IMG/VR virus record: IMGVR_UViG_3300031565_004187
Location: 1-35,074 of that record
Origin: a virus
Strand: one strand, 5' to 3'
DNA length: 35,074 nt
Translations under genes and position numbers: made by a program
In this document: piece by piece, positions 1-35,074 of the stretch
Numbering within the stretch: the first letter of the stretch is position 1
Layout of the letters: every line of letters begins with the position of its first letter
Notes under the pieces: model-generated
What the model was told of the DNA's origin: nothing
Database searches by the model: none
The model's input: the letters and a program-made list of their open reading frames with translations, nothing else

Positions 1-1
1 C

Positions 2-133
2 CCACCATGGTCTGAGTGCCAAGCCACAGGCTATCCACCTGATCGGCCACCGTGGCTCGCGGTCTGGCTTCTGATCATTGCTGACAACATCATGCATGTT
101 CTTATCAACGCAGCGGCACTGAGGTGGTTATGA
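2..133 (+). CDS. C-terminal fragment of a membrane protein (truncated by window edge)
   Basis: Frame 2 is open from the left edge to a TGA at 131-133. The 43 visible residues end in a hydrophobic stretch (WLAVWLLIIADNIMHVLI, about residues 18-35) that could be a membrane helix. The stop overlaps the next gene's ATG as ATGA, the usual sign of translational coupling in a phage operon. The start lies outside the window and no family is recognised. A small membrane protein such as a holin or spanin component is possible, but nothing here proves it. Confidence 0.4.
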   Translation, partial: PPWSECQATGYPPDRPPWLAVWLLIIADNIMHVLINAAALRWL

Positions 134-621
134 CTGAACTGAGTCTTGAAGAACAAGCGACTAATAATCAGACCCGCGCACACATCGAAGTCGTACGAAA
201 TCTGATTAATATGGCTGTTCGCGAGCTTCTTCGTCGTGGTGAGATCCACGACCAGTCCAAGCTGGGAGACCTGGAGCGCCAGACGTTTGTGGAGTTTACG
301 CCGAAGCTCAAGGGCAGCATGTACGGCAGCGAAGAATATAAGGGCTTCCTGCGCGAGATGAAGCATGCGCTCGACAACCATTATGTCAGTAATCGGCACC
401 ACCCGGAGCACTTCACGCGCGGCATCAACGGCATGGATTTGATCGACGTCTTGGAGATGGTCTTGGACTGGAAGGCCGCTACGTTACGCCACGACACGGG
501 CGACATCATGCGCAGCCTGGAGATCAACCGCGAGCGGTTCGGCATCAGCGAGCAGCTCATGGACATCATGACGAACACGGTGAAAAATATGGGTCTTGTG
601 GAATATGGGAAAAAGTCATGA
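130..621 (+). CDS. DUF5662-like phage protein
   Basis: A protein of about 163 aa resembling DUF5662, a family common in phages and of unknown biochemical function. The supporting signature is the central NHYVSNRHHPEHF block followed by MDLIDVLEMVLDWKAATLRH. This is a His-rich, mostly helical protein that could bind a metal. ATG 130 is preferred over GTG 124 because GAGG at 121-124 is a suitable ribosome binding site, and the ATG overlaps the upstream stop as ATGA. The gene is noticeably more G+C-rich than the next one (many CTG, GAG and CGC codons), which suggests a different recent origin. Its own stop overlaps the next ATG (618), again as ATGA. The family match is from memory of the motif; the function is unknown. 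Confidence 0.6.
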   Translation: MTELSLEEQATNNQTRAHIEVVRNLINMAVRELLRRGEIHDQSKLGDLERQTFVEFTPKLKGSMYGSEEYKGFLREMKHALDNHYVSNRHHPEHFTRGINGMDLIDVLEMVLDWKAATLRHDTGDIMRSLEINRERFGISEQLMDIMTNTVKNMGLVEYGKKS

Positions 622-1475
622 GTGATATGTTTAACAGTCAAGGAAAACTTGATATTTTTGAGAATTTCCGCACTGATCATAATCTGAAAAAATATCAAAA
701 ACTCGATGAAGAAAACATGTCTGAAGACATGTTTGTCCAGAAAGGTTTCAGCTCATCTTCAAGATTCATAGTTTCAAATGATGTCGCTTCCGCCATGGTT
801 TTAACCGTGGAAGCAATTTCACAGAAACAGAAAGAACCATTGAGACCTTGGTGGAAATTTTGGCAAAAAGCACCAAAAGTCACACATAAACCGCCTGAAC
901 CTCCACCTGAAATCACCATTCAGCAGTTCTTTGCTGGAATTAAATCTTCTGCTGATAGGCTCGAAATAGTTAAAGAACGCGCAAAAGGCTACGAGGAAGC
1001 GTTACGTAATGCCAAGATGAGTGGACAACAGGCTCTATTTGAGTCACTTTCTAAGAATCTTATATCAACTCGTTCTGAAGCCCATCTAGTATCAATGGGC
1101 CTTGATAAGTATCTCACTGAGTATAAAGTTGTTGAATTTGTAAAGAAGGCTCCTAGAGGGCTGCGACTCGATTGGGTATGTAATTTCATTCGAGTCATCC
1201 CTTCTGATCTTGTCAAGATCAAAGTTGAATGTGATGATCAAATGCTTTTCGACAATTATGTTATTCTTCACTATGATCCTCACGGTAAGAGTTATGCTGA
1301 AACTGAAGCTGAAATAGCAGCCAAGAAAGATCCTATCTTATTTGGTGTTATGAGTGGGCGCAGACAGCTTTATTATATCGGGGATTGGATTGATGAACTT
1401 TGCGATCTGACTTTGGATCAAGTTGCTGATATACTTGGTACCGGAGGAGTTTCCAAGATTGGAGAAGTTGTTTGA
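618..1475 (+). CDS. Hypothetical phage protein, 285 aa
   Basis: No family is recognised. The first 80 residues are polar. A Pro/Lys/Trp-rich linker follows (about 74-100, with RPWWKFWQKAPK and PPEPPPE). The C-terminal half has helical and beta segments, including RGLRLDWVCNFIRVIPSDLVKI and a conserved-looking end (FGVMSGRRQLYYIGDWIDELCDLTLDQVADILG, around residues 240-272). It is AT-rich like the bulk of the window. The gene overlaps its neighbours at both ends (ATGA at 618, TTGA at 1472), so it is probably co-translated with the DUF5662-like and macro-domain genes. The proline-rich linker suggests two domains joined flexibly. No signal peptide or membrane helix is visible. Confidence 0.6.
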   Translation: MSDMFNSQGKLDIFENFRTDHNLKKYQKLDEENMSEDMFVQKGFSSSSRFIVSNDVASAMVLTVEAISQKQKEPLRPWWKFWQKAPKVTHKPPEPPPEITIQQFFAGIKSSADRLEIVKERAKGYEEALRNAKMSGQQALFESLSKNLISTRSEAHLVSMGLDKYLTEYKVVEFVKKAPRGLRLDWVCNFIRVIPSDLVKIKVECDDQMLFDNYVILHYDPHGKSYAETEAEIAAKKDPILFGVMSGRRQLYYIGDWIDELCDLTLDQVADILGTGGVSKIGEVV

Positions 1476-1942
1476 TCCTTTGTTTACAAGGTGACGCCAC
1501 TAAGCCTATAGGAGATGGCACTCGCGTTATTACTCATATTTGTAATAATTATAGAGGATGGGGCGCTGGTTTTGTTCTAGCTGTTTCAAAACGTTGGCCC
1601 GAACCGGAACGAGCCTATCGTTCGTGGCCGAACGAAACGTTTGAGCTTGGTGAAGTTCAATTCGTAGACGTTGGATCAGACTTGTATGTGGCTAATATGT
1701 TAGCCCAAGTGGGTTATGGGCGTAACACCTCTATCCCACCCATTCGGTATGAAGCTCTTGAGTCGTGTTTGCATAAAGTGGCGACGTGGGCCGCGTCCCG
1801 AAATGCCAGTATTCATATGCCTAGAATAGGTTGTTCGTTGGCGGGCGGAAGTTGGTCCATGGTTAAGCCGATCATCGAACGGGCTCTTGGTCAGCATGAT
1901 GTATATGTTTATGACTTTCCTGGTAGTTCATATAATCGTTAA
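1472..1942 (+). CDS. Macro-domain (ADP-ribose-binding) protein
   Basis: A protein of 156 aa that is essentially one macro domain. Recognisable parts are the first strand and loop (LCLQGDATKP), the ADP-ribose-binding block (VITHICNNYRGWGAGFVLAVSKRWPEPERAYRSW, residues 19-53) and the second binding loop (IHMPRIGCSLAGGSW, about 114-128). The loops resemble the Poa1p/Appr-1''-p phosphatase branch. Family members bind or hydrolyse ADP-ribose on proteins, nucleic acids or small molecules. The start is TTG 1472, overlapping the previous stop (TTGA), with GGAG at 1461-1464 in front. In a phage it could salvage NAD+ metabolites or reverse ADP-ribosylation, including that of host defence toxins; both roles are inference. 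Confidence 0.8.
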   Translation: MILCLQGDATKPIGDGTRVITHICNNYRGWGAGFVLAVSKRWPEPERAYRSWPNETFELGEVQFVDVGSDLYVANMLAQVGYGRNTSIPPIRYEALESCLHKVATWAASRNASIHMPRIGCSLAGGSWSMVKPIIERALGQHDVYVYDFPGSSYNR

Positions 1943-2055
1943 AGCTTAGGTTTGTAAATCTTTATGACGTCCGTGTATGGATGGCGCTCGTTGCGTTGCC
2001 CCGCATTATGGCGATTTCGTAAGAGTCAGTGACCGAGACATCCGGAGCCACCTTC

Positions 2056-2220
2056 ATGCGAAAACATCTGCAACATCTGCACGAGCGCCTACGTCCTTGG
2101 GCCGATCCTGAGCAGCATTCCAAGCGGTTCATGTGGTGGTGCTTGTTGGGCGACCTGGCCTACGGACGGGAATTGTCCAGAGCAGACTTCGTTTTCTGGT
2201 TACGAACGCTCGTGAGCTAG
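2056..2220 (+). CDS. Small hypothetical protein, 54 aa
   Basis: A short Arg/Trp/His-rich protein (RFMWWCLLGDLAYGRELSRADFVFWLRTLVS at the C-terminus) that may form two or three amphipathic helices. ATG 2056 is preferred to GTG 2029 because GGAG at 2044-2047 sits 8 nt ahead. It lies in a G+C-rich island (about 1960-2500) unlike the flanking AT-rich genes. No family is recognised. A small size with clustered Trp and Arg is common among phage proteins that act on host targets, but there is no specific evidence for that here. Confidence 0.45.
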   Translation: MRKHLQHLHERLRPWADPEQHSKRFMWWCLLGDLAYGRELSRADFVFWLRTLVS

Positions 2221-2232
2221 CACTCCGGGGTT

Positions 2233-2505
2233 GTGAACTATATGAATGGTCAGAATATTAGACCGAAAGTCGTTGTCACTCAGTCCGATCTGAGGATCCT
2301 CGGACGTGCGTTTTCGGCTGAGGTCAATGGGCGGCATTATCACGGATCGGCGCGGAGAATCGAATTTTTGGTAGTGCAGGGTCTTTTGGTACGACAGCGG
2401 GATCAGCATCTCGGGTTCGCTCACGAATGGATTGAACTTACGAACCTCGGACGTGACATCTATTGCGAGTCGCTCTCTGATCATGAAGATGTCGAGGGTA
2501 TATGA
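2233..2505 (+). CDS. Small hypothetical protein, possibly winged-helix
   Basis: A protein of 90 aa from GTG 2233, or 87 aa from the in-frame ATG 2242. CGGGG at 2226-2230 lies at a plausible distance only from the ATG. The alternation of short helices (QSDLRILGRAFSAEV, ARRIEFLVVQGLLVRQ) with a beta-like end (LGFAHEWIELTNLGRDIY) resembles a small winged-helix regulator, but no family match is claimed. The stop codon lies inside the left arm of a perfect hairpin (2503-2520). It is the last gene of the G+C-rich island before the regulatory gap in front of the sigma-like gene. Confidence 0.45.
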   Translation: MNYMNGQNIRPKVVVTQSDLRILGRAFSAEVNGRHYHGSARRIEFLVVQGLLVRQRDQHLGFAHEWIELTNLGRDIYCESLSDHEDVEGI

Positions 2506-2520
2506 TCTGCGTACAGATCA
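2503..2520. promoter_or_regulatory. Perfect 7-bp hairpin / dyad at gene end
   Basis: TGATCTG (2503-2509) pairs with CAGATCA (2514-2520) across a four-base CGTA loop. The TGA stop of the preceding gene forms the first bases of the stem. No T-run follows, so it is not a classic rho-independent terminator. It could stabilise or help terminate the upstream transcript, or be a protein-binding dyad ahead of the sigma-like gene. Confidence 0.45.
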
Positions 2521-2746
2521 AACCGTCAACGATCGTGTTTCGCAGTATATATGTATATGTACGTATACCCTCTTCTGACACTTCCGATTAAATAACATTC
2601 GTTTTCGTAGATACGAAACTTCATTTCGTATGTTTTGAATCATTGCGCTTTTTCCTTGTGTGTGCTAGTTTGATCGACTCGAGGGGTGAAAAACCACTCT
2701 TCGTATACTCCGCAAGTCGCTGGGACAACTGGCGCATGGAGGAACT
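2521..2746 (+). promoter_or_regulatory. Regulatory gap with three TTTCGTA half-sites upstream of the sigma-like gene
   Basis: This non-coding stretch of about 225 bp holds three copies of one heptamer: TTTCGTA at 2603-2609, its inverse TACGAAA at 2612-2618, and TTTCGTA(T) at 2624-2631. The last two form a perfect 8-bp inverted repeat (ATACGAAA 2611-2618 / TTTCGTAT 2624-2631) with a 5-nt spacer; the first two form another over a 2-nt spacer. An AT-rich run (TATATATGTAT, 2546-2556) lies upstream. The arrangement suggests an operator or alternative hairpins controlling the sigma-like gene. No confident -35/-10 pair was assigned. GGAGGA at 2738-2743 is the ribosome binding site of that gene. Confidence 0.4.
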
Positions 2747-4210
2747 ATGAAGCCCGCGTATGTCAGTGTCGCTGTCCCTACAAATCAGTCCTTCACATCT
2801 CAGTGGCATCACTGGATATATTCGAAGGTAGCCAAACACTTTAAGAGAGATAAAGAGAGAGCTGGTGATACCGCACAGACCGTGCGACTTCGCCTTCTCT
2901 CTAAAGATTTCATCGGAAGGTGGTTCTTCAAACACCTGTCCAACGACTTGGTTGATAAGAGCCAAGCCGAACGGATTCTTGGTGATATTCGTATTACTTT
3001 CATTAGTAATATTTCGCCAGTCGAAATCCCTAACTTTGCCTGTTTGAACAAACCTTGTGTCAAACGACATGAGCAAGATCGCGGGTGTGTTCGTTCATGT
3101 GCTAGTTCTCTTTGGCGTGTTTCTGACCTTTTAGAATTTGCTAAGTTCAATCACGAACGTTTTTATTACTCACCCCAAAACCACACGATTGATTCAAAAA
3201 AGTTCCTTCAGTTACTCGGATACCCTGAAACACAGTATTCGTTGCTGCAGTCCCTGTATCGTCAGGGACGTATTAAACCTGCTGAATTCACCGAGCATAC
3301 CTGCGTTGGCGGGAAATGCCTAGAATGCGATCGTGGGCGCTCTGTTTTAAACTCCCGTAGGTTATCGCTCGCCCACAACTGGAGTGATCCAACCGTGGCT
3401 AATGCAGCTTCAAAACTGCGTTGGAACGACACGCAGTTGAGCCCATTTTTACGTGAATGGGCTCGTCAAAACATGGTTAAGGCGACCCCCCTTTATATTA
3501 TGCGTCCCGGACGTATTGATAGTCATGGTCAGATTTCAATAGACCAGCATCAAGGTATTGATGCAGGTTTATTGAAATATGCAGAGATTATCATTGGTAA
3601 TGAAGTACGAAATGACTTCAAACGCATGAAGCGTACGGATGATATAAACTCAACCGTTTTGAATAACGGTCGATCCCCGGAGTTGTCTGACGTAGAACAT
3701 GTTTCTTGGGAATCTGATGATAATGAAGAAAAAACTCGCGTATTGAGTGATTATTCATCATTGACTCGTTTTTCTAATGCTGAAAACAAGTATGACGTAG
3801 AACGTCTGATTAATTCCTGTCATCTTACGGACGAAGAAATCACTGTTATATCCAAAATTGATTTTGATGACATGTCGATCCGTGAGGTTTCGAAAGATCT
3901 TAGAAAGCCAATCCAGAAAATTCATAGGATCCGGAAATCTGCACTCGAAAAATTACGGGTTGGTGAATCCACTTTGGTAAATAATATAGCCAAGAAGTAT
4001 GGGTGTTCCATACATGACATGTTATCACCATCGATTGTTGTAGGACCCGCCATTATTGCTCGGTCCCACTTTTTCGGTGCATTACACTCGTCCGGTGTCA
4101 GTATATCTGAGATTGTATCGCGTTATAATATGTCGGAGGAACGGGTTACCTCTGCCGTTCATCGCGCATCATATAACTCAGGCCGCTCCTTATCTGACTC
4201 GTCTGAATAG
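2747..4210 (+). CDS. Sigma-70-like RNA polymerase factor with Cys-cluster insertions
   Basis: A protein of 487 aa. Residues 18-62 (SQWHHWIYSKVAKHFKRD, then GDTAQTVRLRLL) resemble sigma region 2.1-2.2, where D-x-AQ-x-V is typical. Residues about 357-405 (LTDEEITVISKIDFDDMS, IREVSKDL, IHRIRKSALEKLR) resemble the region 4 helix-turn-helix. Between them are two Cys groups, C99/C104/C114/C118 and C186/C191/C194, that look like zinc-binding insertions and are not typical of ECF sigmas. The likely role is to redirect host RNA polymerase to phage promoters. A strong GGAGGA sits 3 nt before the ATG. Possible operators lie just upstream, so the gene may be regulated as a switch. The sigma assignment rests on motif resemblance rather than alignment. 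Confidence 0.6.
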   Translation: MKPAYVSVAVPTNQSFTSQWHHWIYSKVAKHFKRDKERAGDTAQTVRLRLLSKDFIGRWFFKHLSNDLVDKSQAERILGDIRITFISNISPVEIPNFACLNKPCVKRHEQDRGCVRSCASSLWRVSDLLEFAKFNHERFYYSPQNHTIDSKKFLQLLGYPETQYSLLQSLYRQGRIKPAEFTEHTCVGGKCLECDRGRSVLNSRRLSLAHNWSDPTVANAASKLRWNDTQLSPFLREWARQNMVKATPLYIMRPGRIDSHGQISIDQHQGIDAGLLKYAEIIIGNEVRNDFKRMKRTDDINSTVLNNGRSPELSDVEHVSWESDDNEEKTRVLSDYSSLTRFSNAENKYDVERLINSCHLTDEEITVISKIDFDDMSIREVSKDLRKPIQKIHRIRKSALEKLRVGESTLVNNIAKKYGCSIHDMLSPSIVVGPAIIARSHFFGALHSSGVSISEIVSRYNMSEERVTSAVHRASYNSGRSLSDSSE

Positions 4211-4233
4211 ACTCTTTGTGATTCATCGGGACG

Positions 4234-5760
4234 ATGGATCATAATGCCTTCAACCGTATATCTGCCTCAGTTCGCCTGGCTTATGTCATGCTGCGACTTG
4301 CGGCTGACATCCAAACCCAGTTCGGGAAATATGTTCTCGACATACTTAAGAGACAGTATCCTGAAAGCGTCGATGAAATTAATGCCAGGTTTACCGGTAC
4401 TCAACTCGGTAATATCATGGTTAGTAAAGCCAAGAGAGAATTGCAAAATGATGAGAGTGCAGCTCTTGATGCCGTTCAAGAATTTCTTTTTAAGATCGCG
4501 GAGCGCAGTGGCGTTGATACTTCTAAGCTCACTCAACATGAAATTGATGAAATTGATGAAATGAAATCGAAAGGTACTTGGGATGCGAAAAAACACCCGA
4601 AATACCAAGTTAGGCCTGAATTTGATTTTAAGGCTAAAACTAAATCTGGTGCTCCTGGCGCTGCAACGTGGAATAGAGCTCTTAACAACATCTTGAATAA
4701 CGTTCGTACTACTGCGATGTCGATGTCAATGAACCGTTTTAAGAAGGTTCAACCTTCTGATATTGAAGCATATGCCGATTTGAAATGGAAAAAAGGAGAA
4801 TCGGATAAAGGTCGATATGACTGGAATGATAAAGATGAAGATGAGATGCAAGAGCTAGAGAAGCTCTTGAAAAAAGATGGTCAAGATTTAAGCAAAATCC
4901 CCGCAGAAAGAGCCCGCAGGAAAGGACAACGTACGAGGTCCATTGACGAAGCTTTCGGTACCAGGGGTGAAGAAGGTGGAGATCCTTCCGGTGGTGAAGG
5001 TCGTATGCCGACTGACGCCGATTCTCAGCTTGGTATGGCGTTAGACGATAAAGCGGCAATCAAAGAGTTCATGGATCTTCTCGATGAGGAGATTCCGAGT
5101 CTTCGTGGTACTCTTAATGATGCCGAACTCGCTTTATTCGATTTAATATTTTATGAAGATGTTGGCGGTTTCGGTTCTGACGTTAAAGAAAATATGGGTC
5201 AAGCTTCAGAGCTAAAAGAAAGCATGCTGAAGACTGGACCTGGTAAACTCATAGTTGAGAAAAATGAAAAGCGTTGGTCTGGTTTCGTAGGTGATCTTCG
5301 TAAAGCATTGCTTCTCAAGATAACTGATTTCGTTGAGAATGTGTTGTCACCAGCCCAACAACAAGTTCTATATGATAGTTTCTTTACCGGTACGGGTACG
5401 GATAGAGATATTGAAGAACTTGAATTGGAAAAAGAATTAGAGAAAGAATCATATCAACGCGGTATTGATGAACGAAAAATATCTCGTTTTAAGTGGGAAA
5501 CTCAAGAAGGAATGATTTCTGATAAAGATAAGAAATCATATGATTCTCTCATAAAGAAATTTAAAAGTCAGGGTATTGATGTTGATGCGATCGAGCCAAG
5601 TGAAGATCCTGAAGGATCTGCAAAAACAACAAAGGGTCTCAGAGTAGATCGTGTAGAACGCATAGAAGGAGAAGGAAAAGGAAAACGGAGAGTTGTTCAA
5701 CAAGCTTCCGTTTTGGCAATCGCTGCAAGAATAGCAGCAACTTCATTTTCCACGCGATGA
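4234..5760 (+). CDS. Divergent sigma-like or structural phage protein, 508 aa
   Basis: Residues about 50-90 (LGNIMVSKAKREL, SAALDAVQEFLFKIA) and about 140-168 (ATWNRALNNILNNVRT) have the helix pattern of sigma region 2. Residues about 285-390 (LNDAELALFDLIFYEDVGG; RWSGFVGDLRKALLLKITDFVENVLSPAQQQVLYDSFF) could be a region-4-like part. The protein is charged and rich in Lys and Glu. The start (residues 6-24, ISASVRLAYVMLRLAAD) and the end (SVLAIAARIAATSF) carry short Ala/Arg/Ile amphipathic helices like those at the ends of several other proteins here. The start is ATG 4234 with only a weak GGG upstream. It follows the larger sigma-like gene by 23 nt, so a shared operon is likely. A virion role is a real alternative. 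Confidence 0.45.
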   Translation: MDHNAFNRISASVRLAYVMLRLAADIQTQFGKYVLDILKRQYPESVDEINARFTGTQLGNIMVSKAKRELQNDESAALDAVQEFLFKIAERSGVDTSKLTQHEIDEIDEMKSKGTWDAKKHPKYQVRPEFDFKAKTKSGAPGAATWNRALNNILNNVRTTAMSMSMNRFKKVQPSDIEAYADLKWKKGESDKGRYDWNDKDEDEMQELEKLLKKDGQDLSKIPAERARRKGQRTRSIDEAFGTRGEEGGDPSGGEGRMPTDADSQLGMALDDKAAIKEFMDLLDEEIPSLRGTLNDAELALFDLIFYEDVGGFGSDVKENMGQASELKESMLKTGPGKLIVEKNEKRWSGFVGDLRKALLLKITDFVENVLSPAQQQVLYDSFFTGTGTDRDIEELELEKELEKESYQRGIDERKISRFKWETQEGMISDKDKKSYDSLIKKFKSQGIDVDAIEPSEDPEGSAKTTKGLRVDRVERIEGEGKGKRRVVQQASVLAIAARIAATSFSTR

Positions 5761-5761
5761 T

Positions 5762-6127
5762 ATGGATGGGACTCGCTCATCGAGATTTGTCAGGGGCTAT
5801 CTCAGTAGACCAGCTTCTTTAGAAATCATCAATAGGGATTACCCTGATGTGGTAATTGGTTTGATTTCTGGTTCACCTTCCATTTCTTACTCCTTGGACT
5901 CTGGTCCTAACGGTGCTAGGAATGTTTTAATAACAACATATATGCAGTTTGAGAAACGATTTCTTCTTCGAGAAGAAGACTTCATAATATGTAAATCTAT
6001 AGCTGAGTTATTCTCTCAGCGTAAAGGTACCCCTGGTCCTGTTTCTGCATTTTTATCTGAACCAATTCAGGATTTAAGGAGTCGCATAGCCGCTTATCTG
6101 ACGGTAGAGTTCGCTGGGAGAGTTTAA
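5762..6127 (+). CDS. Hypothetical protein, 121 aa
   Basis: No family is recognised. The protein appears to have a mixed alpha/beta fold (VVIGLISGSPSISYSLDSG, NVLITTYMQFEKRFLL, and a helical C-terminus LRSRIAAYLTVEFAGRV). It starts one base after the previous stop and ends two bases before the next ATG, so it is clearly part of the same tightly packed operon as the sigma-like genes and the zinc ribbons. No ribosome binding site is obvious, and its translation probably depends on ribosomes arriving from upstream. No membrane helix or signal peptide is seen. Confidence 0.55.
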   Translation: MDGTRSSRFVRGYLSRPASLEIINRDYPDVVIGLISGSPSISYSLDSGPNGARNVLITTYMQFEKRFLLREEDFIICKSIAELFSQRKGTPGPVSAFLSEPIQDLRSRIAAYLTVEFAGRV

Positions 6128-6129
6128 GT

Positions 6130-6324
6130 ATGTCTAGCGAATCTGAAAATCTTGTTGTTCATATGAAGTGTCGTCGTGGAAATGATGCTGCGACTCGTGG
6201 TCAGTCCTGTGATAATATGCAAGCTGAAAAATTATCACAAGATGGAAGTTCATACGTACAGTTTAAATGTTTGAAGTGTAAACATGTTTGGACAGTTCCA
6301 GTCGGCGGGAATTTAATTTTGTGA
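6130..6324 (+). CDS. Small zinc-ribbon protein
   Basis: A protein of 64 aa with a probable zinc ribbon: the first Cys residues near the start (HMKCRRG and QSCDN) and a CxxC knuckle (FKCLKCKHVWTVP, about residues 46-58). Such mini zinc ribbons often bind nucleic acid or dock onto polymerases. GGGAG at about 6117-6121 is an adequate ribosome binding site. The stop TGA overlaps the GTG start of the next ORF (GTGA at 6321), suggesting coupling. The Cys spacing is irregular, so metal binding is likely but not certain. Confidence 0.6.
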   Translation: MSSESENLVVHMKCRRGNDAATRGQSCDNMQAEKLSQDGSSYVQFKCLKCKHVWTVPVGGNLIL

Positions 6325-6563
6325 TTTTATATTGTCCTGATGATAATGGAGGCCTGGAAGCCACTGGCCTCCAAAATGTTTTTTTATGTCCGAGTTGTAA
6401 GTGTATTTTTGAAGTCAAGTTTTCAATGACGAAAATTTCTGGGTCACGAATTCAAAATGCAACCGGAGAACAAAGCTGGAGAAGTCCAGCAATCCTTCAG
6501 GAGTCTACTTCTTCCAGTGGAGAAGTACTCCCATCATCCTTCAGTGGTGGCATTCCTAGGTAA
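6321..6563 (+). CDS. Putative second small zinc-ribbon ORF
   Basis: From GTG 6321 (overlapping the previous stop as GTGA) this 80-aa frame contains ILYCPDDN, then VFLCPSCKCIFEV at about residues 20-32, again a CxxC knuckle. After about residue 40 it is Ser/Gly-rich and without character, and that part overlaps the delta-prime gene by about 107 bp in another frame. A strong hairpin followed by seven Ts lies within its first 65 bases (6347-6385). The gene is therefore less certain than its neighbour: it may be a real mini zinc ribbon with a sloppy tail, or a decayed duplicate. Confidence 0.4.
   Translation: MILYCPDDNGGLEATGLQNVFLCPSCKCIFEVKFSMTKISGSRIQNATGEQSWRSPAILQESTSSSGEVLPSSFSGGIPR
6347..6385 (+). 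terminator. Terminator/attenuator-like hairpin plus T-run
   Basis: TGGAGGCC (6347-6354) pairs perfectly with GGCCTCCA (6366-6373) over an 11-nt loop, and seven Ts follow at 6379-6385 after a five-base spacer. The spacer is longer than in textbook terminators. The element lies between the sigma-like/zinc-ribbon operon and the clamp-loader genes and could partly separate their expression. Confidence 0.4.
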
Positions 6564-7272
6564 TCGTTTTCTTGGCCAGCCACTACTGGTTAAAACAGTT
6601 CTTCAAGAGCATCTTCACGAAGTTGACTTTATTGAAATGGCGCCCGGTGTTGATGGCGCCCGTGAAGTTGTTGAATTTGCTAAAACTGGTCCGGTCGGTA
6701 GTCCAGTAAAAGTTATTCTTGTTGATGATGCTGATCGTTTATCAGAGCCAGCACAAGATGCATTATTGAAATTAACAGAAGAGCCTCCCGAGTCACTGAT
6801 TGTCGTTCTTATTTGTTATGACTCGGGATTTTTACAACCTGCTTTAGCTTCACGAATTCGCGCTGAATTTAGGCTCAATCCGGTTTCTTTGAAAGAGATG
6901 CATGAATATGCTTCTTCTCTTCTCTTACCCGTGTCCGATAGCGCTATTGAAATGGCTTGTGGTCGTCCAGAATTATATCGATTGATTGTTGAAAATGGAT
7001 CTTTTGAAGAATTGCGCGATCAAATAATATCTGCTGCTAAGAAAGAAGTTTCAATTTTATCGAAGCCGCCAAAATTAATACTTGATCTTGAAAACGGAAA
7101 CAATAAAATTAGAGATGCTATTGTTCATGTGATTCGTAATTCGTGTAAACCCTTTTTACATGAATCATCAATTTCAATGCCAATTTTGAAATTTTGTGGT
7201 GTTTTGTCTAGATCAACCTCTGCTAACGCGGAGATTCACTGGTCGAGAATGATTATGAATCTCTTAATGTAA
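6457..7272 (+). CDS. holB: Clamp-loader delta-prime-like subunit
   Basis: A protein of 271 aa with AAA+ clamp-loader features. Residues 24-45 (SHHPSVVAFLGNRFLGQPLL) occupy the Walker A position but lack GKT, as expected for a non-ATP-binding stator. Residues about 86-115 (VKVILVDDADRLSEPAQDALLKLTEEPP) are the Walker B/sensor region typical of DnaX and HolB. SRI at about 131-134 sits where HolB has its SRC motif. A helical collar domain follows. ATG 6457 has no ribosome binding site; GTG 6517 is an alternative but would start only just before HHPS. The gene is 10 nt upstream of the delta-like gene. Together with delta and the DnaX at 26013 it should load the beta-like clamp. Confidence 0.75.
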   Translation: MQPENKAGEVQQSFRSLLLPVEKYSHHPSVVAFLGNRFLGQPLLVKTVLQEHLHEVDFIEMAPGVDGAREVVEFAKTGPVGSPVKVILVDDADRLSEPAQDALLKLTEEPPESLIVVLICYDSGFLQPALASRIRAEFRLNPVSLKEMHEYASSLLLPVSDSAIEMACGRPELYRLIVENGSFEELRDQIISAAKKEVSILSKPPKLILDLENGNNKIRDAIVHVIRNSCKPFLHESSISMPILKFCGVLSRSTSANAEIHWSRMIMNLLM

Positions 7273-7282
7273 TGTTATTTTC

Positions 7283-8203
7283 ATGTCTTCTTTAATTCTT
7301 ATCAGTGGGGAAGAAGAATTTTTGGTTGAAAGAGCGGCAAGAGAAGAAGCGAAATCTTCTCTTGCCTCAGAAATTTTTGAGTATACCATCCCTGATGGCC
7401 TTGAGTCATACGTACGTGATTCTCAGTCATCTTATATATCTGACGGCTCAAGAACTTTCATATTATGGAATGCGAAAGATATTCCAAATTTACCAGAATC
7501 AGATAAGGATACCCTGATATGTGTTTCTCCACCAGGAAAGCGTGTTCTTCAAGATAAACGTTCGAAACGTTCTCTAACGTTTCCGAAATTAAAATCATAC
7601 TCTGATAATAATGATGTCATTAAATGGATCATCAAAGAGGGTGATTGTTTTAACATAAGTCTAACTAGAGTTGCGGGTGCTCTTTTTGTGAACTCAGGAA
7701 CGTGTCTACGGAAACTGCATCGAGAGATCGAGAAGCTTGCTGCGGCGGTACCTCCTAGTACTACTGTCACCCCTGAAGAGGCTCGTTCTTTAATAGTTTT
7801 TTCTGCTGAGATAACGCCTCGTGAGATCCTAGACGCCATATGTGATGGAAACACGATTAAAGCACTTGCCTACTATGATAAATTACAAGAACGAGCAGAA
7901 GAAACCGGGTGGATTATCGCTTATATGCAACGTCATGTATTGCAGCAGCTTAAACTTGAAGAGGTACTTGGACGTAAACTTTCTGAAAGTGATGGTGCCG
8001 CACTTCTTGGTGTTCATCCTTTTATTTTCAAAAAGCTGTCTATTTCAAGACATGGTTTGTGGTCTAAAAGATCTTTAATGTCTAGTCTTAACATTCTCTG
8101 TGATCTTGATATATCACATAAGCGTGGTGATGACTCGGCTCGTTTTGGTATAGAATCTGAAATCATTAGATTGTCTGAGGAGGCTAGGAATGTCAAGCGT
8201 TAG
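7283..8203 (+). CDS. holA: Clamp-loader delta-like subunit
   Basis: A protein of 306 aa. The start (SSLILISGEEEFLVERAAREE) matches HolA/delta, where the first strand leads to G-x-E/D-x-FL and no Walker A lysine. The middle (SLTRVAGALFVNSGTCLRKLHREIEKLAAAV) and the C-terminal helical region (TPREILDAICDGNTIKALAYYDKLQER, residues about 176-202) also fit delta domain II/III. In bacteria delta opens the clamp ring. Its position next to the delta-prime gene supports the call. No ribosome binding site is obvious before ATG 7283. Its 3' end overlaps the start of the ribonucleotide reductase gene by 14 bp and contains that gene's GAGGAGG ribosome binding site. Confidence 0.75.
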   Translation: MSSLILISGEEEFLVERAAREEAKSSLASEIFEYTIPDGLESYVRDSQSSYISDGSRTFILWNAKDIPNLPESDKDTLICVSPPGKRVLQDKRSKRSLTFPKLKSYSDNNDVIKWIIKEGDCFNISLTRVAGALFVNSGTCLRKLHREIEKLAAAVPPSTTVTPEEARSLIVFSAEITPREILDAICDGNTIKALAYYDKLQERAEETGWIIAYMQRHVLQQLKLEEVLGRKLSESDGAALLGVHPFIFKKLSISRHGLWSKRSLMSSLNILCDLDISHKRGDDSARFGIESEIIRLSEEARNVKR

Positions 8204-11066
8204 TGGGGTGTCTGCACAGGTTGTTAATATTAATAAGGTTCATACGTCTAAGGACGTTGCGAATGAAGTTGGATTTTGGCCTCGTGTATTCACTTCTGAT
8301 AGCATCCATCCATTCGACCAAGTTGAATGGAAAACTGTTGATGCTTGCATACGGAATGGAAAAGGCGATATTGTTTTTGAACAAAAGAGTATTGAAGTAC
8401 CGGCTTGGTGGACACAAAACAATGTTAATGTTGTTGCGGATAAATATTTTCGTGTTGTAGGTGGCGTACGCGAAAACTCTGTAAAACAGATGTTCAATCG
8501 TGTTTGTTCTGTAATTCGTGGGTGGGCGTCAGAACAAAATTATTTTAATACGGAAAAAGATGCTCAAGTTTTTGAAGAAGAGCTCACTTTTGCACTTCTT
8601 CATCAATATGGAGCTTTCAATTCTCCTGTTTGGTTCAATTTAGGTATTGAAGGACGGAAGCCCGCAGCTTCTGCCTGCTTTATTTCCGGAATCGGAGACT
8701 CACTTGACGATATAATGAAGTTTCAAGAATCCGAACTTATGATTTTTCGTGGTGGCTCCGGGTCTGGAGCTAATCTTTCAAATCTACGATCTTCTTATGA
8801 AAAGATCTCTGCCGGGTCTTACACATCTGGCCCATTGTCTTGGATGCAAGGTAACAATGCTTATGCCGGTGCCATGAAATCTGGTGGCGCAACAAGAAAC
8901 GCAGCGAAAATGGTTGTGATGGATATGGACCATCCAGACATTTTGGAGACTCGAGATGGTCGTCCTGGATTTATTCGTTGTAAGTCGTGGGCGGAGAAGC
9001 TTGCTCATGACCTTGTTTCTGTTGGTTATTCGTCTGAATATGATAACCCAATTGGTGCTTATAAGCTTGTTCCGTATCAAAATGCAAATCACTCGATATC
9101 TGTTCCTGACGCGTTCATGCAGTCCATGCTTGATGATGGAACTTGGCAAACTCGTGAACGAAAAGGCGGGAAAGTTGTTCACAATCATAAAGCTCGTGAG
9201 CTTTGGAAAGAAATTTCTGATGCCGCGTGGAGTTGTGGCGATCCTGGAGTTCAATACTCTGACACTATAAACAAATGGCATACAACGCCCAAGAGTGGTC
9301 GTATTCGCGCTTCAAATCCGTGTTCAGAATTTCTTCATATTGATAATACGGCTTGCAATCTGTGCGCGATCAATCTTACGAAATTTTTTGATGGTCGTAA
9401 GTTTGTTCCTGAAAGATTTGAACAAGCGACCAGAATTTTTAGCATTTCTCAGATGGCTATTGTTGCGAAGGCTTCGTATCCTACTGATGAAATCGGAGCT
9501 AATTCGAATAAGCTTCGTCCGATTGGCACTAATTATGGTGATCTCGGCGCTCTGATAATGAATCTCGGCTACGGTTATGACTCGGATGAGGGACGCGCTA
9601 TCGCTGCTAGAATGGCATCTTTGATGACTGGATACGTATACCTGACTTCAGCCAAGATCGCTGCTAGAGTCGGCGCTTTTTCTGACTTCGACAAAAACCG
9701 TGATGACATGCTTCGCGTTATGCGAATGCATCAAGAAGCTGACGACAAGATTATCGAGCGTTGGCACATTGAAAAAGATCCAATCAATGACGATGTTGTG
9801 TCGTTATCAGCAAACATATGGCGTGAAGCCATATCCCTTGGTGAGAAACACGGATATAACGTTTCGCAAGCTACACTCCAAGCTCCGCTTGGTACGATTT
9901 CGTTCCTGATGGGTATGAACACTACTGGTATTGAACCGTCGTTCTCTCTTGTTTCATATAAATCGCTCGTTGGTGGTGGCGTGATGAAGCTCGTGAACTT
10001 TGGTGTTCGCGAAGCTCTTGTAAACCTTGGTTATTCTAACGACGAAGTTGATGAGATTTGTAAGTACATTGAGTCTTATGACACCATTGAAGGAGCTCCT
10101 GGTCTGAAGGAAGAGCATCTTCTTGTTTTTGATACCGCGATGCCAGCTGGACCTTCTGGGCGTTATTTATCCCCGATGGCTCACATTAAAATGATGGCTG
10201 CTATCCAGCCACTCATCACATGCGCCATGAGTAAGACAGTGAATTTACCGGAAAGCGTTACACCAGAAGAGATTGCAAAAATTTATGAAGAATCGTGGCG
10301 TTTAGGGCTGAAGTGCATCGCGTTGTATCGCGATAAGTGCAAAGCCTCTCAGCCGTTAGTAACGAAAGACGTAAAAAATCCTCAGATTAAAGCCGCTTTG
10401 GACGCAGTTGATGTGAAAATTAAGGAAGTTATTCGAGAAGTCAGAGTTCCGGTTGTTCATCGAGAGAAGATGCCTGCGGATGTTAAGAGTTGGCGTCATA
10501 AGTTTGAAATTGATGGATATAAAGGTTATTTGATCGTTAGTGAATACCCAAATGGCCTTCCTGGTGAGATTTTCCTGAAGCTTGGAAAACCTGGTAGTAC
10601 TGTTTCCGGTCTCATTGATGGTTTTACTCAACTTTGTTCCATAGCCATTCAGTATGGAATACCGCTTCCGAAGCTAATTACGAGCTTCATTGATACTCGA
10701 TTTGAACCTGCTGGTATGACGACCAACAAGAATGTTCGTTTTGCCAAGAGCTTGTACGATTACATGTTCAAAGTTCTAGATCTTCATTATTATGGTGGCG
10801 AATACTCCGGTCTTTCTGGCCGTGTTGATGAACCTGGCGATGAGTCTAATGATTACGTGAATGAGAGCATAGCGAAAGACGGTGCTCAGTCCATTCCTCC
10901 GTCACCGATCCCGTCGGTCTCACCATCACCATTCACTGTAGACGCAGTGAAGGTTCCTCGTAAGAATCTCGGTGGGCCACCGTGTGCTCGTTGTGGTAAT
11001 ATCACACAACGTAATGGTTCTTGTTATCTTTGTTCTTCTTGCGGGACCACGACGGGCTGTTCGTGA
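8190..11066 (+). CDS. nrdJ: Adenosylcobalamin-dependent (class II) ribonucleotide reductase
   Basis: A protein of 958 aa that reduces ribonucleotides to deoxyribonucleotides using B12 as radical source, so it works with or without oxygen and needs no NrdB. N376-P-C378-S-E380 is the active-site Asn/Cys/Glu motif, with C378 as the thiyl cysteine. C163 (ASACFIS) and C389 (or C392) are the expected redox pair. The segments FRGGSGSGANLSNLRSS and GPLSWMQ are typical of NrdJ. The C-terminus ends in a Cys-rich tail (CARCG, CYLCSSCG, GCS) that re-reduces the active site. GAGGAGG at 8176-8182 gives strong initiation. The enzyme is full-length with all key residues present. It supplies dNTPs for phage replication and depends on host cobalamin. 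Confidence 0.95.
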   Translation: MSSVSGVSAQVVNINKVHTSKDVANEVGFWPRVFTSDSIHPFDQVEWKTVDACIRNGKGDIVFEQKSIEVPAWWTQNNVNVVADKYFRVVGGVRENSVKQMFNRVCSVIRGWASEQNYFNTEKDAQVFEEELTFALLHQYGAFNSPVWFNLGIEGRKPAASACFISGIGDSLDDIMKFQESELMIFRGGSGSGANLSNLRSSYEKISAGSYTSGPLSWMQGNNAYAGAMKSGGATRNAAKMVVMDMDHPDILETRDGRPGFIRCKSWAEKLAHDLVSVGYSSEYDNPIGAYKLVPYQNANHSISVPDAFMQSMLDDGTWQTRERKGGKVVHNHKARELWKEISDAAWSCGDPGVQYSDTINKWHTTPKSGRIRASNPCSEFLHIDNTACNLCAINLTKFFDGRKFVPERFEQATRIFSISQMAIVAKASYPTDEIGANSNKLRPIGTNYGDLGALIMNLGYGYDSDEGRAIAARMASLMTGYVYLTSAKIAARVGAFSDFDKNRDDMLRVMRMHQEADDKIIERWHIEKDPINDDVVSLSANIWREAISLGEKHGYNVSQATLQAPLGTISFLMGMNTTGIEPSFSLVSYKSLVGGGVMKLVNFGVREALVNLGYSNDEVDEICKYIESYDTIEGAPGLKEEHLLVFDTAMPAGPSGRYLSPMAHIKMMAAIQPLITCAMSKTVNLPESVTPEEIAKIYEESWRLGLKCIALYRDKCKASQPLVTKDVKNPQIKAALDAVDVKIKEVIREVRVPVVHREKMPADVKSWRHKFEIDGYKGYLIVSEYPNGLPGEIFLKLGKPGSTVSGLIDGFTQLCSIAIQYGIPLPKLITSFIDTRFEPAGMTTNKNVRFAKSLYDYMFKVLDLHYYGGEYSGLSGRVDEPGDESNDYVNESIAKDGAQSIPPSPIPSVSPSPFTVDAVKVPRKNLGGPPCARCGNITQRNGSCYLCSSCGTTTGCS

Positions 11067-11135
11067 AGCAGCGAGAAAGCGTTTCGGAGAGTTCGCTCGG
11101 TTGAACTTCCCGGAAGCGCATGAACGGGGAGCCTC

Positions 11136-11393
11136 ATGAGTAAATTTCGATATGATAACGACCGAGATAGGTTCTCTCACGGATTTGATGCCGGTACCAT
11201 CGTCGATGGAACAATTCACCTTGATCTAGATACTGGTGAATTCGTTCTTGTTGATGACGACGGTGTGGCATTTTCAAGTCAGGATTTACTGAAATCCATG
11301 GATGGTAAGCGCGTTCGTATTTCTTGCGTGGCTTTTGATGCTATGGAGGAGATTGAACGAATGATTCAAAACTCTCAAACCGATATTAATTAA
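11136..11393 (+). CDS. Small hypothetical protein, 85 aa
   Basis: An acidic small protein rich in beta strands (TIVDGTIHLDLDTGEFVLVDDDGVAF, then GKRVRISCVAFDAMEEIERMI). The strand pattern could be a small OB or barrel fold, but no family is recognised. GGGGAG directly upstream (about 11127-11132) is a good ribosome binding site. It sits between the ribonucleotide reductase and the tandem LRV genes. The 69-bp gap before it shows no clear promoter or hairpin. Confidence 0.55.
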   Translation: MSKFRYDNDRDRFSHGFDAGTIVDGTIHLDLDTGEFVLVDDDGVAFSSQDLLKSMDGKRVRISCVAFDAMEEIERMIQNSQTDIN

Positions 11394-11441
11394 TATACCT
11401 GTTCGTAAGTTTACAACTTTTTAATTATCTGATATATATGT

Positions 11442-12878
11442 ATGAGTATGCTTCTCTCATTGATCGCTTTACGTATTGCCGGGAAGGTTGATAACCTCAA
11501 AGCGAAACATCCAGATTTATCTTCAGAAATTGATGAGATTCATCAAAAAGATCCGTCAAAAAATGATAAGTATACTGATTGGTCTGTCAGGCAAATACTT
11601 AGAGGTCATTCTTTAAATGATATTATACCTACCGTTGAATTATTTCATAAGAAATATCACATCTTAGAGAAGAAGGACATAAATCAGTACAAGGATCTAA
11701 AGGATTTAGAGAATGTTCTGAAAGACCTTCCGGAGTCTAAAACTCAAGAGAAGATCAAGTCTAAGACAACCGGATCTATTAAATTATACGAAGATGGTAA
11801 GTTCGTTCTTATAAGAATCGATGGTAAGAGAGCTTGTATTGAATATGGCAAGGGCACCAAGTGGTGCATATCGATGAAGGACGCTAATTATTATGAACGA
11901 TATCGAAATGAAAATGTCGTATTTTATTTTCTGATCAATAAATCACCGACTGAACAAGAAACCCGTGATAGTATTGATAAGATAGCGTTCGCCGTTCAAA
12001 AAGATGACTCAACTACTGAGATTTTTAACTCTAATGATGACTCGATCGAATCAAACCCGTACTCAGAAATATCCGGGAAAATAAATCAAATAATCAAATC
12101 CGACTTACCAAACGCTCCAGAAACGTCAATTAGTAAACTTAAAAAAAGGAAACTATCCGAAGAAGAAATTTTAAAAATTGTGAACAATAATGATGAAGAA
12201 ACGAGTGATATTCATCTATATTTATCTCAGAGTCCGAATACGTCTCCAAGTATCCTGGCTAAGTTATCGTTATCGGATAAGGTGGGTGTTCGTCAGCAAG
12301 TGGCCATAAACCCTAACACGCCTCCAGAGGTCTTAGCTAAATTATCCGATGATAATGAATATGTTCGTTATGGTGTGGCCATGAACCCTAACACGCCTCC
12401 AAATATCTTGGCTAAGTTATCGTTATCGGATAAGGTGGGTGTTCGTCAGCAAGTGGCCTATAATCCGAATACGCCTCCTGAAGCTTTATCTCGTTTAGCT
12501 GATGATAGTAATAAGGATGTTCGTCGGCGTGCAGCTTATAATTCGAATACGCCTTCAGAAATCTTGGCCAAGTTAGCTGACGATGATAATGAGGGTGTTC
12601 GTCGGAGTGTAGCCATAAACCCTAACACGCCTTCAGAAGTCTTGGCTCGTTTAGCTAGTGATAGTGATGAGGAGGTTCGTCGTAATGTGGCCTATAACCC
12701 TAACACACCGCCTGAAGTTTTAGTCAAGTTAGCTGAAGACGAATATGAGAGTGTTCGTTATTATACGGCCGATAATCCTAACACGCCTTCAGAAATCTTG
12801 GCTAAATTATCCGGTGATGACGATGAATATGTTCGTAACGTGGCGAAAAAACGTTTGAATTTGGCTTCCATGTGGTGA
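11442..12878 (+). CDS. GTKWC-domain protein with 8 leucine-rich-variant (LRV) repeats, copy 1
   Basis: A protein of 478 aa in two parts. The N-terminal part (1 to about 235) has a helical start (LLSLIALRIAGKVDNLKAKHPD), the phage-typical DPSKNDKYTDWSVRQILRG block (33-51) and a compact domain with GKGTKWCIS at W141/C142, followed by ENVVFYFLINK and DKIAFAV. The rest is eight 24-residue repeats of the type NPNTPPEVLAKLADD..VR..VA, matching the LRV/HEAT-like superhelical scaffold; such scaffolds usually bind proteins. No ribosome binding site is evident before ATG 11442. A near-identical paralogue starts 6 nt after its stop. The biochemical role is unknown, and the conserved WC invites the guess of a catalytic or metal-binding cysteine. 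Confidence 0.75.
   Translation: MSMLLSLIALRIAGKVDNLKAKHPDLSSEIDEIHQKDPSKNDKYTDWSVRQILRGHSLNDIIPTVELFHKKYHILEKKDINQYKDLKDLENVLKDLPESKTQEKIKSKTTGSIKLYEDGKFVLIRIDGKRACIEYGKGTKWCISMKDANYYERYRNENVVFYFLINKSPTEQETRDSIDKIAFAVQKDDSTTEIFNSNDDSIESNPYSEISGKINQIIKSDLPNAPETSISKLKKRKLSEEEILKIVNNNDEETSDIHLYLSQSPNTSPSILAKLSLSDKVGVRQQVAINPNTPPEVLAKLSDDNEYVRYGVAMNPNTPPNILAKLSLSDKVGVRQQVAYNPNTPPEALSRLADDSNKDVRRRAAYNSNTPSEILAKLADDDNEGVRRSVAINPNTPSEVLARLASDSDEEVRRNVAYNPNTPPEVLVKLAEDEYESVRYYTADNPNTPSEILAKLSGDDDEYVRNVAKKRLNLASMW
12225..12860 (+). repeat. Array of eight ~72-bp LRV-encoding repeats
   Basis: Degenerate 72-bp (24-codon) units encode N-P-N-T-P-P-E-x-L-A-K-L plus an acidic linker and VR. Some units are almost identical at the DNA level: the segment with TTATCGGATAAGGTGGGTG occurs at both about 12270 and 12424. 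This points to recent unit duplication inside the gene. Confidence 0.8.
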
Positions 12879-12884
12879 AAAATC

Positions 12885-14654
12885 ATGAGTATGCTTCTCT
12901 CATTGATCGCTTTACGTATTGCTGGAAAGGTTGATAACCTTAAAGCGAAACATCCTGATTTATCTGCAGAAATTGATGAGATTCATCAAAAGGACCCGTC
13001 AAAAAATGATAAATACATAGATTGGTCTGTCAGACAGATACTGAGAGGTCACTCTTTAAATGACATTATACCTACCGTTGAATTATTTCATAAGAAATTT
13101 TCTCTGCTGGAAAAGAAGGATATAAATCAGTACAAAGATCTAAAGGATTTAGAAAATATACTAAAAAGTTTACCCGAATCGTCTAAAACTCAAGAGAAGA
13201 TCAAGTCTAAGACAACCGGATCTGTTAAACTGTATGAAGACGGTAAATTCGTTCTCATAAGAATTGACGAGAAGAGAGCATGCGTTGAATACGGCAAAGG
13301 CACCAAATGGTGCATATCGATGAAGGATGCTAGTTTTTTTGCACGATATCGAAGTGAAAATGTCGTATTTTATTTTCTGATCAACAAAGCACCGACTGAA
13401 GAAGAAACCCGCGATAGTATTGATAAGATCGCGTTCGCCGTTCATAGAGATCGTGACATGACTGAGATTTTTAAATCTAATGATGATACGATCAAATCAA
13501 ATCCATATTCAGAAATATCCGGGAAAATAGATCAAATAATCAAATCTGATCTGCCAAGCGCTCCGGAGACAAAACTTTATAAACTTAAAAAAGGAAAACT
13601 ATCCGAAGAAGAAATTCGAGAGATTGTGAACGATGATGACGACGATACGAATTATATTCATTCATACTTGTCTGAGAGTCCAAATACGCCTCCAGATATC
13701 TTGGCTAAATTATCCGATAATGATGATTATATGGTTCGTCTTAGTGTGGCCGAGAATCCTAGCACGCCTCCAGAAATTTTAGCCAAGTTAGCTAGTGATG
13801 GTGATGAGGTTCGTCGTTCTGTTGCCCATAATCCTAGCACGCCTCCAGAGATCTTATCTAAGTTAGCTGAAGACGAATATAGACGGGTTCGTCTTCGTGT
13901 GGCCCGTAATCCTAACACGCCTCCTGAAGCTTTATCTCGTTTAGCTGATGACAAGGACACGGTGATTCGTCAGAATGTGGCCAATAACCCTGACACGCCT
14001 CCAGGAGCTTTAGCCAAGTTAGCTGATGATAATGACGATGTCATGGTTCGTGGTTATGTGGCCGAGAATCCTAGCACGCCTCCAGAAGCCTTAGCCAAGT
14101 TAGCTGATGATGAATATAGGCAGGTTCGTTCTCATGTGGCCGAGAACCGTAACACGCCTTTAGATATACTGTCTCGTTTAGCTGATGACTTGGAGGGCTC
14201 GGTTCGTCTTAGTGTGGCCGGTAATCCGAATACGCCTCCAGAGATCTTGACTAAATTAGCTGATGATGTTAGTTATAATGTGGCCGAGAATCCTAGCACG
14301 CCTCCAGAGACCTTAGCCAAGTTAGCTAAAGATGAAGATAGACGGGTTCGTCTTCGTGTAGCCCGTAATTCTAGTGCGCCTCCAGAGATCTTAGCCAAGT
14401 TGGCTGAAGATGAAGACAGATATGTTCGTCAGTATGTGGCCGAGAACAATAGTACGTCTCCAGAGATATTAATCAAGTTAGCTGATGACTTGGCGGGTTC
14501 GGTTCGTAATAATGTGGCTGGTAATCATAACACGCCTCCAGAGATCTTAGCCAAGTTAGCTGATGATGACAATGAAGAGGTTCGTAACACAGCGAAAAAA
14601 CGTTTGAATTTGATCATAGGGAGTGATCAAGGTTTTTTTCGATATACGGTATGA
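12885..14654 (+). CDS. GTKWC-domain protein with 12 LRV repeats, copy 2
   Basis: A protein of 589 aa and a tandem paralogue of the preceding gene. The first 38 bases of the two genes are identical, and the N-terminal domains align without large gaps (GTKWC here at W142/C143, with ENVVFYFLINK and DKIAFAV). It differs mainly in the repeat part, which has 12 LRV units, one of them shortened (TKLADDVSYNVAENP). The gene starts 6 nt after copy 1 without a clear ribosome binding site. Its last 40 bp overlap the 3' end of the minus-strand ligase gene, and a terminator-like hairpin lies inside this overlap. The pair is best explained by gene duplication followed by change in repeat number. The function is unknown; it is probably a binding scaffold attached to a conserved cysteine domain. 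Confidence 0.75.
   Translation: MSMLLSLIALRIAGKVDNLKAKHPDLSAEIDEIHQKDPSKNDKYIDWSVRQILRGHSLNDIIPTVELFHKKFSLLEKKDINQYKDLKDLENILKSLPESSKTQEKIKSKTTGSVKLYEDGKFVLIRIDEKRACVEYGKGTKWCISMKDASFFARYRSENVVFYFLINKAPTEEETRDSIDKIAFAVHRDRDMTEIFKSNDDTIKSNPYSEISGKIDQIIKSDLPSAPETKLYKLKKGKLSEEEIREIVNDDDDDTNYIHSYLSESPNTPPDILAKLSDNDDYMVRLSVAENPSTPPEILAKLASDGDEVRRSVAHNPSTPPEILSKLAEDEYRRVRLRVARNPNTPPEALSRLADDKDTVIRQNVANNPDTPPGALAKLADDNDDVMVRGYVAENPSTPPEALAKLADDEYRQVRSHVAENRNTPLDILSRLADDLEGSVRLSVAGNPNTPPEILTKLADDVSYNVAENPSTPPETLAKLAKDEDRRVRLRVARNSSAPPEILAKLAEDEDRYVRQYVAENNSTSPEILIKLADDLAGSVRNNVAGNHNTPPEILAKLADDDNEEVRNTAKKRLNLIIGSDQGFFRYTV
13670..14600 (+). repeat. Array of twelve ~72-bp LRV-encoding repeats
   Basis: Twelve degenerate units encode NPxTPPEILAKLADD..VR..VA. 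Short exact blocks such as CCTAGCACGCCTCCAGA recur several times (for example near 13758, 13832, 14070 and 14291), so unequal recombination within the array is likely. Confidence 0.8.
14610..14639. terminator. Rho-independent terminator between convergent genes
   Basis: TTGATCA (14610-14616) pairs with TGATCAA (14624-14630) over a 7-nt loop, followed by GG and seven Ts (14633-14639). It lies inside the overlapping 3' ends of copy 2 of the LRV gene (+) and the ligase gene (-), and the ligase stop codon falls in the left arm. On the minus strand a run of six Ts (complement of 14595-14600) follows about 9 nt later, so weak bidirectional action is possible. Confidence 0.6.
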
Positions 14655-15705
14655 CGTCATTCCGTCGTGAAACGAGAACTCGATCACCCGAACATAACGC
14701 GAGGTCATGAAATAAAGAGAGATTATGTAATGATATATTCGTTATTGTTACACCGCCGACCTCCACCGGCTCTACTACGGCTACTGGTGTAATTCGACCT
14801 GAATTTCCAACTTGCCACTTTATATCTATCACTCGTGTCTCTCTCATCGCCGGATCAAATTTCCACGCAATCTGACCCTTGGGTCTTCCGTTTAGTGATC
14901 CCATCTCTTCGAGCAATTCAAGATCACTGATTGAAACGACCATCCCATCTATTTCGTATGGGATATTGTCTCTGCTAAGTGCTTCCTTTTCATAAGTTCT
15001 CTTTATATATGAAAAATCGCCATTATCGTATGGCGGAACTTTAAACCCGAGTTCCTTGAGCCATTGCATAGTGAGTTGCATTGTTTTAATTTTATTTTCG
15101 GAATATACCCAATATGCCAAGAATTCCAGGTCTTTACAAGCTTCTCCTCCTCCTTTTTTCTCTCGGACTTTTCCCGCCGCCGTATTACGCGGATTTGCGT
15201 ACTCTTCTGAATACTTTGACCCGAAAACGTTTTTCATCATTACGACTTCGCCACGAACCGTAATGTCGTCAGTTGTCGATATTGATTTCGGCACGGACGG
15301 AACTTTTGATATATTATGTGTGACATTCTCTCCGATTATCCCATCTCCTCGAGTTACGCATCTGATCAGTTTTCCGCCCCTATATACGAGTTCCATTGAT
15401 GATCCGTCGATCTTATGTGTAATGAACCATTCTTTTGCGTTTGACTTCAACGCCCACTCGTCCAGTTCCTTTTCTGAATTAACCTTCCCGAGCGATCCCA
15501 TTGGTATCTCGTGTTTTACTTTTTCCCATACAGAATATTGGGACGGTGCGGCACCTATTGCGACAACATCTTCATCATTTGGGGATAACTGGGAGAGTTC
15601 ATCAACCCATGCATCATACTGTTGGTCGCTGACATTGGGTGTCAGATTATAGTAGTCTGTCTTAGCTTCCCGGATTAATTTCTTCAATTCTTCTTGGCGT
15701 TCCAT
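14614..15705 (-). CDS. ligA: NAD+-dependent DNA ligase, N-terminal half (Ia/adenylation/OB)
   Basis: A protein of 363 aa. Domain Ia, which binds NMN, is at 1-50 (YYNLTPNVSDQQYDAWVDEL). The adenylation domain has the catalytic K98 in KIDG, preceded by HEIPMGSLGKV, with TRGDGIIGENVTHN, RGEVVM, NPRNTAAGKVR and AWKF blocks. An OB fold (SGRITPVAVVEPVEVGGVTI to RVLVSRRNDVIPYI) ends the protein at about residue 358. The zinc finger, HhH and BRCT domains of a normal ligase (about 670 aa) are missing and are encoded by the plus-strand gene at 16464-17273. It is the only minus-strand gene in the window. Only a weak ribosome binding site precedes the ATG. It should catalyse nick sealing if it assembles with the other half. 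Confidence 0.93.
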   Translation of the reverse strand: MERQEELKKLIREAKTDYYNLTPNVSDQQYDAWVDELSQLSPNDEDVVAIGAAPSQYSVWEKVKHEIPMGSLGKVNSEKELDEWALKSNAKEWFITHKIDGSSMELVYRGGKLIRCVTRGDGIIGENVTHNISKVPSVPKSISTTDDITVRGEVVMMKNVFGSKYSEEYANPRNTAAGKVREKKGGGEACKDLEFLAYWVYSENKIKTMQLTMQWLKELGFKVPPYDNGDFSYIKRTYEKEALSRDNIPYEIDGMVVSISDLELLEEMGSLNGRPKGQIAWKFDPAMRETRVIDIKWQVGNSGRITPVAVVEPVEVGGVTITNISLHNLSLFHDLALCSGDRVLVSRRNDVIPYIEKNLDHSL

Positions 15706-15779
15706 CCTATAAAATTACACCTTGTATGGTTTGGTTTGATAGATAGGCTCTTTTTAATTTTCGACAATAAAGGATATTT
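15706..15779. promoter_or_regulatory. Divergent intergenic region
   Basis: This 74-bp AT-rich gap separates the divergent ligase N-half (-) from the acidic protein (+). At least one promoter firing leftward must lie here or inside the neighbouring gene. No consensus -35/-10 pair could be assigned with confidence. AAAGGA at about 15769-15774 is the ribosome binding site of the plus-strand gene. Confidence 0.4.
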
Positions 15780-16433
15780 ATGGACACCACATTTCGCACT
15801 ATTGCCTCTGACGTTCAGAGGTCCATGGCCAATAAAACTAATTCTAGCGATACCCCGACCGGCCATAAATCTGCACTTTCCCATGCCGCCGTTTCAGTTC
15901 AAAAAGCTATGTCAGGCGTGCACACGGCCGCAGAAGACCACGACGCTGAATGGCAGCGAGTGAATTCTTACGTGGCGGATGTTTTAAAAGATTCTCACGT
16001 TTTATATGCCAAGCTCGCCCGCCTTCAGGGCGACTTTGCGGGTGAGGAACTTGCCAATCTCTCTAAGATTTCTGAAGCCGTTTTGTCCATCGGTTCTGAG
16101 CTCTCGAGATTCTCAAAAGCCTTCTACGAAGGCAAGTATGATATGCTTCAGAGTTCCTTTACATATGGTGAAGGAGGAGGGGCTCCGATACCCAATTCTT
16201 CTCCTGAAAGTATGGAAGCTGGTGCTGGTGGATCGCCAGCCGAGTCTTATGACCAGGAAGCCCCCGGTCAGGCTTCTCCTGACATGGGAGACATGGATAT
16301 TCCAGACTATGAAGCTCCTGATGAAGAGTTCTCGGAGGAGCCTTCCGATGAGCCTTCCGATGAGCCTTCCGATGAGCCTGAAGAGGAAGAAGAGGAAGAA
16401 GAGGAAGAAGAAGAGTCTGAAGATACTGAATAA
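15780..16433 (+). CDS. Hypothetical protein with acidic repeat tail
   Basis: A protein of 217 aa. Residues 1 to about 120 look helical (FRTIASDVQRSMANK; SALSHAAVSVQKAMSGVH; EDHDAEWQRVNSYVADVL; NLSKISEAVLSIGSELSRFSKAFYEG). Residues about 121-170 are a Gly/Pro/Ser linker. The tail is intensely acidic, with three SDEP units followed by a poly-Glu run. Acidic tails of this kind occur on DNA mimics, SSB-like proteins and scaffolding proteins, but no family is recognised. It lies between the two halves of the split ligase, so it may be the gene whose insertion or inversion accompanied the split. It has a good ribosome binding site. Confidence 0.6.
   Translation: MDTTFRTIASDVQRSMANKTNSSDTPTGHKSALSHAAVSVQKAMSGVHTAAEDHDAEWQRVNSYVADVLKDSHVLYAKLARLQGDFAGEELANLSKISEAVLSIGSELSRFSKAFYEGKYDMLQSSFTYGEGGGAPIPNSSPESMEAGAGGSPAESYDQEAPGQASPDMGDMDIPDYEAPDEEFSEEPSDEPSDEPSDEPEEEEEEEEEEEESEDTE
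16341..16424 (+). repeat. Short tandem repeats encoding SDEP and poly-Glu
   Basis: Three exact copies of the 12-mer CCTTCCGATGAG (16341-16376) are followed by GAA/GAG codons in a 9-bp pattern. This microsatellite-like stretch is likely to vary in length by slippage. Confidence 0.8.
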
Positions 16434-16463
16434 CATTCACATATTTACTGTATTTTTCCCTAT

Positions 16464-17273
16464 ATGGGAAACCAAGATATATTTAAGATTCCAGACTATT
16501 GTCCTGTATGTGTTGGACCTACATCATCTGAAGGGTTTTTCTTGTGGTGTCGCAACAAGGCGTGCCCAGCTAAACTTGCCGGATCTGTTAAGGTTTGGAT
16601 CAAAAGACTCGGGTTACTTCACTGGGGAGATGCTCTTGTTGACCAGTTGACTGACCCGGATAACCCTCATATTAATTCCATATCTGATTTATATAAACTC
16701 ACTATTGATGATATAGCAGTTTGCACTTCTGGTTCTAAGATGGCCCGGAAGTGTTATGAAGTTCTTCATGAGAACAAGAAGATCCCGCTCGAGCTTCTTC
16801 TTGCTTCTTTGAATATTCCGAATTTCGCTCTTGCCACAGCTACGGATATTGTCCAAGCTGGATATGATACTGTTGAAAAAGTCATTTCTCTGACTTATGA
16901 TGACCTTCTGAAAATTCCCAATATTGGAGAAGTGACTGCAAGACAGGTTTTGGATGGACTGCAAGAACGTCAGAGCGTTATACTTGAACTAGCAGAAGTT
17001 CTTTACCTGCAGAAGCCTGCCGTTGGGATGCTTACTGGAAAATCATTTTGCATAACGGGGGCCACCTCAAAACCCAGAAAAGCTGTTGAAAAAATGATTT
17101 TGGAGGCCGGTGGGGTTGTTAAGAGTTCGGTAGGTACCGGTCTTTCATTTTTGGTTACGAATGATCAGGATACTACTAGTTCAAAAATGAAGAATGCTAA
17201 GAAGCATAACGTTCAGGTCATTTCAGAGAATAATTTGTATAGTCTTATGTCCGCCACTTCTAGTGTAACATGA
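16464..17273 (+). CDS. NAD+-dependent DNA ligase, C-terminal half (Zn finger/HhH/BRCT)
   Basis: A protein of 269 aa matching the missing end of the minus-strand ligase. It has a four-Cys zinc finger (CPVC at about 13-16, then WCRNKACPAKL at about 28-38), a helix-hairpin-helix domain (GLLHWGDALVDQL; LLASLNIPNFALATATDIVQ; LLKIPNIGEVTARQVLDGL, to about 180) and a BRCT domain (about 190-265; LTGKSFCITGATSKPRKAVEKMILEAGG). In ordinary LigA the linker after the OB fold leads straight into this zinc finger, so the two polypeptides together rebuild one ligase without obvious overlap. T5-like phages are known to carry a ligase annotated as two subunits. Here the halves are on opposite strands. The stop overlaps the next ATG (ATGA). 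Confidence 0.92.
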   Translation: MGNQDIFKIPDYCPVCVGPTSSEGFFLWCRNKACPAKLAGSVKVWIKRLGLLHWGDALVDQLTDPDNPHINSISDLYKLTIDDIAVCTSGSKMARKCYEVLHENKKIPLELLLASLNIPNFALATATDIVQAGYDTVEKVISLTYDDLLKIPNIGEVTARQVLDGLQERQSVILELAEVLYLQKPAVGMLTGKSFCITGATSKPRKAVEKMILEAGGVVKSSVGTGLSFLVTNDQDTTSSKMKNAKKHNVQVISENNLYSLMSATSSVT

Positions 17274-19489
17274 GTATGATGGAAATAACTGCAAAAATAT
17301 CTGGGATTCAATTTCAAAATCGCCAAACTGGTTTTTATGTTATGCGGGTTCTGATTGGCAATAACTCAAAGCAGACAACTGTTCGTGGAACATTTCCTGG
17401 GGTTTCCATATCTTCTGGTTTGAAGGCCAAGTTTACTGGAGGATACGAAGAACATGAAAAATTCGGAAAGCAATTTCATGCCACGGACTGTGAAGTTATT
17501 CTAGAAAAAGGAAGAAATGGAATCATAGTATACCTGACTGCCAATGTTCCTTCTATTGGAATAATTACAGCGACTAAATTATATGATGCCTTCGGTGATG
17601 ATCTTATCGATATACTTAATAACGACCCTGATAAAATTAACCAACTTCCATTCCTCACCAAAAATCAGTCCACTGCTATTATTAAAGAGTGGTCTGAAGC
17701 CTCCGAGAGCCGAACTGTAGCTATCTTTTTGACTGATCTAGGTCTTAACGCTTTACAAATCAAAAGTGTTTTTACGAAATTTGGAATCAAAACAAAAGAT
17801 GTTTTGCATGAAGATCCATACAGGCTTTGTGAATGCCATGCTGTCGGATTCGCCACCGCCGATAACGCGGCTCGGAAAATTGGTATTGGTGTAAATGACC
17901 CTAGAAGAATTTGCGCTATAATTACTTTCGCGATGCGAGAGCTATCCTCATCAGATGGTCACATGTATTGCACATCTGCTCAAATTTTAACTTATATATC
18001 TAAGAAGATGTTTCGGAGAAATTCTATTGAGGCTTTTTCGCACGGTGAGTACATGTCTGACTCACATTTTTATTCAGGTCTGAAACAACTCCAAGACTCC
18101 GGAGGTGTTGTTTGTGCTGATGATCATATTTATTTGGCTCATAACTGGAATCATGAATCAATATCAGCAAGTTGCATTGCCGATATCATAGGTCAACCTC
18201 CTCGATTGATGGGTGACTTGAAATCCATATTAAACGATTTTGAGAAATCTCGAAATATAATACTTTCGGATGAACAACGAGACGCTTTTCTCATGCTTGA
18301 GAAATCAAGACTTTGTGTCGTATCCGGATATCCCGGTACAGGTAAAACAACTCTTGTTTCTGCATTTGTTCACTTATTTGAGAAATGTAATATTCATTAC
18401 ACTCTAATGTCTCCGACCGGAATCGCTGCCAAACGATTATCTCAAGTAACCGGAAAGCCTGCGTCAACTATTCATAGAGCTCTTGGTTTTAAGAAAGATG
18501 GTAGTTGGGAATTCAACTCCAGTGATCGTTATCATGTTGATGCCATAATCGTTGACGAAATGTCAATGGTTGACGGGTCCACTTTATTTCATCTTATATC
18601 CGCTTTGTCACCAACGACTATCGTTATCATGATAGGAGACTCGGATCAGTTACCGGCTGTTGGAGCCGGGTATGTTCTAAATAGTTTGATGAATTGCTCT
18701 CGTGTCCCACACGTGTCTTTGACTCGTGTTTATCGTCAGGATAAACAGTCAGATATAATTACTGTCGCTCATTCTATTTTGAATGGTGACCCTGTTGATA
18801 CGACAATGAATCATGAGTCTCAATTTGTTTATTTAAATATTCCTATTGAAAATGTTGTTAGTGAGATTTGTAAGTTATCAACCACATTGAAGGCTCGTGA
18901 TTTAAATTTTCAAGTCATTGCTCCTATGTATGATGGGGACCTTGGCGTTGATAACCTCAATAGGAGTCTTCGAGGAGTGTTGAACCCTGATTTTATTTCT
19001 GATAAAGCTACGAAGCTTAAACACGGGAACGTAGACCTGTTTGAAGGTGACCGTGTCATGATCGTTAGAAACGATTATGAGCGGATGATTTTCAATGGTG
19101 ATGTTGGAAAAGTAACGAGAATATCTGTTAAGCAAGATGAAGTTGAAGTGAAAATTTTTGACTGGTTTGATCAAGAATCAACATTTCCGAGATATGTTGA
19201 TAAAATATTCTTGTTTAAAATTGAAGAAGCACGTAGTATGCTAAAAGTTGCATATGCTTGTACTGCTCATAAAGTTCAGGGACAAGAATTTGATTTTGTC
19301 GTAATGCCTATGACGATGCAATATGGTATTATGTTATATAAAAATCTCGTATATACTGCCATTACTCGTGCGAAGAAAAAAGTATTCGTATTTGGGGATC
19401 CGAAGGCTTTTTCTTTTGCTATTCATAACGAACGAGAAACTGTTCGAAATTCGAATTTAGGTGAATTAATTCAAAAGAATCTGAATTAG
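17270..19489 (+). CDS. RecD2-like SF1B DNA helicase
   Basis: A protein of 739 aa. The N-terminal OB-like domain (TVRGTFPGVSISSGLKAKFTGGYEEHEKFGKQFHA) and the following HhH region (VPSIGIITATKLYDAFG, about 90-140) identify the RecD2 type rather than the RecBCD RecD subunit. The motor has Walker A SGYPGTGKTT with K359, Walker B VDEMS with D429/E430, the motif III-like GDSDQLPAVGAGYVL, and C-terminal motif VI-like TAHKVQGQEFD and YTAITRAKKKV. RecD2 enzymes unwind DNA 5'-3' and act in repair and recombination. ATG 17270 overlaps the stop of the ligase C-half, so the two are co-translated. All motifs appear intact. Confidence 0.9.
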   Translation: MSMMEITAKISGIQFQNRQTGFYVMRVLIGNNSKQTTVRGTFPGVSISSGLKAKFTGGYEEHEKFGKQFHATDCEVILEKGRNGIIVYLTANVPSIGIITATKLYDAFGDDLIDILNNDPDKINQLPFLTKNQSTAIIKEWSEASESRTVAIFLTDLGLNALQIKSVFTKFGIKTKDVLHEDPYRLCECHAVGFATADNAARKIGIGVNDPRRICAIITFAMRELSSSDGHMYCTSAQILTYISKKMFRRNSIEAFSHGEYMSDSHFYSGLKQLQDSGGVVCADDHIYLAHNWNHESISASCIADIIGQPPRLMGDLKSILNDFEKSRNIILSDEQRDAFLMLEKSRLCVVSGYPGTGKTTLVSAFVHLFEKCNIHYTLMSPTGIAAKRLSQVTGKPASTIHRALGFKKDGSWEFNSSDRYHVDAIIVDEMSMVDGSTLFHLISALSPTTIVIMIGDSDQLPAVGAGYVLNSLMNCSRVPHVSLTRVYRQDKQSDIITVAHSILNGDPVDTTMNHESQFVYLNIPIENVVSEICKLSTTLKARDLNFQVIAPMYDGDLGVDNLNRSLRGVLNPDFISDKATKLKHGNVDLFEGDRVMIVRNDYERMIFNGDVGKVTRISVKQDEVEVKIFDWFDQESTFPRYVDKIFLFKIEEARSMLKVAYACTAHKVQGQEFDFVVMPMTMQYGIMLYKNLVYTAITRAKKKVFVFGDPKAFSFAIHNERETVRNSNLGELIQKNLN

Positions 19490-19549
19490 TTCGTTTTGCT
19501 TTCATCCAGTATTGTTTATTTCCGAGCTCAGACGGCTCAAGAGATTTTC

Positions 19550-20545
19550 ATGTCAGAAATCAAACTAATAACATCATCTGATGAGCATCTCGCTGATTTA
19601 AATCCGGGATTTCGTAAAGATAATTACCGCGATTCTATACTAAAGAAGATAGAGTGGCAGGGTGATTTCGCTCGTAAATGCGGTGCTTCGGCTATTTTAC
19701 GAGGCGGAGACTTTTTCCATGTAAAAGCTGCGAATAAAACAACATATGCTACAACGTCTGCAGCGGCTGAGATTCATCGCCGTTATTCATGCCCGACACA
19801 TGCCATTGCGGGCAATCATGATATGTCTAATAATGATCCCTCATCGGTCCATAGACAGCCACTCGGCATAATGTTTAAAAGTGGTGTTTTTCAACCACTT
19901 CGCGATGAGTCATTCGTCGATGGGACACTTAAAGTTAGGGTTGTTGGAGTTGAATATACGACTGATTTAGCTGTGGACGGCCTTGCTGATCTTGTCAGGA
20001 AACGCCCTGGCGACACTTATACGGTTGCCTTTGTCCACGCTCTTGCTTCCATGGCTCCCGAAGAACGTATTCAGTCATTTTTCAACGAAAATATTTTCGA
20101 TTATCGTGATTTGGTGTTTGAAGGATGTCCTGACGTTTATGTCTTTGGTCATTATCATAAAGACCAGGGTATTGTTGATCACATGGGGATTAAATTTGTT
20201 AATCTCGGTGCCGTATCTCGTGGCGCTTTAACATTTGAAAATTTAGACAGAAAACCGAAAGTTGGATTGATTAGAGCCGACTCTCGCGGTATTACGGTAG
20301 AAGAACATGTTATTCCTCATGAAGATGCTTCTGATGTATTTGATATTGAACTTAAAAAGAGACTCGACAGTGAGCGTCGCTCTTTAAATGAGTTTATTAC
20401 GCAACTCAAAATGAACAGAGACTTGGCTTCTGATTCATCAATGGAACTACGTAAGAAAGAACTGGATCAATTTCCACAAGATGTCAGGAATTTAGCTCTT
20501 GAGTTACTCGAGGCTGCTGAGGCTGGCACTGCTGATGATAATTAG
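19550..20545 (+). CDS. SbcD/Mre11-like metallophosphoesterase
   Basis: About 331 aa from ATG 19550; the frame is open from 19496, but MSEIKLITSSDEH is the natural beginning. The phosphoesterase motifs are in order: SDEHL (DxH), RGGDFFHV (GDxxH-like), AGNHD, FVHA and FGHYHK. The enzyme probably acts as a Mn-dependent exo/endonuclease with an SbcC/Rad50-type ATPase, like T4 gp47 with gp46. The C-terminal region is helical (LKKRLDSERRSLNEFITQLKMN), possibly the partner-binding part. A matching ATPase C-half is at 22886. It follows the RecD2-like gene and precedes a nuclease gene by 9 nt, fitting a recombination operon. Confidence 0.88.
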   Translation: MSEIKLITSSDEHLADLNPGFRKDNYRDSILKKIEWQGDFARKCGASAILRGGDFFHVKAANKTTYATTSAAAEIHRRYSCPTHAIAGNHDMSNNDPSSVHRQPLGIMFKSGVFQPLRDESFVDGTLKVRVVGVEYTTDLAVDGLADLVRKRPGDTYTVAFVHALASMAPEERIQSFFNENIFDYRDLVFEGCPDVYVFGHYHKDQGIVDHMGIKFVNLGAVSRGALTFENLDRKPKVGLIRADSRGITVEEHVIPHEDASDVFDIELKKRLDSERRSLNEFITQLKMNRDLASDSSMELRKKELDQFPQDVRNLALELLEAAEAGTADDN

Positions 20546-20554
20546 GGGTTATAA

Positions 20555-21406
20555 ATGAGCTTTGATCAGTACATTTCTTACTCCGGACGTAATATATATA
20601 AGAAATGTCCACGTAAATATGAGTATCGGTATATAATTAAGGAATCGGTCGTATCCGACCCTCGTACCTCTATGTTCGGATCCACAATTGGGAAAGTTCT
20701 CGAGTGGTTTTACACTAAGAGACTTTGGGCTAACCCCGACCCTGTTTCATCTGTTTTATCATATATTGAAGAGGCTATTGATGTTGTCTCACTTCGTGAG
20801 AAATTTGATCGATCTCAGGATCCGGCTTTTGTGAATTTGTTACGGACGGATTTGATAACTTATTTGCCGAAGGCTATTGAAACGATCAGATCGCACGGGT
20901 TTTTGACTCCTGACAGTCGAGCTGAGGATGACTTAACCGTTGTTTATGGTAATGAAAAGTACGGGATGACCTTAAAGTTAGGGGGTATAGCTGACTTTGT
21001 TCATTACAAAAATCGATCAGATGTTTGGATCATAGATGGAAAAGGTTCTAAATATCGCGAAAAGTATGTAGATGCTGATCAACTCGTTTGGTACGCTGTT
21101 CTACATTATATAAAATATCATGTAGCTCCATCTAGACTTGGATTTGCTTTTTGGAGATTTCCAAACGATCCTGTTAAATGGATCGACTATGATGAGTCAC
21201 GAATGCGATCTCTTCTAGATGACACATTTGATGTTGCCAAAAAGATTAAACTGAAGTGTTTTGATGCTACTCCATCTGGTGAGTGCCATAGGTGTGATTA
21301 TAGGATAAAATGTGATGACGGTAAAAAATATATCGCTCATAGGCGCGTCGAAACTGGCGGTCGCATAGAAAATTCTACGTTTTCTCTTGAATCAGATTAC
21401 GAGTAA
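20555..21406 (+). CDS. PD-(D/E)XK nuclease, RecB/Cas4-like, with four-cysteine site
   Basis: A protein of 283 aa. The nuclease core shows D147 (GGIADFVHY), D161-G-K163 (VWIIDGKGS) and the motif IV Gln Q176 with a following Tyr (DADQLVWYAVL), as in RecB-family exonucleases. C18 near the start (YKKCPRKYEYRY) and C244, C247 and C253 near the end (ECHRCDYRIKC) reproduce the Cys arrangement that holds a 4Fe-4S cluster in AddB- and Cas4-type nucleases. It likely resects DNA during phage recombination, alongside the RecD2-like helicase and the SbcD-like protein that precede it. It begins 9 nt after the SbcD-like gene. No cas1/cas2 or CRISPR array is nearby, so a Cas4 role is not suggested. Confidence 0.82.
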   Translation: MSFDQYISYSGRNIYKKCPRKYEYRYIIKESVVSDPRTSMFGSTIGKVLEWFYTKRLWANPDPVSSVLSYIEEAIDVVSLREKFDRSQDPAFVNLLRTDLITYLPKAIETIRSHGFLTPDSRAEDDLTVVYGNEKYGMTLKLGGIADFVHYKNRSDVWIIDGKGSKYREKYVDADQLVWYAVLHYIKYHVAPSRLGFAFWRFPNDPVKWIDYDESRMRSLLDDTFDVAKKIKLKCFDATPSGECHRCDYRIKCDDGKKYIAHRRVETGGRIENSTFSLESDYE

Positions 21407-21453
21407 TGTTTGTTACATCGTTCAGTGTAAGGTTCTAGTCTTCGGAGGGAAAC

Positions 21454-21753
21454 ATGGCTCAGTTAGAAGACCAAAATTTAGAAGAACTCGAATCTCGTTT
21501 TAAAGCCCTTTCGCAAAGGGGTAACAGTCTGTCTCAAGATAAACTGAGAATTGACGCTGCACAGGCGGAAAACAAGCGCACGCTTAAAAATATTATTGAA
21601 GAGTGTAAAAAACTTGGGTATAACCCCGATACGATTCAGGAAGATATGCGTCGCTCAAAAGAGGTGTTTCGCATTAAGCTTGATAACTACGAAGTTGATT
21701 TGAACGCCGCCGAAAATATACTAAGACCGATGTTAAAAGAAATATCTGGTTAA
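21454..21753 (+). CDS. Small coiled-coil protein, 99 aa
   Basis: A highly charged, almost fully helical protein (NLEELESRFKALSQRGNSLSQDKLRIDAAQAENKRTLKNIIEECKKLG) that should form a coiled coil, with a helical C-terminal segment ending LNAAENILRPMLKEI. A strong GGAGGG precedes the ATG. It lies between the nuclease and the sliding clamp, two genes from an SbcC/Rad50-like C-terminal half that lacks long coiled coils. It may therefore be a separate accessory coil for that ATPase, but this is speculation from position and shape. Confidence 0.6.
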   Translation: MAQLEDQNLEELESRFKALSQRGNSLSQDKLRIDAAQAENKRTLKNIIEECKKLGYNPDTIQEDMRRSKEVFRIKLDNYEVDLNAAENILRPMLKEISG

Positions 21754-21755
21754 TA

Positions 21756-22889
21756 ATGGCGACGAAATTCTCTTTCTCTCCAGAAGATCTCCGTCGTGGG
21801 TTTTCCATGGCGAAGCTTGTTCGTCCTGTATCTGGTGATTACATTCTTCGCATTGTTGATGGAAGCCTTTGGATCAGTTCCACTGACCGCCGTAGACAAG
21901 TCCACGCTGTCGTGTCTTCACGGTCTCCATCTCCCGGATCCGGGTCATCCGATGATTTTTATTTGTCCATCGATAGATCGGCACTTTTTGAAAGTGATCT
22001 TACTGACGTCACACTGTCTTTGACTGACAAGGGTCTTGTCATAAAAGCAGAGGGTGACGGTCAGGTACGTCAAGCAACTGTCAAGAGAAGGGTTGACTCG
22101 GCTAGACGATCTCCAATGCCATCGAAACCATCCGTTTCTGGTGCTTCTGTCCCTGCGAAAAAATTTGAAGAACTACTTCATCAGTTATCCTGTTCTGCAT
22201 TAGTTAAGGATACGAAGACTGATGAAGACCGTAGAGTAAATCAAGTCCATTTTTACCCGAATGAAGGGTGCGGATCTTCTAATGCTAGAATATACGCAAC
22301 CGTCGCATATATGGACGGATTATCTCTTGAGTTATCTGTTGTCTCAGATGATATCCCGGTCATGCGCACGTTTTGTTCGAAATCATTTGGTAACGATATA
22401 ATCGTAGGTCAAGATCGTACGAAAATGTTTTTATCTGATCCAAAATCAGGATCTGTAATATCATTCAGTCGCGTATCTTGCAATAAGCCTGTTCTTCAAG
22501 TTCTATCGGACGACGGGTATGGTATTCAACTTGAAATCAGTAAACTGAAATTCAATAAAGCTCTTCAGTGGGTTAATATGGCGCGTGAAGGCACTCGTCG
22601 TGCTTCATTTAAAGCGTCTGGTGACCTGATGAATATCTTTTGTAATGGGCAAGAGGTTTCCAGTCTTCCTGTTAAATTCATAACAGGAAGCTCTTTATCT
22701 GTTGATTTACCTGCTGACACTTTGTCAAGCATAATTTCATATGTATCTTCAGAAAACGTTATGCTGAAGTTCCAGCATAAAGTTTCCCCCACAATTCTTG
22801 AGGTATGTGATTCTTTAAGTCCTGATTCAGTAAGTTCTGGGATTGTTGCTCGTCATTTCCTTCAATCCATGAAAGAAAAAGGGTCATGA
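21756..22889 (+). CDS. dnaN: DNA polymerase III beta-like sliding clamp
   Basis: A protein of 377 aa, close to the usual length of bacterial beta (about 366), with the expected repeating beta-rich pattern of three similar domains. Recognisable pieces are the N-terminal FSFSPEDLRRGFSMAKLVRP, SLWISSTDRRRQVHAVV, the middle SVPAKKFEELLHQLSCSALVKD, and the end SVDLPADTLSSIISYVSSENVMLKFQ, comparable to the last-domain strand of beta. Divergence from host beta is high, and no canonical C-terminal peptide is obvious. Clamp-loader genes in the same window (delta-prime, delta, DnaX) make a clamp very likely. The clamp tethers polymerase, ligase and other proteins to DNA. It starts 2 nt after the coiled-coil gene and overlaps the next start (ATGA at 22886). 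Confidence 0.75.
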   Translation: MATKFSFSPEDLRRGFSMAKLVRPVSGDYILRIVDGSLWISSTDRRRQVHAVVSSRSPSPGSGSSDDFYLSIDRSALFESDLTDVTLSLTDKGLVIKAEGDGQVRQATVKRRVDSARRSPMPSKPSVSGASVPAKKFEELLHQLSCSALVKDTKTDEDRRVNQVHFYPNEGCGSSNARIYATVAYMDGLSLELSVVSDDIPVMRTFCSKSFGNDIIVGQDRTKMFLSDPKSGSVISFSRVSCNKPVLQVLSDDGYGIQLEISKLKFNKALQWVNMAREGTRRASFKASGDLMNIFCNGQEVSSLPVKFITGSSLSVDLPADTLSSIISYVSSENVMLKFQHKVSPTILEVCDSLSPDSVSSGIVARHFLQSMKEKGS

Positions 22890-23518
22890 CCGTAGCTCAA
22901 GATCGTTTTAATCAGTTTAAGGATGATGTTTCTAAGCTTAAAGCTTATCGAAGCATTCTTGTTTCTCAAGCTTTAGCAGCCGAATTGGCTGAGAAAGACT
23001 TTAAGTACAAGGCAGACATTTATCAAAAATGTACTGAGGTTTTCAAAACCTGGCTTGAAGACTCTCTCAGCAAAAATGTTGACTCCATGGCTCAGCTCTC
23101 CACTACAGGCCTTAGGCATGTTCTTGGAGATCAAGAGTTGTCATTCCATATTCGACAGGAGCCACAGAAGAATCGTTTATCGATGCGTTTTGTAATGGAA
23201 GAAGACGGTAATGAAGGTGATCCACTTGCTTCGTTTGGTGGGGGTGCCGCCGTTGTTGTTTCTTTAGTTCTTCGGCTCGCTGTCATGGCTCGTATGGGTA
23301 TGGGTAACATGTTACTTTTGGATGAATCAATGGCGGCGCTTTGGAATGGCTATGTTCCATCGTGTGCTGAATTCATGAGACACCTGTCAGAACAAACCGG
23401 TATAAACATACTGATGGTAACTCACAATCCCGATTTCGTTTCTCATGCTCATGTGGCGTATGAGGGTCACAAGGTTGATGGAAGTTTAAAAGTTAAAAAA
23501 GTGAAGTATAACATTTAG
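22886..23518 (+). CDS. SbcC/Rad50-like ATPase C-terminal half, no Walker A
   Basis: A protein of 210 aa. It begins with a coiled-coil-like stretch (1-65) and continues with the C-terminal half of an SMC/Rad50-type ABC ATPase: a degenerate signature SFGGGAAV (117-124), Walker B MLLLDES with catalytic E147, and the H-loop VTHNPDF with H180. The N-terminal lobe with Walker A (GxxGxGKS) is absent, both from this gene and from the adjacent ones. The active site of such ATPases needs a Walker A from the first lobe. Either that half is encoded elsewhere, or the protein works without ATP, or it pairs with another ATPase. It overlaps the sliding-clamp stop as ATGA. Together with the SbcD-like gene it implies an Mre11-Rad50-type complex. 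Confidence 0.8.
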   Translation: MTVAQDRFNQFKDDVSKLKAYRSILVSQALAAELAEKDFKYKADIYQKCTEVFKTWLEDSLSKNVDSMAQLSTTGLRHVLGDQELSFHIRQEPQKNRLSMRFVMEEDGNEGDPLASFGGGAAVVVSLVLRLAVMARMGMGNMLLLDESMAALWNGYVPSCAEFMRHLSEQTGINILMVTHNPDFVSHAHVAYEGHKVDGSLKVKKVKYNI

Positions 23519-23533
23519 GTTTGGAGACCTCCA

Positions 23534-24106
23534 TTGAAAACTAAGGAAGATGTAGAAAAGCGTCTCTTGAAACTTAGGCGTAGGTATGCACATAAGTATA
23601 TTCAAAAGTCTCAAGAAAGAAAACACTTGAATTGTGTTTATAACGAAGTTCATAACTCGACTAAGCTTCGGTATACTCATTCTGTTGATGCTCCACTCGC
23701 TTTAAGAAATCAGTCTACTGTTGTTGTATTTCAGAATGACGATAATGGTCCAGTACACTTATGTATGTATGACTCTGGTGATGCAAAAGAATGGAAGGGC
23801 TCTGTATGTGATTCTGATGAAGTTTCTAGTTCTTGTCCCATGTTTAAACCACGTTTAAATTTGGAAGATGCCAAATCAGAATTTCTTGATTCGCTTGCTG
23901 ATGATGAATATGTGTTCAATAATTATAGAGATGTTGCAACCCTTCAGTGGGTTATCGGGGAACGAATTCATTTGGAACCACTATCGATCACTGATAAAAT
24001 AGCGTTCTTCATGCGCTCTTTCTTTATTCGTACTCCCAAACCTGTTACTCAGTTATCTTTACCTCTTCCGGAGGATCTTTGGGATGATTCTTCTTCGAAT
24101 ACTTGA
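23534..24106 (+). CDS. Cys-motif hypothetical protein, 190 aa
   Basis: Starts at TTG 23534 with GGAG at 23523-23526. The N-terminus is very basic (KRLLKLRRRYAHKYIQKSQERKH). Four cysteines have a distinctive layout: NCVYNEVH, then LCMYDSGD, then SVCDSDEV and SSCPMFKP, spread over about residues 33-103. The spacing looks like an iron-sulphur or zinc site, and the pattern C-x-YN ... W-x-G-x-x-C ... CP-x-F resembles a family of uncharacterised phage proteins I have seen but cannot name. Its place between the ATPase half and two further replication-region genes suggests a DNA-related role. The C-terminal part is helical and ends in a Leu/Pro/Asp-rich tail. Confidence 0.55.
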   Translation: MKTKEDVEKRLLKLRRRYAHKYIQKSQERKHLNCVYNEVHNSTKLRYTHSVDAPLALRNQSTVVVFQNDDNGPVHLCMYDSGDAKEWKGSVCDSDEVSSSCPMFKPRLNLEDAKSEFLDSLADDEYVFNNYRDVATLQWVIGERIHLEPLSITDKIAFFMRSFFIRTPKPVTQLSLPLPEDLWDDSSSNT

Positions 24107-24668
24107 TCATGATTTACATAGATATAAACGTGGAGTTGATGGATCCATTTTTTGGATTGAAACTCCAGCCAAACCTTCATTTTTTCCTGCCGTTGTAAGT
24201 TTATCGACTCCGAAATTTTCTGTTGTTAGGAAAATTTCTAACGGGTCTATAAGATCTGGTGTATTTAATTATGATCAGGATCGTTTAGACGAAATTATTC
24301 CAGACTTGATGTCTGCTGCGTATTCACTTTCTGTTTCAGAAAAATGGGATAATATTCATAAAAAAGCAGGTGATGCGTTTGATTGGTTACAGAAGAAAAG
24401 TGGTACTAAGGCGCAGCCTCATTGTGTTTTGATCCCTTCTAAATGGAGTGATAAGGAACTTGAGAAATGGGCTGGTAAAACTAATCTGACCAACAAAGAT
24501 GATAGTGTTATTTATCGAAAAATATGTCGCATTCATCGATGTGGTCTAGATACTCCTGTCTTCTTATCTAGACCGGACTTTGTTGGGATGTATACTCAAA
24601 TTCTAGGTGGTCGTTCCAGTGTACTTCTCCATAATATCAAGAATGGTATTGCATTCGTAGAACTTTAA
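24084..24668 (+). CDS. Hypothetical protein, 194 aa
   Basis: No family is recognised. It overlaps the previous gene by 23 bp; GGAGG at about 24069-24073 inside that gene is its ribosome binding site. A mixed alpha/beta protein: IFWIETPAKPSFFPAVVSL, a helix around 62-85 (QDRLDEIIPDLMSAAYSL), a basic middle (KKAGDAFDWLQKKSGTKA) and a C-terminal beta-like end (SVLLHNIKNGIAFVEL). Several Trp and Cys/His residues (IYRKICRIHRCGL) are present but form no clear motif. It ends 2 nt before the primase gene, so it is part of the replication operon and could be a primase partner. Confidence 0.5.
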   Translation: MILLRILDHDLHRYKRGVDGSIFWIETPAKPSFFPAVVSLSTPKFSVVRKISNGSIRSGVFNYDQDRLDEIIPDLMSAAYSLSVSEKWDNIHKKAGDAFDWLQKKSGTKAQPHCVLIPSKWSDKELEKWAGKTNLTNKDDSVIYRKICRIHRCGLDTPVFLSRPDFVGMYTQILGGRSSVLLHNIKNGIAFVEL

Positions 24669-24670
24669 CA

Positions 24671-25459
24671 ATGTTCGCAGATCAATTCGTAACTTGGGCC
24701 AACGGGCATCTTGATCAATCAGATAAAGCTCAAGAGTATCTTCTTGGTCGAGGAATATCGAAAGAACAATGGGGAAAGCATAAGATTGGTTTTGTAGGAG
24801 GAGAGTTTGACGTAGACCCGACGACTTTCCCAGATCATAGTGACGTATGTAGTGATTTTGAGAAGAAGCACATTTGGTGTGATGCCTGCCACTATCGTAG
24901 TTGGTCTGCTACGTGGGAAGCTCCAGCAGAGGGTGAGAGAAAAGTTAGACACGTTGGTCGCAGAATAACTGGCGGTGTCGTATTTCCATTAACTTCATAC
25001 TCAGGTAAAACCATCGGATTTCAAGTCAGGTCTTTAGATCGAAAGGCATACGACACGTTCGCGATAAGAAGACGTCCTGAAGGGTATTTCTTTGGTGTCG
25101 GTCCTAACATGGACTCAATTTGGCACTCTCGCGAAATCCTTCTTGTAGAAGGTCCGGTAGATCAACTCATCATGGAACGTCTAGTTCGACCTAATGTTGT
25201 TGCCATAACGACATCAAGTCTTGGAATTCTTCAAATTCGTTTTCTTGAACGATTTGTTCGTCGCATTTACATGTGCCTCGACTCTGATAAAGCTGGTAGA
25301 ATCGGTACTCAAAATTTCATTAAGAAATACGGATCGAATTTCGATATTATTGACGTTAAATATCAAATGAGTGGTATGAATTGTAAAGATGTTGGTGATA
25401 TGTGGAAGATTGTTGGAGATGACAGATTTAGGGGTCATATGACCCGCGTTTTCAGTTAA
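24671..25459 (+). CDS. Toprim DnaG-type primase, small
   Basis: A protein of 262 aa. The N-terminal part (QEYLLGRGISKEQWGKHKIGFVGG) is the DnaG-like lead-in. The centre (VVFPLTSYSGKTIGFQVRSLD) is the usual strand pair before the Toprim fold, and YFFGVG follows. Toprim residues are E160 in LLVEGPVDQL and D204/D206 in CLDSDKAG. It lacks the N-terminal CHC2-type zinc finger in its usual place, but has an internal CxxC (WCDACHYRS, about 75-83). No helicase domain is fused. It would synthesise RNA primers; the helicase partner is not visible in the window. It could instead be a Toprim subunit like those of T7-like primases. Confidence 0.78.
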   Translation: MFADQFVTWANGHLDQSDKAQEYLLGRGISKEQWGKHKIGFVGGEFDVDPTTFPDHSDVCSDFEKKHIWCDACHYRSWSATWEAPAEGERKVRHVGRRITGGVVFPLTSYSGKTIGFQVRSLDRKAYDTFAIRRRPEGYFFGVGPNMDSIWHSREILLVEGPVDQLIMERLVRPNVVAITTSSLGILQIRFLERFVRRIYMCLDSDKAGRIGTQNFIKKYGSNFDIIDVKYQMSGMNCKDVGDMWKIVGDDRFRGHMTRVFS

Positions 25460-25470
25460 TGGAGGAATAA

Positions 25471-26001
25471 ATGAGTGATGTCTTGGATGTGTCAACTATG
25501 AGAAAAGAGAATGACGCTGTTCGTAACAAGAAAGAGAGAGTGGCTCCTGAGCCTCTGATCATCGGAGACTCTGAGTCTGCTGAAGAGACAGCTCGAAAAT
25601 TGATTCCGAAGTATCACCCGGAGTTGGCTAGTGCTAACATAATTTATTTATGTAGAAATAAAGCCGTGAAAAGTGCTGGGAAACCAATTCCTGGTCACGT
25701 CAAGAAAGCTTCTCCTATGGAAGCTCACATATCTCGTTCTTATTTTTCTGCCAACAATCAAGATGAGGAAGCCAATTTCATAATGACTGTGGCCCTCGAG
25801 GTTTGGAACACCATGCAACCGAACCAGCGTATCGCCTTGATTGATCATCTTTTGACCAGATGTGTCGGAACTGAAGATGAGAAGACCGGAGAGATGAAAT
25901 ATGGTATACGTCCTCCTCAGATTCAGGAATTTTCAGAAATAGCTGAACGTCATGGTAGATGGAATGATGAGTTAGCTGAGCTTGGAGACAGTTTAAAGTA
26001 A
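25471..26001 (+). CDS. Phage metallopeptidase-family protein lacking HExxH
   Basis: A protein of 176 aa that follows the layout of the 'putative phage metallopeptidase' family (Pfam PF18894, from memory): ANIIYLCRNKAVKSAGKP (about 55-72), a basic linker, FIMTVALEVWNTMQPNQRIALIDH (103-126) and a C-terminal IQEFSEIAERHGRW. In the family the segment after ALIDH reads as an HExxH zinc site; here it is H126-L-L-T-R130. The catalytic Glu and second His are missing. It is therefore probably not a protease and may have kept only a binding role. GGAGG lies 7 nt ahead of the ATG. It sits between primase and DnaX, which suggests a replication-linked job. Confidence 0.65.
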   Translation: MSDVLDVSTMRKENDAVRNKKERVAPEPLIIGDSESAEETARKLIPKYHPELASANIIYLCRNKAVKSAGKPIPGHVKKASPMEAHISRSYFSANNQDEEANFIMTVALEVWNTMQPNQRIALIDHLLTRCVGTEDEKTGEMKYGIRPPQIQEFSEIAERHGRWNDELAELGDSLK

Positions 26002-26012
26002 AGCATTTTCTC

Positions 26013-27377
26013 ATGCACGCTTTAGACCTAAAATATCGTCCTAGGAAGTTTTGCGACGTCATTGGAAATCATGGCGTCGTAAAACTTCTTTTACGAAGGT
26101 CATCTTCTGGAACCTTATCCGGAAGATCCATGATGTTTGGAGGACCAAAGGGTTGTGGAAAAACCTCTTTGGCCCGAATCACTGCCATGGCAATCGTTTG
26201 TGATGGCCCTGAAAATGGGGAGCCATGTGGAACGTGCGTTTCATGCGAGTCTGTTATTCATGACTCGTCATTGAATATAGATGAATTTGACGCCGCCACA
26301 CAAGGAACTGTTGATCGTATTCGTGCCATTCTAGACGATTTAGAGTATGGGTCTGTAGATGGGAAACCGAAAGTCGTTATTTTAGACGAAGCTCAAAGGC
26401 TCTCGAAAGCCGCTCAAGATGCGTTATTGAAATCAATTGAAGATAGAAGGTTCGTTGTCATTCTATGTACAACTGAACCTCATAAAATCGGTGAGGCAAT
26501 CAGGTCCAGACTTGAAGAATATCCAGTTTCTCCTCCCCAGGAAAATGAAATCGTTTCTAGACTCGAGTCCATATGTAAAGCTGAGAAAATTGATTATGAA
26601 TTAGATGCTCTAAGCATTGTAGCAAGATACCATAAGTGTTGCCCTCGCATATGTGTGTCATCTTTAGACACACTTCGAACTCTTGGTGGCGCCACCGTTC
26701 TTTTCACCAAAGAGTTATTTAGGTATACTTCAATGGAAGCCCTTGTCAATGCTTTACGCAGGATTGATAGTGAGCCGAGTGCAGCTTTTGACGATTTTGA
26801 TCGATTGTTTTCAAGTGAAGGTGTTTCATGGGTTCGTGATAACATGATAGCGGCCATTGCTAGTTCTCTTCGTACTTCTGTTGGTGCTAAAGCAACCTAT
26901 CCTGTCGCTACTAGTTTCCTTTCAAACAGCGGTATTCGTTGGGGTGACCTTGCTCGTGCTCTTGGTTCACTCGATCGTCCTACTTCACATGATGTTGAAG
27001 CGGCAATAGTGTCTACTATAAGTGGCGGGCAAGTTTCTCAAACGAACATTGGAACACCATCCTCATTTTCCGTTACCCCACCGGTCCAACCTGTAATTCA
27101 TAAATCACCACAACCACAACAACCATATATCCATCCGCCTAAAACAGAAACTGTTTTACCGAGAACTTCTAAGAGGACTTTAGAAATCGATGGTGTTATA
27201 TATACTAATGATGAAAGATTAACGTCTTTAGATCATAAAATAGAACCAGGTGGACATATTCCAATATCCACATCATTACCTATGGCAGACGTGAACTTGG
27301 ATAAAACTAAAGTACCGATTCCGGAAAAGGAATTTTCACGATTGTTTGTTCAAAGAACTAAGCGTGATCGTGATTGA
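26013..27377 (+). CDS. dnaX: DNA polymerase III gamma/tau-like clamp-loader ATPase
   Basis: A protein of 454 aa. The start LKYRPRKFCDVIGNHGVV is the classic DnaX opening. Walker A GGPKGCGKTS has K50. A Cys zinc module (C64, then CGTCVSC at about 73-79) follows. Walker B VVILDEAQRLSKAAQDALLKSIED, sensor 1 CTTEPHKI and the SRL arginine-finger position (SRLEEYPV) are all present. A helical collar ends near 340. The tail is Pro/Gln-rich (PPVQPVIHKSPQPQQPY), unlike a full tau domain, so it resembles gamma with a short extension. With the delta and delta-prime genes it makes a three-gene clamp loader, and the clamp gene is also present. No slippery frameshift site was identified. Confidence 0.93.
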   Translation: MHALDLKYRPRKFCDVIGNHGVVKLLLRRSSSGTLSGRSMMFGGPKGCGKTSLARITAMAIVCDGPENGEPCGTCVSCESVIHDSSLNIDEFDAATQGTVDRIRAILDDLEYGSVDGKPKVVILDEAQRLSKAAQDALLKSIEDRRFVVILCTTEPHKIGEAIRSRLEEYPVSPPQENEIVSRLESICKAEKIDYELDALSIVARYHKCCPRICVSSLDTLRTLGGATVLFTKELFRYTSMEALVNALRRIDSEPSAAFDDFDRLFSSEGVSWVRDNMIAAIASSLRTSVGAKATYPVATSFLSNSGIRWGDLARALGSLDRPTSHDVEAAIVSTISGGQVSQTNIGTPSSFSVTPPVQPVIHKSPQPQQPYIHPPKTETVLPRTSKRTLEIDGVIYTNDERLTSLDHKIEPGGHIPISTSLPMADVNLDKTKVPIPEKEFSRLFVQRTKRDRD

Positions 27378-27399
27378 CTTTGTTTCAGTATAGTGGTGG

Positions 27400-27978
27400 A
27401 TGGTTAAGTCTTCGACTAAATCCGGAAGAACTTCAAAATCTACACCACTTCCTCCACGGAAGTGGGTTGTTGTTCAACTCACCTCCGTGGGTGAGAGAGA
27501 AAAGAATATTCAACTTATCGTTCGTTCTGCCCATCGGCTTCTTAAGAAGCCTCTTGAGGTATTCATTCCTGCTGTTTCACAGAAAGTTAGAGATGAATCA
27601 CAAACCATGTTTTACATGGATGGGTATGTGTTTATTGAACACGAAGAAAATATTTCTTACCTAAACCTTTCTGAAACTACATATTTCAGCATGGTTTTAA
27701 CTCAACAAATCGTTGTTAATGGGGTTAGGAAGAAGTCTTTTTCGTTACTTGATGACAAAGATATTGCACCGATGAAAGTAGGGATGCAATCGCTAAAGAC
27801 AGCTTCTTTTAAAGAAGGTCAATGTGTTAAGATTATGAAGGGGAACTTCAAAAATCTTCAGGCCGAAATATCATATATGCATGAAGATGGGGAACATGCC
27901 CAAGTACATGTAAAACTGAGAAGTAAACCGATACTCATCGATTTCCCTGTTTCTTATTTAAAGAGTATGGAAGAATGA
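27400..27978 (+). CDS. NusG-like transcription elongation factor (NGN + KOW)
   Basis: A protein of 192 aa. After a basic Ser/Thr-rich N-terminus (1-20), residues 21-110 form an NGN domain: RKWVVVQLTSVGEREKNIQLI, EVFIPAVSQKV, and FYMDGYVFIEHE, the strand holding the family's G-Y-V/I-F. Residues about 137-187 are a KOW domain (FKEGQCVKIMKGNFKNLQAEI). Length and order match bacterial NusG (about 180 aa) and RfaH. NusG binds the RNA polymerase clamp helices and affects pausing, Rho termination and coupling to ribosomes. A phage version could act as an antiterminator or exclude host NusG. It starts 22 nt after dnaX. The stop overlaps the next ATG (ATGA at 27975). Confidence 0.78.
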   Translation: MVKSSTKSGRTSKSTPLPPRKWVVVQLTSVGEREKNIQLIVRSAHRLLKKPLEVFIPAVSQKVRDESQTMFYMDGYVFIEHEENISYLNLSETTYFSMVLTQQIVVNGVRKKSFSLLDDKDIAPMKVGMQSLKTASFKEGQCVKIMKGNFKNLQAEISYMHEDGEHAQVHVKLRSKPILIDFPVSYLKSMEE

Positions 27979-29036
27979 GACGACCTGGGGGACCGGAAGT
28001 TGAACGTCACGTCCTTGTAGACGGGAACAACCTCGTCCACAGGGCCTATTATGCATATGTTCAGTCTCGTTTCGCCAAAGGGGAACCGTTACTATCTGGC
28101 CCTGACGGTTATCCGACTGGAGTAATATTCGGTTCTCTTTCCATGCTTTCTAATTGGTTATATTCTATTCCCGATATAACCAAGATATCAGTTTTCTTTG
28201 ATGGTTATTCTAAAAGAAGGAAAACGCTTGATCCGAAATATAAATCAAATCGCGAATCAAGCGATAATAATGGTTTGAAACTTTTTGATCCATCGCTTAC
28301 TGGTGTTCGTTTCGGAAAAATTCTTCGTGATGGTTATTCGGCATCATGTGAAATTGACGTGTTAGCTCACATACTTTCTCTTCTTGGTTGTGATATATAC
28401 CATGACCATAATGAAGAAGCTGATGATTTGATAGCAAGTTTTTGTCGAAGCCATCCTGACTCTGTTCGAGTGATAGTATCTGCTGACAAGGATTTTTTTC
28501 AGTTACTCGTTGACCCACGCGTTGTTTGTTATATTCCAGGTATTGATGGTGATAGATTCTTCGATGCAGAGAGGTCAACTGCGTATTGGACTAAGTATAA
28601 CAAAGGAAACCATCCGGCGGTTCCTCCGACTCATGTTCGTATGTTTAAAACTCTCTGCGGAGACTCTTCAGATTGCATCCAAGGCGTGGAGCGCCTTCGA
28701 AAGAAAGTTGCCATAAATTTTTGTCATCATCAAAGCATCGATGACCTATATTCAAGCGGTTTCCCCGGCATGTCAGCTTCTGAGCTGATCAAGGTCATGG
28801 CTATGCGTGAACGCATAGATCTTAACTATAACCTTGTTGGACTCGATGACTCTATAGATCTAAAATTATGTATCAAAGAAGCCGGTCGTTCAGAATTTTC
28901 AGTAGCTACCGATATAATTAAACACGACCTTTGCATTATGTCGGTGGATGTAAATCCATTTAAGATAGGCGGGGTATCGGCTCCTGGAATTCCAGAAACC
29001 ATCCCCATGGAATCGTGGTTATTGGATCTAGATTGA
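27975..29036 (+). CDS. 5'-3' exonuclease / flap endonuclease
   Basis: A protein of 353 aa of the PIN/FEN family. The N-terminal VLVDGNNLVHRAYYA block holds the first metal-binding Asp (about D16). FFDGYSKRRK, HNEEADDLIASFC (about 153-165) and SADKDFFQL (about 178-186) hold the remaining acidic residues. The H3TH region (RMFKTLCGDSSDCIQGVERLRKKVAINF) binds DNA. It removes RNA primers and flaps before ligation, like T4 RNase H or the Pol I 5' nuclease domain, here as a stand-alone protein. It overlaps the NusG-like gene as ATGA. A weak hairpin (ATGAA 29036-29040 / TTCAT 29046-29050) follows the stop. Confidence 0.9.
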   Translation: MRRPGGPEVERHVLVDGNNLVHRAYYAYVQSRFAKGEPLLSGPDGYPTGVIFGSLSMLSNWLYSIPDITKISVFFDGYSKRRKTLDPKYKSNRESSDNNGLKLFDPSLTGVRFGKILRDGYSASCEIDVLAHILSLLGCDIYHDHNEEADDLIASFCRSHPDSVRVIVSADKDFFQLLVDPRVVCYIPGIDGDRFFDAERSTAYWTKYNKGNHPAVPPTHVRMFKTLCGDSSDCIQGVERLRKKVAINFCHHQSIDDLYSSGFPGMSASELIKVMAMRERIDLNYNLVGLDDSIDLKLCIKEAGRSEFSVATDIIKHDLCIMSVDVNPFKIGGVSAPGIPETIPMESWLLDLD

Positions 29037-29093
29037 TGAAATCATTTCATTTCTTGCCTGGTAGTGTATTGAAGATATCGAGTTAACGCTCGT

Positions 29094-29198
29094 TCTCCAC
29101 CAAGACTGATACAAATACGCATATCGACTGCGGAACTCCGCTAAACGATACGAATACTGTATACAACCGCGAGATAATCTCGCACTGGTGGAGAGAAA
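29094..29198 (+). promoter_or_regulatory. Structured 5' leader occluding the ribosome binding site of the double-HTH regulator
   Basis: An outer 9-bp perfect stem pairs TCTCCACCA (29094-29102) with TGGTGGAGA (29186-29194). The right arm contains the GGAG ribosome binding site for ATG 29199. Enclosed are a stem TATCG (29122-29126)/CGATA (29146-29150) with an inner GCGG/CCGC hairpin (29130-29141), and a GCGAGA/TCTCGC hairpin with TAA loop (29169-29183). Together they resemble a three-way junction. Pairing was found by eye, and folding energy was not computed. It could be an autoregulatory or ligand-sensing leader. Confidence 0.55.
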
Positions 29199-29972
29199 AT
29201 GTCATCACACATCCTGATTCAGGATCCGAATAATATATCATCGAGATTCAGTAATCGCGATCGTCTTGGCTACGATCACGATTCAGATGATTTAGAAGGT
29301 CTGATTGAGCATAATCTTGCTCCTGACCTTGAAGAAGATTTATCAAGTGATGTACATTCACTTGATTTTGAATCGATATCTAGGTATCTGGATAGGATTC
29401 CTCCTCGAGAAGCTGATCTAATACGTTTATATCACAAAGATAAAATGAAGCAAGAACAAATAGCAAAGCTATTTGGAATTACTCAAGCCGCCGTTTCATA
29501 TCGTTTGCATAGAGGAATAAAACGTATTCAGTTTCTCCGAACTATTCCCGAACTAGATCGAGACCAGTTCGAACTCGAACTCGGATCGAAATTCGTGGAT
29601 CAAGATCGTGAAATCTTATGGAGGATGTACGAGACGACATGTCAATCAGAAATTGCGAAGCAAATGAAGTTGACTCAGGGTCGCGTTCGTCATAGGTTTT
29701 TCCGAGCTCTTCAGAAAATCAAAGACTTGATCTCCGAAGAAGCTCGCGAAAAGCAGGTCCACGCTCAGATGCTTCGGAAACAAGGTCGAGGAATTAATGA
29801 AGTTGAGGAAGCAGAGAAAGCCCTCGAAGAAGTCATCAACAATTCTAAATATGGAAAATACTGGACAGTATACTTCGCTATTTCAGACAAACACTTCAAT
29901 ATACTGCATGAAGTGAGCTTACCACAATTTCGGGACCGTGGTGACGCTCAAATTTTGACGATAACTGGGTGA
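29199..29972 (+). CDS. Transcription regulator with two sigma-region-4-like HTHs
   Basis: A protein of 257 aa. Residues 1-60 are acidic and probably disordered. HTH 1 spans about 66-113: IPPREADLIRLYHKDKMKQEQIAKLFGITQAAVSYRLHRGIKRI, a standard sigma-4/LuxR-like pattern. HTH 2 spans about 133-176: DQDREILWRMYETTCQSEIAKQMKLTQGRVRHRFFRALQKIK. No sigma region 2 is present, so it may not be a complete sigma factor. It could bind -35-like elements as a co-activator or appropriator of host RNA polymerase. The C-terminal part (180-257) is a helix followed by a beta-like end (YWTVYFAISDKHF). The gene stands apart from the upstream operon behind a structured leader, so it is probably regulated separately. 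Confidence 0.7.
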   Translation: MSSHILIQDPNNISSRFSNRDRLGYDHDSDDLEGLIEHNLAPDLEEDLSSDVHSLDFESISRYLDRIPPREADLIRLYHKDKMKQEQIAKLFGITQAAVSYRLHRGIKRIQFLRTIPELDRDQFELELGSKFVDQDREILWRMYETTCQSEIAKQMKLTQGRVRHRFFRALQKIKDLISEEAREKQVHAQMLRKQGRGINEVEEAEKALEEVINNSKYGKYWTVYFAISDKHFNILHEVSLPQFRDRGDAQILTITG

Positions 29973-30024
29973 GTCTATCGGATTTTTGTCTTGAGCTTCT
30001 TTTCGGAGTTAAGCTTAGATAATT

Positions 30025-30933
30025 ATGCCCCCGAGTGTTTCAAATTCCGGATTCACATTTGACATCTATTCTGTAGGTGGGCAGTGGTATTGGACTGTCC
30101 AGTCAGATAATATTCAGGGCGCAAATCAACTCTATAGAGTTGTTGACATAATGTCCCCATTCGGTCGGTTTGCTGACGTACAACTTCCGCTCCCCGGAGA
30201 TGTTGTTCTTGCCATGGCCGATACGTTGCAACAGGTTATGCAGCAACTTGCACCCATGCTTTCCCTTATTTCTCCATCCAACCCGAATATAAATATCACT
30301 GTTACGGAAGGAGACCCGTCTTCTGTCATCGCTTTGGCTGTTTTCCAAAACATTGGGGCTTTCGGGTCATTTCTTACTGCTACGTCAACTCCGAGTGCTC
30401 CGTGGCTTCAAACTGACCCGACTGTTGTTGCTGGCCTGAACAAGAATGACCAGGGTCAGATGTCCATATTCGTTCTTCCGGCAACCCTTCTTTCTACAGC
30501 GTCTCCGTACGCCGGGACAATTGTTTTACAAGATAACCGTCAACCCGCCACTGTCATCACATTGTTTGTGAACGCAGTAGTTCTTCCTAAGCCTGCCATC
30601 ACTACAGATATAACGCAGGTCACTCTTACTTATAACCTCACTACACTTACTTCTGGCGGTTCTCAGCAGGTTCAAGTCTCGAACTCTGGTCCAATAGGGT
30701 CTATTCTGAATGCCACCCTGGCGAAGGTTCAGAATAATAGTCCTTGGCTTCAGTTTGTTCCCACGTCTGTCGGCCCCTTAGCGTCAGCGGCTGCTACCCC
30801 CGTCACATTCTCTGTTGTGAACGCCGGAGCACCTACAAATCCTGGGACATATATCGAAAATATTCTGATATCTGCTCCGAATGCTTCTAACAACCCGCAG
30901 ACAATAGCTGTTAGTCTGGTTGTTACCCCCTAG
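30025..30933 (+). CDS. Probable virion protein with BACON-like Ig repeats
   Basis: A protein of 302 aa, Ser/Thr/Pro/Val-rich and almost free of charge, quite unlike the upstream enzymes. An N-terminal segment (about 1-75) of strands and one helix (DVVLAMADTLQQVMQQLAPML) is followed by two similar beta-sandwich repeats. Repeat 1 (about 90-195) contains APWLQTDPTVV and AGTIVLQD; repeat 2 (about 200-302) contains SPWLQFVPTSVG, GTYIENILIS and QTIAVSLVV. W-L-x-x-x-P-T-x-x and x-G-T-Y-x-x-x-I-x-I are the marks of BACON-type domains, known from bacterial carbohydrate-binding and phage proteins. It is probably on the particle surface or a tail appendage. No signal peptide is seen. Confidence 0.6.
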   Translation: MPPSVSNSGFTFDIYSVGGQWYWTVQSDNIQGANQLYRVVDIMSPFGRFADVQLPLPGDVVLAMADTLQQVMQQLAPMLSLISPSNPNINITVTEGDPSSVIALAVFQNIGAFGSFLTATSTPSAPWLQTDPTVVAGLNKNDQGQMSIFVLPATLLSTASPYAGTIVLQDNRQPATVITLFVNAVVLPKPAITTDITQVTLTYNLTTLTSGGSQQVQVSNSGPIGSILNATLAKVQNNSPWLQFVPTSVGPLASAAATPVTFSVVNAGAPTNPGTYIENILISAPNASNNPQTIAVSLVVTP

Positions 30934-31052
30934 AACTTTATAGGACAGGTCACTTCGCGTAGCGGGTCGTTCTCCTGAATGTTTGGAGCGATTACGGACG
31001 TTTACATAAATTGAGAACTCTAGGCCCTTCATTGATGTTTTAATCAGGTCTT
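30934..31052 (+). promoter_or_regulatory. Intergenic region with a GTTCTC/GAGAAC pairing
   Basis: A 119-bp gap. GTTCTC (30969-30974) can pair with GAGAAC (31013-31018). The left arm shares CGTTCTCC with the left arm of the leader at 29091-29098. No T-run and no clear promoter motif. This is a possible short structured leader. Confidence 0.25.
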
Positions 31053-31304
31053 ATGAACATCGAAAACTTTAGATTTTCATCGAGTTCTGTTGATGATTTC
31101 TTTAAACCGTCTCCCGGTTTAAAGACAGCATCGAACGGGAAGTTACGCGTAGCTAATCTCAGCCATCTTGCTGGATTCCGTATCGTTGCTGAGGACCAAC
31201 TGGTCAGAATTTCTCAGAACGATTTTTGGAAACTTGGTCAAGATACTGATGGTTATTATATCGAAAGACTAGTTGAAGACACCGATGGACCTGTGCGTGG
31301 TTAA
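31053..31304 (+). CDS. Small hypothetical protein, 83 aa
   Basis: No family is recognised. Ser/Phe-rich start (NIENFRFSSSSVDDFFKPSPG), then a small beta-rich part (KLRVANLSHLAGFRIVAEDQLVRISQNDFWKL). No charged tail and no membrane segment. It starts after the gap at 30934 and ends 3 nt before the next gene, so it probably belongs to the same late or virion operon as the acidic protein downstream. Confidence 0.5.
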   Translation: MNIENFRFSSSSVDDFFKPSPGLKTASNGKLRVANLSHLAGFRIVAEDQLVRISQNDFWKLGQDTDGYYIERLVEDTDGPVRG

Positions 31305-31307
31305 TCT

Positions 31308-32621
31308 ATGATAGACTTCTCTGACATCGCTCATCGTATCGCAAACTTAAAACCTACACACTCACACAATGTGCGTGTAGGTGGTAAGATTGAGTTCGTT
31401 AAGGACTCAGGCCCGATAAGAAGAGATGTTCGAGTTGAAGGTTTTAAGTGGAATCCTGAAAACCTTCAAAATCTTGCCAAGATTCTTTGGGCTGCGCAGA
31501 GATCTCATAGTTATGCTATGGGAGCATATCGTGTTTTTAGTAAGATGCCGTCATCCGGGTTTTCACCAGACGGCCTTTTGGGTGGACGTGGTTATATACA
31601 ATCTGTAAAGGATATGAGGCAGTCTCTTGCCACTGCTGTTGAAGTTCTGTCTGGCTTCACTGATACCATTCAAGATGAAATAAACGCAGATCATTGGAAA
31701 AATTCTTCTGATGACCATGTTGATAAGATTCTTCAGGACGCCGATGCGATAAAGGAAAATCCGGAAGAATTTGTTGAAGATGAATATAACGATAGTTATC
31801 AAGATGATGCGTCGGACGAATCGGACGAATCGGATGAGTTAGTTTATAATCCATCTTCAGAAGACTATGACGAACACCTTGACGTTGTCGATGACGACGA
31901 CGATGATGACGATGACGACGATGACGACGATGATTATTTTTCCCAGACAGCGGCGTCATTTGATGACGCGATTGATTTGAAGAAAATCAAGAGTTCGAAG
32001 CCTAAAGAACCGGCTTCTGAACTTCCTTCCGGGGCTGGAGAGCAGGCAGAGGGTAAGACCGTTTCTGAAATGACCATGAACACGACGTCTCCTGGAAAAG
32101 GAGGTTATGCTTCTGCAATTGCTCGTGTTTTGAAAGCGTATGAAGTTTATAACGAAACTCGTACAGCAGGGAAACGTCTCTCATTTGAAGAGTTTGTTTA
32201 TCATGTTGGAAGTTCTTCAATTCCGGTTAGTACTCTCCCTGGTCCTCGAGTAGAACATATTGGTCCTGGAGAAGACGTCGAAGGTGAACCGTTCGGTTCA
32301 GATGATCCAACCGGAGAAGATCTCTCTAGTGGCGTTAACGTATCAAATCCGCTTTATGAAGACTGGGATGTTGATGGCGGTGGTGTTACTGGTTATGATA
32401 ATCCAACAGACGGTGACCGTTTAGCGGCTTCACGTGTTGGAAACAGCTATTCATGGCTCCCAGGCTCATCGAATGATCTCAATCTAAATTATTACGAACG
32501 TGGACTGTCGGATGATGATATCGATTGGATGCGTCAAAACGCTTCCCCGACTCTTCCTGCCGGAATCAAGCCTGTTAATAAGGCAAATGATCCCGTTGAT
32601 TTATGGGAAGTGATATTTTGA
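31308..32621 (+). CDS. Acidic hypothetical protein with poly-Asp tract, probable virion-associated
   Basis: A protein of 437 aa. It starts with an Ile/Ala/Arg helix (DFSDIAHRIANLK) like those in other genes here. Residues about 40-130 are helical (NPENLQNLAKILWAAQRSHSYAMGAYRV; DMRQSLATAVEVLSGFTDTIQDEI). An acidic section includes three S-D-E units and 15 consecutive Asp codons (31890-31934). A Gly/Pro/Ser-rich region and a C-terminal segment with several Asn/Asp/Gly turns follow. The domain plan (short helical head, long low-complexity linker) resembles the next gene. No enzymatic motif is seen. Codons 15-25 contain a strong hairpin (31352-31382). Confidence 0.5.
   Translation: MIDFSDIAHRIANLKPTHSHNVRVGGKIEFVKDSGPIRRDVRVEGFKWNPENLQNLAKILWAAQRSHSYAMGAYRVFSKMPSSGFSPDGLLGGRGYIQSVKDMRQSLATAVEVLSGFTDTIQDEINADHWKNSSDDHVDKILQDADAIKENPEEFVEDEYNDSYQDDASDESDESDELVYNPSSEDYDEHLDVVDDDDDDDDDDDDDDDYFSQTAASFDDAIDLKKIKSSKPKEPASELPSGAGEQAEGKTVSEMTMNTTSPGKGGYASAIARVLKAYEVYNETRTAGKRLSFEEFVYHVGSSSIPVSTLPGPRVEHIGPGEDVEGEPFGSDDPTGEDLSSGVNVSNPLYEDWDVDGGGVTGYDNPTDGDRLAASRVGNSYSWLPGSSNDLNLNYYERGLSDDDIDWMRQNASPTLPAGIKPVNKANDPVDLWEVIF
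31352..31382 (+). other. Strong hairpin inside a coding sequence
   Basis: ACCTACAC (31352-31359) pairs perfectly with GTGTAGGT (31375-31382), continuing after a small asymmetric bulge with CACA (31363-31366)/TGTG (31370-31373) over a 3-nt loop. It lies about 45 nt after the ATG of the acidic-protein gene. It could slow early translation, act as an RNA processing site, or be chance. Confidence 0.4.
31812..31934 (+). repeat. Short repeats: SDE units and a 15-codon Asp tract
   Basis: A nearly exact 9-mer (TCGGACGAA) is repeated three times from about 31812. A GAT/GAC tract of 45 bp, coding for 15 Asp, spans 31890-31934. Both are low-complexity and likely to vary in length. Confidence 0.75.
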
Positions 32622-35074
32622 ATGTCGTCGTCCCTACCTACGGAAAACGCTCTTGGCAAGGCGGTCAATGAGTTCGGTATAGGGACATATGACTCGGACA
32701 ATGGTATCACGTCGCGTGGGGAAGACGACGAAGACCTGAAATCCGAATCTTCACCTAATGGTGATTCTCTACCCGGAACTCACGGGACAGATCCTTTCGG
32801 TCCGGACCGTCTTCTGAGTTATCCTCAGACTTTTTCGTCGGATTGTCGTGTTAATTACGACAATTTAGATACTTCGTATGATAATTTAAAATTCGATGAT
32901 TTCTCATCACGTATTTCATCTGCGCTTGATGCGTTGGATAATATTCATATAGCTGCTGATAACGTTTATGATTACTTGGTAAGTTTAAATTTAAAACAAC
33001 TTCAGAAGACAAATAAACGAGATAAATCGGAAGACTCTCGTGAATTTTATGAACGTCTTCAAGAACAATCTAAACAAGGCCCCGTCTTTGACGCTGACAC
33101 ACTTCAAATAATCAAAAATTATCGAGTCAAGATTGATAAGAACACTGCTAAATGGTTAGCTACTCTGATTGAAAACGACCGCCCCACACGTGAGGGGCGG
33201 GTCCGTTCGTTCAAAACTGACCCTCTTACTGAAGACGAACTTAGTTATGTGTTTGATTGGATCCGAGATCAAAAACCAGATCTGGATAAAATAAATTTTG
33301 AAGAAGCAACGGAGGCTTCAGATGAATGGCATGAAAGATTCAAGTCGTCAGATCAAACTGGTAGATATAAGACAAAGAATGTAGACCATGATTTTGGTGA
33401 TGGGTACACGATGGTATCTGTGCCCATTGAGGACCTAGACGTAGAAGGTAATCTGATGCAGCATTGCGTCGGATCGTATAAAGATCAAGTTAAATCGGGC
33501 ACTGAGATATACAGTCTTCGCGGTTCTAATAATAAACCACACGTAACAATTGAACTTAGAAGTGGGAAAATTCAACAAGTTCAAGGTAAACAGAATGTAG
33601 AACCCGTTTCGAAATATCATCCGTACATTTGGGATTGGGCTGAAAAACATAATTTACATAAATCACTTGAAGTCATTTGTTTTGCTCCGCCTGAAGCTTT
33701 AGCTAATTTAGTTGATGATGAGGATCCTTTGGTTCGTCAGGGTCTGGCCCTGAATCGGAATACGCCTCCAGAAATTTTAGCCAGGTTATTCGATGATGAT
33801 GACCTTTACGTTCGTCGGGGTTTGGCTGGTAACCCTGATATGTTACCAGAAATTTTAGTCAAATTATCTGCTGACGAGGATAGGGGTGTTCTTTATCTCG
33901 TTGGTCGAAATACTAATACGCCCATAAAAACCTTGGCCAAGTTAGCTGACAATGATGATTCATACGTTAGTAGTGGGGTGGCCTCAAACCCGAACACGCC
34001 TTCCGAAGCTTTATCTAGGTTAGCTGATCACGAAAATGGAAATGTTCGTCATTATGTATCCGTTAACCCTAACACATCGCTTGAAGTTTTAGTCAGGTTA
34101 GCTGATGACATAAGTGAAGACGTTCGTTGGGGTGTGGCCGGTAACCCTAACACACCGCCTGAAGTTTTAGTCAAGTTAGCTGATGATACAAGTCGTTCGG
34201 TCCGTTTTTATTCGGCTCAGAACACCAATACGCCTCCCGAAGCCTTAGCTAAATTAGCTAAGGATGTCATTTGGGATATTCGTATGGAAGCAAAAGAACG
34301 TTTGAGATCTAATGTCATAACATCATCAAATCATCAAATCACTACGCAAGACGGTCGTATCATCACTGCCGAAGAATATGTTGGCGAACTATCTGATAAA
34401 CTTCGCGAAAGTTCTGGACTACTTCCAGGTGATCAAGACGTGGAAACGACTCACCGTCGTCCTAAAACAGACAACATCGATTCTGTTGTGCCGACTGTTG
34501 CTGAAACAAGTCTTCCTGATGATCATAATAACCCGTCAGCTCGTTCTGATTATTACGATCATATGAAGATTGGTTATTCTGGAGACGAATGGGCGGATGA
34601 AGATTCCGGAGCTTGGGCTACTGAAGGAGAGCCAGGTAGTGGACTTCCCGGAGTTGTAAAAAATGAAGTTACGATGGATAACTTCTTGAACTCTCTCGGT
34701 AATTTTTGGTCTGGTCATGAGACTGAAGATATTTCCGGCCCGAATGGTTTCCCATCGGAAGATTTTTCTGAAAGTGCAAACTACGATAGGAGCGACAATC
34801 AAGACGGTGGTCGTATTGTAGTATCAACAGATTATTTAGCGTTTTCTGATCGGATTTCGTCTGCGTTTGATGCGTTGAATAACATTCATCTTGCTAATAG
34901 TATTGATTACCTGGTTGACCTGAATTTAAAACAACTTCAGAAAACGAACAAACGTGATCCGAATGAGGATGCACGTGCGTTTTATGAACGTCTACAGGAA
35001 CAAGCTAAATCCGGACCGCTATTCAGTGCTAAAACGATTCAAATCACTGAAGAATATAAAATTAAGGAAAAGAA
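32622..35074 (+). CDS. Very long protein: PcfJ-like domain, LRV repeats and duplicated N-terminal module (open at window end)
   Basis: At least 817 codons from ATG 32622, 1 nt after a TGA, without a stop to the window edge. Order: Ser/Gly/Asp-rich start; module A (about 92-185: FSSRISSALDALDNIH, then SLNLKQLQKTNKRD and FYERLQEQ); a PcfJ-like domain with QHCVGSY at H281/C282 and PHVTIELRSGKIQQVQGKQN; about eight LRV repeats (about 353-563); a long acidic linker; then a second module A (from about 740: FSDRISSAFDALNNIH, DLNLKQLQKTNKRD, FYERLQEQ) that runs off the end. LRV repeats match those of the two GTKWC proteins at 11442-14654. The function is unknown; it is either a giant virion-associated protein or a multi-domain effector. 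It is incomplete at the 3' side. Confidence 0.7.
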   Translation, partial: MSSSLPTENALGKAVNEFGIGTYDSDNGITSRGEDDEDLKSESSPNGDSLPGTHGTDPFGPDRLLSYPQTFSSDCRVNYDNLDTSYDNLKFDDFSSRISSALDALDNIHIAADNVYDYLVSLNLKQLQKTNKRDKSEDSREFYERLQEQSKQGPVFDADTLQIIKNYRVKIDKNTAKWLATLIENDRPTREGRVRSFKTDPLTEDELSYVFDWIRDQKPDLDKINFEEATEASDEWHERFKSSDQTGRYKTKNVDHDFGDGYTMVSVPIEDLDVEGNLMQHCVGSYKDQVKSGTEIYSLRGSNNKPHVTIELRSGKIQQVQGKQNVEPVSKYHPYIWDWAEKHNLHKSLEVICFAPPEALANLVDDEDPLVRQGLALNRNTPPEILARLFDDDDLYVRRGLAGNPDMLPEILVKLSADEDRGVLYLVGRNTNTPIKTLAKLADNDDSYVSSGVASNPNTPSEALSRLADHENGNVRHYVSVNPNTSLEVLVRLADDISEDVRWGVAGNPNTPPEVLVKLADDTSRSVRFYSAQNTNTPPEALAKLAKDVIWDIRMEAKERLRSNVITSSNHQITTQDGRIITAEEYVGELSDKLRESSGLLPGDQDVETTHRRPKTDNIDSVVPTVAETSLPDDHNNPSARSDYYDHMKIGYSGDEWADEDSGAWATEGEPGSGLPGVVKNEVTMDNFLNSLGNFWSGHETEDISGPNGFPSEDFSESANYDRSDNQDGGRIVVSTDYLAFSDRISSAFDALNNIHLANSIDYLVDLNLKQLQKTNKRDPNEDARAFYERLQEQAKSGPLFSAKTIQITEEYKIKEK
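33680..34310 (+). repeat. Third array of LRV-encoding repeats (about eight units)
   Basis: 72-bp units encode N-x-N-T-P-P-E-x-L-A-x-L-A-D-D with VR, more diverged than in the arrays at 12225 and 13670 but clearly the same type. Blocks such as GTTTTAGTCAAGTTAGCTGA (12717 region and 34166 region) are shared nearly exactly between this gene and copy 1, hinting at exchange between distant arrays. Confidence 0.75.

Follow-up and report, generated by a model that had tools for sequence, protein, structure and literature searches.

Introduction

Two-part DNA ligases are already known among phages. In T5-like phages the NAD+-dependent enzyme is encoded by two genes, as the earlier note on this DNA had stated, and the six T5-like phages that were checked all carry both halves. 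The structure entry 9HU3 bears the title 'PR1 phage heterodimeric DNA ligase in complex with 21-mer nicked DNA containing phage nick sequence', and the PR1 precedent is taken here from the PDB title and its chains. A survey reported that viral genomes typically encode either an NAD+- or an ATP-dependent ligase (PMC9503650).

Then, could the two parts of such an enzyme be encoded on opposite strands? Here, we analyse a viral locus with this layout, which is kept across a whole group of phages and is new, being found nowhere else in our searches. The window, that is, the whole stretch of DNA analysed, is the IMG/VR virus record IMGVR_UViG_3300031565_004187, positions 1 to 35,074 (35,074 nt).

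Sequences and searches

Viral contigs were scanned for relatives and the genes were then mapped by tblastn/HMM, which gave 22 further IMG/VR contigs of up to 436 kb, whose N-terminal ligase halves share 50-71% identity with that of the window. With the near-duplicate pairs L004/L005 and L034/L036 each counted once, there are 21 distinct members including the window. Split ligases were searched for by tblastn in 50,697 phage records, in which gene order was inspected in a sample only, and in the viral contigs recovered; it should be noted that 'no other case' of the divergent layout refers to this non-exhaustive search. A scan of genome contigs for ligase relatives returned distant fused ligases only (24-30% identity). 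Terminase (PF03237), as a route to phage taxonomy, gave a single weak match, and the phage RNA polymerase beta' (PF04997) was not found in seven large contigs. The group with the divergent ligase consists of very large, uncultured phages.

Results and discussion

Two halves of one ligase

The genes of the locus are as follows.

14614..15705, minus strand: N-half of the NAD+-dependent DNA ligase (domain Ia, nucleotidyltransferase, OB fold), 363 aa
15780..16433, plus strand: protein X, 217 aa, with a helical core (residues ~50-126) and a disordered acidic tail
16464..17273, plus strand: C-half of the NAD+-dependent DNA ligase (four-Cys zinc finger, HhH, BRCT), 269 aa
17270..19489, plus strand: RecD2-like helicase, with a 4-nt overlap with the C-half stop
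19496..20545, plus strand: metallophosphoesterase (MPE), with a weak SbcD-like match

In Pfam, the N-half matches DNA_ligase_aden (5e-50) and DNA_ligase_OB (7e-23), and its C-terminus, ...NDVIPYIEKNLDHSL, lies directly past the OB fold; the C-half matches BRCT (1e-11) and HhH_5 (3e-7). The two halves cover positions 1-379 and 385-652 of TIGR00575 (LigA, 652 positions), and 7-382 and 384-653 of phrog_3869 (656 positions), respectively, so that the cut falls in the linker that joins the OB fold to the zinc finger. Therefore, one LigA is rebuilt with almost nothing lost, and the LigA domain order OB, four-Cys zinc finger, HhH, BRCT is present, but spread over two polypeptides. The earlier note had described just such a pair, a minus-strand gene that holds KIDG and ends after the OB fold and a plus-strand gene that runs from the zinc finger through HhH to BRCT, with an acidic-tailed gene between them; the profile matches bear out each part of this description, and the gene in between is real.

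The sequence hallmarks of catalysis are retained. The KIDG motif is invariant in 22 members, and the catalytic columns K98, D100, G101, R119, E153, R173, D253 and K282 are invariant in these members and 34 outgroups, that is, the nucleotidyltransferase motifs I, III, IV and V are present, with K98-D100-G101, E153, D253 and K282 unchanged. Among the NMN-site residues of domain Ia, Y18, D27 and D31 are invariant and Y30 occurs in 21 of the 22 members. The motif IV lysine column (E. coli K290) holds S, T or R in the divergent clade and varies in fused relatives too. The zinc finger cysteines of the C-half (C13, C16, C29, C34) are the same in all 11 aligned members. Both halves are under strong purifying selection, with dN of 0.12-0.34 and dS of about 2.6 or saturated between members, the near-identical pair L034/L036 being set aside.

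The predicted structure of the C-half (pLDDT 80, pTM 0.58) matches LigA structures as well as chain B of 9HU3, and profile searches lead from the N-half to chain A and from the C-half to chain B. A reading of the C-half as a non-ligase BRCT protein, which the earlier note had named as a possible objection, was rejected, since the best non-ligase match (an NCBIfam exonuclease) scores 30 bits against 133 bits for LigA.

The two-chain enzyme of PR1, cut at the same point, is a solved precedent, which makes a heterodimer the best explanation here. Consequently, it is highly probable, judging from the sequences, that the products of the two genes are the subunits of a single NAD+-dependent DNA ligase, a heterodimer, with the expression and origin proposed below. 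The N-subunit (Ia-NTase-OB) would take AMP from NAD+ on Lys98 and perform the chemistry, and the C-subunit (zinc finger-HhH-BRCT) would dock on the OB fold via its zinc finger, as in PR1 or other T5-like two-chain ligases, and close the clamp on nicked DNA, enabling sealing. The halves of the window are thus predicted to assemble, and the pair should be an active ligase. The co-variation of N-C distances (r 0.74) is not above that of linked neighbours (N-RecD2, 0.73; N-MPE, 0.79), and it therefore gives no specific support for a complex.

A divergent layout kept across the group

The earlier note had proposed a comparison of gene order in related phages. The order N(-)/X(+)/C(+)/RecD2(+) is the same in 22/22 relatives, and the ligase is divergent in all 23 members when the window is counted. 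RecD2 follows the C-half in every member, and the metallophosphoesterase is the next conserved gene of the unit in most of them. The gap between N and X is 38-95 nt in most members, with seven exceptions, in which N and X overlap by 8 nt (L039) or lie 251-2028 nt apart. X and C are separated by 13-41 nt, or by 823 nt in L034/L036, and C and RecD2 by at most 59 nt with two exceptions (540 and 682 nt). Chance, misassembly and a one-off inversion are excluded because the 22 other contigs, mostly from different metagenomes, share the identical arrangement. The opposite strands imply separate transcripts, as the earlier note had stated, and one shared mRNA is ruled out.

A common promoter-like box

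Several short signals are located around the start codons.

15712..15719, minus strand: promoter-like box TGTAATTT, 14 to 7 nt before the N-half start codon
15744..15755, minus strand: conserved 12-mer AAAAAGAGCCTA (consensus ACAAAGRGCYTA; TAGRCYCTTTGT on the X strand), upstream of X
15770..15774, plus strand: Shine-Dalgarno-like AAGGA of gene X
16449..16456, plus strand: promoter-like box TGTATTTT, 15 to 8 nt before the C-half start codon

The box, [CT]GTANNNT, precedes the C-half in 21/21 members and the N-half in 17/21 (at -18 to -11), and the N-half start is without a Shine-Dalgarno sequence. Before the neighbouring genes, the box was found for the phosphoesterase in 14/18, for RecD2 in 5/21 and for X in 1/21, the background being 0.9%; these counts are to be read with the relatedness of the members in mind, so that the trials are not independent, and the intergenic sequence is otherwise strongly diverged. 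In two relatives, 24 of 189 ORFs of at least 120 aa carry it, and RuvB, family-A DNA polymerase, SNF2 helicase, PrimPol, dNMP kinase and RtcB are among the ten box-bearing genes scanned. None of the fused ligases checked has the box upstream. An excess of hairpins near the YGTA box was not convincing (15 observed versus 7.8 in shuffles in one genome, about equal in another).

In Deinococcus-Thermus, leaderless genes are known to have TANNNT as their -10 element immediately before the start codon (PMC12340547), and TANNNT is the common -10 motif in Mycobacterium tuberculosis (PMC3898074). The box could be a promoter that gives near-leaderless mRNAs. Since both halves have the same box and X has another signal, the halves are probably co-regulated in trans and X is controlled otherwise; in other words, the N and C transcripts are separate and probably of the same promoter class. 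The independent expression expected in the earlier note thus stands as far as the transcripts are concerned, but probably not as regards their control. According to our proposal, a promoter box of one replication class, located a few bases upstream of each start codon, would probably initiate the transcript of each half, and both halves would be made together despite separate mRNAs.

These observations also bear on a different explanation, that the halves have parted functionally, the N-half acting alone as a minimal ligase (Ia-NTase-OB), and the C-half binding DNA through HhH/BRCT as a repair factor that works with RecD2 and the phosphoesterase. The C-half is indeed co-directional with X, RecD2 and the phosphoesterase and not with the N-half, its stop is overlapped by RecD2 in the window, and single ligase domains do exist in phage proteins, such as the solo NLig-Ia (PMC9503650). 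However, a complete zinc-HhH-BRCT part with an intact four-Cys finger is kept in all aligned members, a C-half without an N-half was seen only where a contig ends (L048, with X and C only), the box common to N and C is missing from X and most RecD2 genes, and the identical split point yields a heterodimer in PR1. Consequently, we regard a functional parting as quite unlikely, and the heterodimer is retained below.

Protein X

Homologues of X are present in 22/22 relatives, and every divergent member has X. For this family, no Pfam match exceeded the cut-off, and comparisons with PHROG, PDB sequences and viral folds gave nothing useful. X was not found in the records of L037, L038, L040, L012 and L055, which have fused or same-strand ligases and some of which are fragments. 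A Shine-Dalgarno sequence precedes X in 10/21 members, and the 12-mer TAGRCYCTTTGT stays with X in L035, where the N-half is 2 kb away, which suggests that the 12-mer belongs to the X unit.

Could X then be a third subunit, an assembly factor or a DNA mimic, giving a ternary complex or an X-regulated ligase? Its presence in every divergent member and not in the five fused or same-strand relatives would be in line with this, as would its position next to the C-half in nearly all members and the acidic tail, which is present in all aligned members. On the other hand, X has its own start signal (Shine-Dalgarno and a distinct upstream motif), it is without a fold or family match, and its correlation with C-half evolution (r 0.50) is below that of other neighbours. 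A role of X as partner of the ligase is therefore unlikely.

ATP-dependent ligases in the large relatives

The 35,074-base window holds one NAD+-ligase adenylation domain, and a second was not found in the 12 contig records searched. Among the contigs above 190 kb that were searched, 6/8 encode a protein of ~400 aa with an ATP-dependent DNA ligase domain, and in the three examined in detail (L064, L068, L071) this is joined by a matching OB domain, the L071 protein reaching 326 bits on PRK09125 (cut-off 200). A shorter ATP-ligase-like domain of ~220 aa occurs in 8/8 of these contigs, in G009 within a longer frame. The ATP-dependent ligase was not found in the fused sister record G013. A second full-length ligase, which the earlier note had regarded as refuting the split-ligase reading, is thus present in large relatives, but it is of the ATP-dependent type and another family. 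Therefore, the NAD+ enzyme may be secondary to, or share its work with, another ligase in these phages, and the co-occurrence of an ATP-dependent and a split NAD+ ligase runs against the near-exclusive use of one type (PMC9503650).

It might then be asked whether the split enzyme is a degenerate ligase that is being lost and replaced by the ATP-dependent one of the same phages, as the presence of the latter in the large relatives and its lack in the fused sister contig G013 could suggest. The halves are intact, however, the catalytic residues are invariant and dN is far below dS across a deep clade, which makes such a loss very improbable. A more extended version of the heterodimer, in which opposite-strand subunits are co-regulated by the replication-class near-leaderless box (possibly through a phage sigma factor), X is a third component and the work is divided with the ATP ligase, is speculative and, taken as a whole, rather unlikely. 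A protein with sigma-70 region 4 is encoded in the window at 29199-29972.

Origin of the split

A tree of the concatenated N and C parts (FastTree, LG+gamma, 56 taxa) shows the divergent group as monophyletic (support 0.999), and the sister group (0.981) comprises the fused ligases of L037, L038 and L012 and the same-strand split ligase of L055; the T5-like pair (VCPH, L023) is located far from the window clade. The divergent group is also monophyletic in separate N and C trees, where deeper nodes are weakly supported. A common origin with the T5 split is ruled out by the tree, which groups the window clade with L037, L038, L012 and L055 and not with VCPH. Judged by this tree, the two-subunit ligase of the divergent clade arose independently of the T5-like one.

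The 363-kb contig L037 has a fused ligase (7971-9857, plus strand) followed by RecD2 (9958-12012, plus strand). With the fused gene and RecD2 in this order on one strand, it is most likely the N-half that flipped, while the C-half has remained at the ancestral position and in the ancestral orientation; this agrees with the past inversion supposed in the earlier note. That is, a fused ligase gene directly upstream of recD2 would have been cut between OB and zinc finger; the C-part would have stayed where it was, on the same strand, the N-part would have been turned round, and gene X would have ended up between the two.

In addition, the 72.8-kb contig L055 carries a TnsA-like nuclease gene (7054-8001) exactly between the OB and zinc parts of its ligase, which is also interrupted by an intein-like insert directly after the KLDG motif. 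Same-strand splits were also seen in L062 and L060, where several genes separate the two parts; in L062, a GIY-YIG nuclease is among these genes. L055 may represent a possible route to a split ligase, and a mobile nuclease could have caused the split in the window clade.

Comparison with known ligases

The locus shows that a two-subunit ligase of the replicative type arose in phages a second time, independently of the first. Its divergent layout makes it testable how the subunits of an enzyme stay in step without an operon, and the box points to a promoter-like signal close to the start codons of replication genes in this group of large, uncultured phages.

Single-chain LigA proteins (E. coli LigA, phage G gp236, BONAISHI ORF198 and those of L037, L038 and L012) have the same domains and catalytic residues; they are encoded by one gene, without the box and, in the relatives searched, without X, whereas the window clade has two genes, the box and X. 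The ligase of L055 is cut between OB and zinc finger like that of the window, but its parts are on one strand with the TnsA-like nuclease gene between them. LigA/LigB of T5-like phages (Demerecviridae), including PR1 (PDB 9HU3, 9I5I), share with the window clade the OB/zinc finger split point and the same division into an N-subunit with Ia-NTase-OB and a C-subunit with Zn-HhH-BRCT, in separate genes that sometimes have small genes between them. In VCPH, JSF12 and KEY, for example, LigA and LigB are separated by one or two genes, so that the novelty claimed in the earlier note holds for the opposite strands and not for the intervening gene. In all six T5-like phages sampled (VCPH, Spc35, JSF12, TS3, DU_PP_V and KEY) both halves are on one strand, whereas those of the window clade are divergent.

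Both halves of the ligase gene are preceded by the box [CT]GTANNNT, and the window also encodes a protein with sigma-70 region 4:

15712-15719, minus strand: box upstream of the N-half start
16449-16456, plus strand: box upstream of the C-half start
29199-29972, plus strand: protein with sigma-70 region 4

In the large-phage clade, whose members carry the two halves on opposite strands, the box lies about 13 nt before the ATG in a class of genes without a Shine-Dalgarno sequence, many of them replication genes, and it also occurs upstream of genes in L113-L124. It is possible that the box marks a near-leaderless promoter class in this clade, and the sigma-70 region 4 protein is a candidate reader of phage-specific promoters.

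The following genes lie on the far side of the N-half, whose 3' end is overlapped by 41 bases, on the opposite strand, by the second repeat gene:

8190-11066, plus strand: ribonucleotide reductase, with a match to the N-terminal domain of the B12-dependent class II type
11442-14654, plus strand: tandem pair of paralogues, both carrying long leucine-rich-variant repeats

Some related phages encode, together with the split NAD+-dependent ligase, an ATP-dependent DNA ligase of about 400 aa, whose N-terminal stretch is Cys/His-rich and, by eye, SWIM finger-like:

L064:1018-2286
L068:447-1571
L071:765-1991

These phages also have a second ATP-ligase-like protein, of about 220 aa.

The RecD2-like helicase gene downstream of the C-half is far longer in three related records than in the others:

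L008:1982-6571, with matches split into fragments
L028:2932-6249
L032:2411-5938

The extra length looks like inserts, which are perhaps inteins.

Interrupted or split ligases are also found with their parts on one strand:

L055:4514-8795, interrupted sister ligase (72.8 kb contig)
L062:2356-8789, split, several genes between, among them a GIY-YIG nuclease
L060:1-8783, split, several genes between

In the L055 sister ligase, the KLDG motif is directly followed by an intein-like insert, and the OB and zinc-finger parts are separated exactly by a TnsA-like nuclease gene.
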